Below are positions 1-64,000 of a stretch of DNA of 64,000 nucleotides, in pieces. The stretch lies in the NCBI RefSeq assembly GCF_001888185.1, contig NZ_CP016364.1, positions 2,046,001-2,110,000 of the forward strand, given 5' to 3'. How positions within the stretch are numbered: the stretch's first letter is position 1; every line of letters starts with the position of its first letter. The notes beneath the pieces are model-generated. The model saw only the letters and a program-made list of their open reading frames with translations, was not told the DNA's origin and did not search any database. Both the position numbers and the translations under genes were made by a program. The DNA comes from Phaeobacter porticola (lineage in GTDB: Bacteria > Pseudomonadota > Alphaproteobacteria > Rhodobacterales > Rhodobacteraceae).

Positions 1-237
1 GAGGAATTCGGTGATCTGATGTTTGTGATGGCCAATCTGGGTCGTCACCTGGGTGTTGAACCAGAGGCGGCGCTGCGGGCTGCCAATGCCAAATTCACCC
101 GCCGGTTTGAGGGCGTCGAAGCCAAGCTATCCGCCCGCGGCAAACGCCCCGAGGACAGCGATCTGACCGAAATGGATGCGCTCTGGGATGAGGTGAAGGT
201 CGAGAGCCGCGCCGCCGCCAAAACAGACCACAAATGA
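1..237 (+). CDS. mazG: MazG nucleoside triphosphate pyrophosphohydrolase, C-terminal part
   Basis: The gene runs in from before the window; only the last 78 codons are present, open from base 1 in this frame (EEFGDLMF...). The ELGDLLF-like start, the NLGRHLGVEPEAALR stretch and the NAKFTRRF motif are typical of the C-terminal MazG domain. MazG proteins hydrolyse (d)NTPs to monophosphates and pyrophosphate in the cytoplasm, as house-cleaning or in stress adaptation. The tail after about residue 60 is charged and variable. The N-terminal half is outside the window, so completeness cannot be judged. Confidence 0.85.
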   Translation, partial: EEFGDLMFVMANLGRHLGVEPEAALRAANAKFTRRFEGVEAKLSARGKRPEDSDLTEMDALWDEVKVESRAAAKTDHK

Positions 238-301
238 TCGGTCGCCCTGCACAGGCGGCCACAGCCTTGTCTCTATCGCCGTTGCGCCCCATATCCCTAT
301 A

Positions 302-994
302 ATGTTGAGATTGACCCCGATCCTATTGGCCGTGATCTATGGGCTGGTGATGTACCGCCTGTCGATATGGCGGACTCATCGCGCCCTGGACGAACAATCG
401 ACTGAGCTGGCCGATGCCCGCCTGCGTCAACTGACAGATCGCATGGCTGCCGCGCTGGAGATCAGCCATATCCCGGTTTACATCTATGAGGTCGACCCCG
501 TGAACGGGCTGGCGGCGCCGGACGGGCGGATTTTTATCACCCGTGGGTTCTATCGCAAATATCGCAGTGGCGAGGTCAGTGACGCCGAGCTGGCCTCGGT
601 CATCGCGCATGAGCTGGGCCATGTGGCGCTGGGGCATGCTAAAAAGCGCATGATCGACTTCTCCGGTCAGAACGCGCTGCGCACTGCCTTGATGCTGATC
701 ATCGGTCGCTTTGTTCCTTTTGTTGGTCCCTGGATCGCCAATGTCTTGACCTCTCTGCTAGCTGCCCGCCTGTCGCGCGGGGATGAATATGAGGCAGATG
801 AATATGCGGCTGCCCTGCTGACCAAATCCGGCATCGGCACCGCGCCGCAAAAGAGCCTGTTTCGCAAGTTGGAAGAACTGACCCAGGCCCGCAGCGGCCT
901 GGCCCCCGCCTGGCTAATGAGTCATCCCAAGACAGAGGAACGTATCGCCGCGCTGGAGCGCCTGGAACAGCGCTGGAGTAGTAAAAAGACTTGA
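302..994 (+). CDS. Short M48-family zinc metalloprotease
   Basis: A 230-aa protein with an N-terminal hydrophobic segment (residues 4-20) that should anchor it in the inner membrane. The zinc site is visible: HELGH at residues 103-107 and the third ligand in the DEYEADEYAA stretch (glutamate near 164). A second hydrophobic stretch lies between them (about 128-156). This is the M48 (HtpX/Oma1-like) peptidase pattern, without the TPR region of the other M48 protein at 42717-44081. Likely a membrane or periplasmic quality-control protease; the substrate is unknown. No strong ribosome binding site precedes the ATG. Confidence 0.82.
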   Translation: MLRLTPILLAVIYGLVMYRLSIWRTHRALDEQSTELADARLRQLTDRMAAALEISHIPVYIYEVDPVNGLAAPDGRIFITRGFYRKYRSGEVSDAELASVIAHELGHVALGHAKKRMIDFSGQNALRTALMLIIGRFVPFVGPWIANVLTSLLAARLSRGDEYEADEYAAALLTKSGIGTAPQKSLFRKLEELTQARSGLAPAWLMSHPKTEERIAALERLEQRWSSKKT

Positions 995-1187
995 AGATTG
1001 CGCTGCAAGACCCTGGTTTGACGTAAGAGTTATGCAATTCAGAACGGGTGTTTTGGCCTGTTGGTTTGTCTGCGGATCGCAGTGTCCCCATCTGATCGCA
1101 ACCAATTCCGCGTCGGAAGCGTTTCCTTCAGAGACGCAGAGCTGACATCACCCAATGCCTGCATTGACGGAACATCGGAGACCCAAC

Positions 1188-2183
1188 ATGCGCTATTCCG
1201 TTCTTGACCTTGCCCCAGTTCCCGAAGGCCAGGACATTGCCCAATCGCTGCGCAACAGCACCGACCTAGCACAGCGGGCCGAGGCCTGGGGCTATCATCG
1301 TTACTGGCTGGCTGAACATCACAATATGCCCGGTATCGCCAGCGCTGCAACAGCCGTGCTGATCGGCCATATTGCCAGCCAGACACAATCCATCCGGGTG
1401 GGCGCCGGGGGCATCATGCTTCCAAATCATGCGCCCTATATGGTGGCAGAGGCCTTTGGCACGTTGGCCAGTCTCTATGGTGACCGGATTGATTTGGGGC
1501 TGGGCCGCGCGCCGGGCACCGATATGCAGACGGCGCGCGCACTGCGGCGCGGGTTCCAGCCGGATGACGGCACCCCCGACGGTTTCCCACATGATGTGAT
1601 CGAACTGATAAACTACCTTGGCCCGGAAACATCCGAGACACGCGTGCGCGCCTTTCCCGGTCAGGGCACCGCCGTTCCAGTCTGGATTCTCGGGTCCAGC
1701 CTGTATGGGGCACAACTGGCGGCCCAGCTGGGGCTCCCTTATGCTTTTGCCTCGCATTTTGCGCCCGCAGCGCTGGAGCATGCCTTGCAAGTTTATCGCA
1801 GCACCTTTCGACCTTCCGCGCAACGTTCAGCGCCACATGCGATGATTGCTGTCAATGTCTTTGCCGCAGAGGCCGGTGCAGAAGGCGTCCGGCTTAAGAC
1901 AACCATGCAGCAGGCCTTTGCCCGGTTGCATCAGGGCAAACCCGGCAAGCTGCCGCCCCCGGTGGACGATATCGACGCCCATCTGACACCGCAGATCCTG
2001 ACCGGTGTGAATGAGGCGTTACGGATCTCGGCCACCGGCAGCAAAGCGACGGTAACCGCAGAACTGAGCGAGATTTTGGAACGATATCAACCGGATGAGG
2101 TGATCATAACCGGGCAGATCCATGATCACACAGCGCGACTGAGGTCGTTTGAGATCGCAGCCGAAGTTCTGAGTGCGGTCTAA
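1188..2183 (+). CDS. LLM class flavin-dependent oxidoreductase
   Basis: A 331-aa luciferase-like monooxygenase family protein. The N-terminal pattern ([12 protein letters not shown], then [19 protein letters not shown]) and the [16 protein letters not shown] strand are characteristic of the MsnO8-like branch, which uses reduced flavin from a partner reductase. I chose the ATG at 1188 rather than the in-frame ATG at 1155 because a GGAGA lies just upstream of it and the family begins with the beta strand RYSVLDLAP. The substrate cannot be told from sequence. It converges on the PIN gene. Confidence 0.85.
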
Positions 2184-2200
2184 GCTCAGCGGTCGCACCT

Positions 2201-2274
2201 GCGGATTGCCAAGGCAGACCCACCTGAACCGCTCGCCGCGCTTGTCCGGCTAGCCCAAAGCCTTGGCAATCCGC
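2201..2274. repeat. Perfect 15-bp inverted repeat between convergent genes
   Basis: GCGGATTGCCAAGGC at 2201-2215 is the exact reverse complement of 2260-2274, with a 44-base loop. The right arm overlaps the last codons of the PIN gene and the left arm lies just after the LLM oxidoreductase stop. There is no T-tract, so a simple intrinsic terminator is not supported. The arms could still form an mRNA 3'-end structure for either transcript. Confidence 0.6.
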
Positions 2275-2789
2275 GGCAGGCGCGCCTTTTTCAGCAGCGG
2301 TCGCATCTCCCAAATGCCGCCTGACAGGCGGTTGGCCTCTGCCAGAACCGCCTCTGCAACAGCAGACATACCGTCCTGATCTTTCAGCCAACAGTCATAC
2401 AGCAGTTGGTCAGGACCGATCCGTTCCAAGCCTTCCTCAGCCAGCGTGTGGCGCGGAAAATCCTTGTTGTTGACGGTGACAATACCATCCGCATGGCCCG
2501 CAATTGCAGCAGCCAGAACGTGGATATCCGCCACATCCGGCAGCCACAGCCGCGCTTCGACACCCGGCGCCGCCGCGATTTCAGCCTTGGGCCAGGTGGC
2601 GGCGATCAGGGCGATTTCACCCCGTGCCTGTGCCTCGCCCGTAGGGCCGATCTTGCGCGCCGCCCGCGCCCATTCCTCAAGAATGCGGGCGGACCAAAGC
2701 GGGGTGAAATACCCGATACCGGCCGCCCCCAACAGCATTTCCCGCATCACCGTCGGATAGAGCACGCAGGCGTCCAAGAGCAGTTTCAT
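2250..2789 (-). CDS. PIN domain protein
   Basis: A 179-aa protein starting KLLLDACVLYP, with the first acidic residue of a PIN nuclease fold at position 6, and later DVADIHVLAAAIAG and GIVTVNNKDFP, which supply the remaining conserved acidic positions (the D-x-H-V-x-A-A and T-x-N-x-D-F motifs). PIN proteins are Mg-dependent ribonucleases, often toxins of type II toxin-antitoxin pairs, but no small antitoxin gene adjoins this one. It starts 16 bases after the methyltransferase stop, so the two are probably co-transcribed. It may be a chromosomal orphan PIN protein. Confidence 0.78.
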   Translation of the reverse strand: MKLLLDACVLYPTVMREMLLGAAGIGYFTPLWSARILEEWARAARKIGPTGEAQARGEIALIAATWPKAEIAAAPGVEARLWLPDVADIHVLAAAIAGHADGIVTVNNKDFPRHTLAEEGLERIGPDQLLYDCWLKDQDGMSAVAEAVLAEANRLSGGIWEMRPLLKKARLPRIAKALG

Positions 2790-2805
2790 TGTCAGTCGCC
2801 CAGGA

Positions 2806-4020
2806 TCAATCGAGACGGAAAAATACGGCCTTCAGATAGCCGCTTTCAGCCAGCTGAGGCAGCTGGGGATGATCTGCACCCGCATAGCCGGTGTGCAGCA
2901 GTTGACTGCGACGTCCGCCACGCCCGATTCCGCGGGCCGAAGCATTGCGGAACCGGCTAAGATCTGCCGCATGAGAACAGGAACACAGGCCCAGATACCC
3001 CCCCGGAGCCACCAGCGGCGCGGCCAGTTTGGCAATCCGCTCATAAGCCCGCAGACCGGCCTCAAGTGTTTGTTTCGACGGCGCAAAGGCGGGAGGGTCA
3101 CAGATGACCACGTCGAATTGCGCACCGTCATCGCTGAGTTGGGTCAACACATCAAACGCATCGCCTTGCAGCGCTGTGAAACGATCTTCGAAACCACTGG
3201 CAACGGCGCCCTGGCGCGCCAGTTCCAGCGCAGGCGCAGAACCATCAACACAGGTCGCCTTGGCAGCACCTGCAGCCAGCATCGCCAAACCAAAACCGCC
3301 CACATGCGAAAATACGTCCAGCACCTTGGCGCCGGGTTTCACCAATTTTGCAGCAAAGGCATGATTGTCGCGTTGGTCGTAGAACAATCCCGTTTTCTGC
3401 CCACCGGTCAGGTCTGCCATATAGGTGGCCCCGTTCATCGTGACTTCAACCGCGGCCTCCGGCGCGGTGCCGTGAAGAGCGGCGCTGACATCATCCAACC
3501 CTTCCAGACCGCGGGCGCGACCGGAAGCATTTTTCAGCACCGTCGCGACGCCGGTCACCTCCTGCAAGGCAGCGGTCAACTGCTCCAGATGGGTTTCCGC
3601 CCAGGCTGCGTTTGGCTGCACCACGCAGATGTCGCCAAACCGGTCAATGACCACTCCGGGCAAGCCGTCAGATTCTGCATGAACCAGACGGTAGTAGGGC
3701 GCATCGTATAGCTGCTCACGCAGGTCCAGCGCGCGGCGCAAGCGCGTCGCGAACCAATCCTGATTGATCTCAGCCGCCGGGTCCGTGTCCAGCATACGCG
3801 CAATGATCTTGCTCTCAGGATTAACCGCGACCAGCCCCATCGACGTCATGCCGTCATCTTCCAGTACCGCAAGGGAGCCGGGGGTCAGTTTGCGAGTGCG
3901 CCGGTCGGCGACCAACTCGTTGGCATAGACCCAAGGGAAGCCGTGGCGCAGGGCACGGGCATTGGCTTTGGGTTTCAGTTTTACGCGGGCGCGCTCTGGC
4001 GCGGAGGAAGAAGCTGTCAT
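2806..4020 (-). CDS. rlmI: Class I SAM-dependent rRNA methyltransferase, RlmI/RlmK type
   Basis: A 404-aa protein with an N-terminal PUA-like region (about 10-90), a central EEHD-like region and a C-terminal Rossmann methyltransferase domain: VLDVFSHVGGFGLAML (SAM binding) and VICDPPAFAPSK (catalytic DPPAF loop). RlmI proteins methylate a cytosine C5 of 23S rRNA. It starts at an ATG preceded by GAGGGG. The C-terminal segment after CSCSHAADL reads normally to FFRLD, so there is no frameshift. The symbol is by family; the exact target base is not provable here. Confidence 0.85.
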   Translation of the reverse strand: MTASSSAPERARVKLKPKANARALRHGFPWVYANELVADRRTRKLTPGSLAVLEDDGMTSMGLVAVNPESKIIARMLDTDPAAEINQDWFATRLRRALDLREQLYDAPYYRLVHAESDGLPGVVIDRFGDICVVQPNAAWAETHLEQLTAALQEVTGVATVLKNASGRARGLEGLDDVSAALHGTAPEAAVEVTMNGATYMADLTGGQKTGLFYDQRDNHAFAAKLVKPGAKVLDVFSHVGGFGLAMLAAGAAKATCVDGSAPALELARQGAVASGFEDRFTALQGDAFDVLTQLSDDGAQFDVVICDPPAFAPSKQTLEAGLRAYERIAKLAAPLVAPGGYLGLCSCSHAADLSRFRNASARGIGRGGRRSQLLHTGYAGADHPQLPQLAESGYLKAVFFRLD

Positions 4021-4125
4021 GCGCCCCTCTTATCCGCAAGCGGCGCGTGTTGAAAGGGCGTTGAAGATGGGCGACTGCAACGCCGCCACCCGCGTGGCCC
4101 TCTGCCACGCGCGGCGCGTGAGAGC

Positions 4126-4419
4126 CTACCGCGTACGCGACCGCCAGCCGCCGCGCCTGCGAGGTTTGGCATCAGCCTCCAGCCCCTCGCGCAGCACAGC
4201 TGTCATTGGGTGGTCCGGCTGGGCGGTGCCGACAAGCTCCAGCAATGCGGCAATCGCCGCGCGACTGTCCATCCCATCCGGCAGGCTCAGCGCCCAGTCG
4301 AGAAATATGCTACGACACTGCCCCGGCTCAATGCCGTCAATACGATAGCTTTCGCGGATCAACCCCTTACGATCAAGGACAGCAAGCTGCGCGCCTGTCG
4401 TCGTGGTCTCAGTCATCAT
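4126..4419 (-). CDS. Conserved small protein overlapping the glnE 3' end
   Basis: About 97 aa starting MMTETTTTG. The longer open frame begins inside glnE at 4467, but AAGGAG stands 9 bases before the ATG pair at 4419/4416, so a start there is preferred; it overlaps the glnE stop by about 11 bases, implying translational coupling. The protein has a mixed, globular-looking composition, no membrane segment, and a basic C-terminus (RRRGGWRSRTR). I do not recognise a family. Its position suggests expression with glnE. Confidence 0.65.
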   Translation of the reverse strand: MMTETTTTGAQLAVLDRKGLIRESYRIDGIEPGQCRSIFLDWALSLPDGMDSRAAIAALLELVGTAQPDHPMTAVLREGLEADAKPRRRGGWRSRTR

Positions 4420-7225
4420 GACCCGTGGCTCCTTCTCTTTGCAAGGCAGCGGCAATGATCTCGCCACAGCCCTGATAGCGGTTGATCAATGCAGCCTCCA
4501 GCGCGGCCAAATCCTCAAATCCGGTGCTGCGGCAAAGGAACTGCGCCCCGCCCTCGCCCAGCGTTTCCGCGTTGATTGCCTTACCTGACACCAGCCGCGC
4601 GGCCGTCTGCACTGACCAGAATAGATCATAACCGCGCTGCAATTCAGCGGCATCTGCGGCATCCAGCCAGCCACAGGCGACAGCCCCCGCCAATCCGCAG
4701 GCCACATCCTGCGCGCGTGCATCACTCAGCAACACCCCCGCCTGGGCGATCAGCTCGATATCCATCATCCGCCCGGCGCCGGTTTTGGCATCCCAAGGAC
4801 CGTTTGGCACCTTAGCCGCGGCCAGCCGCACCCGCATTTTCGCAACCTCTGGCAGGATCACAGCACGACTGCGCGCCTCGCCCAGAAACGCTGCGCGAAA
4901 ATCGGTGATATCCTGCGCCAGCCCCTCGGCGGCGGGTGTCGGCACCGCCACCACGACCCGCGCGCGGGTCAGCGCCAGATGCTCCCAGACCCAGGCATCA
5001 TTGCGTTGGTACTGGCAGAAGCTTTCCAGACTGGTCGCCACCGGCCCCTGCGTGCCCGAGGGGCGCAGCCGCATGTCCACCTCATAAAGCTGGCCCTGCG
5101 ACATGCGGGCCGTCAGTGCGGTGATCAGCGCCTGCGTGAGCCGCGCATAATAGGGCCGTGTTGCCAGCGGCCGGGGACCCTCCGACGCCTCCGCGTTACC
5201 GGGGTCGTAGATCACGATCACATCCAGATCCGACAACGCATTGATGCGTCTGGCCCCCAATGATCCCATCGCCAGCACAGCCGCGCCACGTCCGGGCGGC
5301 GGGCCATGTTTCAAAGCAAATTGATCGACCACAACCGGCGCCAAGCCTGCGATGACTACCTCAGCGAGTTCTGCATATTGCGCGCCAGCCTCAGCCGCAC
5401 CGATCAAGCCGCGCAGATGGTGCACGCCAATCCTGAAATGCCATTCCTTGCACCAGCGCCGGGTCGCATCCAGCCGGGATTCATAGTCAACCTCATGCGA
5501 CAGAACCGTCTCGAGCGACTGCTCAAGCACATTCCGCGCAGGCCAGGCGTCAAAGAACGATCCCCCAATCACCGCATCAAACACGCTTGAATTGCGCGCA
5601 AGATAGCTTGCCAACGTTCCCGAGGTGCCGACGATGTCGATCAGCAGATCTATCAGCTGGGGATTGGCCTCAAACAGGGAAAACAACTGCACGCCGGCAG
5701 GCAGCCCGGCCAGAAACCCATCTAGCGCCACCAACGCCTCTGCCGGCTGAGCAGTGCGCGCCAACCGGGCCAACAGTTCTGGTTTCAGCCGTTCAAAGAT
5801 CTGCGCTCCCCGCGCTGAGCGGAGAGCCGGATACGTGGGCCAACGGGCCAGGGTATCGCTGTCCAGTACCTCCGGCAGCGGCGCCTGCACCATCTCGGGC
5901 GGGGCATCAGGGGCAAAAAACCCTTCGGTCAGGCCATGGACTTCTTCCAGCCGGGCCTTGGTTGTGGCCAGCAGCTCTGCGGGGTCACGATCCATCAGAC
6001 AGGCCACACGGGCAATGCCATCCTCGGATTGTGGCATCCGGTGGGTCTGGGCATCATGCACCATCTGAATGCGGTGTTCGACCTCGCGGTGTGCCACGTA
6101 GTGGGCGCCGAGCTGGTCGCAGACATCCTGTGGCACCCAGTCCTTGGCCGCCAACGCGCGCAACCCGTCCAGCGTGCCGCGCGGACGCAGGCTTTCATCA
6201 CGCCCACCCGCAATCAATTGCCGGGTTTGGGTAAAGAACTCAATCTCGCGAATGCCGCCACGCCCCAGCTTCATGTCATGCCCCGGCACGTTCAGCGGCC
6301 CGCCTGTGCCCTTGTTTTCCCGGATCCGCAGACGCATGTCATGGGCATCCTGAATCGCGGCGAAATCCAAATGGCGCCGCCAGACAAAGGGCCGCAGTGT
6401 TTGCAAAAACTCCGCACCCGCCGTCAGATCCCCAGCGCAGGGACGCGCTTTGATATAGGCGGCCCGTTCCCAGGTGCGACCCAGGCTTTCGTAATACCGT
6501 TCGGCCGCTTCCATCGCCATGGCTACGGGGGTCACCGCCGGATCAGGCCGCAACCGCAGATCGGTGCGAAACACATAGCCGTCAGCCGTACGCTCGCTTA
6601 GCGTTGTGCACATATTGCGGGTGGCGCGCACCATACCCTGTCGCGCCTCGTAGAAATCATCGGGATCAAACCGCGTTTCATCGAACAGGCAGATCATGTC
6701 GATATCCGAGCTGTAGTTCAGCTCATATGCGCCCATTTTTCCCATCGCCAACAGTGTCAGTCCACCAGCGGTTTCGATATCGTCCTCGGTCAGCCCCGGC
6801 AGTTTTTTGCGGCGGATCAGGGTGGCTATCTCGGCCTTGATGGCCACATCTGCGCAAAGCTCTGCGAAATGGGTCAAGGCGGTGGTGACCTGCATCAAAT
6901 CCCACGCCCCCGCCAGATCACACAGCCCGCTTAGCAGCGCCACCTGGCGTTTCGCCCGGCGCAGTCCCGGCTTCAGCTGATCAGGAGCGAGCGCGCGCAC
7001 ATCACTGCTGATTTGCGTCAGTGCCGCTGCTGGATCCGCAAGCGCAGGGGGCAGCCAGTCCGCCTCACGCGCGATCAGCTCCTTCAGATAGGGGCTGGAT
7101 CCAGCAGCACCAGTCACCAATGCGGCCTGATCCCCCAGAAGCGCAGGTACAAGCGCCAACGCATCCTGCCCCAGATCCGGATCAAAAGCGCGCGGAAGAC
7201 GCTGAATATCAAGAGAATGTCCCAT
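4409..7225 (-). CDS. glnE: Bifunctional glutamine synthetase adenylyltransferase/deadenylylase
   Basis: About 938 aa from the ATG at 7225 (MGHSLDIQRL). The open frame extends upstream to 7384, but that part looks unlike coding and the family is about 930-980 aa. Two nucleotidyltransferase domains are visible: the N-terminal adenylyl-removing domain with GKMGAYELNYSSDIDMI and the C-terminal adenylylating domain with GSLGARRINALSDLDVI, each with the G-x-G and D-x-D metal motifs. GlnE modifies a tyrosine of glutamine synthetase in response to PII state, switching nitrogen assimilation. Cytoplasmic. Confidence 0.95.
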   Translation of the reverse strand: MGHSLDIQRLPRAFDPDLGQDALALVPALLGDQAALVTGAAGSSPYLKELIAREADWLPPALADPAAALTQISSDVRALAPDQLKPGLRRAKRQVALLSGLCDLAGAWDLMQVTTALTHFAELCADVAIKAEIATLIRRKKLPGLTEDDIETAGGLTLLAMGKMGAYELNYSSDIDMICLFDETRFDPDDFYEARQGMVRATRNMCTTLSERTADGYVFRTDLRLRPDPAVTPVAMAMEAAERYYESLGRTWERAAYIKARPCAGDLTAGAEFLQTLRPFVWRRHLDFAAIQDAHDMRLRIRENKGTGGPLNVPGHDMKLGRGGIREIEFFTQTRQLIAGGRDESLRPRGTLDGLRALAAKDWVPQDVCDQLGAHYVAHREVEHRIQMVHDAQTHRMPQSEDGIARVACLMDRDPAELLATTKARLEEVHGLTEGFFAPDAPPEMVQAPLPEVLDSDTLARWPTYPALRSARGAQIFERLKPELLARLARTAQPAEALVALDGFLAGLPAGVQLFSLFEANPQLIDLLIDIVGTSGTLASYLARNSSVFDAVIGGSFFDAWPARNVLEQSLETVLSHEVDYESRLDATRRWCKEWHFRIGVHHLRGLIGAAEAGAQYAELAEVVIAGLAPVVVDQFALKHGPPPGRGAAVLAMGSLGARRINALSDLDVIVIYDPGNAEASEGPRPLATRPYYARLTQALITALTARMSQGQLYEVDMRLRPSGTQGPVATSLESFCQYQRNDAWVWEHLALTRARVVVAVPTPAAEGLAQDITDFRAAFLGEARSRAVILPEVAKMRVRLAAAKVPNGPWDAKTGAGRMMDIELIAQAGVLLSDARAQDVACGLAGAVACGWLDAADAAELQRGYDLFWSVQTAARLVSGKAINAETLGEGGAQFLCRSTGFEDLAALEAALINRYQGCGEIIAAALQREGATGHDD

Positions 7226-7767
7226 AGTGAGACACTGCGGCCAGACGCCGCCGCCGTCAATCGGTGATCCGCCAGAACTACCTTGCGCCCCTTTGGGGCG
7301 ACGAGAGAATCTGAGGGTAAGTTGCCAACCGCGCCCTACAAGTTTACGCAAGGTAAGGAATACCCTAATAGTCGTATTGCGCACAAATCGTTAACGCTGG
7401 TACTGCGGCTGCGCTTACGATCCGGGGGCAAGTCAGACAACGAGTTGTTACGAGTATAACCAGTGACAGGCCGGTGCCCGGCCCCGCCGATTATGGCAGG
7501 CCATCTGGGCTATACCCTGTCACTGTGTGCGATATCATATCGTCTGACTGCATGGCGCAGCCGCAAACTACTTCTCCTGCTTTCAACGAAGCTGTCACGC
7601 CATTCAGGTGGCGCGGTTCGCGTGAGGGACGCCCTGTGCAAGACCGACGCATCAACCGCAAAACCGATGCGCTGTTCTGCTGTTGGCACGCCATTTCCGC
7701 CGTTATCCCCGTGACACCCCCATCGGAGAGCGCTAGCGTCGCCGCACCAGCACAATCGGAGGTCACC
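7226..7767. other. Intergenic region between divergent glnE and MFS gene
   Basis: About 540 bases separate the chosen starts of glnE (minus) and the MFS transporter (plus). Open frames extend into it from both sides but carry no recognisable protein. It must contain both promoters. I found no convincing operator, RNA structure or small gene. Confidence 0.5.
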
Positions 7768-8985
7768 GTGGCATCACCCCTTTTGATCAGAAACCGAAAC
7801 TACCGGCTGTTGTTCACCGCCGGGGCGCTCACCAATCTGGGCGACGGGTTTATCCTATTGGCACTGCCATGGCTGGCCACGCTGATGACACGTGATCCGG
7901 TCGCGATTGCCGCCGTCGCTGCGGCTGGACGCCTGCCATGGTTGTTCTTTGCCCTGCCTGCAGGGGTGATTGCGGATATGACGGATCGGCGCAAGTTGAT
8001 TGCGCGCGCCGATCTTTTGCGGGCCATGATCGTGATGGCCATCCTGATGCTTGCGGTCAGCGCGCCGACTCCTGGTGCCATCTGGGCCTTGGCTGGACTC
8101 GCCTTTATCCTGGGGTCGGCTGAGGTGATCCGCGACAATGCGGCCCAGACCATCCTGCCCGATATTGTCGCCGGATCTGATCTGGAGACCGCCAATGGCC
8201 AGCTGTGGACGGCCGAGCAACTGACGGGTCAGTTCATTGGTCCGCCGCTGGCTGGTTTGCTAATCGCAGCCGGTATTGCTGTTCCCTTTGGACTGGATGT
8301 GGTGGCGCTGGTGTTGGCGGCGGGGTTTGTTTGGCTGATCAAGCTGTCACCGCGCGCGCCGCTGCGGCAGAGCTTTGGCAAAGCGCTACTTGAAGGCATC
8401 GCATTCATGCGCAGTGACCGTCTGCTGTTGCGGCTGGCCATTGTGCTGGGCATCGCCAATTTTCTCGCCACTGCAACGATTACTGTGCAGATCCTGTTTG
8501 CTCAGGACGTTCTAGCGCTATCGGCTACGGAATACGGGCTGGTGCTGTCCATTGCCGCACTTGGTGCTGTGACCGGTAGTCTGATTGCGCCACGCCTCAC
8601 CCGCCTAATCGGTGTACAGCCCTGCCTGTATCTGTCGATTGCGGGATGGGCTGCTGGCTACGCCGTTATCGGCCTTAGTAACAGTGGTATCGTCATGGCC
8701 TCGGCCCTGTTTGTGGTGATGACGGCGGCAATGGTCTGGAACGTAATCACTGTATCCTGGCGCCAGCGCCGCATCCCGTCCGACCTGCTGGGACGGGTCA
8801 ACAGCATCTATCGTTGCTTTGGCTGGGGGTCGATGCCACTGGGCGCGCTCACTGGTGGCGTTCTTGTTGCGCTGCTGGAGGGCGATCTGGGGCGCGATCT
8901 TGCCCTGCGTGCGCCCTTCCTGATGTCGGCGATCTGTTGCATTATTCTGCTGATCTACGCGGCGTTTTGGCTCAGGCTTGATTGA
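7768..8985 (+). CDS. MFS transporter
   Basis: A 405-aa membrane protein of the major facilitator superfamily with about 12 hydrophobic segments. The DMTDRRKL loop after TM2 corresponds to the family's conserved loop 2-3 motif, and NLGDGFILLALPWL lies in TM1. The open frame reaches back to 7474, but the GTG at 7768 has GGAGGT five bases upstream and gives the usual MFS length. The EamA/DHA-like style with RDNAAQTILPDIV resembles the branch of multidrug or macrolide exporters; the substrate is unknown. Probably inner membrane. Confidence 0.87.
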   Translation: MASPLLIRNRNYRLLFTAGALTNLGDGFILLALPWLATLMTRDPVAIAAVAAAGRLPWLFFALPAGVIADMTDRRKLIARADLLRAMIVMAILMLAVSAPTPGAIWALAGLAFILGSAEVIRDNAAQTILPDIVAGSDLETANGQLWTAEQLTGQFIGPPLAGLLIAAGIAVPFGLDVVALVLAAGFVWLIKLSPRAPLRQSFGKALLEGIAFMRSDRLLLRLAIVLGIANFLATATITVQILFAQDVLALSATEYGLVLSIAALGAVTGSLIAPRLTRLIGVQPCLYLSIAGWAAGYAVIGLSNSGIVMASALFVVMTAAMVWNVITVSWRQRRIPSDLLGRVNSIYRCFGWGSMPLGALTGGVLVALLEGDLGRDLALRAPFLMSAICCIILLIYAAFWLRLD

Positions 8986-9024
8986 CGTCGCAGGCGGAAC
9001 AGGCCGGGGGGACCCGGATACGTC

Positions 9025-10005
9025 ATGAAAGTCGCTTACCAGACCATCGCTGATGGTGAGGACGTCACCGGCAATTTTGCCGACCGGCTGATTGGCCTGA
9101 CCGTCATTGATGAGGCAGGCAGCAAATCAGACCGGGCCGAGATTACAGTCGACGACCGCGACGATGCCATCGCCCTGCCCGAGGATGGGGTTGCGTTGCA
9201 AATCTCGCTTGGCTTCACCAGCGATCTGGTGGAAATCGGGCGCTTTGTGGTGGATGAGCTGAGCGGCAGCATTGCGCCGGATATCATGACCATTGGTGCC
9301 AAGGCCGCAGATATGCTGAGCGGTATCCGGGCGCGCAAATCCCGGTCCTGGCGCAACGTCTCCCTTGCCGACATCATCACCAAGATTGCGGGCGAACACG
9401 GGCTGAAACCGGTGATCAGCGACAGCCTGAAAGCCCACCGCTATGCCTATCTGGCGCAGACCACCGAAAGCGACCTCAACTTCCTGACCCGCCTGGCCAA
9501 GGATCTGGACGCCGTCGCCAAACCGGCGGGCGGTGCTCTGGTTGTGGCCAAGCGCGGAGAAAACAAGGCCGCTGATGGCTCTGCCCTGCCGGTGTTTGAG
9601 GTGAACCGCGCGCAGATGGCGTCTTGCGATTGGCAACTGAAAGGGCGCGGCAAATACGGTTGCGTCATCGTGGAATGGACCGACCTTGGCAGCGCTGAAA
9701 TCCGCACCTGCAAGGCCGGAGACAAGGACCCCAAGCTGAAGCTGCGCCACCGCTACCCGAACAAGGCAGAGGCACAGCGCGCCGCCGACGCCGCCCTGTC
9801 CCGCGCCGCCCGCGCCAGCGGATCTGTCAGTGTTCAGCTCGGCGGCTTCTGGGGTGATCTGATGGCCGAGGCCAAGGTCAACCTGACCGGCATCAAGCCC
9901 GAACTGGAAGGCGAATGGTTGATCACCAGCGTCACCCACCGCCTCGGCGCGGCATTGACGACAAGTTTCAAAGCAGAACGCGACAACGAGAAGACGAAGA
10001 CATGA
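9025..10005 (+). CDS. Phage late control gene D-like tail hub protein
   Basis: A 326-aa protein matching the P2 gpD family: an N-terminal beta domain (LIGLTVIDEAGSKSDRAEI, VDDRDDAIALPEDG), a central VSLADIITKIAGEHGLKP segment, the characteristic AQTTESDLNFLTRLAKDLD motif and a C-terminal GEWLITSVTHRL. gpD forms the hub/spike base of contractile tails. Upstream is the MFS gene, not gpU/gpX tail genes, so this is a remnant. It overlaps the next gene by ATGA. Whether it is still expressed is unknown. Confidence 0.85.
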   Translation: MKVAYQTIADGEDVTGNFADRLIGLTVIDEAGSKSDRAEITVDDRDDAIALPEDGVALQISLGFTSDLVEIGRFVVDELSGSIAPDIMTIGAKAADMLSGIRARKSRSWRNVSLADIITKIAGEHGLKPVISDSLKAHRYAYLAQTTESDLNFLTRLAKDLDAVAKPAGGALVVAKRGENKAADGSALPVFEVNRAQMASCDWQLKGRGKYGCVIVEWTDLGSAEIRTCKAGDKDPKLKLRHRYPNKAEAQRAADAALSRAARASGSVSVQLGGFWGDLMAEAKVNLTGIKPELEGEWLITSVTHRLGAALTTSFKAERDNEKTKT

Positions 10006-10373
10006 ACGTAAATCTGGACACCGAATGGTATCGCCGGGGCGACACGCGCAGCTATGTCACCACGCGCGATCTGACCTGGAGCATTGGCAAGAAAGACAGC
10101 GGCTGGCTCCTGACCATCCCGGCAGGCCGCGCGTTTGAAAGCTCGGTTCCCGCCTGGCTGCACTGGCTGTTCTCGCCGGACGATCCCTATTTCCTGAAAT
10201 CCGCCGTCATCCACGACACGCTGCTGGAAGAAGGCTATCGCGTGGCCTTTGCCGACAGCCAGTGGTTTGAGGCCGCGCTAAGCGAACACGCCCCCGCCCT
10301 CCGCACCTGGGCCGCCTACGGCGCCATGCGCGCCCGCCGGTTCTGGAAATGGTTTTTTCGGCAGGAACGGTGA
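10002..10373 (+). CDS. DUF1353 phage-associated protein
   Basis: A 123-aa protein starting at the ATG that overlaps the gpD stop (ATGA), so the two are translationally coupled. The central WLLTIPAGRAFESSVPAWL and KSAVIHDTLLEEGY segments match DUF1353, a small family often found next to tail or lysis genes of Rhodobacterales prophages. The HD pair in the VIHDTLLE motif is the most conserved feature. The molecular function is not established. The C-terminus is basic and aromatic (RRFWKWFFRQER). Confidence 0.75.
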   Translation: MNVNLDTEWYRRGDTRSYVTTRDLTWSIGKKDSGWLLTIPAGRAFESSVPAWLHWLFSPDDPYFLKSAVIHDTLLEEGYRVAFADSQWFEAALSEHAPALRTWAAYGAMRARRFWKWFFRQER

Positions 10374-10541
10374 TTGCTTTAGAAAAAAGCACTGAAGCCT
10401 GCGTTTTCGTTCACAACAGCAGAGCAGCTCCCCCGAAACCAACCACACTGAAATCGCCCACCTCAACCTATAGGAGAAGTTTTACCTAGCGAATCGACCG
10501 TCTTCACCTAATAAGTGTTTTCAAAATTAGGGGAAGATTTT

Positions 10542-11486
10542 ATGACGAGAGTTTATCGGTTTTTGGAGTACCGCAAAGCACTATGGTTCACTGAATCAAC
10601 CGATCTTGAAACCCTGCTTCGTGCATCCCATCGCGAATTACCGACTTCTCGCCAGCGGGTGGTTGAACGCTCAGATGGATCTTCCGATATGGGAGCACGG
10701 ATAACACCCTACCCAGACGAAGGGGTCGCACTGCATTGCACTAGGTATGTTGATCGTCAACCAGCGGGAGTTGTACCCATGATCGACCAACAAACTACCC
10801 GCCTGTCAGAAAGAGCACCAGGGAACCAAGAAAACTATCTATATAGAGATTTTCTGGGCTTCGTTCGCGGGAACCACGTTATTTCATTCAATGCAGCATC
10901 AAATGCCGCGTCTCTACGTGGCTACCTCCAGGGATTGTTTCGCTTAGCCGGACTGCATGAAAATGCAGGGAAATTTGACCTTGTAAGACGTGCATCCGCA
11001 AATCAAATTGCCAGGATCTCCGCAGGTGGTGGCGTCGAAAGCGTCCAACTGGACCTCTCAATCGAAGATGCCACCCGGCAAGTGATTGAAGAAAACCTGA
11101 GAGCACAACAGCCTTGGACTGCGAAACGTCTACTGGACCCAATTGCTGGCATGGTTCAGGACCTGCTCGTAGCTGACCAGAAAGCGTCAGACTTAGGTCG
11201 GAGCCGTAAAGGCAATCTGCGCCTGTCAATCAATGTTCCCAAAGGGGACTTGCATCCGGCAAAGGAGGGCTTGGATGGGGTGGCTGAGATACTCGTTGAG
11301 GATGAGGATGCTGATGACTATGTCATCCGTCTTCGCAATGGTGACAGCATCAACCCAAGCGAGATGGCCATAAAGAAGAGGATACGGATAGACCGATATG
11401 CTAATACAGTGGATACGGACAGCGTCGTAATGGAGATGCGCCAGTACATGGTTGAGTTATTTCAGTCAGGGCAGTTGGAGGCTTAG
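10542..11486 (+). CDS. RexA-like soluble protein of a candidate phage-exclusion pair
   Basis: A 314-aa soluble protein with no signal peptide or membrane segment. The ATG at 10542 follows AGGGGAAG by five bases and is preferred over the GTG at 10515. I do not recognise a named domain directly. The segment at about 102-135 (DFLGFVRGNHVISF then SLRGYLQGLF) lines up in style with the conserved FLFVEGDTIGF and DLTDFL stretch of lambda RexA, and the next gene encodes a RexB-sized four-helix membrane protein. Gene order, sizes and prophage context fit RexAB; sequence similarity is weak and judged by eye. Base composition is lower in GC than the flanking core genes. Confidence 0.5.
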   Translation: MTRVYRFLEYRKALWFTESTDLETLLRASHRELPTSRQRVVERSDGSSDMGARITPYPDEGVALHCTRYVDRQPAGVVPMIDQQTTRLSERAPGNQENYLYRDFLGFVRGNHVISFNAASNAASLRGYLQGLFRLAGLHENAGKFDLVRRASANQIARISAGGGVESVQLDLSIEDATRQVIEENLRAQQPWTAKRLLDPIAGMVQDLLVADQKASDLGRSRKGNLRLSINVPKGDLHPAKEGLDGVAEILVEDEDADDYVIRLRNGDSINPSEMAIKKRIRIDRYANTVDTDSVVMEMRQYMVELFQSGQLEA

Positions 11487-11492
11487 GTTAGA

Positions 11493-12002
11493 TTGGGACT
11501 TGGAGCGGGCAAAATTGCTTGGGCAAGGATCATCAGCCTTGTTGGACTGCTAGTGCTATCCATAGTCTCTGGCTATTTCCTGCAACCGCTCGTTTCTGGG
11601 AATAAAGACGCCATCAATACTATTGTTACGATCTTTTCCATACTTGCAGGTTTTTTAATTGCTGTAATCACCTTCATTGGTGACCCGGGTTTACGCGGCT
11701 GGAAAGAACTACAGTTGGACAAACGTTCAGCCCAAGCCAAGCTAAGCCGCCACAGAATGCTATTTCATTTATATTTGCTAACGTTAGCTCTCGCTCTGGC
11801 AATGTTTCTTGTGCCGGAGACATACATCACAACTCAGCTCTGGCTCGAGCGCTTTTTCGTTGGATCCGCCACATTCGTGTTTCTTGCCTCATTCTCCTTG
11901 CCTAGATCTCTCTCCGCCTTGCAGATGGAGCGCTATGAAACGGCACTCGCAGAACAACTTCCTGATTTTCTGAAGGAGCAAGGCACAACTGGCGAAAAGT
12001 GA
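11493..12002 (+). CDS. Four-helix membrane protein, RexB-like
   Basis: A 169-aa protein starting at TTG six bases after the preceding stop; GGAGG lies about 11 bases upstream. Four membrane segments are visible at about 13-31, 41-63, 89-107 and 117-136, with a charged cytosolic loop (LQLDKRSAQAKLSRHR) between the second and third and a soluble C-terminal tail. TM2 reads IFSILAGFLIAVITFIG, comparable in shape to the AGTMIAILIAALTFLIG helix of lambda RexB, an ion-channel-like effector of abortive infection. The pair is probably one operon. No named family is claimed; the RexB analogy is inference. Confidence 0.55.
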   Translation: MGLGAGKIAWARIISLVGLLVLSIVSGYFLQPLVSGNKDAINTIVTIFSILAGFLIAVITFIGDPGLRGWKELQLDKRSAQAKLSRHRMLFHLYLLTLALALAMFLVPETYITTQLWLERFFVGSATFVFLASFSLPRSLSALQMERYETALAEQLPDFLKEQGTTGEK

Positions 12003-13153
12003 TCGTTGCACTCATTTTTGAGAACTGTCACAGGGTGCCTAGCAGTGCGCAGTTGCCTAGTTGCCAGGCAGCGCATGTATTGCGGCCACTTATGAAGTCT
12101 ATGCCTGCAACAAGCGTATAAAGACCGTTGCCGCCAGCTGGTATAATACGGGTAGCGACCTCTGCCTTGCAGTTTCACAAATTGAGCTGTCCGAAGCTGT
12201 CCCGCTAATCCGGCGAGGCAGCACACCGCCCCGGCAGGCGGCAGGCCCCCGAAATACTATGAAATGGGCAGAAGTTGCGCTAAGAAGTGGCCGGATCTGA
12301 AAAAACGTTTGCTGCAACTTGAAGTGTCCGAGTTTGCAAACGGAAGTGTCCCGCTACACCCGCTACACCCGCTGTTAGGAGACACTTTATATTGCAGTAA
12401 CCGGAAGAAGCCGGGAGAAGCCGGACAAACCCGGATGAGCCATAAAAATTGGGTTTTCAAGCAGGCTTCAAGGACACGGCCCAAAATGGCGCTTGTCTTG
12501 CACAACTCGAAAATGGGGAGAATATTGTGCCGGTGACGAAAACTGAGACAGTTCAAGTTTCAAATTATCCGGGGCTGCCCGCCTCGGTCCCGCCCAAGTC
12601 CGCGCTGCCTTACACGACTGCGCCCGCCTGCCCTGCTGGCCATTATCATAAGGCTGAGAGGGCACAGCCTCCCAGCCAAAGCGGCGCCACCACAGCAGCG
12701 CCGCAAGAACCCAATAAGCGCACTTATGTTAAGTTCCTAACCGCCATGTGGCCCACCGAACTTGGAATTAGCGCGCTATCGGAAGGGTCAGTTCCGAGAA
12801 TGAGATTAGTGACATAAAATCAAACAGATAACCGAACACGACTATCTTATCCACCGCCCTTAACTTGGAACAGATTTTGACAGACTTGCGCACTTCGCCG
12901 AAGTTCTTCGTAAGCGCAGTTTTGTAGCCCCCAACGTCAGTGCTGCGCAGTTAGCGACCTTTGCAAAGTCGTGGAATCTGCCAGCCGGACGGCGGTCCCA
13001 TGCTGCACGAGCAACGGATGGAGCAGACCTTCGCCGCAAGTGCAGCCACCAACCATCATCGAACGGACGGGATGCGGACAAAGCGAACTTTGGTTGCCGC
13101 ACCACGAACGACCGCTGTACCAGCATTGATCAACTCGCCGACTGATAGACAAG
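12003..13153. other. Gene-poor accessory stretch with repeats
   Basis: About 1.15 kb without a convincing gene. Short open frames here lack ribosome binding sites and family patterns. The stretch contains one copy of a 65-bp direct repeat (12309-12373), and fragments rich in TTTGCAAA and GCGCACTTCGCC-like words that look like decayed or dispersed intergenic sequence. Confidence 0.55.
12309..12373. repeat. 65-bp direct repeat, copy 1
   Basis: Identical over 65 bases to 19329-19393, 7020 bases downstream and in the same orientation. It contains two units of TGCAAnnnGAAGTGTCC at 12313-12329 and 12335-12351 (22-base period), then a CCGCTACAC tandem run. An open reading frame across it exists only because the same sequence lacks stops in that frame. 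Confidence 0.9.
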
Positions 13154-13801
13154 TTACTTTTTCGTCCTCATCCGAAGGGCATACCAACCAGCCCATAGGA
13201 TCAGATAGATAAACAAAGCAGCATAGATTGCAGGCTGTGGGTTGCTGGTCGAACTGATAGAGCCCGCGTAGGCTGCGATTAGAACGTAAGGTACCGTCCC
13301 AACTACAAAGAACAAACCATACTGCGAGATTCGCAAACGCGTTGCACCTGCCATACAAGCGGTGAGTTCAGGAACGATGGGAGCAGCTCGTGACAACATA
13401 ATCATCGCGGGGCCATTCTTGTGAAAGGTTTCGACTAGATCAAGTCGGTCGCCTTCGTTCTTGATCAAGACCGAGATGAGCTTTTCACCCCAAACTCGGC
13501 TAATCGCATATCCAGAAAAAGCAGCGGCTGTCATGCCAGCAAATGCGGTTGCTGCGCCCAGTGGGAAGCCGAGAAAGAACCCTGCAAGCAGGGTGATCGT
13601 AAGCGTGGGTACCGCGACAAACAAATCAAGAAAGAGCAGCAGGACAACTGTGCCAACGACCCACACCGGAGCGACATTTTGCGCCAGCACCAGCCAGTAC
13701 CGGATGTTTTCAACCGTGAGCAATCCGAAGGCTCTGCCAAGAATGAACGTTGTTGCGAAGAGTGCTCCGACGATCAACATCACTTTGAGAAGATGTTTCA
13801 T
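13154..13801 (-). CDS. VTT/TVP38-family membrane protein
   Basis: A 215-aa integral membrane protein with about five to six hydrophobic segments. The pattern VPTLTITLLAGFFLGFPLGAA followed by a basic/acidic loop and SRAAPIVPELTACMAGAT is the VTT (DedA-like, TVP38/TMEM64) domain. Such proteins are linked to lipid scrambling or transport across the inner membrane. The gene starts 4 bases after the SDR stop, so the two form an operon. In this accessory setting a role in membrane stress is possible but not shown. Confidence 0.82.
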   Translation of the reverse strand: MKHLLKVMLIVGALFATTFILGRAFGLLTVENIRYWLVLAQNVAPVWVVGTVVLLLFLDLFVAVPTLTITLLAGFFLGFPLGAATAFAGMTAAAFSGYAISRVWGEKLISVLIKNEGDRLDLVETFHKNGPAMIMLSRAAPIVPELTACMAGATRLRISQYGLFFVVGTVPYVLIAAYAGSISSTSNPQPAIYAALFIYLILWAGWYALRMRTKK

Positions 13802-13805
13802 GCGC

Positions 13806-14537
13806 CTATGCCGACTTCATGATTTTTGTGGCCAAACTAGGAGCGAGTCGTTGAATGATGCGCAAAGCTTTGACTTTGCCCACATTGATATCGAGAGTTG
13901 AGCTAGCCATCCCTTGGATGATTTCAGTGGCGACCTTGTCTACCGGCAATTTTGCAGCACCTCTGCCTTGGGTCATGGCCGTGTCCACCAAGGGCAGGAA
14001 CACTTGCTTGACGTCAATATTAGTGTCGGCCAGTTGATGACGTAGCGACTGCGAGAAAATATTTAGCGCGCCCTTCGTTGCACAATAGATGGCCGAGCTC
14101 GTCTTGGGCACCAAGCCAAGCCCAGAGTTGATGTTCACGATCATGGAACGATTTGCCTGCAGTAGGCTGGGCATTAGCAAGTAAATCAACGCACAGATGG
14201 ACGTGAAGTTGATGTCGATCTCGCGTTGGATCGTCTCATAGCGAAAATCGTTGTCCAGAAATCTTGGTGTGTATTGCACCGCTGCGTTGTTGATGAGGAT
14301 ATCAACGGGACGCTCTGATTTCACCAAACCATCAGCCGCCCGCTCAACAGATTTGGCATCCGCAAAGTCTGCTTCATATACTGCCAATTGTGGAAAAGTC
14401 TTCCTTAGCCGCGCAAGGCCATCAGATGGCCTCGCGATGACTGAAACATCGTTCCTTTCCTGAAGCTTTTGTAGCAACCCGAGACCTATGCCAGATGCGC
14501 CACCGGTGATTACGATGTGTTTGCCCGAGATGTTCAT
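13806..14537 (-). CDS. Short-chain dehydrogenase/reductase
   Basis: A 243-aa SDR starting at the ATG at 14537 (MNISGKHIVIT), which has AGGAGA upstream; an in-frame extension to 14582 is not needed. The cofactor motif TGGASGIGLG sits at residues 11-20, NNAA (LINNAAVQY) in the middle, and the catalytic YCATK tetrad Tyr/Lys after SSAI. The style is that of DltE-type SDRs with NAD(P). The substrate is unknown. It is the first gene of a two-gene operon with the VTT protein and is divergent from a Crp-like regulator. Confidence 0.87.
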   Translation of the reverse strand: MNISGKHIVITGGASGIGLGLLQKLQERNDVSVIARPSDGLARLRKTFPQLAVYEADFADAKSVERAADGLVKSERPVDILINNAAVQYTPRFLDNDFRYETIQREIDINFTSICALIYLLMPSLLQANRSMIVNINSGLGLVPKTSSAIYCATKGALNIFSQSLRHQLADTNIDVKQVFLPLVDTAMTQGRGAAKLPVDKVATEIIQGMASSTLDINVGKVKALRIIQRLAPSLATKIMKSA

Positions 14538-14627
14538 GCCATTCTCCTGAAGTGACTGGTTTGCCCTTGCTTCGTCGTGCACACTAGGCGCACGCGCCGC
14601 CCAAGGAATTATCCCAGGTTAATTGTC

Positions 14628-15164
14628 ATGAATCTGACTGAGTTTGTTGAAGAGCATGGATCGCCGCTTACCAAAGAGGCGGAAGGTTACATTTTTAGAA
14701 TGGGGGATCGGGACAGGTCTCTTTACATTGTACAAAGCGGATTGCTGAAGGCCTACTACCTGTCAGCTGATGGCAAAGAAAACATCAAGTCCTTCCTTGT
14801 GCCCGGTGACAGCATCGGCAGCATTACGTCCGCTTATGCCGACAAAGGCTGCACGTTCAGTTTGATGTGCTTACAGGATTGTAAGCTGATCTGCGTAGAA
14901 TTCGACGCTGTGCTCAATGAGAGCAAGAACGATTCCGAGCTTTCAACAGAAATCATCAAATTTCTATTGGGTTTCGCAATGAAGAAAGAGGCACGCGAAT
15001 ACGAACTTCTGTGTCTCTCCGCGGAAGATCGATATCGCCGCCTTGTTGATACTAGACCCGAGATTTTCGATCTCGTCACTCAAATCGATATTGCGCGTTA
15101 TCTGGGCGTCACTCCGGTCGGCCTAAGTCGGATCAAAAAGCGCGTTTCGGCGACACCGGCGTGA
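14628..15164 (+). CDS. Crp/Fnr-family transcriptional regulator
   Basis: A 178-aa protein: an N-terminal cyclic-nucleotide-binding-like beta barrel (FRMGDRDRSLYIVQSGLLKAYY, then KSFLVPGDSIGSI) and a C-terminal helix-turn-helix ending TQIDIARYLGVTPVGLSRIKK. No N-terminal cysteines for an iron-sulfur cluster are present, so it is not an Fnr oxygen sensor. It is divergent from the SDR-VTT operon, with about 90 bases between start codons, and probably controls it. The ligand is unknown. Confidence 0.85.
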   Translation: MNLTEFVEEHGSPLTKEAEGYIFRMGDRDRSLYIVQSGLLKAYYLSADGKENIKSFLVPGDSIGSITSAYADKGCTFSLMCLQDCKLICVEFDAVLNESKNDSELSTEIIKFLLGFAMKKEAREYELLCLSAEDRYRRLVDTRPEIFDLVTQIDIARYLGVTPVGLSRIKKRVSATPA

Positions 15165-15355
15165 CACGGCCAATCTCGGCAAAGCGGACATACAATTGCT
15201 TTGCAGCATCCTGAACATTGGGCTCACTGCCGCCGTTGGCCGCGCCAGCGTACCAAACCGGGGCTGAAACCAGAGGCCAAGGTCGGCAGAGCGGGACAAA
15301 GCGCCCTTTCGCTGCACTTGCGCCAATGTCTGTTTTGAGCGACTAGTGACAGACA

Positions 15356-15523
15356 ATGACTTTTAGAAAATTCGGTAATCTCACTGGCACTGTCGGTATG
15401 CTCGTAGCACTGTCTGCGTGTTCTTCAGAGTACATGTCTGTCGCCAACCTTCATGGAAGCGCGACCGTCAGCATGTCTGTGACGCCAATGTTCGGTATAC
15501 ACAGCGACTGGAACTGTCAATGA
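15356..15523 (+). CDS. Small lipoprotein-like reading frame cut by IS21
   Basis: A 55-codon frame beginning MTFRKFGNLT with a hydrophobic stretch ending in a lipobox-like LSAC at residues 19-22. The last codons and stop (NCQ, TGA) are supplied by the left end of the IS element. If one GAAC duplication and the element are removed, the frame continues without a stop into the HEPN gene at 18043. It could therefore be a truncated lipoprotein, the former N-terminal part of a longer reading frame, or a chance frame. Moderate to low confidence. Confidence 0.4.
   Translation: MTFRKFGNLTGTVGMLVALSACSSEYMSVANLHGSATVSMSVTPMFGIHSDWNCQ
15511..15514. repeat. Target site duplication GAAC, left
   Basis: GAAC immediately outside the left terminal repeat of the IS21-family element; the same four bases occur immediately outside the right end at 17985-17988. 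Four-base duplications are within the IS21 range. Confidence 0.75.
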
Positions 15524-15641
15524 GCGTTCAAAGTTGACCCGGTTTCAGCATTTAAAATTGACCCACCCCATGTGGCGCAAAGCCCCCAGGCGGGCCGCCC
15601 TCATATAGCGAGTCCGTCTGGGGGCTTTGCTTTCGGGACGG

Positions 15642-16373
15642 TTACTTTTCTCTGCGGCTTTTGCTCTGAGCAAAGCGATAGGACGTGTTGCCGGTTTCGA
15701 TGATTGCGCAATGGTGGGTGACGCGATCCAGCAGCGCGGTGGTCATCTTGGCATCGCCAAAGACCGAGACCCACTCTCCGAACTCCAGGTTGGTGGTGAT
15801 GATGACGCTGGTTTTCTCGTAGAGCTTGCTGATCAGATGGAACAGCAATGCTCCGCCAGACTTGGGGAACGGGATGTAGCCCAGCTCGTCGATGATGACG
15901 CAATCCAGAGCCGAGAGTTGCCGGATGATCTTCCCGGCATTGCCCTCGGCCTGTTCCTTGATCAGGGCGTTGATCAGATCGACGGCGTTGAAGAAGCGTG
16001 CCTTCTTGCCGTTGGTGATCAGGGTGGTGCCCAAAGCGATGGCGATATGGGTTTTGCCGGTGCCGGTTCCGCCCACCAGGATGAGGTTGTGCGCCTCTTG
16101 GGTGAACTGCCCTGTGCAGAACGGTTCGATCTGGGTCTGGGTGATGGCGGCAGCACCATAATCGAAGGTGGCGAAGTCCTTATGATGGGGGAACTTCGCG
16201 ATCCTCATTTGATACTGGATAGAGCGCGCCCGCCGCTCTACAGTCTCCGCGTCGATCAGTTGCTTTATCGCTGTGGTCAGACTTGGTGGCTTGCGCGCGG
16301 ACAGCAAATCATGTGCGCAAGCTGCCATTCCGTGCAACCTCAGGGCGGTCAGTTGGTCGATCAGGGCGTTCAT
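15642..16373 (-). CDS. istB: IS21 helper ATPase IstB
   Basis: A 243-aa AAA+ ATPase. Walker A is GGTGTGKTH and Walker [11 protein letters not shown], followed by [15 protein letters not shown] and a TTNLEFGEW sensor region, all standard for IstB. It assists the transposase by remodelling target DNA. Its ATG overlaps the istA stop (ATGA), as in the family. The length is normal and no lesion is visible. Confidence 0.93.
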
Positions 16374-17869
16374 GCGGCAACCTCCTCAGTCGAGCACAGG
16401 ATCTCATAGCGCTTGCAGTCGGCCTCGGGTCGCAGGGTCAGTTGCGGATAGGCATAGGCTTCGCTGAGCGGCGTGATGACCGGCTCCACCAACTGGTTAA
16501 TCAGGTTGATGATGGCGGGCAGGCGGAGGGTGTTTTGTGCCACGGCCAGTTCACAAGCCATCTCGACAACCTCGATCCCGTGATCCTGGACGAGCAGAAG
16601 CAGATCAACGAACTCCCGATCCCCGCCCTTGTCTGCCATGTAATGTTCCCTGATCTGGTGCATGGCCTCAGGCAGTTGCCAGTCCACGAAGGGTGCGCCA
16701 TTGCGTAGGGCGCCGGGCTTGCGATCCAGCAGAGGAACATAGTGCCAGGGTTCAAAGTAGCTGACGTTGCGGGTGAAGCGGCGCTTATGCTCGGCGATGA
16801 TATCCTGGCCCGACACCAGCATAATCCGGCCCGCATAAGCGCGCAGCGACACATGTTGACCGGCAAAGTGGGACGGGACGCTGTAGCGGTTGCTGGCATA
16901 TTGAACCAGGCAAGTGGATCGGACACGAACCGTCTTCTCAACATAGCCGTCAAAAGGCCGACCCAAGGGGCGCAGCTCGGCGCGTTCGTCTTCGAACACC
17001 TCGGCAATCGTGCGATCCTGCTGTTCGGGATGGGGACGATTGGCCAGTTCTTCACAGCGCAGGCGCAACCAGTTGTTCAGCGCATCAAGATCTTCAAAGG
17101 CAGGCTTGGGCACAAACAACCGGCCGCGCAAAAACTGGACCTGGTTCTCGACCTGCCCCTTCTCCCAACCCGCTGCGGGCGTGCAGGCAACAGGTTCCAT
17201 CACATAGTGGTTCATCAGAGCCAGGAACCGGGGATGGAATATCCGGTCCTTCGAGCGGGACACATAGGTCACCATGGTCTTGGGGTTATCAATGATCACC
17301 CGTCGTGGAACCCCGCCATAGAAAGACAGTGCCTGCACAAAAGCATCCAGAACCATCTCCTGGGCTTCGCCGGGATAGGCGATCACCAAAGGCTTGCGGC
17401 TGTGGCACAGGCGGAAATGGGCAACCTAGATCTTTTGTTCAACGCCGCCCAGGACAACCCGTTCTTCGCTCCAGTCAAACTGAAGGGCGTCACCAGCAGC
17501 AAAATGCAGGGGGATAAAAGCATCGCCAGAACCGGCGCCAGCCCGCTTCAGATCGCGGACAAATCGCTGAACTGGAGAATAGGACCCGGTGTAGCCTTCC
17601 ACCACGAGCTGCTCATAAAGCTTCTGGGCCGTTCGCCGCTCCCGACGTGGTCGCTTCTGGTCCTGATCGAACAGTTCCTGAAGCCGGAGATCAAACCCGT
17701 TGCACAGTTTGTGCCGAACCGGTGGAGCCTGGCGCTGGTAGCTCGGCGGGCTCTCATCCTTCAAATACTTCTTGATCGTGTTGCGCGATAATCCCGTCGC
17801 CCGCGCAACAGACCGGATACTGCGCCCTTCAACCAGCACCCACAGACGGATCTTCGATACACTTTCCAT
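16370..17869 (-). pseudogene. istA: IS21 transposase IstA with in-frame amber codon
   Basis: About 500 codons from the ATG at 17869 (MESVSKIRL), the normal IstA size, but codon 148 (17426-17428) is TAG. Both halves are in the same frame, and the flanking residues (EQKI then VAHFRLCHSR) suggest that an AAG lysine became TAG by one substitution. The N-terminal part has the helix-turn-helix (VARATGLSRNTIKKYL) and the first catalytic Asp (LQFDWSEE); the second Asp (IIDNPKT) and the Glu (KGQVENQVQF) lie after the stop. Without suppression the transposase is inactive. An internal ATG at 17389 could restart translation but lacks the DNA-binding part. Confidence 0.9.
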
Positions 17870-17984
17870 CAATAACACCTGCTCTTTCCTCCGCACTTGA
17901 AGCGCGGATGTTAACGAAACAGGTGGGTCAATTTTACTCGCTCATAACCCACCTAAGTGGGTCAATTTCGCATGCCGATTCACA

Positions 17985-17988
17985 GAAC
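17985..17988. repeat. Target site duplication GAAC, right
   Basis: GAAC directly after the right end of the IS21-family element, matching the four bases before the left end at 15511-15514. Confidence 0.75.
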
Positions 17989-18042
17989 GAAGAAACCGCA
18001 CCCCCCGCGCATGTGAACAAACCGAGACAAGAGGTCACAGAA

Positions 18043-18981
18043 ATGGTCTTAAGCGCATTCTTGATTTCAGATGCTGATGTTTTCACCGGCCCGGAATGGG
18101 AAACTGGGTTCGGTGAAAGACCTTGGTCAAAGTTGTCGGTAAGAGCCGCCGAGGGGATGAGGGGCGTGATTAGCGCTGCCACTATTCCATTTCAGCTTGA
18201 GCATGACTCCGTAACTCAGAGACATTTTAACAGGTTTCTCATGGCGGAACGCATCAGAAGGCTAAAAGACGTTGAGCCCGGTGCGGGGCTAAAGCCGGAG
18301 GATGAAGCCCTTGCATCGGAGATTGCTCAACAGTGTATGGACGATTTTCAGTCGTCAGAGGTCGGCAGAAACACCATAAGGAACGATATCGTCAACGGCC
18401 TCCACCGGCATATGCAATCTAAGAATATCTCCTTTGCGACGCGAGAGTTATTGTACCAAGCTCAAGTGTCTTCATGGTCAATCTTCGAAAATTTCTGTAA
18501 GTCTTTCATCGTGACTTGGCTCAACGAGCACCCTTACGTATCGAAAGATGTGTTAAGTATTAAACGCTTCCAAAAGATGATTGGCGGTCAGAGCCTTAAT
18601 ATTGATAATATTTCTGGGTTTGGTTTTGATCTAACAAAATCTATGGGAGATGTGATCTTTTCTGGGGTAAAATTGGACGGATTCGAGGTGCTAAAAGATC
18701 TATGCAAGGTTCTGTTGAGTGATGATCGGGTACAGCGAGCTTTTGGAAATGACTTATACTTCCTGAACAAGTCTCGTCATCTAATCGTGCATCGTCGCGC
18801 AGAGGTCGATTTGGAGTTTCTTAACTCGACTGGCAAGAGTTACCAGATTGGCGATTTGATGCATATAGATAGCCAGGATATCGAGCGCTCCTTTGAGGCG
18901 GTTCGAGAGGCAATACTAGCTATTATGTTTGCTGCGGAGGTCAGGGTAGGGTCGGCTTCAACGGGCCCTTCTGCAGTTTAA
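18043..18981 (+). CDS. HEPN-motif protein of unknown function
   Basis: A 312-aa soluble protein, starting at the ATG preceded by GAGGTC. The C-terminal half carries an R-x4-H motif (RHLIVH, residues 245-250) in the setting FLNKSRHLIVHRRAEVD followed by a FLNSTGKSYQIGD segment. This is the signature of HEPN domains, many of which are metal-independent RNases in toxin-antitoxin and phage-defence systems. The N-terminal 130 residues are not recognised. Codon use is poorer in GC than core genes. It lies directly after the IS21 element, which may have displaced its promoter. No antitoxin-like neighbour was seen. Confidence 0.6.
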   Translation: MVLSAFLISDADVFTGPEWETGFGERPWSKLSVRAAEGMRGVISAATIPFQLEHDSVTQRHFNRFLMAERIRRLKDVEPGAGLKPEDEALASEIAQQCMDDFQSSEVGRNTIRNDIVNGLHRHMQSKNISFATRELLYQAQVSSWSIFENFCKSFIVTWLNEHPYVSKDVLSIKRFQKMIGGQSLNIDNISGFGFDLTKSMGDVIFSGVKLDGFEVLKDLCKVLLSDDRVQRAFGNDLYFLNKSRHLIVHRRAEVDLEFLNSTGKSYQIGDLMHIDSQDIERSFEAVREAILAIMFAAEVRVGSASTGPSAV

Positions 18982-19195
18982 CACCGGCAATGATCCAAAA
19001 TTCTATGACTTTGCAAAGGGCGCTTTCTGCAGCACATCGGACGCACTGGGTCGCCCAGGCTGCGTCCGCAGCGAGCGGCTGCTTGTCCCCCCTCTCCCCC
19101 TTACACCCCTCCTTTAAACGCCCCTTTAAACCCCCTTTTAAAACTCTCTGCCGCTCCGCCGTTTTTTAACGGTTTGGGCGGCGAACGTTCAAGTT

Positions 19196-19234
19196 TGCAA
19201 TGGGAAGTGTCCCGTACTGCAACGGGAAGTGTCC
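19196..19234. repeat. Pair of 22-bp-spaced TGCAAnnnGAAGTGTCC units
   Basis: Units at 19196-19212 and 19218-19234. The same spacing (22 bases start to start) is seen in the pairs inside both 65-bp repeats. Each unit here contains the near-palindrome GGGAAGTGTCCC. Iteron-like appearance; function unknown. Confidence 0.75.
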
Positions 19235-19328
19235 CAAAACCGCAGCGCCGGATCGGGGAAGCCGAAGCTCTCGGAGCTGGCTGGGCACCGGGTTTTGGCC
19301 TAAAAAGCAGGGAAATCATGAAAATGAG

Positions 19329-19393
19329 TTGCTGCAACTTGAAGTGTCCGAGTTTGCAAACGGAAGTGTCCCGCTACACCCGCTACACCCGCT
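19329..19393. repeat. 65-bp direct repeat, copy 2
   Basis: Identical to 12309-12373. It contains TGCAAnnnGAAGTGTCC units at 19333-19349 and 19355-19371 and continues into a longer CCGCTACA tandem run than copy 1. The two copies bracket the VTT/SDR/Crp genes, the IS21 element and the HEPN gene. Confidence 0.9.
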
Positions 19394-19551
19394 ACAGTCC
19401 CGCTACAGCTACACTTAAAGCTAAACAAACCGCTTTATGTGAAAAAGATTTACATCGAGCCTTGAAACCACGCCGGAGGACTCCGATATTCCATAATGTG
19501 AAGCGCATTTACATAGACGCCGCACCTTGCAACGTTAACCTGGAGACCCCG

Positions 19552-20019
19552 ATGACGAGTTATACTTCAACCGCCCCGCAGCCGTCCGAACAGGGCTGGT
19601 TTTCCCGCAGCGAATCCTGGCTGGACAGCAAGGGCAAAGGCGCCTGGATCGCAGCCATGGTCCTTGGCTTCGTGTTTTTCTGGCCCGTTGGCCTGGCCCT
19701 CTTGTTTTACATGATCTGGAGCAAACGTATGTTCTCAAAATCCTGCAACACGCGCCGTAAATCCTGGGCCCGCCATGGTATGTCGGCGATGACCCCTTCC
19801 GGCAACAGCGCCTTTGACGCCTATAAGGCCGACACATTGCAGCGCCTGGAGCAGGAGCAGCATGATTTCGAAGCCTTCTTGCAGCGCCTGCGTGCCGCCA
19901 AGGATAAATCGGAATTCGACGAGTTTATGCATGAGCGTGCATTGCAAAATGACGATGATGCAATCGAGATGGATGACGACGATGATGATGGCGACAGCCG
20001 CCCTAACAAGCGTCACTGA
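19552..20019 (+). CDS. DUF2852 membrane protein
   Basis: A 155-aa protein starting at the ATG with GGAGA upstream; the longer frame to 19174 crosses repeats and is not coding. One hydrophobic segment (about 33-56, WIAAMVLGFVFFWPVGLALL) is followed by FYMIWSKRMF, the DUF2852 signature, then a coiled-coil-like region (LQRLEQEQHDFEAFLQRLRAAKDKSEFDEFM) and an acidic tail with a run of aspartates. The family is common in alphaproteobacteria; its role is unknown. It marks the return to core sequence. Confidence 0.82.
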   Translation: MTSYTSTAPQPSEQGWFSRSESWLDSKGKGAWIAAMVLGFVFFWPVGLALLFYMIWSKRMFSKSCNTRRKSWARHGMSAMTPSGNSAFDAYKADTLQRLEQEQHDFEAFLQRLRAAKDKSEFDEFMHERALQNDDDAIEMDDDDDDGDSRPNKRH

Positions 20020-20219
20020 GCCTGCGAGACATCAAATGCGCTTCGCCCTCCTTTAGGGCGGAGCGCCCAGTCTTTGATGTCGGAACTCTCCCGGTACTGC
20101 GCCTGAGCCGATGCATATCGAACCACCACCCCAGATATTAAGGCGCACACTCACCTGACCAACTGCTGTGATCTTGATGACAGCTCATACCCCCGATCCA
20201 CGCCACTCAGGAGGCATTA

Positions 20220-20651
20220 ATGACCGCCCTGCCCGACCCCGACTATCAGGCCGCTTTCTACCAATTTGTGACGTCCAAACGGCTCTTTGCTTGGCTGATG
20301 GACAGCGTGCTGATCACCATCCTCGCAAGCATTGCTGTCGTGCTGACCGCCTTTACTGGCCTGTTGATTTGGCCATTGCTGTATCTCGTTATCGGCTTTG
20401 TCTACCGTGTTGCCACGATTGCAGCCGGTTCCGCCACCTGGGGGATGATGATCGCCGGGATCGAACTGCGCGATCTCTCTGGTCGCAAGCTCGATACGCA
20501 GGGCGCTGTGCTGCACACTGCGGGCTATTCGATTTCCATGGCTTTTCCTGTATTGCAGGTGATTTCAATCCTTATGATGCTGACCTCTTCGCGTGGTCAG
20601 GGGCTGACCGATGCCGTGCTTGGCACCGTCGTGCTCAACCGGCGGGCCTGA
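20220..20651 (+). CDS. RDD-family membrane protein
   Basis: A 143-aa integral membrane protein with GGAGG before the ATG. The RDD pattern is present in modified form: LFAWLMDSVLITILA in TM1 (the arginine-aspartate site is here A-W-L-M-D), a second helix pair, and SATWGMMIAGIELRDLSGRKL before TM3. RDD proteins are small three-helix membrane proteins of unclear transport or stress role. It is followed by bpt after about 220 bases. Confidence 0.8.
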   Translation: MTALPDPDYQAAFYQFVTSKRLFAWLMDSVLITILASIAVVLTAFTGLLIWPLLYLVIGFVYRVATIAAGSATWGMMIAGIELRDLSGRKLDTQGAVLHTAGYSISMAFPVLQVISILMMLTSSRGQGLTDAVLGTVVLNRRA

Positions 20652-20872
20652 TGAAGCCGTCCAACAAATCCAATCCAATCGGGTGTCAAACAAAGCTCTG
20701 TAAACCTTAATCCAAACTGGCCTCTTGGCGCATCGCGACGGCGTTGCTATCATTCGTATGAATACAGAGGCCTCATCGCCCCGTTTTGTCAGCGCAGCCG
20801 TGACCGAAGTTCGGCAGCCTGCGCAACAACGGGGTCTTTTGCGCCCAGCCCAAACGGACGATCAACCGACTG

Positions 20873-21694
20873 ATGCGCCATACTCTGCCGATTGCCCCTC
20901 AGTTTTATGTGACTGCGCCGCAGCCCTGTCCGTATCTGGCTGATCGGATGGAACGCAAACTGTTTACGGCCTTGCAGGGCGATGGGGTCGAACAACTGAA
21001 CAACAGCCTGTCACAGCAGGGATTTCGCCGGTCGCAGAACGTGCTTTACCGTCCATCCTGTTCGGAGTGTTCCGCCTGCCTGTCGGCCCGCATTGATGTG
21101 TCGAAATTCACGGCAAGCCGGGGGCAAAAACGCACATTACGGCGCAATGCGGGACTGGATCGCAGGGCAACCTCACCCTGGGCCACCGAAGACCAATACG
21201 CGCTGTTTCGCAGCTATCTAGACAGCCGCCACGCCGATGGAGGCATGGCTGACATGGATGTTTTTGAATATGCCGCGATGATCGAGGAAACGCCAATCCG
21301 CAGCCGTGTTGTCGAATACAACGACCGCGACACCAATGAGCTGATTGCCGTATCTCTGACCGACGTCCTGGAAGACGGGCTGAGCATGGTCTATTCATTC
21401 TATAAACCGGACATGGCACAGCATTCGCTCGGGACCTTCATGATTCTCGATCATATTGAAATCGCACGCGAAGCTGGCTTGCCCTATGTCTACCTTGGCT
21501 ATTGGGTGCCGGGCAGTGCCAAGATGGGCTACAAGGCCAAATTCACTGGACTTGAAGTCTATCACCGCGGCAGTTGGCAGCCGATGACCAACCCCAGCGC
21601 TTTTGATGACACGGCACATCCCCTTTCCACCGACCCAATCGCGGAACAGGTTGCCAATATCCACCTGCCAGAGGCTCGCCCGCTCCACAGGTAA
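20873..21694 (+). CDS. bpt: Leucyl/arginyl-tRNA--protein transferase (Bpt/ATE family)
   Basis: A 273-aa protein. N-terminal [11 protein letters not shown] and [10 protein letters not shown] give the cysteine set of the ATE N-domain, and the C-terminal acetyltransferase-like fold is shown by [27 protein letters not shown] and [18 protein letters not shown]. Such enzymes add leucine (Bpt) to N-terminal Asp/Glu of proteins using aminoacyl-tRNA, making them N-degrons for ClpS/ClpAP. The length is that of bacterial Bpt. The following VOC gene begins four bases after the stop. Confidence 0.92.
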
Positions 21695-21697
21695 CCG

Positions 21698-22081
21698 ATG
21701 CAATCTCTTCACGCTTTCACGCTGGTGGTCGCTGACTACGATGCCGCGATAGACTTTTACTGCGGCACATTGGGCTGGCAGCTGGCCGAAGATTTGGACC
21801 AAGGACATAAGCGCTGGGTGCGGATCCTGCCACCTGGCGCCAGCGAGGGAAGTCTGGTCCTGGCCCAAGCCAGCAGCGACGCGCAACGTAGGATAATTGG
21901 CAATCAGTTCGGTGGCCGCGTGGGCCTGTTCCTTGCGACTGACGATTTTGCCCGCGATCACGCGACCATGCTGGCAGCAGGTGTCACCTTCGATGAAGCT
22001 CCGCGCCACGAACTCTATGGCATCGTGGCCGTCTGGCGCGACCCCTTTGGCAATCGCTGGGATCTGTTGCAACTGGCGTGA
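21698..22081 (+). CDS. VOC-family (glyoxalase-like) protein
   Basis: A 127-aa protein with one vicinal oxygen chelate module pair: FTLVVADYDAAIDFYCGTLGWQLAED at the start and FGNRWDLLQLA at the end, the usual positions of VOC metal ligands (here His4, a mid-domain residue and Asp/Glu near the end). The reaction is unknown. It starts four bases after bpt, so it is probably translated from the same mRNA. Confidence 0.83.
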   Translation: MQSLHAFTLVVADYDAAIDFYCGTLGWQLAEDLDQGHKRWVRILPPGASEGSLVLAQASSDAQRRIIGNQFGGRVGLFLATDDFARDHATMLAAGVTFDEAPRHELYGIVAVWRDPFGNRWDLLQLA

Positions 22082-22223
22082 TCATCAAACGCCCGGCTTT
22101 GTCCTCTTTCAATTCTTCTGGCTAAAAATATCCCGGGGTGAATGCGCCATTTGGCGCAAAGGGGCAGCGCCCCGTCTCTGCCATGGCTGTTCGTCGCTTG
22201 GTCAGCTCCGGCCGCCATGATGC

Positions 22224-22254
22224 AAAAAGGGGCCCCACATCGGGAGCCCCTTTT
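22224..22254. terminator. Bidirectional terminator between VOC gene and TRAP operon
   Basis: AAAAAGGGGCCCC, a short loop, GGGAGCCCCTTTT. The stem has an A-rich left flank and a T-rich right flank, so it can serve both convergent transcripts (bpt-VOC on plus, dctM on minus). Confidence 0.75.
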
Positions 22255-22274
22255 CTCAGTTCTATGAACGTTGA

Positions 22275-24629
22275 TCAGTTTGGCATCAGCGCCGGGACAA
22301 TTGTGACAATTGCGGGGAACATCCACAACAACCCCAATCCGGCAACCTGGATCATCACAAACGGCAGGACCCCCCGGTAGATATGCGCTGTTGTCACCTC
22401 TTTTGGGGCCACCCCGCGCAGATAGAACAGAGCAAAGCCAAAGGGAGGCGTCAGGAACGACGTCTGCAGGTTCACCGCCACCATGATGGTAACCCATTTG
22501 GGATCAAACGATCCGCCATAGATCACCGGTCCCACAATTGGGATCACGATGTAGATGATCTCAAGGAAGTCCAACACGAACCCAAGGATGAACAACACCA
22601 CCATCACGATCAGAAAGACCTTCAACTCGCTGTCAAAACTCTTCAGGAACTGCTGGATGTAATGTTCCCCCCCAAAGGAGATCACCACAAGATTCAACAG
22701 CTGCGAGCCGATCAGAATGGTGAACACCATCGAGGTCACTTTGGCGGTCTCGCGCACGACCGGGGTCAGAACCCCGCCCTTGAACAGCACCCAGCAGCCA
22801 TAAAGCAGACCAAAGAGCGCAAACAGATAGGCCGCATATGAAACACCAAAGGCAATGATCGTTTCAGCTGTGACCCCGTCCTGATTGATGCGCAGATCAA
22901 AGTTCACGCCCACCAGAATACAGATCGCCACTGCAAGCGTTGCCCAGATGATAATCTTGCCCGAGCGCCCCTCGTCCTGAAGCCGCCGATAAGCCGCGAG
23001 CATAATCGCCCCACCCGCGCCTAGCGCCGCTGCTGGCGTCGGATTGGTGATGCCGCCCAGGATCGACCCAAGCACCGCTATGATCAGAACCAGCGGCGGG
23101 AACACCACACGGATCAGATCATTGCTGGCGCTGCGTCCGGCGGCAACCTTGCAACCGTATAGCGCCAGCAGGCTGGGCAATGCGATCAGCAGAACCGTCG
23201 CGCCAGCGGATGTGGTCGGTGCAATCATCACCAGATCCACCAGGGCAATTAGCAGCACACCGATGGCCCCCAGGATCAGAGGCTTAGGATCACGCGACGG
23301 CGCCACCCCGCGACCGACCGCAAGCGTCAGCCCCATAAGCACCATCAGTACGGTCAGGCCGGTCCCGATAGGTGCCGCAGCTTCGATCTTGGCAAGCTGT
23401 GCTGCTGCGAGTTCTTCCTCGGTCAGCTTGGTTGCGGCGCTGACGCCCCCTGCGGCATCAATGGTCTCTTGCTCGGCAACTGCGGCGTCCCATGCCTCCT
23501 GTCCGTGCAGGTCGATCATCGCCGACTGACACTCCGCCCCCACATTGGTCCGCAGCGAGGCCGTCTGGCCCGCGTCCGAGAAGGTCGAAACCGTTACGTT
23601 CTGACTGCCAATCACATTGACAGATCCCAGCAGCAGCGTGCCGGCAATCAGCGCGACTGGCACGCCAAGGAACCAGGTCAGACCTTCACCACGGGTGACC
23701 GGCTCGCCGGTGCCACCTTCCATCACTACGGCCGGCGCCTTGTCAGGATTCAGCAGCGCATAACCAAAGGCATAGAGCGCATAAAGCAGCGCCAGCAGGA
23801 TACCTGGCAGCAGTGCCGCCTGGAACAGCGTCCCGACCGAAACAACCGCAGGCTCCCCCAAATAGGTCAAGGCGTCAGAACAGCCAAATTCCTGCGCCCG
23901 TGCTTCCTGTGCTGTGGAATATAGATCCCCGGCCAGCGTGCCCAGCAGAACGATCACGATGGACGGCGGAATGATCTGCCCCAACGTGCCAGAGGCTGCA
24001 ATCACCCCTGTCGCCAGCTCTGGTGAGTAATTATTGCGCAGCATGGTCGGCAGGGCCAGCAGGCCCATGGTCACCACTGTTGCGCCCACGATCCCAGTCG
24101 AGGCTGCCAAAAACGCGCCAACAACCACAATCGACACAGCCAGACCGCCTGGCAGCGGGCCAAAGACGCGCGCCATAGTGGTCAACAGATCGTTTGCGAT
24201 CTTGGAACGCTCCAGCGTGATGCCCATCAGAACGAACATCAGCACCGCCAACAGCGTCTCGATCGAAGCGCCTGCCAGCACCCGTTCATTCATACGGTTC
24301 ACGATGAACGACAGGTTGCGGTCCATCGCGGTTTCCCAGCCTTGCGGGAACACAGCTTCGGCCACGCGCGGCAAGTCGGGGTATCGGAAGACCGATACGG
24401 TATCTGGCTTCACGCCAGAGTTCACCAGATCGCGGTAGACCTGCGACGAGGTATCAATCGCTTGGTGAACAAGGATCCCGGCGCTATCCAACGCCGCGAT
24501 GATCCCAAAGGAGATGATCCCGGCACCGCCAATGGCAAAGGCCACTGGAAAGCCGGAGAGAATGCCTCCGAAAAGGCAAAAGAAGACAATGATCAGGCCG
24601 ATTTCAACGCCATCAAGTCCGAATAGCAT
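22275..24629 (-). CDS. dctM: TRAP transporter large permease (DctM), enlarged
   Basis: A 784-aa polytopic membrane protein. DctM signatures are seen at both ends: GFPVAFAIGGAGIISFG and FLAASTGIVGATVVTMGLLALP with TLGQIIPPSIVIVLLG in the first half; FLDFLEIIYIVIPIVGPVIYGG and FLTPPFGFALFYLRG near the end. Ordinary DctM is about 430 aa; here a polar insert (about 300-420) and extra helices separate the halves, as in the mannitol/chloroaromatic-type TRAP branch. It follows dctQ after 16 bases, with AAGGGA before its ATG. It would be the sodium-coupled transport subunit; the substrate is unknown. Confidence 0.9.
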   Translation of the reverse strand: MLFGLDGVEIGLIIVFFCLFGGILSGFPVAFAIGGAGIISFGIIAALDSAGILVHQAIDTSSQVYRDLVNSGVKPDTVSVFRYPDLPRVAEAVFPQGWETAMDRNLSFIVNRMNERVLAGASIETLLAVLMFVLMGITLERSKIANDLLTTMARVFGPLPGGLAVSIVVVGAFLAASTGIVGATVVTMGLLALPTMLRNNYSPELATGVIAASGTLGQIIPPSIVIVLLGTLAGDLYSTAQEARAQEFGCSDALTYLGEPAVVSVGTLFQAALLPGILLALLYALYAFGYALLNPDKAPAVVMEGGTGEPVTRGEGLTWFLGVPVALIAGTLLLGSVNVIGSQNVTVSTFSDAGQTASLRTNVGAECQSAMIDLHGQEAWDAAVAEQETIDAAGGVSAATKLTEEELAAAQLAKIEAAAPIGTGLTVLMVLMGLTLAVGRGVAPSRDPKPLILGAIGVLLIALVDLVMIAPTTSAGATVLLIALPSLLALYGCKVAAGRSASNDLIRVVFPPLVLIIAVLGSILGGITNPTPAAALGAGGAIMLAAYRRLQDEGRSGKIIIWATLAVAICILVGVNFDLRINQDGVTAETIIAFGVSYAAYLFALFGLLYGCWVLFKGGVLTPVVRETAKVTSMVFTILIGSQLLNLVVISFGGEHYIQQFLKSFDSELKVFLIVMVVLFILGFVLDFLEIIYIVIPIVGPVIYGGSFDPKWVTIMVAVNLQTSFLTPPFGFALFYLRGVAPKEVTTAHIYRGVLPFVMIQVAGLGLLWMFPAIVTIVPALMPN

Positions 24630-24645
24630 GGGGGCTGTCCCTTAT

Positions 24646-25572
24646 TTAATGCGCGCCTTCATAGGCTTCTTCACCTTCACCAAGGCTGTCCTTGTCGAGG
24701 TGCTTATTTTCGCTGCCGGGGCCTTCCACAAACTCAAGGAACGAGCGGTAGAAAAACGCGATGGCATGCAGGAAGACGATGCCAGCAAAGGTCACCAGCA
24801 GGATCTTAAACAGGAAGTACCCGTTGAACCCGTTGGGGCTGAAGCCGATGGTTTCCACGTTCCAGCGCAACGCGCGGGATTTCATCACCAACCGGTCCAG
24901 CGTATCCGAGGCCGAGGGTTTCGGCACGATCAGATGGCGCCACAGGAAGAACCAGCCATACATCCACGTCAGCACAGCCGCAGGCATCATGAAGACGAGA
25001 GATCCGAACATGTCCACCACGCGTTTGGCGCGAAAGCTGATGCCCGAATAGATCAGGTCCACCCGGACATGGCCACCTTGCACAAAGGTATAAGTCACGC
25101 AAAGACAGACCACCAAAGCATTGTAAAGTTTCAGTTCTTCGGCAAACCAGCTGATGTCTTTTTCCAGCGCGATGCCCAGACCAAAGCTCATGTCCGGGCG
25201 CGCAAACACCCGCTGCATGAACACGATGATGATCTGTTGCAGCACCATCAGCAGCCCTGCCCAGGCAAACAGTCGACCCAGCGTGTTGGCAAAACCCTCC
25301 AACCCGCGCACGACCCCCCACATAATGGACTGGCGATACATGCCGACAGCCGTCAGCAGCAAGAACGCGGTGAATACCACGAAGAAGAACTCAACCGACC
25401 CGCCATAGTAGACGAACCGCATGACGGAGGCCTTGTCCGACCAATCCAGCCATAGCTGCGGATTGATGACGGCATAGCCGAAATTGTAAAAGGCGCCCGC
25501 GATGTTCTGGACCAGCCAGATCAGGCCGCCCAGTAAGGCTCCAAAAAAGGAAACGCCACTTTCGTCCTGCAT
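24646..25572 (-). CDS. dctQ: TRAP transporter small permease (DctQ), enlarged
   Basis: A 308-aa membrane protein with about six hydrophobic stretches. The DctQ core (about 110-230: LGRLFAWAGLLMVLQQIIIVFMQ, then GHVRVDLIYSGISFRAKRVVDMFGSLVF) is embedded in extra N- and C-terminal helices, making it nearly twice the usual size. Enlarged DctQ and enlarged DctM occurring together identify the subfamily. GAGGG precedes the start. It lies between dctP and dctM and should form the membrane complex with DctM. Confidence 0.88.
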   Translation of the reverse strand: MQDESGVSFFGALLGGLIWLVQNIAGAFYNFGYAVINPQLWLDWSDKASVMRFVYYGGSVEFFFVVFTAFLLLTAVGMYRQSIMWGVVRGLEGFANTLGRLFAWAGLLMVLQQIIIVFMQRVFARPDMSFGLGIALEKDISWFAEELKLYNALVVCLCVTYTFVQGGHVRVDLIYSGISFRAKRVVDMFGSLVFMMPAAVLTWMYGWFFLWRHLIVPKPSASDTLDRLVMKSRALRWNVETIGFSPNGFNGYFLFKILLVTFAGIVFLHAIAFFYRSFLEFVEGPGSENKHLDKDSLGEGEEAYEGAH

Positions 25573-25706
25573 TTTTCCCTCGAATAAATGCGTGCAGCGC
25601 GGGCCGTTTTGATTGTCATCTTTGGGATAAAATCAGGCGGGCACGGGTCTCTGGACCCGATGGACACATATGGTCGTTACCATCCGTGTCGGCTGCAATT
25701 GCGAAA

Positions 25707-25733
25707 GGATCCCCCGCAGGCTGCGGAGGATCC
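25707..25733 (-). promoter_or_regulatory. Strong hairpin between dctP and dctQ
   Basis: GGATCCCCCGCAG and CTGCGGAGGATCC form a 13-bp stem with one mismatch and a minimal loop, without a T-tract. It sits in the 180-base gap after the binding-protein gene. Such structures commonly protect the upstream mRNA from 3' exonucleases and give more binding protein than permease; this role is inferred. Confidence 0.65.
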
Positions 25734-25754
25734 GATTGAAACCGCGGATGGGGG

Positions 25755-26837
25755 TTAGCCCAGAACGCGGTCGCGCTGTTTGGTGTAGGCACCGGACGAC
25801 AGGTTGTGCCAGCTCGAAGACGCTTTCATCGAGGACATCGCGCTGTCGTATATCTTCTTGTACAGCTCATCGCCCATGTTCTCCTGATGCACGTCCATGG
25901 AGGCCTTACCAAAGGCGTCCCAGACGCTATCGGGGAATTCCATGACCTTGACGCCACCAGCCTGCAGACGTTGTAGGGCGGCACCGTTGTTGGCCAGGAA
26001 CTGGCTCAGGTTCCACTGGTGCGCTTCGGCAGAGGCCAATTCGATGATCTTCTGATGCGCAGGGCTGAGGCTTTCAAAGACGTCGCGGTTGGTGGCAACT
26101 GACAGACCCGCACCCGGCTCGTGGAAGCCAGCGGTGTAATAGGTCTTGGTGATTTCCTGGAAACCGGCTTTCTCGTCCGCCCAGGGACCAATCCACTCGG
26201 TGCCGTCGATCGCACCAGAGGACAGCGCCTGATACACTTCGGAACCAGGGATGTTCTGAACAGACGCACCTAGTTTACCCAGGGCTTTGCCACCCAGACC
26301 CGGCATACGGAACTTCAGACCGTTAAAGTCTTCGGGGCTGTTGATCTCCTTGGAGTACCAGCCACCGGCCTGCGCACCGGTGTTGCCGCCGAGGAAGGAT
26401 TTCAGACCAAAGATCTGACCCAGCTCGTCGTGCAGCTCCATGCCGCCGTCCTGATAGTACCAGTTCACCAGTTCCTGCGCTGTCAGACCAAAGGGAACAG
26501 CCGTGAAGAAGGCATAGCCCGGATGCTGCCCAACAAAGTAGTAGTCGGCACCATGGTACATGTCGGCCTGACCGGACGTCACGGCGTCGAAGACTTCGAA
26601 TGCACCAACCAGCTCGCCGGCCGCTTTCAGATCAACGGTCAGCTGGCCATCGGACATGGTGGTGATGCTGTCAGCCACGCGCTGCGCCGAGTCATGCACA
26701 CCTGCAAGGCCACGGCCCCAGGTGGTGACCATGGTCAGGGTGCGCTTGCCCTGTGCATAGGCTGGTGCGGCCAGAGTGGTTGCTGCAGCGGCGCTGCCCC
26801 CCAGCGCGGATGTCTTCAAAAAGGAACGACGATCCAT
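25755..26837 (-). CDS. dctP: TRAP transporter substrate-binding protein (DctP)
   Basis: A 360-aa periplasmic protein. The Tat signal peptide is clear: MDRRSFLKTSALGG followed by a hydrophobic stretch and a cut near AYAQ (residues 26-29). The mature part has the DctP-fold patterns FEVFDAVTSGQADMYHGADYY, GLKFRMPGLGGKALGKLGA and VYQALSSGAIDGTEW, the last being the ligand-binding helix/loop with the substrate carboxylate site nearby. GGGAGGAG precedes the ATG. First gene of the TRAP operon, divergent from a two-component system that probably controls it. Confidence 0.93.
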   Translation of the reverse strand: MDRRSFLKTSALGGSAAAATTLAAPAYAQGKRTLTMVTTWGRGLAGVHDSAQRVADSITTMSDGQLTVDLKAAGELVGAFEVFDAVTSGQADMYHGADYYFVGQHPGYAFFTAVPFGLTAQELVNWYYQDGGMELHDELGQIFGLKSFLGGNTGAQAGGWYSKEINSPEDFNGLKFRMPGLGGKALGKLGASVQNIPGSEVYQALSSGAIDGTEWIGPWADEKAGFQEITKTYYTAGFHEPGAGLSVATNRDVFESLSPAHQKIIELASAEAHQWNLSQFLANNGAALQRLQAGGVKVMEFPDSVWDAFGKASMDVHQENMGDELYKKIYDSAMSSMKASSSWHNLSSGAYTKQRDRVLG

Positions 26838-26940
26838 AGGTTTCTCCTCCCATTTAATTGGATTGTTCCGGGTCTGCGCCCGAAACAGGTCTTGTCGAGT
26901 GACGCAACCCTAGCTGTACCCTGCGTCATGTGAATACCTA

Positions 26941-26951
26941 CTACTGCGTAG
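26941..26951. promoter_or_regulatory. Palindrome CTACTGCGTAG upstream of dctP
   Basis: CTAC-TGC-GTAG is a perfect interrupted palindrome about 105 bases upstream of the dctP start. Its position between a TRAP operon and a LuxR-type response regulator makes it a candidate binding site for that regulator. No footprint knowledge is claimed. Confidence 0.4.
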
Positions 26952-26960
26952 AAAACCGCA

Positions 26961-26985
26961 ATTTGGCCAAATTTTTTGGCCAAAA
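26961..26985. promoter_or_regulatory. Tandem palindromes ATTTGGCCAAAT / TTTTGGCCAAAA
   Basis: Two perfect 12-bp palindromes, 26961-26972 and 26974-26985, with centres 13 bases apart in the divergent promoter region. They look like a double operator. The binding protein is unknown. Confidence 0.5.
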
Positions 26986-27023
26986 TCCGGGCAGGCTGTG
27001 TCTGGGGCATGAGGCGCGTCTGA

Positions 27024-27048
27024 CATTCGTGCGGTGACCGCACGAATG
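27024..27048. promoter_or_regulatory. Palindrome CATTCGTGCGG-TGA-CCGCACGAATG
   Basis: A perfect 11-bp inverted repeat with a 3-base centre, 42 bases before the histidine kinase start. Too close to the gene to be a terminator of anything upstream, so an operator or leader hairpin for the kinase-regulator operon is more likely. Confidence 0.55.
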
Positions 27049-27089
27049 GGGGCTTTGATTCTCAAATCGGATTGCGTAACGATTCGACT

Positions 27090-28523
27090 ATGCGCTTGAT
27101 CCCCGATTTCCTACGCCCGAACTACGCCCAGAAACTGTCCCTCCTGGCCACTTTACCGCTGATTATTGCAGGGGCAGCCATTGCCGTGCTGGTCGCCGTA
27201 CAGTCCCGCGCGCTGGCCGAACGGGAGATCAAAGCGTTGGAACAACAGCTGTTGCAGGCCAAGATGGCTGAGCTGCGCAACTACGTAACCCAGGCGCGCA
27301 ACGGGTTTTCACATATCTACGGGCTGGCCGCGCCCGATGACGAAGAGGCCAAAGAAAAAGTAACCCAGATCCTCAGCGCGATGATTTATGACCGGGACGG
27401 GTTCTTCTTTGTCTATGACTACGAGGGCACCAATTTGGTTAGTCCGCGCCAAACGGAGTTCATCAACAAGAACTGGCGTGGTCTGACTGACAGCCGCGGC
27501 ACGCCGGTCGTGGATGAATTCATCCGCCTTGCCCGTCAGGGGGCCGGTTGGCACACCTTCATGTGGGAAAAGCCCTCGACTGGCGAAGAGGCGCAAATGG
27601 TGGCCTATGTGCTTGGGTTGCAGGACTGGCAATGGGCCATCGGCACAGGGGTGTTCATCGACGATGTGCTGGCCTCCGTCGCGGCCTCCCGCGCCGAGGT
27701 TGAGGCCCGCATTCGCCGCACGTTCTACTATATCGGCGGCATCACCCTCTTTGCGCTGGGACTGGTCTTTGCCTCAGGCATGGTGCTGAACATCCGCGAA
27801 CGTCGTCTGGCCGATGCTAAGCTGAAGGAGCTGACACAGCGTGTGTTTGACGCCCAGGAAGAGGAACGCGGCCGCGTCGCGCGCGAATTGCATGACGGGA
27901 TTAGCCAGCTCTTGGTCGGGGTCCGCTATGCGCTGGACAATGCCCGCAGGCGATTGTCGCGCGGTGATTTTGATCGGGTCGAGGAGCCGCTGAACAAAGG
28001 CATCTCGCATCTCGGCACGGCCATCACCGAAGTTCGCCGCATCAGCCGCGATCTGCGCCCCGGTGTGCTGGATGATCTGGGTCTAGGGCCGGCGCTAAAG
28101 GCGTTAACGGACGATTTTGCCACCCGAACCGGCATTGAGACCCGGTTCAGCACTGTTGTCTTCCGCAACCGCCTGGACGGCGAGGCGAAGATCGCGCTCT
28201 ACCGCATTGCGCAGGAGGCATTGACCAATATCGAACGCCACGCTGAGGCCACCGAGGTCAGCATGGATCTGCGTGGCCATGCCCGCGGTGCCACCATGCG
28301 GATCAGCGATAATGGCCGGGGCCTGCCCGCCGCACAGGATCGCGGCGGCCCGGGTATCGGGCTGCGTAACATGCAGGAACGGATCGAACAGCTTGACGGC
28401 ACCCTCAGAATTTTGTCATCACGGGGCACGCAAGGCGGCACGGTGATCGAGGTTCTGCTGCCGCTGAGCCATCTGCTGCCACCCGGAAACGCGGCCAATA
28501 CGGCCACCAAACGGTTGTCCTGA
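27090..28523 (+). CDS. Cache-domain sensor histidine kinase (HisKA_3 type)
   Basis: A 477-aa inner-membrane kinase. TM1 at about 16-38, a periplasmic single Cache domain (about 90-185, with DRDGFFFVYDYEGTNLV and WQWAIGTGVFIDDV), TM2 at about 212-234, then the dimerisation/phosphorylation box EEERGRVARELHDGISQLL with the phospho-accepting His near 268, and a HATPase domain (EALTNIERHAEATEV, ISDNGRGL, GIGLRNMQERI). It pairs with the LuxR-type regulator downstream. Being divergent from dctP, it may sense the transported substrate. The ATG at 27090 is preferred to the TTG at 27072; neither has a strong Shine-Dalgarno. Confidence 0.9.
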   Translation: MRLIPDFLRPNYAQKLSLLATLPLIIAGAAIAVLVAVQSRALAEREIKALEQQLLQAKMAELRNYVTQARNGFSHIYGLAAPDDEEAKEKVTQILSAMIYDRDGFFFVYDYEGTNLVSPRQTEFINKNWRGLTDSRGTPVVDEFIRLARQGAGWHTFMWEKPSTGEEAQMVAYVLGLQDWQWAIGTGVFIDDVLASVAASRAEVEARIRRTFYYIGGITLFALGLVFASGMVLNIRERRLADAKLKELTQRVFDAQEEERGRVARELHDGISQLLVGVRYALDNARRRLSRGDFDRVEEPLNKGISHLGTAITEVRRISRDLRPGVLDDLGLGPALKALTDDFATRTGIETRFSTVVFRNRLDGEAKIALYRIAQEALTNIERHAEATEVSMDLRGHARGATMRISDNGRGLPAAQDRGGPGIGLRNMQERIEQLDGTLRILSSRGTQGGTVIEVLLPLSHLLPPGNAANTATKRLS

Positions 28524-28600
28524 GCCAAACCCCGCGCCCTGCCCGATCTGTCATCATGAGTTGGGCAGCTGAAAGCGCGCAAGCCACATAAGGGGCGATG

Positions 28601-29245
28601 ATGCCAAACACCATTCGCGTTCTGATCGTAGACGATCACCCAATGGTCGCCGAGGGCATCCAGTCCATCCTCGAAAGCTATGACGACATCGAAGTCGTGG
28701 GCATTCCCAGCAATGGCGAAGAGGCCGTGACCGAGGCCCGCGCGCTGACCCCGGATGTGATCCTGATGGACCTCAATATGCCCAAACTCGGCGGGTTGAG
28801 TGCGACAGAAATCATCCTGGAACAATCGCCCGCCACCCGTATCCTCATCCTGTCTATGCACGACAGCCCGGAATACATCTCCAGCGCGCTGGCCCATGGC
28901 GCCATGGGCTATGTGCTGAAAGATGTCCCGACCGAGGAAATTCGTCAGGCCATCGACACCGTGATGCGCGGCGAGACCTATCTGTGCACCGGTGCCGAAG
29001 GCTCGCTCAAACCTAAGGACGACCCCGCCCGCGAGGCTCTGACCGGTCGCGAACAGACCATATTATTGGAACTGGCACAGGGCAAATCGAACAAGGATGT
29101 GGCGCTGGTGCTGGATATTTCTGTGCGCACCGTGGAAACCCATCGCAAGAACATCAAACGCAAACTGGGAATTTCCTCGACTGCGGGCCTCACCCGCTAT
29201 GCGCTTGAACACGGCGTCTTGCAGGGCACCGGTCACAGTTTCTGA
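28601..29245 (+). CDS. LuxR/NarL-family response regulator
   Basis: A 214-aa protein: receiver domain with VLIVDDHPMVAEGIQ (acidic pocket), phospho-acceptor Asp near 57 in VILMDLNMP, and KDVPTEEI; then a LuxR-type helix-turn-helix (LTGREQTILLELAQGKSNKDVALVLDISVRTVETHRKNIKRKLG). AGGGG lies five bases before this ATG; the ATG three bases earlier is an alternative. It follows the kinase gene after 77 bases and is its expected partner. Target likely the TRAP promoter (inferred from position). Confidence 0.92.
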   Translation: MPNTIRVLIVDDHPMVAEGIQSILESYDDIEVVGIPSNGEEAVTEARALTPDVILMDLNMPKLGGLSATEIILEQSPATRILILSMHDSPEYISSALAHGAMGYVLKDVPTEEIRQAIDTVMRGETYLCTGAEGSLKPKDDPAREALTGREQTILLELAQGKSNKDVALVLDISVRTVETHRKNIKRKLGISSTAGLTRYALEHGVLQGTGHSF

Positions 29246-29570
29246 CCCGCCCACCCAGCAGGCTTTGCCTTGTGACGTACGCGTGCCGCGATGCAGCGTC
29301 ATGAAATCCAAAAAATAGGTCCATAGCGCATCATATTTTATCTCAAAGCCCTTCCGCGCTGTTCGACGAGACGACCATCAACACAGGAAGACCCTTGCCT
29401 TTAGGGCCGATACGATCCGACATTCCATGCCGCATAACGTTAAAATGTCGCCAGAAACGCCAAACACGCAACATAATGTCCCAAACAGGGGTATTTTCGG
29501 TTCATTTCCCTGTTGACGCCCTCTGCCCCCAGTCATAAGGTCCGCTTTAACGCTAGAAGGAGCCAACACG
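29246..29570 (+). other. Upstream region of the ilv operon
   Basis: About 325 bases after the response regulator with no gene I can support. It should contain the ilv promoter ahead of the leader peptide at 29571. No terminator with a clear T-tract was found for the two-component genes. Confidence 0.45.
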
Positions 29571-29618
29571 ATGAAAATCCTAGTCGTAGTCGTAGGAACC
29601 ACGCGCATGGGCCGGTAA
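29571..29618 (+). CDS. ilv operon leader peptide
   Basis: A 15-codon frame, MKILVVVVGTTRMGR, with AGAAGGAG upstream at normal spacing. It has one Ile, one Leu and four consecutive Val codons, so ribosomes would pause here when branched-chain aminoacyl-tRNAs run low. The 3' codons (ACG CGC ATG GGC CGG) form the first arm of the antiterminator. It precedes acetolactate synthase genes, the first committed step of the same pathway. Confidence 0.9.
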   Translation: MKILVVVVGTTRMGR

Positions 29619-29673
29619 CGGTACACCATAATCCAACCCATGCGCCTCCGACCAGAAATCGGGGGCTTTTTTT
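29603..29673 (+). promoter_or_regulatory. Transcription attenuator of ilvIH
   Basis: Two exclusive foldings can be read. Antiterminator: GCGCATGGG (29603-29611, inside the leader peptide) pairs perfectly with CCCATGCGC (29637-29645). Terminator: GCCTCCGA (29644-29651) pairs with TCGGGGGC (29659-29666, one G-U pair) followed by seven Ts. Ribosome completion of the leader covers the first arm and favours termination; stalling at the Ile/Leu/Val codons frees it and allows read-through into ilvI. Confidence 0.88.
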
Positions 29674-29713
29674 ATGCGAAACAGAACGATGCCGCCAATT
29701 GGAGCTAAAGCAG

Positions 29714-31465
29714 ATGAAACGTGAGATGACCGGCGCAAAAATGGTTGTTCAGGCCCTGAAGGATCAGGGGGTGGACACGGTCTTTGGCTATCCCGGCGGT
29801 GCTGTTCTGCCGATTTATGACGAGATCTTTTTGCAGAATGATATCCGGCACATTCTGGTGCGCCACGAACAGGGTGCGGTGCACGCCGCCGAGGGCTATG
29901 CCCGCTCCACCGGCAAGCCCGGTGTTGTTCTGGTGACCTCTGGTCCCGGTGCGACCAATGCGGTGACCGGCCTCACAGACGCCTTGCTCGACTCCATTCC
30001 GCTGGTGGTTCTGACCGGCCAGGTGCCGACCTTCATGATCGGCTCCGACGCCTTCCAGGAGGCCGACACCGTGGGCATCACCCGCCCCTGTACCAAACAC
30101 AACTGGCTGGTGAAGGACACCGAGAAGCTGGCAGGCACCTTGCATGAGGCCTTTCATGTGGCCACTGCCGGCCGCCCCGGACCGGTACTGATCGACATCC
30201 CGAAGGATGTGCAGTTTGCCACCGGCACCTATCAGGATCCCAAACCCGCCGCGTCGCATTACCAGCCGCCGGTAAAAGGCGATCTGGAGGCCATCACCGA
30301 GCTGGTCGCTGCTATGGAAACCGCCAAGCGCCCGGTGTTCTACACCGGCGGCGGTGTTATCAACTCCGGCCCCGGCGCCAGCCAGCTGCTGCGCGAGCTC
30401 GCCGAGGCAACGGGAATCCCGGTGACCTCGACGCTGATGGGGCTCGGCGCCTATCCGGCCTCCGGCAAAAACTGGCTGGGGATGCTGGGCATGCACGGGT
30501 TGTATGAGGCCAATATGGCGATGCACGACTGCGATCTGATGATCAATATCGGCGCGCGCTTTGATGACCGCATCACCGGCCGTCTTGATGCCTTTAGCCC
30601 GAATTCAACCAAGGCACATATTGATATCGACCCCTCGTCGATCAACAAGGTGATCCGCGTGGATATCCCGATTGTCGGCGACATCGGCCATGTGCTTGAA
30701 GATATTCTGAAAGTCTGGAAAAGCCGCGGCCGCAAGGTGGACAGCGCCGCCATTGCCAAATGGCAGGAACAGATCAGTGAATGGCGCGATATCCGCTGCC
30801 TGGCCTACACCGGCTCTGAAACGACCATCAAACCGCAATACGCTCTTGAACGGCTTGAGGCCCTGACGAAGGATCGCAATCGCTATATCACCACCGAAGT
30901 GGGCCAGCACCAGATGTGGGCGGCGCAATACCTCGGCTTTGAAGATCCCAATCGTTGGATGACCTCCGGTGGCCTTGGCACTATGGGCTATGGCACGCCA
31001 GCTTCTATTGGGGTGCAGGTGGCACACCCGGACGCGCTGGTAATCAACGTCGCGGGCGAAGCGTCCTGGTTGATGAACATGCAGGAAATGGGCACTGCCG
31101 TGCAATACCGCCTGCCGGTGAAACAGTTCATCCTGAACAATGAACGCCTTGGCATGGTGCGCCAGTGGCAGGAACTGCTGCATGGTGAACGCTACAGCCA
31201 CTCCTGGTCCGAAGCGCTGCCCGATTTCGTGAAGCTCGCCGAAGCTTTCGGAGCCAAAGGCATCATCTGCAAAGACCCCAAAGATCTGGACGATGCAATC
31301 ATGGAGATGCTCGACTATGACGGGCCGGTGATCTTTGACTGTCTGGTGGAGAAGCACGAAAACTGCTTCCCGATGATCCCCTCGGGCAAGGCACATAACG
31401 AGATGCTGCTGGGCGAAGCCGACACACAAGGCGTCATCCAGGCTGGCGGCGCGGTGCTGGTTTAA
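29714..31465 (+). CDS. ilvI: Acetolactate synthase large subunit
   Basis: A 583-aa ThDP enzyme joining two pyruvates, or pyruvate and 2-oxobutyrate, to 2-acetohydroxy acids for valine, leucine and isoleucine. The ThDP-activating glutamate lies in the VRHEQGAVHAAEGYAR stretch; the FAD region and the C-terminal ThDP/Mg motif (INVAGEASWLMNMQE, GEAS instead of GDGS as in related alphaproteobacteria) are present. The start has GGAGC upstream; the longer open frame includes the leader and is not coding. Controlled by the upstream attenuator and paired with ilvN. Confidence 0.95.
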   Translation: MKREMTGAKMVVQALKDQGVDTVFGYPGGAVLPIYDEIFLQNDIRHILVRHEQGAVHAAEGYARSTGKPGVVLVTSGPGATNAVTGLTDALLDSIPLVVLTGQVPTFMIGSDAFQEADTVGITRPCTKHNWLVKDTEKLAGTLHEAFHVATAGRPGPVLIDIPKDVQFATGTYQDPKPAASHYQPPVKGDLEAITELVAAMETAKRPVFYTGGGVINSGPGASQLLRELAEATGIPVTSTLMGLGAYPASGKNWLGMLGMHGLYEANMAMHDCDLMINIGARFDDRITGRLDAFSPNSTKAHIDIDPSSINKVIRVDIPIVGDIGHVLEDILKVWKSRGRKVDSAAIAKWQEQISEWRDIRCLAYTGSETTIKPQYALERLEALTKDRNRYITTEVGQHQMWAAQYLGFEDPNRWMTSGGLGTMGYGTPASIGVQVAHPDALVINVAGEASWLMNMQEMGTAVQYRLPVKQFILNNERLGMVRQWQELLHGERYSHSWSEALPDFVKLAEAFGAKGIICKDPKDLDDAIMEMLDYDGPVIFDCLVEKHENCFPMIPSGKAHNEMLLGEADTQGVIQAGGAVLV

Positions 31466-31531
31466 CCCAGGCTATGAACAGATTCTGCAGGGCGTTGTCG
31501 CCCTGCCCCGGAATTTAGGAAAGGGACTTAA

Positions 31532-32092
31532 ATGTCTGCCCTACATATCAAAAAAGGCTCCACCAGCCACTCCGCCTATAACCTGCGTCCGAATTTTTCG
31601 GATGTTCAGGAACGCCACACCATCACCATTCTGGTGGAAAATGAACCCGGCGTTCTGGCCCGCGTGATCGGCCTGTTCTCCGGTCGTGGCTACAACATCG
31701 ACAGCCTCACCGTGGCCGAGGTTGATCATACAGGCCATCTGTCGCGCATCACCATCGTCACCACCGGCACCCCGCAGGTGATTGAGCAGATCAAGGCGCA
31801 GCTGGGCCGGATCGTTTCCGTGCATGAGGTCACCGATCTCACCGTGGCAGGTCCCTTTGTCGAGCGTGAGCTGGCCATCGTGAAAGTGGTCGGCGAGGGA
31901 GAAAAACGCGTCGAGGCGATGCGCCTGGCCGAGATTTTTCGCGCGAAAGTGGTCGATACCACGCTCAACAGTTTCATTTTTGAACTGACCGGCGCGCCGG
32001 ACAAGATCGACGCATTTGCCGAGATGATGCGCCCCTTAGGGCTGACCAAGATCGCCCGGACCGGCGTCGCCGCGCTGCTGCGTGGCAGCTGA
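31532..32092 (+). CDS. ilvN: Acetolactate synthase small (regulatory) subunit
   Basis: A 186-aa protein. The N-terminal ACT domain reads HTITILVENEPGVLARVIGLFSGRGYNIDSL, the valine-binding region for feedback inhibition, and the C-terminal ACT-like half has ELAIVKVVGEGEKRVEAMRLAEIF. It activates and confers valine sensitivity on the large subunit. It lies 66 bases after ilvI with AGGAAAGGG before the ATG and is followed directly by a terminator. The name ilvH is equally used. Confidence 0.94.
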   Translation: MSALHIKKGSTSHSAYNLRPNFSDVQERHTITILVENEPGVLARVIGLFSGRGYNIDSLTVAEVDHTGHLSRITIVTTGTPQVIEQIKAQLGRIVSVHEVTDLTVAGPFVERELAIVKVVGEGEKRVEAMRLAEIFRAKVVDTTLNSFIFELTGAPDKIDAFAEMMRPLGLTKIARTGVAALLRGS

Positions 32093-32119
32093 TCTGCGCT
32101 GATATCTGACAAAACGATG

Positions 32120-32147
32120 AGAGGCTGCGCGTGGCGCAGCCTCTTTT
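32120..32147 (+). terminator. Rho-independent terminator of the ilv operon
   Basis: AGAGGCTGCGC, loop GTG, GCGCAGCCTCT followed by TTTT. A perfect 11-bp stem 28 bases after the ilvN stop. Confidence 0.9.
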
Positions 32148-32208
32148 CCCATTGTGGTCTCCGTTAGGGGTAAAACCGGATGCGCGCAGGCCCCGACAAA
32201 TGATCAAG

Positions 32209-32706
32209 CTAGCCGCTGCGGCGTTTTGACAATGCGCGTGCCTCGCGTGCAAGTTTGTCCGGAAACGACACTACCGTACAACGACTGTCCTCCCCTCGAA
32301 CCCCACGCCGATCCACAGCTGCCGCCCCCTTGAGCTGCTGGCGCGTTACTTTACTCACTGGGTCAAAGGCCGCAGAATTGGGATACAGCGGGTCACTCTG
32401 CGCGTCTTCCCATGACATCACGGTCGCACGGGATCTGCTGGACGGCGGCTTGCTTTGTGCCTCATGCTGCGCCCGTGCCAAACGTGTCGTAAGTTCCGGA
32501 CACTGGCTTTCTTCAATCAGCCGCACATCACGCGCCAATCGCAGATTCCCCGTGGCGCAGACCGAAAAGGCAACACAGTCGCCTTTGTTCAGAGACATCG
32601 GTTCATCTTGCAAGGTCCAGTGATAATACACCAGATCGCCGTGATCTTCGCACCAGATCACGGCTTGTTTCAGGTTGAAGTCCGTCCACAGAACGACACC
32701 AATCAT
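32209..32706 (-). CDS. Conserved protein of unknown function
   Basis: A 165-aa protein. I place the start at the ATG at 32706 (MIGVVLWTDFNLKQAVIWCED) because GAGGT stands five bases upstream; a GTG at 32718 is possible. The first 70 residues look like a small beta-rich domain of the cold-shock/OB type (VVLWTDFNLKQAVIWCEDHG, GDCVAFSV) but the nucleic-acid motifs are not clear. The second half is polar and probably disordered, with a basic end. It is divergent from the XRE regulator, and both may share control. Function unknown. Confidence 0.65.
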   Translation of the reverse strand: MIGVVLWTDFNLKQAVIWCEDHGDLVYYHWTLQDEPMSLNKGDCVAFSVCATGNLRLARDVRLIEESQCPELTTRLARAQHEAQSKPPSSRSRATVMSWEDAQSDPLYPNSAAFDPVSKVTRQQLKGAAAVDRRGVRGEDSRCTVVSFPDKLAREARALSKRRSG

Positions 32707-32927
32707 ATCATACCTCACATTGATACTATACTATTCTGAGATAAATCACCGGATAGGGACACCGAAAAACCATGGACAAACCTGCACCAATTTGTGTCTG
32801 ATTTATGCAGATTTGACGCCATATAGCGTCAATCAAACATGATATTATCTATGAGTATGTTATCTTGTTCCCCGGACACCGCAAGATTTTGTGTTCTGGC
32901 CAACCAGATACATATAGGATGTTATCC

Positions 32928-33731
32928 GTGACAAGGACCAACCATAATCGTTCTCCAGCCGAACTGCGCAATATGTTCGGGGCTAATCTGCGTCATCTGG
33001 CCCAGGGTCATCCGTCAATCTCAGAACTGTCACGCCGTCTTGGGATCAACCGGACACAGTTCAACCGCTACCTCACGGGAGAAAGCTTTCCACGGCCAGA
33101 TGTGCTGGATCGGATCTGCTCCTTTTTTGAGGTTGATGCACGGATTCTGCTAGACCCAGTGGAACATTTGGCCTGCAAAGGCCAAATCGTACAGGGACAG
33201 GTTCTCGGTGAGTTCCTTGGCCCCGGTGTCAGCAAACTGTCGGAAGAATTCTTCCCCTCCGGGATCTATCAGTTCCTGCGCCGCAGTTTTGTGCGCCATG
33301 ATCGGTATATTCTGGGGCTGGTGCGCGTGTTTCGCCAAGAGGCGGTCACCTATGTGCGCGGCTATGAGGCCAAGGCTGCCATGCGTTATCAAGGGTTGCC
33401 CAGTGACCCTCGATCACGTGAATTTCGCGGCTATGCCTCGGTGCAGGATGATGGTGTGACCTTTACCCTGACCCGGCGCGGCGCTGTAACGGCGTCATTC
33501 AACTATCTGGCCAAAGTCCCGTCAATGGAGGCCAATATCTGGGCTGGATACGTCGCGCGTGCCTGCCGCGAGAGCGACACAGCCGACCGGGTGACCCGGA
33601 TGATATACGAGCATCTGGGCCAGGAACCCTCCAACATTCTCAGCGCTGCGCGCCGCGCCGGTTTTGTCGAACAACATGAGCTGAGCCCCTTTCAACAGCG
33701 CCTTCTGGGGGGCGGCACGCGGTTTCGCTAG
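32928..33731 (+). CDS. XRE-type helix-turn-helix regulator
   Basis: About 267 aa from the GTG at 32928, which has AGGA at good spacing; an ATG at 32919 is an alternative. The N-terminal HTH is clear (FGANLRHLAQGHPSISELSRRLGINRTQFNRYLTGESFPRPDVLDRI). The C-terminal 190 residues form an unrecognised domain, with FFPSGIYQFLRRSF and VTYVRGYEAKAAMRYQG, that may bind a ligand. The architecture recurs in Rhodobacterales. Target unknown; the divergent gene is one candidate. Confidence 0.8.
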   Translation: MTRTNHNRSPAELRNMFGANLRHLAQGHPSISELSRRLGINRTQFNRYLTGESFPRPDVLDRICSFFEVDARILLDPVEHLACKGQIVQGQVLGEFLGPGVSKLSEEFFPSGIYQFLRRSFVRHDRYILGLVRVFRQEAVTYVRGYEAKAAMRYQGLPSDPRSREFRGYASVQDDGVTFTLTRRGAVTASFNYLAKVPSMEANIWAGYVARACRESDTADRVTRMIYEHLGQEPSNILSAARRAGFVEQHELSPFQQRLLGGGTRFR

Positions 33732-33747
33732 CCCCCCCGAACTAATC

Positions 33748-34518
33748 TCAGACAGTTTGGGCGACCAACCGGTACACATGCCAACTGGCATGGCCCAACA
33801 AGGGCAACACCAGCAGCAATCCAATGAACCCCGGTATCATCGCCACAAACGTGGCCACCGCAATGCCAACGGCCCATAGGATCATCAGCGCGAAATTCGC
33901 CTGAACATAGGTGAAACTGGTGATCATCGCGGTGACAAAATCCACTTCACGGTCCAAAAGCAGCGGCAGCGAAATCACCGTAATCATGTAGAGCAGCAGC
34001 GCAAATACGGCACCAACCCCGCTGCCTACCGCCAGCATGACCATCCCGTTAGCGGTCAAAAAGACACCCGCCGAGCTGGAAATATTGGTCATTGTTGAAT
34101 GGCCCAGAAACAGCGCAAAGATCATATGGCCAAGAAAGAACCAGAACAGAAAGACAATTATGATAATCGCACAGATTGATGGCAGCTGACGGCGACCTTG
34201 ATGCAGAACCACACCGAGTATTGCGCCAAAATCCAATGCCTTACCCTGCTCTAACCGATGCGAGACTTCATACAGACCAACCGCTGCAAACGGGCCGATC
34301 AGCGGGAACCCAATGGCGGCCAATACCAGCCAAAATGTGGTACCCGTGGCAACCGTGACCCAAGCCATGATCCAGCCCGCCAGAACATAGACACCGGCAA
34401 AGAACAGACCATATACCGGTTGGGCACAAAAATCGGCCCAGCCTCGACGCAAGGCCAGACGCAGCGTGCCAAGGGTCATCGGGTGCAGCTCAGGCACGCC
34501 AAAGATTTTTTCGTCCAT
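33748..34518 (-). CDS. DUF2189 membrane protein
   Basis: A 256-aa integral membrane protein with about six helices. [24 protein letters not shown] and [23 protein letters not shown] are the DUF2189 signature. The start ATG shares one base with the amidase stop (TAATG), so translation is coupled; the upstream in-frame extension is amidase sequence in another frame. A short C-terminal tail follows the last helix. Function unknown; families of this kind are often described as cytochrome c oxidase-like membrane proteins without evidence. Confidence 0.82.
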
Positions 34519-35957
34519 TAGGCGCAGCTCCCGCTTTGATTTTTGGACATAGTCGGCAGGTTTGGAGGGTGGCGGTGCGGCCATTGTGTTGCCAGGTGAT
34601 ACTGTTGACCCAACGCCAACAGATCCCGATCTTGCCCATGGGCCGCAAAGATCTGCATCCCTATCGGCAGACCTGTGTCGCCGAATCCAGCTGGCACTGC
34701 CAGACTGGGCAGCCCTAGCAGGCTGACCGGGGTCACCACCTCCATCCAACGATGATAGCTGTCCATAGCAATCCCGTTGATCTGCGCCGGGTGATCTACC
34801 TCCAGATCAAACGGCCAGCACTGCGCGGTTGGCAGAACCAGCGCATCATAGTTTTGGAACAGACGCGATGCGACGCGCTGCCAGTCCGACCGCAGATCCG
34901 ACGCCGCCTGGATTTCCCGCCCACTCAACGCAAGACCGCGCTCCAACTCCCATTGAGCACTGGATTTCAGCCGGTCAGTTTGCCCCGCGAATACTCGTAG
35001 CCCCGCTGCCACGGCAAAGGAGCGCAGCGTGATCCAGCTCTGCCAGATTCGGTCGGCCGCATAGGGGGGTGCAATGGCTTCGACCTCGTGGCCCAAATCC
35101 GCCAGACTGCGCAGTGCCTCGGCGCAAGTGTCCAGAATGCCCGGCTCCATCGGATAGGCCCCGCCCCAATCGCCAAGCCACCCAATCCGCATCGGACGGG
35201 ACTGCGGCGACGGTATCGCAGGTACAGCAGCGCCGGTGGCGGTGGACAGCGGCTGGCGTCGGTCCGGTCCGGTCATGACGTCGAGCAGGATCGCCAAATC
35301 TTCGGGACTACGCGCCATCGGGCCGTTGGTCGACAAAGGATGCATAAATAGATCGCCCCGCGGATCCGACGGGACAAGCCCCCAACTGGGGCGAAACCCA
35401 TAGACATTGCACCAACCTGCCGGATTGCGCAGCGACCCCATCATGTCTGACCCATCGGCCAGCGCCACCATACCGGTTGCCAGGGCCACTGCCGCCCCGC
35501 CGGAGGACCCGCCACAGCTGCGCGTCACATCATAAGGGTTTGCCGTCGCGCCATGAACCGGATTGAATGTATGCGAGCCAAGACCAAATTCCGGAACATT
35601 GGTCTTGCCGATGATCAACGCACCAGCCGCCCGCAGCCGTGCCACCATCAGATCATCCTGATGCGGGACAAAATCTGCCAACAAGGGCGAACCCTGAGTT
35701 GACGGCACCCCGGCAACATTTGCCAGATCCTTTACCGCAATGGGCAGACCATGCAGCGGCCCACATGTCTTTGCCCGGTCTGCGGCGGCGGCCTCTTGCA
35801 TCAGCTCATCACGGTTGCGCAATGAGACGATGGCATTGACGACGGGATTGACCACATCAATGCGGGCCAGCGTCTCTTCCATCAGCGAAACCGCCGTGCG
35901 GCGACCGGCAGATAAATCCTGCAAAATATCGCGGGCGGTGCTCAGGCTCTGGGTCAT
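34518..35957 (-). CDS. Amidase signature family enzyme
   Basis: A 479-aa amidase. The Ser-cisSer-Lys catalytic set is visible: lysine in [12 protein letters not shown], then [16 protein letters not shown] and [16 protein letters not shown] carrying the two serines. AGGAACC precedes the ATG. The family hydrolyses amides or acts in GatA; the absence of gatB/gatC neighbours and the divergent C-terminus argue for a general amidase rather than GatA. Cytoplasmic. It overlaps the DUF2189 gene by one base and follows a terminator after prfB. Confidence 0.88.
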
Positions 35958-36013
35958 TGATGTGGTTCCTGGCTGACTGTTGCCCGCAGCCTAGCCGGGG
36001 GAATTCACAAAGA

Positions 36014-36041
36014 AAACCCGCTTGCCGGGGCAAACGGGTTT
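36014..36041 (-). terminator. Terminator after prfB
   Basis: A 13-bp stem with one mismatch (AAACCCGCTTGCC / GGCAAACGGGTTT), followed on the minus strand by TTTTCTTT. It separates prfB from the amidase operon. Confidence 0.7.
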
Positions 36042-36099
36042 CGATTATTTCTGCGCAAGCCATCCCACCGCACCGAGATCGGCCCGGCAGAGGTCAGGG

Positions 36100-37224
36100 T
36101 CAGTCGCCCTGCGCCTCGGACCGGCTTTTGCCGGAGACATTCATCGCCAGCGTCGCCCCCATGAACCCATCCAGATCGCCATCCAGCACACCTTTGGTGT
36201 CAGAGGTCTCATGGCTGGTGCGCAGGTCTTTTACCATCTGATAGGGCTGCAAGACATAGGACCGGATCTGATTGCCCCAACCGGCATCGCCCTTGGCCTC
36301 ATGGGCGGCATTGATGTCGGCGTTGCGGCGGTCCAGCTCCAGCTGATAAAGTCGTGATTTCAGAGCCTTCATGGCGATATCACGGTTCTGGTGCTGCGAT
36401 TTTTCAGACGAAGTCACGACGATGCCGGTCGGCTCATGGGTGATGCGAACCGCAGAATCGGTGGTGTTCACGTGCTGACCACCCGCCCCGGACGAGCGAT
36501 ATGTATCAATGCGAATATCCGATGGGTTCACGTCGATTTCGATATTGTCATCCACAACCGGATACACCCAGACCGAACTGAACGAGGTGTGCCGCTTGGC
36601 GGCGGAATCATAGGGCGAAATCCGCACCAGACGGTGCACACCCGATTCAGACTTCAGCCAACCGTAGGCATTGTGGCCAGAAATCTTATAGGCTGCGGAT
36701 TTGATGCCCGCCTCATCACCAGAACTTTCGGATTGCAGTTCGACTTTGTAGCCTTTCTTCTCGGCCCAGCGAACATACATTCGAGCCAGCATCGACGCCC
36801 AGTCGCAGCTCTCGGTGCCACCGGCACCAGCATTGATCTCAAGAAACGTGTCATTGCTGTCGGCCTCTCCATCCAGAAGCGCCTCCAGTTCTTTCTCGGC
36901 GGCGGTATCCTTCAGCGTCTTCAGCGCGGCCTCAGCGTCAGCGATGACCTCATCGTCTTCTTCCATCTCGCCCAGCTCAATCAGCTCCATATTGTCGCTG
37001 AGATCCTGTTTGATGGATTTATAGGTATCGATGGCATCGACCAGCATCTGCCGATCCCGCATCAAGGCCTGCGCCGCATCCGCGTCATCCCATAGGTTGG
37101 GGTCCTCGACCCGCGCATTGAACTCTTCCAGACGGAACTCGGCGGTCTCCCAATCCAGACGCTGTGCCAAAAGCTCCAGCGACTTTTCGATATCGGCCAC
37201 GATGTTCTGAGTTTCGGCGCGCAT
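36100..37224 (-). CDS. prfB: Peptide chain release factor 2
   Basis: A 374-aa release factor for UGA and UAA stops. The GGQ hydrolysis motif lies in [20 protein letters not shown]; the stop-codon recognition tripeptide site reads SPY ([15 protein letters not shown]) where the E. coli factor has SPF. The reading frame is continuous from the ATG at 37224 (AAGGGA upstream), so there is no programmed +1 frameshift around codon 25. A self-regulated frameshift control, known in many bacteria, is therefore absent here. Confidence 0.95.
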
Positions 37225-37387
37225 GGCAATCCCTTGAATTCACGTATCAGGCCTGCGTGATAAACCACCCGCGCCCTGCGGGCAAGCAGACGCGCAGTCC
37301 CGGGGGCAATTGCCGTGCCAGAAATGAAACGAGCGGGGCCGCTGCTGCGCTCCCCGCCAGATTAATATTCGGCACTGAACCGCTAGG

Positions 37388-39889
37388 TTAGTACAAGCCA
37401 CCCGAACTGATGGTGCCAAAGGTTGCCTTTGGCCCCAGCACGGCAGTGCCACCATCAGATGTAGTCACACGGCGGCCGGATTGTGCGGCTTCCTCAAACA
37501 GTGGCAGGTTGGACCCCATGGCAAAGCCACCGTCAAAAGCCAGACCAAAGATCGGCTCAGCGCCGTCGCGGAAGTATTCCGCCACAACATTCGCGCCAGA
37601 CGCCGCATCAGCCAGACGCGCACCGGTAAAGCGATCAATCTTGATGAAATGACCGCCCTCGGGCACCGCGAACTTACCCCCGCCATATTTGGCAGTCGCT
37701 TTTTTCATGAACTGTTGGAACACCGGGCCACACATGGTGCCACCATAGGCCCCGCGCCCCATCGGACGGGGCTGGTCATAGCCCATGTAGCAGCCGGCAA
37801 CGATATTCGAGGTAAAGCCCACGAACCACACATCCCGCGAGTCGTTGGTTGTGCCGGTCTTGCCAGCCGTTGGAACCGGCAGGTCGATCACGCTGGAGGC
37901 CGTGCCGCGATCCACAACACCCCGCATCATGGAGGTTAGCTGATAGGCCGTAATCGGGTCCATCACCTGTTCGCGGTTGTCCACGATCCGCGGCGCCTGT
38001 CCGGCGGCCAGCGCGGGCGAAGCACAGTCAACGCAATCCCGGTCGTCATGGCGATAAATCGTCTCGCCCCGACGGTCCTGGATCCGGTCAACCAGTGTTG
38101 GCTGAACCCGCTCACCACCATTGGCAAACATCGCGTAGGCCGCCACCATCTTATAGAGTGTGGTTTCTTCCGCCCCCAGTGAGTTGGCCAGAAACGCACC
38201 CATATTGTTGTAGACGCCAAAACGTTCCGCATAACCCGCAACCACTTCCATGCCGACTTCCTGCGCCAGACGGATGGTCATCAGGTTCCGGCTCATCTCG
38301 ATTCCGGTGCGCAGCGGAGTCGGGCCGTAGAACTTGTTCGACGAGTTTTTCGGACGCCACAGCCCCTGCGGCGTGTTGATCTCAATCGGCGCATCCACGA
38401 CGATTGTGGCAGGGCTATAGCCGCTGTCCAGCGCTGCCGCGTAGACAAAGGGTTTGAAGCTGGACCCCGGCTGGCGCTGCGCCTGTGTGGCGCGATTGAA
38501 CACCGAATGCTGATAGGAGAACCCACCCTGCATGGCCAGAACGCGGCCTGTATTCACATCCATCGCGACAAAGCCACCCTGGACCTCGGGCACCTGACGC
38601 AGCGACCAATGTTGCAGTGCGCCGTCCTTCTCGACCGCCTGGACAAGCACCACATCACCAGCGGAAATATTGTCCTTGAAGCTGCCTTTCATCCATTTGA
38701 TATCCGAGCGCGGGACCGATCCGATCTCAGCCAGCTCTTCGATCCCCACACGCAGGCTCTGGTCGCCGACCTCCAGCGCCACCGCCGGATGCCACTTGCC
38801 GCCCAGATCAATGTCGCGGGGCACCGAGGCGTTGCTCAACGCCGCACGCCAGCTCTCTTCCGAGGCCAACGCCTCCGCATCAAGGGTCACACCGGTGCCG
38901 CGCCAGTTCCCGCGCGACCGGTCGTATTTCTCAAGCCCTCCGCGCAGGGCGACGGCAGCTTCGGTCTGCATTTCCTCGTCGATAGTGGCCCGCACAGTAA
39001 AACCACCAGTAAAGAATTCCCCTTCGCCAAAGTCCTCCGACAGCTGGCGGCGGATTTCATCAGTGAAGTAGTCTCGCGGCGGCAGCGCGGTGCGGAAACT
39101 GTCAAAATCACCATTCTGGACCGAGCGCAGCGGCTGATCGACCTCGACCTTGTAAACCGCATCAGAGATATAGCCGTTTTCGCGCATTTCACGCAGCACG
39201 TAGTTGCGGCGGTTCAGCAAGCGCTGTTTCTGACGCACCGGGTGGTAGTCCGAAGGCGCTTTGGGCATCGATGCCAGGGTCGCGGCTTCATGCGGGGTCA
39301 GTTCGCTCAGCGTCTTGTTGAAATACGTCTGCGCCGCAGCTGTCACCCCATAGGAGTTTTGACCCAGAAAGATCTCGTTCATGTAGAGCTCTAGGATCTT
39401 GTCTTTGCTCAGCGTTTCCTCAAGCCGGGAGGCGAGGATCAGTTCCTTGACCTTGCGCTCTGCCTTGCGGTCGCCGGACAGAAGAAAGTTTTTCATCACC
39501 TGCTGCGTGATCGTGGAGGCGCCGCGCACATTCGATCCACGCGACCGCACCGCCTCAACCGCCGCAGCGGCAATACCGCGCATGTCATAGCCGTTGTGAC
39601 TGTAGAAATTCTTATCCTCGGCCGAGATAAAAGCCTGTTTCACCAGATCGGGAATCTCCTCCGACGGGGTGAACAGGCGGCGTTCCTGGGCAAATTCGTC
39701 AATCAGCGCCCCTTCGCCGGAGTAGATCCGACTGATGGTCGGCGGCTGATACTGCGCCAGGGATTCGTGGCTGGGCAGATCCCGGCCATAGATCCAGAAC
39801 ACCGCACCAATGGTCAGGGCAATCATTGCGATGCCCAGCGTGATGGTGCTGAAGATGGAACCAAAGAACGATAGAATAAATCTGACCAC
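37388..39889 (-). CDS. mrcA: Penicillin-binding protein 1A
   Basis: An 833-aa bifunctional peptidoglycan synthase starting at GTG. TM anchor at about 4-32; GT51 transglycosylase domain with AFISAEDKNFYSHNGYD, GASTITQQVMKNFLL and LELYMNEIFLGQNSYG; an OB-like insert; transpeptidase domain with the catalytic Ser in PGSSFKPFVY, the SRN motif (EMSRNLMTI) and KTG (GKTGTTNDSRD). Acts at the inner membrane in the periplasm. Located downstream of an amiC-type amidase, a common pairing in alphaproteobacteria. Confidence 0.94.
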   Translation of the reverse strand: MVRFILSFFGSIFSTITLGIAMIALTIGAVFWIYGRDLPSHESLAQYQPPTISRIYSGEGALIDEFAQERRLFTPSEEIPDLVKQAFISAEDKNFYSHNGYDMRGIAAAAVEAVRSRGSNVRGASTITQQVMKNFLLSGDRKAERKVKELILASRLEETLSKDKILELYMNEIFLGQNSYGVTAAAQTYFNKTLSELTPHEAATLASMPKAPSDYHPVRQKQRLLNRRNYVLREMRENGYISDAVYKVEVDQPLRSVQNGDFDSFRTALPPRDYFTDEIRRQLSEDFGEGEFFTGGFTVRATIDEEMQTEAAVALRGGLEKYDRSRGNWRGTGVTLDAEALASEESWRAALSNASVPRDIDLGGKWHPAVALEVGDQSLRVGIEELAEIGSVPRSDIKWMKGSFKDNISAGDVVLVQAVEKDGALQHWSLRQVPEVQGGFVAMDVNTGRVLAMQGGFSYQHSVFNRATQAQRQPGSSFKPFVYAAALDSGYSPATIVVDAPIEINTPQGLWRPKNSSNKFYGPTPLRTGIEMSRNLMTIRLAQEVGMEVVAGYAERFGVYNNMGAFLANSLGAEETTLYKMVAAYAMFANGGERVQPTLVDRIQDRRGETIYRHDDRDCVDCASPALAAGQAPRIVDNREQVMDPITAYQLTSMMRGVVDRGTASSVIDLPVPTAGKTGTTNDSRDVWFVGFTSNIVAGCYMGYDQPRPMGRGAYGGTMCGPVFQQFMKKATAKYGGGKFAVPEGGHFIKIDRFTGARLADAASGANVVAEYFRDGAEPIFGLAFDGGFAMGSNLPLFEEAAQSGRRVTTSDGGTAVLGPKATFGTISSGGLY

Positions 39890-40085
39890 TGTAGAGCCTT
39901 TCTCGCGCAGTGCCGCCTATATAGGTGCAGTGGCGCGTGGGGTCAAAACGGGAAACGGCATATTGATGCCGCTGGTCCCGATAAAACAGGGGGAAAGCCC
40001 CGACGGCAGTCCCCGGATCCAAACGTCTGAGCCGGCGCCTCGGTTCCCGCAACGCAGCGCCATGTCTGCACCGATCACCAAGGGT

Positions 40086-41360
40086 TTACTGGCGCACCAA
40101 GGAGCGCGAGGATTCATCCGCGATCCGCCAGGACAACAACCCGTTCAAAATGCCACGCGCGGTGTTTTCGCGCCAGGCAGCATCCATCAGATTGGCCAGA
40201 TCACGCGGGCTGGACAGAAAGCCGATTTCGACCAGAACCGACGGAATGTCTGCTGATTTTAGCACAGAAAATCCGGCTTCGCGCAGCGGTCGGCGATTCA
40301 TTGCCCCGCCTTGTGCCTTGAGGCCCGACACCATCGCCCCTGCCAGCGCTTCGCTGCGAGGGTGGGTTTCCAGGCGCGCCAGATCCAATAGCACATCAGT
40401 CACCCGATCATCCGCCTGGCTCAGGTCGGTCCCCGCAAGCAGATCGCCCCGCTCGTGCCGCTCGACCAGCGTGGCCGATGCCGCGTCAGACGCATCCTTG
40501 GACAGAACATAGACGGTGGTGCCATGCGCCAGCCCCTCAGAGAGACTGTCGGCATGGAGGGACAGGAACAGATCCGCCTTGGCCTGATGAGCCAGTGCAA
40601 TCCGCCGCTCAAGCGAGACAAAATAATCGTCGTCGCGCGTCAGCTGCACATTGAATTGCCCCGAACGAACCAGCATTTCTCCCAGTTCGATGGCGAATTG
40701 CAGCATCAGATCTTTTTCCTGCACCAGCCGCCCCTGAATGAAGGCCTCTGCGCCAGGGTCAATGCCGCCATGGCCGGGATCAATCACCACCAGCAAAGGC
40801 GCCAGCGAATCCCTGGCGTCCCGTGTCAGCATCGGCGTGGGTGCAGGCAGATCCCAACGTGCATCATTGGGCGCGCCTGTGTGCGCGGCAAATTCCTCCG
40901 CAGTGGTATCACGCAGCGCCACCGTCAGCCGGGCGTCAGCGGTCACCGGATCAACATTCATAGCCGCCGTCTCGATCTGCATCGGGCGCGCCAACTCTAG
41001 CACCAGGCGGGACCAACCCGGCACATAGGTGCCGAATTGCGCGGCCTTGATCCCATCGTCGGTGATCAGTGTCTCGGCCTCCAGCCCGCCCCAATCGACT
41101 TCCTGAAAGTCCATGACCACGCGGGGTGGCCCATCCAGTGTGAACAATCGATACGGCACCCCCTGGCTCAGCCCCAGCGTCAGCCCCGCGCCGCTGCGGC
41201 TATCCTTAGCCGAGGTCTGCGCCACCTCGATCCGGGCAAGACCGCTAAAGCCCTGTCCGCCAACCTGCGCCAGCGCCTGCGTTGTCCCACCCGTGATCGC
41301 AAGTGCACTGCCCGCAACCAGCGCTGCGGTCAGAATAATCTTCAGCCCGTTCATGCCCAT
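40086..41360 (-). CDS. amiC: N-acetylmuramoyl-L-alanine amidase (AmiC type)
   Basis: A 424-aa periplasmic enzyme. The signal peptide spans about residues 1-31 (LKIILTAALVAGSALAITGG to QALAQ), then an AMIN domain (IEVAQTSAKDSRSGAGLTLGL) for septal targeting and an Amidase_3 domain: VVIDPGHGGIDPGAE (first zinc His), the ligand-bearing QEKDL stretch with Glu, and LFLSLHADS (second His). It cleaves the stem peptide from glycan during cell separation. The upstream open frame to 41489 is not needed; the start could also be the ATG six bases later. It is followed by mrcA. Confidence 0.9.
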   Translation of the reverse strand: MGMNGLKIILTAALVAGSALAITGGTTQALAQVGGQGFSGLARIEVAQTSAKDSRSGAGLTLGLSQGVPYRLFTLDGPPRVVMDFQEVDWGGLEAETLITDDGIKAAQFGTYVPGWSRLVLELARPMQIETAAMNVDPVTADARLTVALRDTTAEEFAAHTGAPNDARWDLPAPTPMLTRDARDSLAPLLVVIDPGHGGIDPGAEAFIQGRLVQEKDLMLQFAIELGEMLVRSGQFNVQLTRDDDYFVSLERRIALAHQAKADLFLSLHADSLSEGLAHGTTVYVLSKDASDAASATLVERHERGDLLAGTDLSQADDRVTDVLLDLARLETHPRSEALAGAMVSGLKAQGGAMNRRPLREAGFSVLKSADIPSVLVEIGFLSSPRDLANLMDAAWRENTARGILNGLLSWRIADESSRSLVRQ

Positions 41361-41548
41361 CGGTCCGCCCGTATCCCGGCCGCCACCCGATGTGAACGGC
41401 CCGTATTCATGTCCATTGCGTGAAACGCCCTGCCTGTCACTGTCTAGTTTGCCTCGGTCGCATCCGCCGTGCATCCGTATTATGGCCACAGTCTATGCCA
41501 AGGCCATGACCCTTTGCCAGCCTCGGCTGCATGCGGCCACTTAGCAGC

Positions 41549-42694
41549 TCAACCGCGCCGCTCCATAAAGGCTTTGAGCCGCGTCAGGCCCTCCTCGATA
41601 TCGGCGGTGGCGCGCGCATAGGAAAACCGCAATGTGGTCGCGCCGCGTTTGGGATCAAAATCCAGCCCCGGCGTCACTGCCACCCCGGCCTCGTCCAGAA
41701 TTTCCTTGGCGAAGGCGCGGCTGTCATTGGTCAGCTCAGACACATCCGCATAGACGTAGAATGCCCCATCCGGTGGCGCGATCCGATCAAAGCCTGCCTT
41801 TAGCAGTCCTTCCAGCATCAGCGCACGATTGCGTGCGTAAACGGCGAGATTGCCCTCCAGCTCTTCGCGGCAATCCATCGCCGCCAAGGCCGCCACCTGA
41901 CTTGCATGGGGCGCACAGATGAACATGTTCTGCGCGATGCGTTCGACCACCCGCACGTGATCCTCCGGCACCACCATCCAACCCACACGCCAGCCTGTCA
42001 TGGAGAAATACTTGGAAAACGAATTGATCACATAGCAGTCATCGGTCACCTCAAGCGCTGTGACCGCCTTCGCCTCATATTCGATGCCGTGATAAATCTC
42101 GTCCGAGATAAACGCCGCCCCCTGCCCCTGTGCCGCGCCGATCAAGGCTGCCATCGCAGGTTTGTCCAGCATGGTGCCGGTGGGATTGGCCGGTGAGGCC
42201 ACCATCAACCCCGCCAGATCCAACCCTTCAAGATCCTGCGGCACCGGTTGCAGGCGGTGATCCAGCGAGGTTTCGATATCCACCGGTGTCAGCCCCAGCG
42301 CATGCAGGATCTGACGGTAGGATGGATAGCCCGGCGCGCCGATGCCCACCCGGTCGCCACTGTCAAACAGCGCCGTAAAGCTGAGCAGAAACGCCCCGGA
42401 TGATCCGGGAGTAATCACCACCCGTTCCGGGTTCAGATCAACATTATACCATTCGCCATACAACTGTGCGATCCGTTTGCGCAGCGCGGGCAGACCCAGC
42501 GCCACAGTGTAGCCCAAGCTGTCGTGATCCAAGGCCTTGGCCAGCGCCTCTCGTGCGGCAACAGGCGCGCCAGTGGATGGCTGACCCACCTCCATATGGA
42601 TAATGTGGCGCCCCGCGTCTTCGGCGCGGCGGGCGGCCTCCATGACATCCATCACAATGAAGGGATCGACGTTGGACCGGCTTGAGTTTCGCAT
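41549..42694 (-). CDS. PLP-dependent aminotransferase, class I/II
   Basis: A 381-aa fold-type I aminotransferase. The start at 42694 (MRNSSRSNVDPF) has GGGAGA upstream; the open frame to 42946 runs into the divergent protease gene. The PLP lysine is in YVINSFSKYFSMTGWRVGW, the N-D pair in VASPANPTG and FISDEIYHGIEY, and the C-terminal Arg in ATTLRFSYA. The family includes aspartate and aromatic aminotransferases; the substrate is not determined. Its start lies only about 20 bases from the divergent M48 protease start. Confidence 0.88.
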   Translation of the reverse strand: MRNSSRSNVDPFIVMDVMEAARRAEDAGRHIIHMEVGQPSTGAPVAAREALAKALDHDSLGYTVALGLPALRKRIAQLYGEWYNVDLNPERVVITPGSSGAFLLSFTALFDSGDRVGIGAPGYPSYRQILHALGLTPVDIETSLDHRLQPVPQDLEGLDLAGLMVASPANPTGTMLDKPAMAALIGAAQGQGAAFISDEIYHGIEYEAKAVTALEVTDDCYVINSFSKYFSMTGWRVGWMVVPEDHVRVVERIAQNMFICAPHASQVAALAAMDCREELEGNLAVYARNRALMLEGLLKAGFDRIAPPDGAFYVYADVSELTNDSRAFAKEILDEAGVAVTPGLDFDPKRGATTLRFSYARATADIEEGLTRLKAFMERRG

Positions 42695-42716
42695 GTTGAT
42701 CTCCCATGGTGCGGCC

Positions 42717-44081
42717 ATGACCTTTGACCGCTTCTCCCGCCTCGCGTCAATCCCGGCTCTGGCCCTTGCCGCGCTCTGTTTCGTCGCGGGATCCCTGGCG
42801 TCATCCGCGCAGGCAGCCTCGATCTCGCTGCTGCGCGATCCCGATATTGAACGCGGGCTGAATGAACTGGCAGCCCCAGTGCTGCGCGCTGCGGGTCTGA
42901 ATGCGAAACGGGTCCGTGTGCTGGTCGTCAATAACGGCTCTTTCAATGCCTTTGTCGTCGATTCTCAAACGATTTTCATCCATTACGGACTGATCCTAAA
43001 GGTAGATCGCCCCGAGATGCTACAAGCCGTGATCGCCCATGAGGCGGCCCATATCACCAATGGGCATCTGTCGCGGCGGATGCAGAACATGCGTTCGGCC
43101 CGCTCTGCGGCTGGCCTTGGGGCTGCACTTGCGGTGCTTGCTGCCGCCGCTGGCGCAAGTGAGGCCGCAGCCGGTATCGCCCTCGGCACGCAATCCTCCG
43201 CCTTGCGCGGGTTTCTGGCGCACACCCGCGCCGAGGAAGCCTCCGCTGACCGCACCGCCGCAGGCATCTTGCAACGGGCCGGGATCAGCCCGCGCGGGCT
43301 GGTCGATGTCCATAAGATCTTTGCCGGACAAGAGCTGCTGAGCCCGGTCAATCAGGATCCCTACATGCGCTCGCATCCGCTCAGCCGCGACCGCATCCGC
43401 GCCGCCGAAGCCTATCTCGCCAGCCACGGCGACAGCGCCAAACCCGATGCCAATGCGATCTATTGGTTCGCCCGCGTGCGCGGTAAGCTGTCGGCCTTTA
43501 CCCGCTCCCCCAAATGGACCCTGCGCCGGACCACGGATGAGCCTTACAAGGACGTGCGCCTAATGCGAGAGGCCATCGCTCATCATCGGCGCAACAACCT
43601 GAACAAGGCTCTGCGCGCTATCGACGGCGCCATCGCCCTGCGCCCGTCTGATCCCTATTATCAGGAGTTGAAGGGCCAGATCCTGATGGAGAACCGCCGC
43701 TGGCAACCAGCCCTTGCCGCCTATGGCCGAGCCGTTCAGCAGGCGAGGCGTGACCCGCTGATCCTCGCCAGTCTTGGGCGCGCGCAATTGGCCGCAGGCC
43801 AGCCCAAGGCCGCCATCAAATCGCTGGAAGCCGCCCGCGCGCGGGATTTCCGCAATGGCGCCATGCTGCGAGATATGGCGCAGGCCTACGCGAAACTTGG
43901 CCAGTCCGGCATGGCTGCACTGGCCACCGCCGAACGCTATGCGCTACAGGGACGGCTGAAGGACGCCGGGCTACACGCCAAACGCGCCACCGCCCAACTG
44001 CCCACCGGATCCACTGCCTGGCGACGCGCCCAAGACGTGCTGATCGCCGCTGAACAAAACGAAAAAAGGAAATTGAGATGA
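42717..44081 (+). CDS. Periplasmic M48 metalloprotease with TPR repeats (BepA-like)
   Basis: A 454-aa protein: signal peptide (residues 1-33, ending SSAQA), M48 domain with HEAAH (AVIAHEAAHITNGHLSRR) and the third ligand in RAEEASADRTAAGIL, then a C-terminal region of TPR-like helical repeats from about 270 onward (RRNNLNKALRAIDGAIALRPSDPYYQELKGQI...). This is the BepA/YfgC arrangement; E. coli BepA assists outer-membrane protein LptD assembly. The dsbA-like gene overlaps its 3' end by four bases, so they are coupled. Confidence 0.9.
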   Translation: MTFDRFSRLASIPALALAALCFVAGSLASSAQAASISLLRDPDIERGLNELAAPVLRAAGLNAKRVRVLVVNNGSFNAFVVDSQTIFIHYGLILKVDRPEMLQAVIAHEAAHITNGHLSRRMQNMRSARSAAGLGAALAVLAAAAGASEAAAGIALGTQSSALRGFLAHTRAEEASADRTAAGILQRAGISPRGLVDVHKIFAGQELLSPVNQDPYMRSHPLSRDRIRAAEAYLASHGDSAKPDANAIYWFARVRGKLSAFTRSPKWTLRRTTDEPYKDVRLMREAIAHHRRNNLNKALRAIDGAIALRPSDPYYQELKGQILMENRRWQPALAAYGRAVQQARRDPLILASLGRAQLAAGQPKAAIKSLEAARARDFRNGAMLRDMAQAYAKLGQSGMAALATAERYALQGRLKDAGLHAKRATAQLPTGSTAWRRAQDVLIAAEQNEKRKLR

Positions 44082-44851
44082 CCCGTTTGACCCGCCTACC
44101 CGCAGTTTCTGCCGCGGCACTGGCCCTTGGGCTGATCGCCGCCCCAGCTGTTCAGGCGCTGGATCTGAGCAGCATGAGCGCAGATGAACGCGCCGCATTT
44201 GGCGCCGAGGTCCGTGCATATCTGCTGGAAAATCCGGAGGTGATCCTGGAGGCCGTCAACAAGCTGGAACAGCAGCAGGCCGCCGATGAGGCCGCTCGCG
44301 ATGATGCGCTGGTCACTGAAAACCTGACAGCGCTGCATGACGACGGATATTCCTGGGTCGGCGGCAATCCCGATGGCGATATCACCTTGGTGGAATTCAT
44401 GGATTATCGCTGTGGCTACTGCCGCCGCGCCGCGCCCGAGGTCGAACAGCTGGTATCAGGTGACGGCAATATCCGCCTGATCATCAAGGAATTTCCGATC
44501 CTGGGCGAGGCCTCTGTGCTGACCTCCCGCTTTGCCATCGCCACCAGGCTGGTGGCTGGGGATGACGCCTACAAGGACGTCCATGACGCGCTGATCACCC
44601 TCAGCGGCGAACCAAATGAGGGGACATTGCGTCGTCTGGCCGAGGGGCTGGATCTGGATGCCGATGCGATCCTCGCGCGGATGTCCGATCCCGAAATCGC
44701 GCGTCAGCTGCAAGACACCCGCGCGCTGGCCCAGCAGCTGTCGATTTCTGGCACGCCGACCTTTGTGCTGGGGGAGGAGTTGCTGCGGGGCTATCTGCCT
44801 GCCGACCAGATGGAGATCATGGTCGCCGATATTCGCGAAAAACGCAGCTGA
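44078..44851 (+). CDS. DsbA-family thiol-disulfide protein
   Basis: A 257-aa periplasmic protein. Signal peptide to about residue 27 (VQA), an N-terminal helical segment (about 30-75) like the ScsC/DsbG-type dimer arm, then a thioredoxin fold with CGYC at 112-115 (MDYRCGYCRRAAPEVEQL) and the cis-Pro loop SGTPTFVLGEELL. It would oxidise or isomerise disulfides in periplasmic proteins. The start overlaps the protease stop (ATGA). Pairing with a BepA-like protease and LptD maturation is functionally coherent, because LptD needs disulfides. Confidence 0.9.
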   Translation: MTRLTRLPAVSAAALALGLIAAPAVQALDLSSMSADERAAFGAEVRAYLLENPEVILEAVNKLEQQQAADEAARDDALVTENLTALHDDGYSWVGGNPDGDITLVEFMDYRCGYCRRAAPEVEQLVSGDGNIRLIIKEFPILGEASVLTSRFAIATRLVAGDDAYKDVHDALITLSGEPNEGTLRRLAEGLDLDADAILARMSDPEIARQLQDTRALAQQLSISGTPTFVLGEELLRGYLPADQMEIMVADIREKRS

Positions 44852-44894
44852 CCCTTTGGGGCGCAGCGCAGGTCGACCCCAAGCACAGGACCAA

Positions 44895-44942
44895 CTGGGG
44901 GACAACCCCCAGACACAGGGCGAACTGGGGGCCAGCCCCCAG
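44895..44942. repeat. Two tandem CTGGGGG-CCCCCAG hairpins
   Basis: CTGGGGG-ACAA-CCCCCAG at 44895-44912 and CTGGGGG-CCAG-CCCCCAG at 44925-44942, a 30-base period. Such palindromic intergenic elements are frequent in Roseobacter-group genomes. They may act as mRNA 3'-end structures for the dsbA-like gene. Confidence 0.7.
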
Positions 44943-44992
44943 ACCCCCGGAGTATTTCGGGAAAGATGACAGGCGAGACAAACAAAAGAAAG

Positions 44993-45022
44993 AGGGCGCT
45001 GATCTCACCACAGCGCCCTTTT
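44993..45022. terminator. Bidirectional terminator between dsbA-like gene and ispG
   Basis: AGGGCGCT, an 11-base loop, AGCGCCCT followed by TTT on plus; on minus the A-rich left side supplies Ts. It separates convergent transcripts. Confidence 0.8.
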
Positions 45023-45055
45023 GGTCATCTGGTTTGCAGTCTGGTGGCGACGGGC

Positions 45056-46177
45056 CTATTCCGCCGCAGCAGACTCTGCATCCAGCTGAGCTGCCTTTTT
45101 CTCCACCTCTTCGACGATGTGATCCACCATCTGCGCATTGGACATCTTATGGCTGGCCTTACCCGCCAGATAAACCATGCCAGAGCCCGCACCGCCGCCA
45201 GTGAAGCCGACATCCGTCATCAGCGCCTCGCCCGGGCCATTCACCACACAGCCGATGATGCTAAGGCTCATCGGGGTTTTCACATGCTCCAGGCGTTTTT
45301 CGAGCGCCTCCACCGTCTTGATCACATCAAACCCCTGCCGTGCGCAGCTGGGGCAGGAGATGATATTGACGCCGCGGTGGCGTAGGCCGAGGGATTTCAG
45401 GATTTCAAAGCCCACTTTCACCTCTTCCACCGGATCGGCGGAGAGGCTGACCCGCAGGGTGTCACCGATGCCCATCCACAACAGCTGGCCGAGGCCGATA
45501 GCGGACTTGATGGTGCCAGAGACAAAGCCACCCGCCTCGGTGATGCCAAGGTGGATCGGTGCATCAGTCGCCTCAGCCAGTTGTTGATAGGCCGCGGCCG
45601 ACATGAAGACGTCAGAGGCCTTCACCGAGATCTTGAATTCATGGAAATCATGGTCCTGCAGAATGCGGATATGATCGAGGCCCGACTCCACCATCGCCTC
45701 CGGGCAGGGTTCCCCGTATTTGTCGAGGAGGTGCTTTTCAAGCGACCCCGCATTCACACCGATCCGGATGGAACAATTATGATCCTTGGCCGCCCTGATC
45801 ACCTCAGCCACGCGTTTCTCATCACCGATGTTGCCTGGATTGATCCGCAGACAGGCCGCCCCTGCCTCGGCAGCCTCAATCCCGCGCTTGTAATGAAAAT
45901 GGATATCGGCAACGATCGGCACCGGGCTTTCGCGAACGATCTCCTTCAGTGCTTTGGAGGACGCCTCATCCGGGACGGAAACCCGGACGATATCCGCGCC
46001 GGCCTCAGCCGCAGCCTGAATCTGGGCAACTGTTGCCGCAACATCGGTGGTTGGCGTATTGGTCATCGTCTGCACGGCAATCGGCGCGTCGCCTCCAACC
46101 GGCACATTGCCGACATGAATCTGGCGGCTCTTGCGGCGCTCGATATGGCGCCAGGGGCGAATGTGATTGATCGACAT
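45056..46177 (-). CDS. ispG: 4-hydroxy-3-methylbut-2-enyl diphosphate synthase
   Basis: A 373-aa enzyme of the MEP isoprenoid pathway, reducing MEcPP with a [4Fe-4S] cluster. The cluster cysteines are in [12 protein letters not shown] and [12 protein letters not shown]; the N-terminal TIM barrel is seen in [17 protein letters not shown] and [14 protein letters not shown] start at the ATG at 46177 (MSINHIRPW), with GGACC upstream; the extension to 46264 is not conserved. It lies downstream of a RodZ-like gene. Confidence 0.95.
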
Positions 46178-46378
46178 GGGGTCCGGTCCGCGCTGTTCAG
46201 GGTTCTGGGCATAGATACGCTCTGCGCCCCAAGGCTTCAATGGGGCGCACGCGATCACATGCACAACCGATCAGATGCCGCAGCCTTTGATTGGACAGAC
46301 GAGACAGCACGGCAAAATCGGAGACTTTGGTCCTGCCGCAGCGGCGCAATCAGCACCCGAAATGCACAGCTGATTGAT

Positions 46379-47605
46379 CTATTCGCTGATGATCGCCTCA
46401 ACGGGAGCAAGCGTCAGGTCGCTAGCCTGAAGTTCGGCCACCAGCGTCGCCAGGGCGCTGTTGCGCGTCTCGCTGAGATTCGCGAGCGCAAAGCGTTCAG
46501 TGAGCGCATCAGAGGACAGCACGACATTTTTGGTGACCTGCCCGCGATCGCCGACCGGGCCATAGTGGGCGCCGTTCACCGCAAAATAGATCGCGCCACT
46601 TTCCCCGGTGCGCAACAGCGGCGCCTCTTCAGTGGCGGGAATCTCAAAGTGCTGCCCCGGCTCCATAATGGTTTCAAAGATCACACTGCCATCCGCAGCC
46701 GTCACCTGAACCCATGAGGGGCGCACTGCAACCATTTGCAAAGCAGGGTCAATGTCTTCCAAAACCTGCGGAATGGGGGATTGCGGCAATGCTGCGCTTA
46801 GGCTGGCGTCCGCCAGCGTCACAGACGGCAGTTCCGGCACCGCAAAATTGCCGAACCCACGCGGATCAACTGCGGCAATCGGGCCGTCACGCGGCACCAT
46901 CAACGGCACATCCAGCGCTTGCGGGCGATAGAGCCGGTCCAGCGCCTCAGCAGCGGGATCTTGATTCTGCACATCGTCGGCCCCGGCCACACCAGACAGC
47001 GGGTCCAGATCCGCAAGCACAATGGGAGGTTGATCAACAGGGGCCATCTGCACCTGCTGCACCTCTTTCAGCACCGCCCAGCCGCCATAGCCTATGCCAC
47101 CAATCAGCGCCACAAGCACCGCCAGTGACCCAAACGCGCGCAGATCGACCTGAGTTAGCAGACCACTGGACGATGGAACAAATGGGGTATTAGGTGAGGT
47201 AAAGGCATCACTGCGCATCCCGCCCATGCCAGAGGCAATCGGCGCACCAGCGGCTTTGCGAACCGAGGCTTCGGCAGACATGCCATGCGCCACCTGAAAG
47301 CCGCTTTCCTGACAGAAGGCATCAAAGGTGGTGTCAGGATTCATGTTGAGATAGCGCGCATAAGACCGCACGTAACCCGCGATAAAACCGGGGGTGTCAA
47401 ATACCGTGGGATCGGAATTCTCGATGGCTGCGATGTAGGACGCTTTGATCCGCAACTCCCGCTGCACATCCAGGAGCGACTTGCCCATGGTCGCGCGTTC
47501 GCCGCGCATGGTGTCGCCCAATCGAAGCTCGTAATCATCAAAGCTGCGAGGCCCTGTTGATTCGTCGTGCATCTTTGATTTGCGCTGAGTAAGGCGCCCG
47601 ATCAT
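46379..47605 (-). CDS. RodZ-like helix-turn-helix membrane protein (DUF4115)
   Basis: A 408-aa bitopic protein: an N-terminal cytoplasmic HTH_25 domain (DYELRLGDTMRGERATMGKSLLDVQRELRIKASYIAAIENSD), one TM segment (about 174-196, FGSLAVLVALIGGIGYGGW), a proline-rich periplasmic linker, and a C-terminal beta domain of the DUF4115 type (PSWVQVTAADGSVIFETIMEPGQHFEIP). This is the RodZ architecture; RodZ links MreB to the cell wall machinery. It precedes ispG, a common order in alphaproteobacteria. Confidence 0.87.
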   Translation of the reverse strand: MIGRLTQRKSKMHDESTGPRSFDDYELRLGDTMRGERATMGKSLLDVQRELRIKASYIAAIENSDPTVFDTPGFIAGYVRSYARYLNMNPDTTFDAFCQESGFQVAHGMSAEASVRKAAGAPIASGMGGMRSDAFTSPNTPFVPSSSGLLTQVDLRAFGSLAVLVALIGGIGYGGWAVLKEVQQVQMAPVDQPPIVLADLDPLSGVAGADDVQNQDPAAEALDRLYRPQALDVPLMVPRDGPIAAVDPRGFGNFAVPELPSVTLADASLSAALPQSPIPQVLEDIDPALQMVAVRPSWVQVTAADGSVIFETIMEPGQHFEIPATEEAPLLRTGESGAIYFAVNGAHYGPVGDRGQVTKNVVLSSDALTERFALANLSETRNSALATLVAELQASDLTLAPVEAIISE

Positions 47606-47736
47606 GCCTGCTGTCCCATTTTAGCCTGCCGCATTCGACATTTAGGACGTCGTGGAATCACATCTGCGACTCGCTTTGCGCCCTTTCATCAAAAACATAC
47701 TAGCATACCCTTACCAATTTGACACAGGTCTATGAT

Positions 47737-48960
47737 TTAGCCCGCCATTTCGGCACGATTCAGCGCACAATGGGACCAGAGCGCGTCCATTGCCTTGACC
47801 AGCGCGTCGATCTCTTTCGGACCATGAACCGGCGACGGGGTAAAGCGCAGCCGTTCGGTGCCGCGCGGCACTGTCGGGAAGTTGATCGGCTGCACATAAA
47901 TCCCGTGATCCGCCAGTATCATATCACTCAGCTTTTGGGTATGGACCGGGTTGCCCACGATGACGGGCACAATATGGCTGCCATGGTCGATGATCGGCAG
48001 GCCCAGGCCCTTCAAGCGCATCTTAAGGATACGGGCCTGCAACTGGTGCTGCTCACGCAATTCCGGTGCGGTCTTGAGATAGGCAACCGATGCCGCCGCC
48101 CCGGCGGCGACCGCAGGTGCCAATGATGTGGTAAAGATGAAACCCGGCGCATAAGAGCGTACCGCGTCACACATTTTTGCCGAAGCCGCGATATAGCCCC
48201 CCATCACGCCATAGGCTTTGGCCAAAGTGCCGTTCACGATATCAATGCGATCAGCCAGCCCGTCACGTTCCGCAACACCGCCACCACGCGCGCCATACAT
48301 ACCCACGGCGTGAACCTCATCCAGGTAGGTCAGCGCGCCGAATTCATCGGCCAGGTCACAGATCGCCTCAATCGGACCGAAATCGCCATCCATGGAATAG
48401 ATCGATTCAAAGGCGATCACTTTGGGCGCCTTCGGATCATCGGCTTCCAGCAGCTCGCGCAGATGGGCAACATCATTGTGGCGAAAAACACGTTTCGCCC
48501 CGCCATTGCGGCGCACGCCTTCGATCATCGAGGCATGGTTCAGCGCATCGGAATAGATGATCAAGCCGGGAAACAGTTTTGGCAGCGTGCTCAGCGTCGC
48601 ATCATTGGCGATATAGGCCGAAGTAAACAGCAGCGCCGCTTCTTTCTGGTGCAGATCGGCCAGCTCGGCTTCCAGCTGCTTGTGATAGACTGTGGTGCCC
48701 GAAATATTGCGGGTACCGCCGGATCCTGCGCCGGTGGCGTCAATCGCGCTATGCATGGCCTCCAGCACAACAGGGTGCTGCCCCATCCCCAGATAGTCAT
48801 TGCCACACCAGACTGTGATATCCTGTTTGCTGCCATCCGGGCGGGTCCAGACTGCATGTGGAAACTGGCCATTCTGCCGTTCGATGTCGATGAATGTCCG
48901 ATAGCGACCTTCCGTGTGAAGCTGGTCAATCGCTTGGTCGAGTTTCGCGGTATAGTCCAC
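47737..48960 (-). CDS. hemA: 5-aminolevulinate synthase
   Basis: A 407-aa PLP enzyme making 5-aminolevulinate from glycine and succinyl-CoA (C4 pathway to tetrapyrroles). I choose GTG at 48960 (reads VDYTAKLDQ), which has GGAG six bases upstream and yields the same length as the Rhodobacter HemA; the ATGs at 48972 and 48987 would add 4 or 9 residues. The PLP lysine is in [28 protein letters not shown] and [10 protein letters not shown] are conserved. An FNR-type box lies about 140 bases upstream, suggesting oxygen control. Confidence 0.95.
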
Positions 48961-49096
48961 CGGCGTCTCCATGGCATAGTGTGGCACCAGCGGATCTGGC
49001 GCGAGCTGTGGTCAGGCTAATATATTCACGTTACCGAATAGATAGCCCGAACCCTCCGTTTGATCAATCAAATACGCCGAGGGATCGGACACAGCC

Positions 49097-49110
49097 TTGA
49101 TGCAAGTCAA
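49097..49110. promoter_or_regulatory. FNR-type box upstream of hemA
   Basis: TTGATGCAAGTCAA differs at one position from TTGAT-N4-ATCAA. It is about 140 bases before the hemA start, a reasonable place for FnrL control of tetrapyrrole synthesis, which is established in Rhodobacter. A TTTGATCAATCAAA palindrome sits at 49059-49072, but its spacing does not fit FNR. Confidence 0.6.
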
Positions 49111-49274
49111 ATAGACCTTTGCGGGCCGGGCAGCAAGAATTGTAACGCCCATTTGACGCTACAATCCGACGCATCTGCGCCGACCCGGACCATGTCCGCC
49201 CTGCTCTGGCCCCTGCCGACAGGCGCTGTTAGGGTTCTGCAAACGCCAATCATAACAGCAGGAGCTCCCTGAAT

Positions 49275-50666
49275 ATGTCACTGAACGACGTCCTGGACCG
49301 GATCGATACCGATCTTGATGCCGCCACCCAACGGTTGATGGACTTGCTGCGCATCCAGTCAATTTCGACCGATCCGGCCTATAAGGAAGATTGCGACAAG
49401 GCCGCCGATTGGCTGGTAACCGACCTGCGCTCTATCGGGATTGACGCGGAAAAACGCGTCACGCCCGGCCATCCGATGGTGGTGGGCCACGTCGGCCCGC
49501 AGGACGCGGGCCTGCCGCATGTGCTGTTCTATGGTCATTACGACGTGCAGCCGGTGGATCCGCTGGACCTGTGGAAAACCCCGCCGTTTGAGCCGCAGCT
49601 GGAAGAGACCGCGCGCGGCACCGTCATCCGCGGTCGTGGGGCGTCTGATGACAAGGGTCAGCTGATGACCTTTGTCGAGGCCTGCCGTGCCTGGCAGGCG
49701 GTGAACGGCTCCCTGCCTTGCCGCATCACTTTCTTCTTTGAAGGCGAAGAAGAGAGCGGCTCGCCCTCGCTGGTGCCCTTCATGGAACAGCACGCCGCTG
49801 AGCTGAAGGCGGATCTGGCGCTGATCTGCGACACCTCCATGGTCTCGCGTGGCGTGCCCTCGATCTCCTCGCAGCTGCGCGGCATGCTGAAGGACGAATT
49901 CACCCTAATCGGCCCCCGGATTGATCTGCACTCTGGCCATTACGGTGGCCCCGGCCTCAACCCCCTGCGCGAACTCAGCCGCATCATTGCGTCGTTCTAC
50001 GATGAAGACACCGGCAAAGTCGCCGTCGATGGCTTCTATGACGGTGTGCATGAGGTGCCAGAGGACCAGCTGCGCCAGTGGGAGGGCTGCGGTTTTGAAG
50101 AGCAGGACTATCTCTCGAACGCAGGCTACACGCAGGCCCACGGAGAGAAGGACCGCTCTGTGCTGGAACAGCAATGGGCGCGTCCAACGCTGGAGGTGAA
50201 CGGCCTCTGGGGTGGCTATAATGGTGCCGGCTCAAAAACCGTGATCCCGTCTGAGGCCCATTGCAAGATCACCTGCCGTCTGGTCGGCGACATGGATCCG
50301 GACGCCCTGCGCCTGAAAATCCGCAAACATGTCGAGGACCGGCTGAAGCCCGACACCCAGGTAAAATGGGACAATGATCTGGAAGGTTCGCGCGCCTCGG
50401 TGATGAACATCTCCCGCCCCGAGTTCGAGGCCGCCCGGGGGGCGCTGTCGGATGAATGGAACCGCGAAGCGGTGTTCTGCGGCATGGGCGGGTCCATCCC
50501 GATTGCCGGTTTCTTCAAATCGATTCTGGGCATGGATGCGATGTTGATCGGCTTTGCCAATGAGGATGACGCGATCCACTCCCCCAATGAGAAATACGAT
50601 CTGGAAAGTTTCCACAAAGGCATCCGCTCCTGGGCCCGCGTGCTGGATGCGCTGACCAAGACATAA
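49275..50666 (+). CDS. M20-family dipeptidase
   Basis: A 463-aa zinc peptidase. Metal ligands and catalytic residues are in FYGHYDVQPVDP (His, Asp), RGRGASDDKGQLM (bridging Asp), FFFEGEEESGSPSL (Glu-Glu) and the C-terminal HSPNEKYDLESF (His). This is the CNDP/PepV-like dipeptidase branch, with a lid/dimerisation domain in the middle (about 190-340). Acts on dipeptides or N-acyl dipeptides in the cytoplasm. AGGAG precedes the ATG. Confidence 0.92.
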   Translation: MSLNDVLDRIDTDLDAATQRLMDLLRIQSISTDPAYKEDCDKAADWLVTDLRSIGIDAEKRVTPGHPMVVGHVGPQDAGLPHVLFYGHYDVQPVDPLDLWKTPPFEPQLEETARGTVIRGRGASDDKGQLMTFVEACRAWQAVNGSLPCRITFFFEGEEESGSPSLVPFMEQHAAELKADLALICDTSMVSRGVPSISSQLRGMLKDEFTLIGPRIDLHSGHYGGPGLNPLRELSRIIASFYDEDTGKVAVDGFYDGVHEVPEDQLRQWEGCGFEEQDYLSNAGYTQAHGEKDRSVLEQQWARPTLEVNGLWGGYNGAGSKTVIPSEAHCKITCRLVGDMDPDALRLKIRKHVEDRLKPDTQVKWDNDLEGSRASVMNISRPEFEAARGALSDEWNREAVFCGMGGSIPIAGFFKSILGMDAMLIGFANEDDAIHSPNEKYDLESFHKGIRSWARVLDALTKT

Positions 50667-50751
50667 CAGAACCAGTGGTGTGCGCCCCGGCGCGCACCAC
50701 AGACCTCCCCCTCAAGCAGATCGAAGGCGCGAACATATATCGCCACAAACG

Positions 50752-50774
50752 CAAAAACCCTTCCGAAGAAGGGT
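50752..50774 (-). terminator. Terminator of the tRNA-Asp cluster
   Basis: On the minus strand: ACCCTTC, TTCG tetraloop, GAAGGGT, then TTTT. It directly follows the 3' end of the last tRNA-Asp gene (50804). Confidence 0.82.
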
Positions 50775-50803
50775 GCGTTCATCCACAAAGTTAGGGAAGA
50801 AAG

Positions 50804-50880
50804 TGGCGCGGTTGACGGGGCTCGAACCCGCGACCCCCGGCGTGACAGGCCGGTACTCTAACCAACTGAGCTACAACCGC
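50804..50880 (-). tRNA. tRNA-Asp (GTC), copy 1
   Basis: 77 bases with encoded CCA. Acceptor stem GCGGTTG/CAACCGC, anticodon loop CTGTCAC, T-loop GGTTCGAGCC. Identical to the copies at 50968-51044 and 51095-51171. Confidence 0.96.
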
Positions 50881-50967
50881 GCATGAGCCTTTCGGCAAAT
50901 CAGACGCAGGCGCCTGACATATGTTCCCCTCCGGGGCGGGCCCTGAACGTCAGGGCAGATTTGAAAG

Positions 50968-51044
50968 TGGCGCGGTTGACGGGGCTCGAACCCGCGACCC
51001 CCGGCGTGACAGGCCGGTACTCTAACCAACTGAGCTACAACCGC
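50968..51044 (-). tRNA. tRNA-Asp (GTC), copy 2
   Basis: Identical 77-base copy, 87 bases from copy 1, with encoded CCA and anticodon GTC in the same cloverleaf. Confidence 0.96.
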
Positions 51045-51094
51045 GCATTTACTTTCATCTGGATCCCTTAACCCGGATCCGGGGCGGACAGCAG

Positions 51095-51171
51095 TGGCGC
51101 GGTTGACGGGGCTCGAACCCGCGACCCCCGGCGTGACAGGCCGGTACTCTAACCAACTGAGCTACAACCGC
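51095..51171 (-). tRNA. tRNA-Asp (GTC), copy 3
   Basis: Third identical 77-base copy, 50 bases from copy 2. As the cluster is read on the minus strand, this copy is the promoter-proximal one. Confidence 0.96.
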
Positions 51172-51475
51172 TTGCTGTTCCATCCAACGTCGCCGCTGAA
51201 TGTTGGGCTGTAATATTCGCAGCACGGAGGGATCGTCAAGCAGTGTTTTGGCATTTTCCATCGTTTCGGTGAAAAAAATGCGCACGCCCCCCACGGAACA
51301 TCTTAAGTTTCTGTTTTTACAATATTTCCAAGGCGGATCAACGATTTGAGCCTGATATAGCCACGGGTCCGCCAGACAAGACGGAGGTTCAGGCCAAATG
51401 GAAGACGAACTACAACAGAACACACCGCATCAGGCTTGTGTTTAATGGTAGAGCAGATTGATCTTAAGGGGGAAA
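51172..51475. other. Spacer between tRNA-Asp and tRNA-Val
   Basis: About 300 bases containing the presumed promoter of the tRNA-Asp cluster. No gene or conserved structure was recognised. Confidence 0.4.
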
Positions 51476-51551
<76 letters not shown>

Positions 51552-51628
51552 GGTGAGCGGGGATTTAGAGAATGCGCACGCTGGACGCAAGAGGTAAATC
51601 GCAGAAATCTGCGAAAAAAGTCATTGCC

Positions 51629-52198
51629 TCAGCGCAGCACCTGCTCGCCCCCGTCAGACAGCTGATAAATACAGCCCTGCTCGTTGGGCAGCGCCGCCAT
51701 ATCAGCGCGCGACAACCCGCAGATCAACCCGCGCAACACCTGCCCCCATAACCCATGTGCCACCACGACGGCAGGTTCCTTCAGACCGGCCAGGAAATCT
51801 TGAATACGGGCCTGAAACGCCGCGAACCCCTCGCCCTCAGGTGCGGCGCAGAACAGATCAAGGTTCAACGGGTTGGTGGCATAGATATCCGGGTAACGCG
51901 CTGCGACCTCTGCGCGTGTCATGCCCTGAAACACCCCTGCCTGCGCTTCAGCCAGCCGCGTGTCCGTCACAAAGGGGTGCGACCCCAAAGCAATCTTCGC
52001 CGTCTGCTGCGCCCGCCCCAAAGGCGACACATAGCAGGCAGGCCCCCGCGCCAGGATCGGCGCCATCAACGCCGCCTGTTGATGCGCGTGCCTGATCCCC
52101 AAGGGGCTGAGTTGCGATTCCAGCTGTCCCTGAATGCGCCCTTCCGCGTTCCACTCTGTCTGCCCGTGTCGCAGAAACCAGATCGTCGGATATGTCAT
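51629..52198 (-). CDS. Histidine phosphatase family protein
   Basis: A 189-aa phosphoglycerate mutase-like protein. The catalytic RHG motif is in WFLRHGQTEWNAEGRIQGQ; SPLGRAQQTAKIA carries the second basic residue and VVVAHGLWGQVLR the C-terminal His. The start at 52198 (MTYPTIWFLRHG) brings the strand before RHG to the N-terminus as in the family; the extension to 52228 is unlikely. Substrate unknown; many relatives are general phosphatases. It lies between two tRNA-Val genes. Confidence 0.88.
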   Translation of the reverse strand: MTYPTIWFLRHGQTEWNAEGRIQGQLESQLSPLGIRHAHQQAALMAPILARGPACYVSPLGRAQQTAKIALGSHPFVTDTRLAEAQAGVFQGMTRAEVAARYPDIYATNPLNLDLFCAAPEGEGFAAFQARIQDFLAGLKEPAVVVAHGLWGQVLRGLICGLSRADMAALPNEQGCIYQLSDGGEQVLR

Positions 52199-52343
52199 GC
52201 CTGCCCTCGTCCGTTTTGCGCCACGCAAGGGCGCGTGCCCAACACCTATTCAGGTTTGCACAGACTGAGAAGCCCGAAGGCAAAAGCGCGACACCATGAC
52301 AGGCCATTGACGGTCGTCAAAAAATCATAGCGAACTAAGAGAA

Positions 52344-52418
52344 TGGTGGGTGATAAGAGATTTGAACTCCTGACATCTTCGATGTGAACGAAGCGCTCTA
52401 CCACTGAGCTAATCACCC
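52344..52418 (-). tRNA. tRNA-Val (CAC)
   Basis: 75 bases with encoded CCA. Acceptor GGGTGAT/ATCACCC, anticodon loop TTCACAT giving CAC, T-arm GGAGTTCAAATCTC. It differs from the TAC isoacceptor at 51476-51551 in many positions. Confidence 0.95.
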
Positions 52419-52567
52419 TTGATGGCGGTATTATCGCCCACCGCCTGCCGCTGCAAGAGGGCCGCCGCGAAAAAATCTTCCCAGCTGCAATTTTCCCCGT
52501 CCAATGCCGCAGCCATGCTGCCGTCTGTATCGCTATTCCAGCCTGGCCCGGTCGAACCGATCCCTGC

Positions 52568-53023
52568 CTATCCCGAGGGCAGCACATTGCGGCGGATCAT
52601 CGTGCGCAGGGTAAAGCTGGAGCGCGTGTTGCGGATCCCCGACACGCGCATCAGCCTATGTTCCAGAAACTGGTCGAAATCCGCCAAATCCTGCGCCACC
52701 ACCCGCAAAAGAATGTCGCGACTTCCGGTCATCAGATAGCATTCCATGACCTGATCAAAGCGCCGCACTGCCGCTTCAAAGGCCTGCAAGGCCGCGGTCG
52801 ATTGGTGCTCCAGTTCGACCTCGACGAAAATCGTAACAGGCAGGCCAACGGCCGCCTGATCCACCCGCGCTGCATAACCCGAAATAACGCCGCTGCCCTC
52901 CAGGTTGGCCACCCGCCGCGCGCAAGGGGTTGCGGACAGGCCGACCGTCTCCGCCAGCTCAGCAATCTTGATGCGCCCATTCTCCTGAAGAGCGGCAACA
53001 ATCTTGCGATCTATCTTATCCAC
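52568..53023 (-). CDS. Lrp/AsnC-family regulator
   Basis: A 151-aa protein from the GTG at 53023, with GAGGG upstream; a GTG at 53044 is possible. The N-terminal HTH (DRKIVAALQENGRIKIAELAETVGLSATPCARRVANLEGSG) and C-terminal RAM/AsnC ligand domain (VTIFVEVELEHQSTAALQAFE, CYLMTGSRDILLRVV) are standard. It is divergent from leucine dehydrogenase, so it probably activates or represses branched-chain amino acid catabolism in response to an amino acid. Confidence 0.9.
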   Translation of the reverse strand: MDKIDRKIVAALQENGRIKIAELAETVGLSATPCARRVANLEGSGVISGYAARVDQAAVGLPVTIFVEVELEHQSTAALQAFEAAVRRFDQVMECYLMTGSRDILLRVVAQDLADFDQFLEHRLMRVSGIRNTRSSFTLRTMIRRNVLPSG

Positions 53024-53152
53024 GTCTTTTCCCTCAGTTTTCACGCCAAATTAGAGAAAAGCTTCAAAATATGCAACATTGACAACATAGTTTGGAGGAA
53101 ACAGGCGGATCTCCAGCTGTATTCTCTGCCGAAATGGAGGAGCAATCCAAAA

Positions 53153-54208
53153 ATGACAGCCACAATCACCCCCGTCGCCACCTCGACACATGAAGAAATC
53201 TACCGGGTCGAGGATGCCTCGGTTGGCCTCACTGGTTTTATTGCCGTGCATTCCACCCTGCTTGGGCCGGCGGCAGGTGGGTTGCGGATGCGTCCCTACG
53301 CCAGCGCCGAAGAGGCCCTGACCGATGTCAAGCGTCTGAGCGAAGGCATGACCTATAAGAACGCGGCTGCAGGTCTCGCGCTTGGCGGTGGCAAAGCGGT
53401 GATCATCGGCGACCCTGTGACCCAGAAAACACCCGAGCTGCTGCGCGCCTTTGCCCGCGCAATCGACAATCTGGATGGCCGCTACATCACCGCCGAAGAT
53501 ATGGGCATGAGCCCCGAAGATATGGCGATCCTGGCCGAGGAAACCACCTCCGTCGCCGGGTTGGCCGATGGGGAATACGCCTCCGGCGATCCCTCCCCCA
53601 TCACTGCGCGTGGCATCTTCAACGCCATCCGTACCGCATGGGAGCATAAGACGGGTCAGATCGACCTCACCGATCGGGTTGTCTCCGTTCAGGGTCTGGG
53701 TCACGTGGGCTGGTACCTCTGCGACTTCCTCAACAAGGCCGGTGCCAAACTGATCGTCACCGATGTGAACACGGCGCAGGTCACCCGCGCGGTCGAGGCC
53801 TTCGGTGCCACAGCCGTCGCCCCGGATGAGATCTATGCGGTTGAGGCGGATATCTTTGCCCCCTGCGCCATTGGCGGCATCCTCAACAGCGACACCATCC
53901 CGCAGCTGAAGGTGGCTCTGGTGGCCGGTGGCGCCAACAACCAGCTGGCCTCCTCCGAGGACGCAACCGCACTGCACAAGCGCGGCATTCTCTACGCCCC
54001 CGATTTCGTTGCCAATGGTGGCGGCATCATCAATGTGGCGACAGAGATCCAGAAAATCAGCAACCGCAACAGCTTTGTCGCGGACCGGCTGGAGGCGCTT
54101 GAGGTGACCATGGCTGCGATCCTGACGCAGGCGGCCGCAGATGATGTCAGCCCCGACGCCGTCGCCATCGCCACCGTACAGGCCAAAATGGCGCCGAAAG
54201 CCGCCTAA
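53153..54208 (+). CDS. Leucine dehydrogenase (Glu/Leu/Phe/Val dehydrogenase)
   Basis: A 351-aa NAD-dependent amino acid dehydrogenase. Substrate-binding and catalytic lysines are in MTYKNAAAGLALGGGKAVI and the NAD domain begins VVSVQGLGHVGWYLCDFL (GxGxxG). The GPAAGGLRMRPY and ITAEDMGMSPEDM segments match leucine dehydrogenases rather than hexameric glutamate dehydrogenases. It deaminates leucine, isoleucine or valine. GGAGG lies 11 bases upstream of the ATG. Control by the divergent Lrp protein is likely. Confidence 0.9.
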   Translation: MTATITPVATSTHEEIYRVEDASVGLTGFIAVHSTLLGPAAGGLRMRPYASAEEALTDVKRLSEGMTYKNAAAGLALGGGKAVIIGDPVTQKTPELLRAFARAIDNLDGRYITAEDMGMSPEDMAILAEETTSVAGLADGEYASGDPSPITARGIFNAIRTAWEHKTGQIDLTDRVVSVQGLGHVGWYLCDFLNKAGAKLIVTDVNTAQVTRAVEAFGATAVAPDEIYAVEADIFAPCAIGGILNSDTIPQLKVALVAGGANNQLASSEDATALHKRGILYAPDFVANGGGIINVATEIQKISNRNSFVADRLEALEVTMAAILTQAAADDVSPDAVAIATVQAKMAPKAA

Positions 54209-54330
54209 GCCACGGAAACACCATTCAACGCGCCCCCTTCTGTGGGGCCGTCAACCAACCCCGCCACCAAAGAGCGGGCGCCAGACGGAAGCCCCCCTAT
54301 CTAGTCGGGGGGAGATACGACCAAACAGAG

Positions 54331-54358
54331 AGGGCAGCCCAGATGGGTTGCCCTTTTT
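54331..54358 (+). terminator. Terminator after leucine dehydrogenase
   Basis: AGGGCAGCCCA, short loop, TGGGTTGCCCT (one G-T pair), then TTTTT. Confidence 0.8.
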
Positions 54359-54455
54359 GTGCCCAGCGGATCCACCCTGCAGACAGGCGTTGAACCAAAC
54401 CGCCCTTCAGGCGTTTGATGACAGCAGCACAAAAGAACACCCAAAGGAGAACCGC

Positions 54456-54728
54456 ATGTCCCTGTTCCACCCCGACAATCGCAACCGCAGTGATCGACAC
54501 AAAAAGATCTACGCCTATTGCGAAATCGCCTACACCATTGTCGATGTCTCGGCTGCGGTGCTGTTCGTGGTGGGCAGTATGCTGTTTTTTCAGGACTCCA
54601 CGACCTATGTCGGCACCTGGCTGTTTCTGATCGGATCAATGCTCTTTGGACTGCGCCCGACCATCAAACTCTACCGCGAATATGCCTATCTGCGGCTGGG
54701 CGACTATGAGGACATCACCCGTCAGTGA
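54456..54728 (+). CDS. YrhK-domain membrane protein
   Basis: A 90-aa protein with two helices (about 24-46 and 52-68). The second carries the YrhK-like pattern TWLFLIGSMLFGLRPTIKL. AAAGGAGAACC precedes the ATG. An upstream open frame is not coding. YrhK domains are of unknown function. The charged N-terminus (FHPDNRNRSDRHKK) is cytoplasmic by the positive-inside rule. Confidence 0.78.
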   Translation: MSLFHPDNRNRSDRHKKIYAYCEIAYTIVDVSAAVLFVVGSMLFFQDSTTYVGTWLFLIGSMLFGLRPTIKLYREYAYLRLGDYEDITRQ

Positions 54729-54929
54729 CATAGCGCCGCCTGCGGGTCGTCCAAAGCTCACCTTCAGTGGATAGGCCCATTACAAATGTGTTGAAGTGTT
54801 AAATCAAGCGCGCAACGTACCCAGAGCCGAAAGCCTGCCTCTGAGTAGACCTCTGCAAAGATTTTGCCAGTTTGAACGTCACACGCGCCTACGTTCGCGC
54901 AAAAGATTACAATGGTAGCTTTTGGGGCA

Positions 54930-55301
54930 TCAAACTATTGGCGCGCTTACATCTACCGCCGTGCCAGCCGGATCTCTCAGCATCAGACGCCTTTGACCGT
55001 AAGGTAAGTTGGTCGGCCCTTCGATGATTTCAGCCTTCATATCGATAGCGCGCTTGTGCACGTTTTCGACAGACTCAACAACAAAGGTCAGGACGATACC
55101 GGAAGGATCGGCAGTCATGCCAACGGGGATTGTCTTGTGGCTGTGATCTAAAACTCCAAGCTCGAAACCCGGCATGTCGTCATGAGACAAAATCACAAAC
55201 CAGCCGAAGTCGCCGGTGCGCTTCATGCCAAGTAGATCTTCATAGAACTGCGCTGTGGCAGAGACATCGCTGGTCAGTATGTTTGAAAAAGCGCGGTTCA
55301 T
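54930..55301 (-). CDS. VOC-family protein under TetR control
   Basis: A 123-aa glyoxalase/bleomycin-resistance-like protein: NRAFSNILTSDVSATAQFYEDLLGMKRTGDFGW at the start and RRLMLRDPAGTAVDVSAPIV at the end, one VOC repeat pair. GAGGGAACC precedes the ATG. It is divergent from a TetR regulator, with a twin 14-bp operator in the 70-base gap. The substrate or drug is unknown. Confidence 0.85.
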   Translation of the reverse strand: MNRAFSNILTSDVSATAQFYEDLLGMKRTGDFGWFVILSHDDMPGFELGVLDHSHKTIPVGMTADPSGIVLTFVVESVENVHKRAIDMKAEIIEGPTNLPYGQRRLMLRDPAGTAVDVSAPIV

Positions 55302-55321
55302 GATCAGGTTCCCTCGTCAGC

Positions 55322-55361
55322 ATACATATGTGTATCTTGCCTACAGAATACATATGTGTAT
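55322..55361. promoter_or_regulatory. Twin operator ATACATATGTGTAT
   Basis: The 14-base near-palindrome occurs exactly twice, at 55322-55335 and 55348-55361, 26 bases apart (close to 2.5 helical turns), between the VOC and TetR starts. It overlaps the space for both promoters, as expected for an autoregulated TetR repressor. Confidence 0.78.
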
Positions 55362-55370
55362 GTCTAGGTG

Positions 55371-55922
55371 ATGGACGCTCGTTTACTTACCCCCGAAGAC
55401 TGGCTAGATTTGGCTTTACAAGAATTGAAAGCGCATGGTTACAACGCTCTGAGGGCTCAACCACTCGCCAACAAACTAAGCGTTACCCGCGGTAGCTTCT
55501 ACCACCATTTCGAGAGTCTCGAAGTCTTTCATGCGGCTGTCATTGCTCATTGGGCTAAGATGACAAGCGGTCAAATCGCCTTGGCAGCGCAAGATATTGA
55601 CGATGCGACTGAAGCGTTGGATGACCTACTTCAAAAAACGCTTTGCTCAGGGGAGGCCTTAGAGCGCGCGATCCGGTCCTGGTCCACAGTTAAGCCAATG
55701 GTTGCTGAGGCGGTGGAAAGGATTGATCAGGAGCGGATCGACATTGCCGAGACGCTCCTGTGCAGGACCGGTTTGCCAAAGTCGGTTTCGCTGGCACGAG
55801 CCAAGTTGCTCTACTGGGCAGCAATCGGGCGACTGATGCTCCCCTTTCCGCAGAACAATGTCTTGTCGAGGGTGGAAATATCGGATCTCGCCGCGCTTAT
55901 GTCGACGAAGTCGTACACCTGA
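55371..55922 (+). CDS. TetR/AcrR-family regulator
   Basis: A 183-aa protein. N-terminal HTH: WLDLALQELKAHGYNALRAQPLANKLSVTRGSFYHHFESLEVFHAAV, the TetR pattern with recognition helix RGSFYHHF. The C-terminal ligand domain is unassigned. The ATG at 55371 is preferred to the GTG just before it. It very probably binds the twin operator immediately upstream and controls itself and the divergent VOC gene. Confidence 0.88.
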   Translation: MDARLLTPEDWLDLALQELKAHGYNALRAQPLANKLSVTRGSFYHHFESLEVFHAAVIAHWAKMTSGQIALAAQDIDDATEALDDLLQKTLCSGEALERAIRSWSTVKPMVAEAVERIDQERIDIAETLLCRTGLPKSVSLARAKLLYWAAIGRLMLPFPQNNVLSRVEISDLAALMSTKSYT

Positions 55923-56108
55923 CATTCGCTGCAGTATAAAAATCAGAAGCTCGAGCTTAGAGCTGTCGACACAGTCTTAGCACGCACTTCCACGCCGGCA
56001 CGCGATCATCGACCATCGCAAGTAAGGCGACCCGAAAAGGGCCGCCCGTAAATTGTTACCTCTTGCAGACTGATCTCAACAGTTTACGAGCAGCGCCCGT
56101 AGTCCAGA

Positions 56109-58523
56109 TCAATGCGCTATGGCACCTGCGCCGTCATCGCTGGAACCCAGGGCGGCCTTCGCGGCTGCAGCGGCTTCTTCGGCGGCCTCGTCCCATTCGA
56201 TGGGTTCGGGCGTCGCTGTCAGCGCGTGTTTCAGCACCTCGGACACATGGCTGACGGGAATGATGGTCAGCCCGGCCTTCACATTGTCCGGGATGTCCGG
56301 CAGGTCTTTTTCATTTTCCTGCGGGATCAACACGGTTTTGATGCCGCCGCGCAGTGCCGCCAGCAGTTTTTCCTTCAGACCACCAATGGCCGTGGCGTTG
56401 CCACGAAGCGTGACCTCACCGGTCATTGCGATGTCCTTGCGGACCGGAATGCCCGTCAGCACCGACACAATCGCTGTCACCATCGCCAGACCGGCGCTTG
56501 GACCATCTTTTGGCGTGGCGCCGTCCGGCACGTGCACGTGGATATCAATCTTGTCGAACTTCGGAGGCTTCACCCCAAGCTGCGGTGAAATCGAGCGCAC
56601 ATAGCTCGATGCGGCCTCAATCGACTCCTTCATCACATCGCCCAGCTTGCCGGTGGTCTTCATCCGACCTTTGCCCGGCAGGCGCAGCGCCTCAATGCTC
56701 AGCAGTTCACCGCCAACCGAAGTGTAGGCCAAACCGGTCACAACGCCGACTTGGTCCTCTTTCTCGGCCAGACCATAGCGGTACTTCGCAACCCCAAGGA
56801 AATCATCAAGATTATCCGCTGTGACCGAGACATTATCCGCCTCTTTCTTCACGATTTTGGTCAGCGATTTCCGTGCCACTTTGGCGATTTCACGTTCCAA
56901 ATTCCGCACCCCCGCCTCACGGGTATAGGTGCGAATGATCTCGGTCAGCGCCTCATCGGTCAGCTCGAACTCCTTGGCCTTCAGGCCGTGGTTCTTCACC
57001 TGCTTGGAGACCAGATGCTGCTTGGCGATCTCACGCTTTTCGTCCTCGGTATAACCCGACAGTGGAATGATCTCCATCCGGTCCAGCAGCGGCCCCGGCA
57101 TATTGTAGCTGTTCGATGTGGTCAGGAACATCACGTTCGACAGGTCATATTCCACTTCCAGATAGTGGTCCATGAAAGTCGCGTTCTGTTCCGGATCCAG
57201 CACTTCCAGCATGGCGCTCGCCGGATCGCCACGGAAATCCTGGCCCATCTTGTCGATTTCATCGAGCAGGATCAGCGGGTTGGTGGTCTTGGCCTTTTTC
57301 AGCGCCTGAATGATCTTGCCGGGCATGGACCCAATATAGGTCCGGCGGTGACCGCGGATCTCGCTCTCATCCCGCACCCCACCAAGGGAAATGCGGATAA
57401 ACTCGCGACCGGTCGCTTTGGCCACCGATTTACCCAGCGAGGTTTTACCAACACCCGGAGGGCCGACGAGGCACAGGATCGGGCCTTTCAGCTTGGCAGA
57501 ACGCTGCTGCACCGCGAGATACTCGACAATGCGTTCCTTGACCTTTTCCAGACCATAATGGTCCGCATCCAGAATGTCCTGAGCGCGGCTCAGGTCTTTC
57601 TTCACGCGCGATTTGGTGCCCCAGGGCAGCGCCAGGATCCAGTCGAGGTAATTGCGCACGACTGTAGCCTCTGCCGACATCGGCGACATATTCTTAAGCT
57701 TCTTCAGCTCACCCTCGGCCTTTTCACGCGCCTCTTTAGAGAGTTTCGTCTCGGCGATCTTGGCTTCCAGCTCGGCCACCTCGTTGGAGCCGTCCTCACT
57801 GTCGCCCAGCTCCTTTTGAATGGCTTTCATCTGCTCATTCAGGTAATATTCGCGCTGGGTCTTCTCCATCTGTGTCTTGACGCGGGTCTTGATCTTCTTC
57901 TCGACCTGCAGCACCGACAGCTCGCCCTGCATCAGGCCATAGACCTTCTCCAGACGTTCGCTGATCGACAGCGTCTCCAGCAGATCCTGCTTATTGTCGA
58001 CTTCAATGCCCAAGTGGCCGGCGATCAGATCCGCCAGCTTGGCCGGTTCGGTGGTCTCACCAACGGCGCTCAGCGCCTCTTCCGGGATGTTCTTGCGGAC
58101 CTTTGCGTAGCGCTCGAACTCATCGCCGACGGTACGCAGCAGCGCCTCAACAGTGGTGATATCGCCGGGCATCTCGGTCAGATACTCTGCCCGCGCCTCA
58201 AAGAAATTGTCGTTTTCCAGATATTCGGTGATCTTCACCCGCGCATGGCCTTCGACCAGCACCTTCACGGTGCCATCGGGCAGCTTCAGCAGCTGTAGCA
58301 CATTGGCCAGAACGCCAACATTGTAGATACCATCGGATTGCGGGTCGTCTTCGGCCGGGTCGATCTGACTGGACAGCAGGATCTGCTTGTCATCCGTCAT
58401 CACCTCTTCCAGGGCCCGCACGGATTTTTCCCGCCCGACAAACAGCGGCACAATCATATGCGGGAACACAACGATATCGCGCAGCGGCAGGACGGGGTAG
58501 GATGAATTGAGTGGCTCTTGCAT
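56109..58523 (-). CDS. lon: ATP-dependent Lon protease
   Basis: An 804-aa cytoplasmic protease. LonN domain ([23 protein letters not shown]), coiled-coil middle, AAA+ module with Walker [14 protein letters not shown] and Walker [14 protein letters not shown], and a protease domain with the Ser-Lys dyad in DGPSAGLAM and [14 protein letters not shown]. The C-terminal tail is Ala- and acid-rich. AAAGGACC precedes the ATG. Degrades misfolded and regulatory proteins. Confidence 0.97.
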
Positions 58524-58803
58524 ACTCGGTCCTTTGATTTGGCAAGACGCCCCCGCCCCGATTGTCGGCAGCTTTGGCGCGTCTCCTCATTGGTTTTGTT
58601 ATCTGGTGCAGCGGAAGGGGGATTTCAACCGCCGTGCCTCAATGTTTGGTGTCACATTGCCCGCAGCAGAACCGGATCACAAGGGCGCAAATGACGGCAA
58701 GGATACCAAATGGTGAAGGGCAGCCACCACGGACCGCCCTTTCGTAATCTCTGTTAACAACCAGCTCCAGGTTGGCATATCTCAGGCCCTGCGCGCGGAT
58801 AGG

Positions 58804-58956
58804 TCAGTCGATTGAATTTACGCTCAGATGGCCCAAACTGCCGCCGCGTGCAATGGGGTCACCCCCATCATCCATCAGCGCAAAAATCGCCACCCCCGCG
58901 GCCAGAAAAATCATCAGCGAACAATGCGCCAGTCCAGTCGAAGCGGTGTCATTCAT
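58804..58956 (-). CDS. Small membrane protein (50 aa)
   Basis: A 50-codon frame beginning MNDTASTGLAHCSLMIFL, with GGAGAG at good spacing before the ATG. One hydrophobic helix (about 12-28) followed by MDDGGDPIARGG and a short polar tail. Single-helix proteins of this size are often missed. The family is not recognised. Position upstream of lon on the same strand; 280 bases separate them. Confidence 0.6.
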   Translation of the reverse strand: MNDTASTGLAHCSLMIFLAAGVAIFALMDDGGDPIARGGSLGHLSVNSID

Positions 58957-59137
58957 CGGATCTCTCCACTTGGGTCGTTATATGCCTGCCTCGCAGTTCA
59001 CTGCTGATTTGTGGCGCAAAGGTGTTCAGCGAGAGACCCGCCGGTGAACATTTGCTCAAGTTTTCAACAACACGAACACAACGCAAAGGGACCACAGGCA
59101 ACATTAGGCGCGGATCCAGCGGCCCTCCCTCACCTCA

Positions 59138-59184
59138 ATCAAAGCCGCTCAATATCGCCTCGCGCGGGTGTCCCGGAAGGTCTT
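59138..59184 (-). repeat. Decayed duplicate of the tgt 3' end
   Basis: About 47 bases resembling the last codons of tgt (60453-60500): translated on the minus strand both encode a DTRA...GDIERL-stop-like end, but this copy has lost two bases and has several substitutions. The copies are in direct orientation and enclose the two lipoprotein genes. Confidence 0.7.
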
Positions 59185-59231
59185 ACAAACCGACTACCCG
59201 CCGCTCCCGATTAGCACCGTCAGTCCGCGCC

Positions 59232-59693
59232 TCAAAATTCGGCAGGTCGTTTATTCCTGCGCAGCACATACGGGACCCTGCCCGATGACAAGTTGTACAC
59301 ATCACCAGCCAACGCGCCCGCAAGCGCCCCACCCAGAACGGTCTGCAACTGGCATTCTTTTTGACCACCGACATCACCCGTCACAGGATTGTAGGAGCTG
59401 TGAGGATAGGTGAAGCAGAGGTAATACTCCCCCGCGACAAGCTCTTGGACCCAATCCCCACGAAGCGCAGCCCTGTTTCCGGGATACCAAAGCCAGACAT
59501 GCTTTTCGCTGTAGTAGGTGACTTGGTAGCCATGCCCCTTGTGCCAGTGCAGATAGGTCGCCCCAGAGGAGGGATAGGCCAATCTCTCCTCAGAGATCTG
59601 GTGTACGGTGGGATTGAATTTGGTAGTCTCCGGCCCGCCGCACGCGGCAAGACATAGCGCAATAAGCCCGACACTCCTCCCTAGAACAAGCAT
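59232..59693 (-). CDS. Lipoprotein of unknown function
   Basis: A 153-aa protein with a lipoprotein signal (MLVLGRSVGLIALCLAACG, cysteine at residue 18). The mature part is aromatic-rich (YLHWHKGHGYQVTYYSEKHVWLWYPGN), ends with a glycine/alanine stretch (LGGALAGALAG) and a basic tail. GAGGAT precedes the ATG and the gene overlaps the previous lipoprotein by 13 bases. No family recognised. Confidence 0.7.
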   Translation of the reverse strand: MLVLGRSVGLIALCLAACGGPETTKFNPTVHQISEERLAYPSSGATYLHWHKGHGYQVTYYSEKHVWLWYPGNRAALRGDWVQELVAGEYYLCFTYPHSSYNPVTGDVGGQKECQLQTVLGGALAGALAGDVYNLSSGRVPYVLRRNKRPAEF

Positions 59694-60376
59694 TTCATCC
59701 TCAGTAAAGCTGATTTGGTACCGCTGTAGCGATAAGTTTTGTAGTAGAAATTCGGTACCGGCCTGGTTTCACGATTCAAAACAAAGCCAATTCCGAGCCG
59801 GTCAAAGTCCTCTTTTTTCATCTCCAGAATTCGATCCAAACGACCGCCTAGCGCCGCATTCACACGGGCCTGTTGCTGGGGTGTCAACGGAACGCCCTCG
59901 CGAATCGGTCTGTCATCAAGGCTCACCGTGCCAGCGGCACAAATTGTCTGGCGTGCGGCCGTTTTCGCCAGTCCCAAGACACGCCCTGACGTCCGGCCGG
60001 AAGTCAGGTCACTGTGAAGTGCAACCAGCTCAGGCTTTGATAGCCCGGCAAAAACACTGCTCGGCAAATGCGCAGGCGGACGGAAAGTGCTTTCTGATGT
60101 GCCTACGGTAACTTGAAAGTAGACGGCGTTACCCCTGACGGCATCATGCCGCGCTGCACCACCCGGAACAAAAAGCACTGCAGCCGAGACTCTCTTGGCA
60201 GCAAGGCCACCATCAAAAAAGGGTCTATCGCCACCGCGCTGATAGAGCTCCATCGCGGCAACATCTTGAAAGCTCAGCTGTTTGGGAGGTCGGGATGATG
60301 AGCTGCCGCCCTCCATGCATGCAGAGAGGCTCAAAACAGTGCCCAAACAAACTGTGACGCGTGTCAAAAAATTCAT
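59681..60376 (-). CDS. Lipoprotein of unknown function
   Basis: A 231-aa protein; the ATG at 60376 starts a lipoprotein signal (MNFLTRVTVCLGTVLSLSAC, cysteine at 20) while the extension to 60457 would overlap the tgt stop. The mature part has a serine-rich linker (MEGGSSSSRPP) and a mixed globular region with a TPQQQARVNAALGGRLDRI helix. No family recognised. It and the next lipoprotein overlap and form an operon, bracketed by tgt and a duplicate of the tgt 3' end. Confidence 0.68.
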   Translation of the reverse strand: MNFLTRVTVCLGTVLSLSACMEGGSSSSRPPKQLSFQDVAAMELYQRGGDRPFFDGGLAAKRVSAAVLFVPGGAARHDAVRGNAVYFQVTVGTSESTFRPPAHLPSSVFAGLSKPELVALHSDLTSGRTSGRVLGLAKTAARQTICAAGTVSLDDRPIREGVPLTPQQQARVNAALGGRLDRILEMKKEDFDRLGIGFVLNRETRPVPNFYYKTYRYSGTKSALLRMKCLF

Positions 60377-60453
60377 CGGATCAATTCCATACTGGAGAAA
60401 AAGACGTAATTTCAAATTCACTGCTGGCGCGTAGTCGTTTTTTTGGCTTGTGA

Positions 60454-61584
60454 TCAAAGCCGCTCGATATCGCCTTGCGCGCGGGTGTCGTGGAAGTCCT
60501 TTTGCCAGGCCTCAAACGTCCCCGCTGCGATCGCGTCGCGCATGCCGCCCATGATCTCCTGAAAATAATGCAGGTTGTGCCAGGTCAGCAGCATGCCGGA
60601 GATCATCTCGTTGGAGCGGAACACATGGTGTAGATAGGCGCGGGAATAGTTGCTGCACGCCGGGCAGCTGCAAGTCTCATCCAGCGGGCGAGGGTCGTCC
60701 TGATGGCGGGCGTTTTTGATATTGACCACACCGTAGCGGGTAAACGCCTGTCCCGTCCGACCAGACCGCGACGGCAGCACGCAGTCCATCATGTCGATGC
60801 CACGGGCCACCGCGCCAACGATATCGTCAGGCTTGCCCACGCCCATCAGATAGCGCGGCTTGTCCTCGGGCAGGAAACCGGGGGCATAATCAAGACAATC
60901 AAACATCGCCTCCTGCCCCTCACCGACCGCAAGGCCGCCCACCGCATAGCCCTCAAAACCGATCTTCGTCAGCGCCTCGGCGCTTTCTTCGCGCAGATCC
61001 TGTTCCAGCCCGCCCTGCATAATGCCAAACAGCGCATGGCCCGGACGGTCGCCAAAGGCCTCGCGCGACCGCTCGGCCCACCGCATTGACAGGCGCATTG
61101 ATTCAGCAATGCGGTCGCGGTCCGCAGGCAGCGCCGGGCATTCGTCAAAACACATCACGATATCGGATCCCAAGAGCTTCTGGATCTCCATCGAGCGTTC
61201 CGGCGTCAGCTCATGCTTGGAGCCATCCACATGGCTTTTGAAGGTCACGCCCTTTTCCGTCAGCTTGCGCAGTCCTGCCAGCGACATCACCTGAAACCCG
61301 CCACTGTCGGTCAGAATCGGCCGCTCCCAGTTCATGAACTTGTGCAACCCGCCCAGGCGGTCGATCCGCTCCGCCGTGGGGCGCAGCATCAGATGATAGG
61401 TATTGCCCAAGAGGATATCCGCCCCGGTCGCACGCACGCTCTCCGGCATCATCGCCTTTACGGTTGCGGCCGTGCCAACCGGCATGAAGGCAGGCGTGCG
61501 GATCTCCCCGCGCGGTGTATTGATCACCCCGGTGCGGGCCTTGCCATCGGTGGCTTTCAGGTCAAACGAGATTTTGGGTGCCAT
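60454..61584 (-). CDS. tgt: tRNA-guanine transglycosylase
   Basis: A 376-aa enzyme exchanging guanine 34 of GUN tRNAs for the queuosine precursor. Catalytic and substrate residues are in [17 protein letters not shown] (Asp) and [19 protein letters not shown]; the zinc site is [23 protein letters not shown] precedes the ATG at 61584 ([14 protein letters not shown]). The open frame to 61836 is not conserved. Cytoplasmic. A degenerate copy of its last 15 codons lies at 59138-59184. Confidence 0.95.
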
Positions 61585-61931
61585 GATATCTTCCTTGGGC
61601 TGTCGTACGCGAGGTCCCGCCACCGCGGGTGATTTTCCAACGGGATCATCTGCCACCTGAACCCTGCTCTGCGCGATCAGAAACCCAACCGGCACAGCCT
61701 GCCGGATGTGCCCGATCTCTGGCTGGTTTTCAAGCCTGCAGTGCGCCTTTCCCGAACACTGCGCTTGGCTCTCAGACAGCAGCGATGCGGCACGCCGCGT
61801 CCGCTTCCCCTTGTCTGCCAACACTGCGCGGGCCATAGAGATCGGGACCTAGGGTCTGGCAGCTGATCTTGAAATCACGCCCACAGACTCCCAAGTGCAT
61901 ACTATAGTATACAAATATATTGTGAGGCAAA
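61585..61931. other. Intergenic region between tgt and the SPFH gene
   Basis: About 347 bases between divergent genes. It contains the palindrome ATACTATAGTAT at 61899-61910, 33 bases before the SPFH-gene start codon at 61932, in an AT-rich patch likely to be the promoter. No gene was recognised. Confidence 0.5.
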
Positions 61932-62825
61932 ATGTCCGAAGAACTCCTGCTCTCTCTGCTGACACAGAATATCATCTATATTCTGGGCGCAATCTTCTTG
62001 ATGATCCTGATCTTCAAAGGCATCCGCATCGTGCCGCAGTCCGAAAAATATGTGGTTGAACGCTTTGGGCGCCTGCATGCGGTGCTTGGGCCGGGTATCA
62101 ACTTTATCGTCCCCCTGCTGGACGCCGTCGCCCATAAGGTCTCCATCCTGGAACGCCAGCTGCCCAATGCCAGCCAGGACGCCATCACCAAAGACAACGT
62201 TTTGGTGCAGATCGACACCTCGGTGTTCTACCGCATTCTGGAACCGGAAAAGACCGTCTACCGGATCCGTGACGTGGACGGCGCCATTGCCACCACTGTG
62301 GCCGGTATCGTGCGGGCTGAGATCGGCAAGATGGACCTGGACGAGGTGCAGTCAAACCGCTCGCAGCTGATCGGCCAGATCCAGCATCTCGTCGAAAGCG
62401 CTGTGGATGATTGGGGCATCGAAGTGACCCGCGCCGAGATCCTGGACGTAAACCTTGATCAGGCCACCCGCGACGCCATGTTGCAACAGCTGAACGCAGA
62501 GCGGGCCCGCCGCGCCCAGGTGACCGAGGCCGAGGGCCAGAAGCGCGCGGTTGAACTGAACGCCGACGCCGAACTCTACGCCGCCGAGCAAATCGCCAAG
62601 GCCCGCCGCATTCAGGCTGACGCCGAAGCCTACGCCACCCAGGTGGTCGCCAAAGCCATTTCCGACCATGGCATCGAAGCCGCGCAATATCAGGTGGCCC
62701 TGAAACAGGTTGAGGCGCTCAACGCCCTTGGCGCCGGTGAAGGCAAACAGACCATTCTGGTGCCCGCAAATGCGATCGAGGCTTTCGGCAATGCCTTCAA
62801 CATGCTGAAAGGTAGCGGGAAATGA
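61932..62825 (+). CDS. SPFH/Band 7 membrane protein (stomatin/QmcA-like)
   Basis: A 297-aa protein with an N-terminal membrane segment (about 12-32) and an SPFH domain (IVPQSEKYVVERFGRLHAVLGPGINFIVPLLD, then VLVQIDTSVFYRILEP), followed by an alanine/glutamate-rich coiled coil (EAEGQKRAVELNADAELYAAEQIAKARRIQADAEAYATQ). The NfeD gene overlaps by ATGA, the classic SPFH-NfeD pair of membrane microdomains and quality control. Confidence 0.92.
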   Translation: MSEELLLSLLTQNIIYILGAIFLMILIFKGIRIVPQSEKYVVERFGRLHAVLGPGINFIVPLLDAVAHKVSILERQLPNASQDAITKDNVLVQIDTSVFYRILEPEKTVYRIRDVDGAIATTVAGIVRAEIGKMDLDEVQSNRSQLIGQIQHLVESAVDDWGIEVTRAEILDVNLDQATRDAMLQQLNAERARRAQVTEAEGQKRAVELNADAELYAAEQIAKARRIQADAEAYATQVVAKAISDHGIEAAQYQVALKQVEALNALGAGEGKQTILVPANAIEAFGNAFNMLKGSGK

Positions 62826-63100
62826 CCGCCCTCCTGTCGGTCTGGTGGGTCTGGATCGCCCTGGCCATCGGCCTCGGCATTGTCGAGATTCTGGCGCCGG
62901 GCTTCATTTTTCTCGGCTTCGCTCTGGGCGGCGTAGTGGTTGCCTTGCTGCTGGCCATCATGCCCGCGGGCAGCATTACCTTGCCTGTGCTGCTGCTGAT
63001 CTACGCGACCCTCTCCCTGATTGCCTGGCTGGTGCTCCGCCACTTCTTCAAGGGACCAAAGGGTCAGGTGAAACACTTTGATCGCGATATCAACGACTGA
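62822..63100 (+). CDS. NfeD-family protein, short form
   Basis: A 92-aa membrane protein with three helices (about 7-26, 28-46, 55-74) and almost no C-terminal OB domain, which the longer NfeD forms have. VWIALAIGLGIVEILAPGFIFLGFALGG is the typical N-terminal NfeD helix pair. Overlaps the SPFH gene by four bases and is followed by a terminator. It is the partner of the SPFH protein. Confidence 0.88.
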   Translation: MTALLSVWWVWIALAIGLGIVEILAPGFIFLGFALGGVVVALLLAIMPAGSITLPVLLLIYATLSLIAWLVLRHFFKGPKGQVKHFDRDIND

Positions 63101-63106
63101 CAAAAA

Positions 63107-63132
63107 CCCCGCCCAATGGATCTTGGGCGGGG
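63107..63132. terminator. Terminator hairpin after NfeD
   Basis: CCCCGCCCA, 8-base loop, TGGGCGGGG. On the minus strand it is followed by five Ts; on plus there is no U-tract, so for NfeD it would act mainly as a 3'-end hairpin. Confidence 0.6.
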
Positions 63133-63328
63133 CTATCAGATATTTCTGATTCCCTGATATGGCATCCTATCACAACGTGAGTTACCGCCGTGCAACACTG
63201 GCACGTGTCTCAATCACGCTCTGCGCGAAACGCGGATCTGTAGGGCGGCAACGGCCCTACAGCGTTCAGTCTTCTGCACAGAAAATCCGTCATAGCCAAG
63301 GCGAGGCCCGCTGCGCCTAAACCTTTGC

Positions 63329-63871
63329 CTAAACTGTGTTTTTCCATATGACCGGAGTTACATAGACGATGCTGTCACCGACACTGACCATCACGTCGCT
63401 GTCCTGAATATTGACCTGCAACTTCATTGATCGACCAGCAAGATCTCCCAGTTCACGGGTGGCCGTCTCTGAAAAATTCACAACCTGAAGGTTTTCAAAC
63501 CGGGTGGTGCTGTTTTTGATTTTCTCCCACCACGACTCGGCTGTTCTGCCGTAGCTGTAGACGATCACCTGTCTGGATTTGCCACAGGACTGACGCACGA
63601 CTTTCTCGCTTGGAAGTCCCAGCGCCACCCACAGGTCAAGCTCACCACTCAGGCTTTTTTGCCATATGTCCGGCTCATCATCCGTTGACAGCCCCTTGGT
63701 AAGCTCCAGTTGCTCATGCGCATTCAAGGCAAACGCGACAAGACGCACCATCAGCCGTTCATCCGTCTCCGACGGGTGTTTTGCAACGGTCAGCTTGTGG
63801 GTTTCATAGTAATGACGATCCATATCGGAAACGGAAAGTTCAACTTTATAGATGGTGGCTTTTTGCGCCAT
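63329..63871 (-). CDS. YaeQ family protein
   Basis: A 180-aa protein matching YaeQ throughout: AQKATIYKVELSVSDMDRHYYETHKLTVAKHPSETDERLMVRLVAFAL, LTKGLSTDDEPDIWQ, LDLWVALGLPSEK and the Trp at WWEKI. YaeQ has a PD-(D/E)XK-like fold; the acidic and Ser-Glu-Thr residues near 33-37 are part of it. A role linked to transcription antitermination (RfaH) was reported for E. coli YaeQ but the biochemical function is unclear. GGAAAAAG precedes the ATG. Confidence 0.9.
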   Translation of the reverse strand: MAQKATIYKVELSVSDMDRHYYETHKLTVAKHPSETDERLMVRLVAFALNAHEQLELTKGLSTDDEPDIWQKSLSGELDLWVALGLPSEKVVRQSCGKSRQVIVYSYGRTAESWWEKIKNSTTRFENLQVVNFSETATRELGDLAGRSMKLQVNIQDSDVMVSVGDSIVYVTPVIWKNTV

Positions 63872-64000
63872 GACTTTTTCCAGACAAGCAAAGTTTCGGG
63901 GTGTTTAGGACGCCGAGGGGTATTGTGAAAGCGGAAAGCAACTGGCCTGGCCCCCGGCGCCACCCGTACTGGAAGCCTCACAGTGTTGAAACGAATAGGG

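Follow-up and report, generated by a model that had tools for sequence, protein, structure and literature searches.

Two adjacent genes in a chromosomal accessory block of Phaeobacter porticola, designated here A and B, probably constitute an abortive-infection module that excludes phages in the manner of RexAB and represents a diverged branch, most of which is undescribed. The RexAB-like interpretation put forward in the first-pass annotation of this DNA is supported by the structural model of A, for which lambda RexA is the top Foldseek match, and by the adjacency of A and B at nearly every locus. The pair appears to share the working plan of the known RexAB systems; its novel aspects are that it escapes the standard models that were run and that it occurs outside repressor loci. 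If this assignment is correct, RexAB-type exclusion is much more widespread than suggested by the five RexAB-like systems, namely those of lambda, Sbash, CarolAnn and Butters and RexABpp, that are counted in the available text of PMC12894663, has been overlooked by the Pfam RexA model and PADLOC-DB 2.0.0, and extends beyond repressor loci. Benzer's classic exclusion system would thereby gain many natural variants, among them lambdoid pairs at the rexAB position, which could serve as material for probing the RexA trigger and the A-to-B signal.

The A/B Gene Pair and Its Accessory Block

In the window, that is, the whole analyzed stretch of 64,000 nucleotides, ORF calls together with Pfam and PHROG searches agree with the original description of a soluble protein followed, six bases later, by a membrane protein next to gpD and DUF1353 genes (Table 1). 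A starts with an ATG; B starts with a TTG located on the same strand, 6 bases past the stop codon of A, with a GGAGG about 10 bases upstream. Both ORFs are genuine and beyond chance because they are kept as a pair across many loci. The G+C content of A (0.51) and B (0.48) is low compared with that of gpD, DUF1353 and glnE (0.62-0.63) and of the window (0.58), which fits acquired DNA; the VTT and SDR genes encoded farther downstream also show a G+C content of 0.51. No repressor was detected among the window neighbors scanned or listed and no sigma-70-like promoter was found for the window pair, and both observations count against the RexAB reading.

Table 1. Coordinates of the A/B pair, its proposed domains and its surroundings in the window (A and B from start codon through stop codon).
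Feature	Position	Strand	Basis
Accessory block at the glnE site carrying the module, ~12 kb	7474..19437		Comparison with congener G075
gpD-like phage tail/baseplate hub gene, neighbor outside the module	9025..10005	+	Pfam E 1.5e-17; PHROG tail E 9.5e-103
DUF1353/tail-assembly-chaperone-like gene, neighbor outside the module	10002..10373	+	Pfam E 2.4e-6; PHROG tail assembly chaperone E 8e-16
Gene A, 314 aa, soluble and RexA-like; candidate infection sensor/DNA clamp	10542..11486	+	ORF; AF2 model; Foldseek
A residues 1-150, proposed first part of a split globular domain	10542..10991	+	Strand/helix order of the model against the description of RexA (PMC11077077)
A residues 153-270, proposed dimerization domain, low confidence around 182-223	10998..11351	+	Model and description of RexA (PMC11077077)
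A residues 278-309, a strand and the long C-terminal helix, putative remainder of the globular domain	11373..11468	+	Model
Gene B, 169 aa, helical, membrane-embedded and RexB-like; candidate membrane effector	11493..12002	+	ORF; all-helical AF2 model; homologues adjoin A
B residues 63-88, basic loop in the middle of B (7 K/R, 3 D/E), putatively cytoplasmic and in contact with A	11679..11756	+	Analogy with the Sbash gp31 loop

Besides A and B, the block contains MFS, gpD, DUF1353, IS21 and other genes. The anchor gene glnE is present in all 7 genomes of the genus, including P. porticola itself, and its flank was compared in 4 of the 6 congeners. In G075, DNA that corresponds to the window as far as 7474 is separated by about 160 bases from DNA that corresponds to it from 19437 onward, so the block is absent. 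In G1027, about 11 kb of inserted DNA precede the same anchor; the content of this insert is mostly different, with two short stretches matching window positions 12366-12573 and 12709-13079. In the two other congeners, the anchor lies beyond the 12.5-12.6 kb compared. A tblastn search (E <= 1e-5) with nine block proteins (MFS, gpD, DUF1353, A, B, VTT, SDR, Crp-like and a 357-aa ORF) found none of them in the four congener stretches. The absence of the block in G075, combined with these negative searches, indicates that the module is accessory.

The context was originally described as a prophage remnant. This view holds in so far as two tail genes, gpD-type and DUF1353, are recognized immediately upstream of A/B, but this context is not conserved at the other A/B loci examined: a phmmer search (E <= 1e-4) in their flanks, the shortest below 2 kb and the longest some 12 kb, found neither gene, and both were rejected as parts of the module. 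The pair probably arrived on mobile DNA and was retained in a chromosomal block where only two other phage genes are recognized. The same block includes an IS21-type element (window 15642-17896) with an istB-like ORF that matches the Pfam family nearly end to end and, on the other side, two ORFs (17426-17896 and 16370-17389). The 357-aa ORF (17908-18978) shows only a sub-threshold match to DUF6953.

Protein A Has a Predicted RexA-like Fold

Sequence comparisons of A and B with RexA and RexB, namely Pfam, PHROGs, PADLOC, phmmer and hmmsearch against PDB sequences, hhalign on several alignments (with reversed-alignment decoys as controls) and Smith-Waterman alignment (with shuffles as controls), gave no significant match. 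A matches no Pfam family, PF15969 included, and none of the 23 A members matches the Pfam RexA model at E <= 1; PADLOC (PADLOC-DB 2.0.0) detected no family in window A and B or in the 23 A members. Among the PHROGs, A matches phrog_26543 (E 8e-15) and phrog_3482 (E 2e-7), both of unknown function, and not phrog_12654; phrog_26543 is matched by all 23 members of the A10 alignment. The Smith-Waterman score of whole A against lambda RexA is below the shuffle mean, with 962 of 1000 shuffles scoring as high, and the resemblance to RexA that had been claimed for the segment FLGFVRGNHVISF...SLRGYLQGL turned out to be at the chance level: its score, too, is lower than the mean of the shuffles, 828 of 1000 of which do as well. 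The hhalign comparison of family A with RexA gives a probability of 0.3-1.6%, and reversed decoys give 0.1-0.3%. Such tests are of limited power because the comparison of lambda RexA with the actinophage RexA-like group fails as well (just 1.2-5.7% probability); likewise, the accepted Rex-like proteins CarolAnn gp44, Butters gp30 and Toast gp42 fail to match PF15969 and phrog_12654.

The AF2 model of A, built from 23 sequences, has a pLDDT of 72.9 and a pTM of 0.69, with 70 residues below a pLDDT of 50, among them the stretch 73-101 and most of 182-223. When this model was compared by Foldseek with 350,542 PDB chains, the two chains of lambda RexA, 8twq_B and 8twq_A, were ranked first and second (E 1.9e-5 and 2.0e-5, probability 1.00) and were the only ones among the 451 matches with E <= 0.001. 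Chain N of human CCAN complexes (ranks 3, 5 and 9), which we take to be CENP-N, the counterpart of the CHL4 subunit, and a CENP-N entry (rank 14) appear at E 0.004-0.13, with E 0.004 for rank 3. In the viral structure library, five uncharacterized phage proteins match A at E <= 0.001, the top one from Siphoviridae sp. ctylc9; a 'recombination-associated protein' (rank 12) and RdgC (rank 14) show non-significant E-values of about 0.2. Unlike A, RdgC and IML3/CHL4 function in recombination and in the kinetochore, respectively, and we know of no membrane partner for either. The RexA fold is reported to be common to RdgC and the IML3/CHL4 kinetochore proteins (PMC11077077), and the same DNA-clamp fold is weakly seen for A.

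The overall TM-score between the A model and RexA is low (0.37-0.43, rmsd of about 17.6), so that the match reflects local structure and its order rather than the domain arrangement. RexA was reportedly crystallized in a closed state, with an open, DNA-binding form predicted (PMC11077077), and a domain rotation between the two states could explain the low score. With a model of moderate confidence and this low TM-score, A appears to adopt the two-domain RexA/RdgC fold; the domain limits in Table 1 were set against the published description of RexA rather than by residue-level structural alignment. Structure searches that place both proteins in unrelated families had been named at the outset as evidence against a RexAB relationship: for A, the search led to RexA, whereas B has no significant match either way.

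Protein B Is a Predicted Helical Membrane Protein

The AF2 model of B is an all-helical bundle (pLDDT 74.3, pTM 0.60) with long helices at residues 6-34, 38-63, 77-106 and 112-133 plus a C-terminal helix. The four membrane helices initially assigned to B are thus predicted from the model and the family; a hydropathy scan (19-residue window, threshold 1.6) recovers only 3 of the 4 in window B, and among the B-family rows it detects four helices in 8 of 24 and three in 16 of 24. Helices 2 and 3 are joined by the most basic loop (Table 1) and, by the positive-inside rule, this loop and both ends of B are likely to be cytoplasmic. The same orientation is given for Sbash gp31, in which substitutions in the central loop are inactive for defense (PMC6426596), and RexBpp is modeled with both termini at one end (PMC12894663).

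The connection between B and RexB comes from size, topology and position. B matches neither PF15968 nor, significantly, any RexB profile; the strongest profile signal, obtained with the actinophage RexB-like group, reaches 11.5% (decoy, 2.0%). In Smith-Waterman comparison with RexB, 6 of 1000 shuffles reach the score, and the best alignment pairs non-equivalent helices. The B model retrieves nothing from the viral structure library at E <= 0.001. A 165-aa Sbash protein, of the length of gp31 when Sbash features up to base 50,000 are considered (12 features beyond left out), is found at rank 2 (E 0.23, not significant), and a 172-aa protein of Siphoviridae sp. ctylc9, the same phage that tops the list for A, at rank 15 (E 0.78, not significant).

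A and B Are Linked Across Diverse Loci

Co-occurrence in other genomes, on which the first-pass annotation had staked its reading, was found regardless of which gene was used for the search. Among the 12 A-first loci, identified with window A or A alignments alone and taken one per species (L001, L003-L007, the Ketogulonicigenium plasmid represented by 3 records, L013-L016 and L088), a B-family protein is encoded directly downstream of A in nine, one of them borderline. Of the remaining three, one is accounted for by a contig that ends behind A (L003), and in two, L015 (with a partial A; read as L019) and L016 (read as L020), A is followed by another membrane protein that is not recognized by the B profile. 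The A11 profile, built without 8 of the 9 A-first loci that carry B, recognizes B of L004, L005, L006, the plasmid, L013 (=L017) and L014 (=L018) at E 4e-8 or better among 2381 ORFs; the weak links are L088 (read as L100; E 7e-4) and L007 (E 0.07), the weakest.

In the 27 B-first loci (L010, L011, 24 viral contigs and coliphage PhiR11_1, for which one of 4 records was opened), A or its remnant is always encoded upstream, and an intact A is located directly upstream in 26. The A10 profile, built without these loci, recognizes A of L010 (E 2e-33), L011 (E 6e-39) and PhiR11_1 (E 3e-5). Some of the viral contigs are near-identical (L033/L034, L041/L042 and L049/L054), so that there are fewer independent loci than counted. 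The FSILAG motif is conserved in the 24 viral loci partly by construction because the scan pattern was [TD][IV]FSILAG; it is also present in L001, L004, L005, L009 and L018, all found through A. E-values of the A1 and A2 profiles on their own members are circular; in the retest with A10 and A11, only L001 and L026 of the 25 loci are members, and these profiles, built with most genome and plasmid loci left out, find A and B there independently. In one viral contig (L046:1960-2704), B is open and only an 84-residue C-terminal remnant of A persists.

Outside these counts, nine phage records were found with A of L020 and, in all three that were opened, a gene for a hydrophobic protein that is not recognized by the B profile follows A; in SfIV, this gene is cut short. 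Four contigs were found with B of PhiR11_1, and A is encoded upstream in all four. In L082:2104-3483, a relative of the PhiR11_1 pair, A is split into two ORFs whereas B is open.

In the 28 pairs measured, based on chosen or recorded start codons and leaving out L018 and a few other pairs, B starts from 17 bases before to 70 bases after the end of A, with overlaps of 4 bases in eight pairs and 13 bases in six, which suggests translational coupling. A rexB-like membrane protein gene directly downstream of a rexA-like gene is accordingly found both in the window and in its relatives.

The more distant homologues are related by sequence as well. B of PhiR11_1 is 37% identical to window B over 87 residues in BLASTP (E 3e-13 in a small database). 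With the A10 profile and E-values scaled to 1000 sequences, A of PhiR11_1 is detected at E 1e-5 and the A proteins of Perceval, SfIV, Acinetobacter and L020 at E 2e-10 to 2e-17. The hhalign comparison of family A with the group of Perceval, SfIV, Acinetobacter, L020, PhiR11_1 and L083 gives a probability of 99.3 (E 9e-21), against 0.1 for the reversed decoy. With P. porticola itself counted, a single-protein search found A in 6 of 295 genomes of the bacterial family, and alignments found it in 2 of 385 genomes sampled from the class, in 4 of 398 sampled from the phylum and in 2 of the 61 closest relatives, where the genus accounts for 2 of 7. A is therefore rare and patchy, as expected of mobile defense genes.

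Homologues Occupy the rexAB Position and Other Sites

In lambda, the gene order is cI, rexA, rexB (the record labels all three genes rexb), and several A/B homologues fill the same slot behind cI. The order is cro/cI, A, B, N in coliphage PhiR11_1 and cI, A, a transmembrane protein, kil, gam in coliphage Perceval. In Acinetobacter phi1_092021, the repressor is followed by a small ORF, A (annotated 'DefenseFinder protein') and a hydrophobic protein; in L037, a transposable phage with a transposase gene, a CI-like repressor is followed by about 0.6 kb with a 74-aa ORF and then by A and B; and in the congener G1026 (L100), an S24 repressor precedes A and B. Overall, a repressor-associated position was observed in the relatives L037, L059, L060, L062 and L100; neighbors were scanned in selected A/B loci, and these cases do not translate into a rate.

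Other copies are located elsewhere. The pair is found among head genes in L051 and L052, downstream of replication genes in L035 and L039, near an endolysin gene in L040 and near a tail gene in L047. In SfIV, A has lysis genes as neighbors, together with a short membrane ORF that adjoins an IS1 gene. In the Ketogulonicigenium plasmid (L009), the pair adjoins type I restriction genes, and in L023:193-8758, which is likely to be a defense island, it is encoded (7250-8221, 8228-8758) downstream of ABC-3C (CTD10, DUF2326) and MmeI-type restriction genes. The proven Sbash and Butters systems are also described as located apart from the repressor (PMC11077077). In two Rhodobacteraceae (L022 and L021), the pair lies directly behind a thyX-like gene, recognized by eye (a scan of an opposite-strand ORF gave no match), and in L036:250-1152, an FRG-domain gene is located shortly upstream of A/B.

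The A members whose partner is not recognized by the B profile are L019:2200-3079, L020:7786-9343, L060:4001-5508 and L062:4001-5551. The partners in L019, L020, Perceval and Acinetobacter suggest that sensor and effector may have been re-paired rather than only diverged. Given settings that range from prophage immunity regions and phage head operons to plasmids and restriction-rich islands, it can be tentatively proposed, at somewhat less than even chances, that RexAB is a corner of a large, sequence-heterogeneous superfamily, a free-standing defense cassette of Proteobacteria that combines a RexA/RdgC-fold clamp with several unrelated-looking four-helix membrane partners.

Relationship to Known RexAB Systems, Proposed Mechanism and Alternatives

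Like lambda RexA/RexB (PF15969/PF15968; PDB 8TWQ), the window pair consists of a soluble and a membrane protein of similar sizes encoded in the same order, with A sharing the predicted fold. In contrast to lambda, there is no significant sequence similarity, both proteins are longer (A, 314 vs 279 aa; B, 169 vs 144 aa), RexB lacks the FSILAGFL helix of window B, and no repressor is seen beside the window copy. RexABpp (PP_5643/PP_5644) from the Pseudomonas putida prophage P1 similarly consists of two genes of prophage origin for a RexA-fold sensor and a four-helix membrane effector but is encoded near a CI-like repressor; it was compared by its description and may belong to this branch or to another one. 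According to the available text of PMC12894663, RexABpp was identified via HHpred and structure, with BLAST yielding hypothetical proteins only; defense requires both genes, overexpressed RexA triggers RexB-dependent growth suppression, and a two-hybrid assay gave no RexA-RexB binding. The actinobacteriophage pairs Sbash gp30/gp31, CarolAnn gp44/gp43, Toast gp42/gp41 and Butters gp30/gp31 resemble A/B in layout and topology but do not match either family significantly at the profile level (Sbash is outside those alignments); for Toast gp42, DNA binding has been reported (PMC11077077).

By analogy with lambda RexAB and RexABpp (PMC12894663), A would be a RexA/RdgC-fold protein that dimerizes as a clamp on double-stranded DNA and senses phage replication or DNA-protein intermediates. 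The activated A would then contact the basic cytoplasmic loop of B, a putative four-helix inner-membrane protein, which would open or damage the membrane so that growth stops before the infecting phage completes its cycle.

The main rival of this scheme, albeit an unlikely one, is a Butters-type arrangement in which A acts as the antiviral effector and the sole role of B is to keep A sequestered at the membrane until a phage infects. Such reversed roles are described for Butters (PMC12894663), in which gp30 and gp31 (403 and 187 aa) are encoded in the same order, and the persistence of B next to the remnant of A in L046 looks as if B were harmless alone. However, RexABpp, Sbash and CarolAnn are described as following the B-effector logic (PMC12894663), and in hhalign family A has no profile match to the group of Butters, Toast and CarolAnn. 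Even less probable is that A serves chiefly to regulate the lysis-lysogeny decision, as a DNA clamp on the repressor switch, with phage exclusion as a by-product: the repressor-associated copies would suit such a role, but A and B are kept together in the window, in the plasmid copy by the type I restriction genes and in L023, with no repressor among the neighbors seen, and the pairs among head genes in L051 and L052 also argue against it. Two-gene layouts of a membrane and a soluble protein are common, and 4 of the 24 B-family members show weak PHROG holin matches (best E 5e-4), but a different unit for defense or lysis, such as a Kiwa-type system or a holin plus partner, that resembles RexAB in general architecture only is highly improbable given that RexA is the only solved structure matched at E <= 0.001, that lysis genes are near just some of the copies and that PADLOC detected nothing in the window proteins or the 23 A members. 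Kiwa (KwaA/KwaB) itself was rejected on the same PADLOC result, the library presumably including Kiwa models.

A RexAB-type exclusion module thus remains the preferred reading. The early assertion that RexAB homologues are rarely described outside lambdoid phages has to be narrowed because systems from a mycobacteriophage, a Gordonia phage and P. putida have been published (PMC6426596, PMC6426606, PMC12894663); none of those in the available texts is alphaproteobacterial, and no publication on an alphaproteobacterial RexAB was found among the matches listed in a literature search conducted largely without subscription papers. In the Mycobacterium phage Sejanus (L085), a gene related to CarolAnn gp44 is already annotated as 'RexA family abortive infection protein'.
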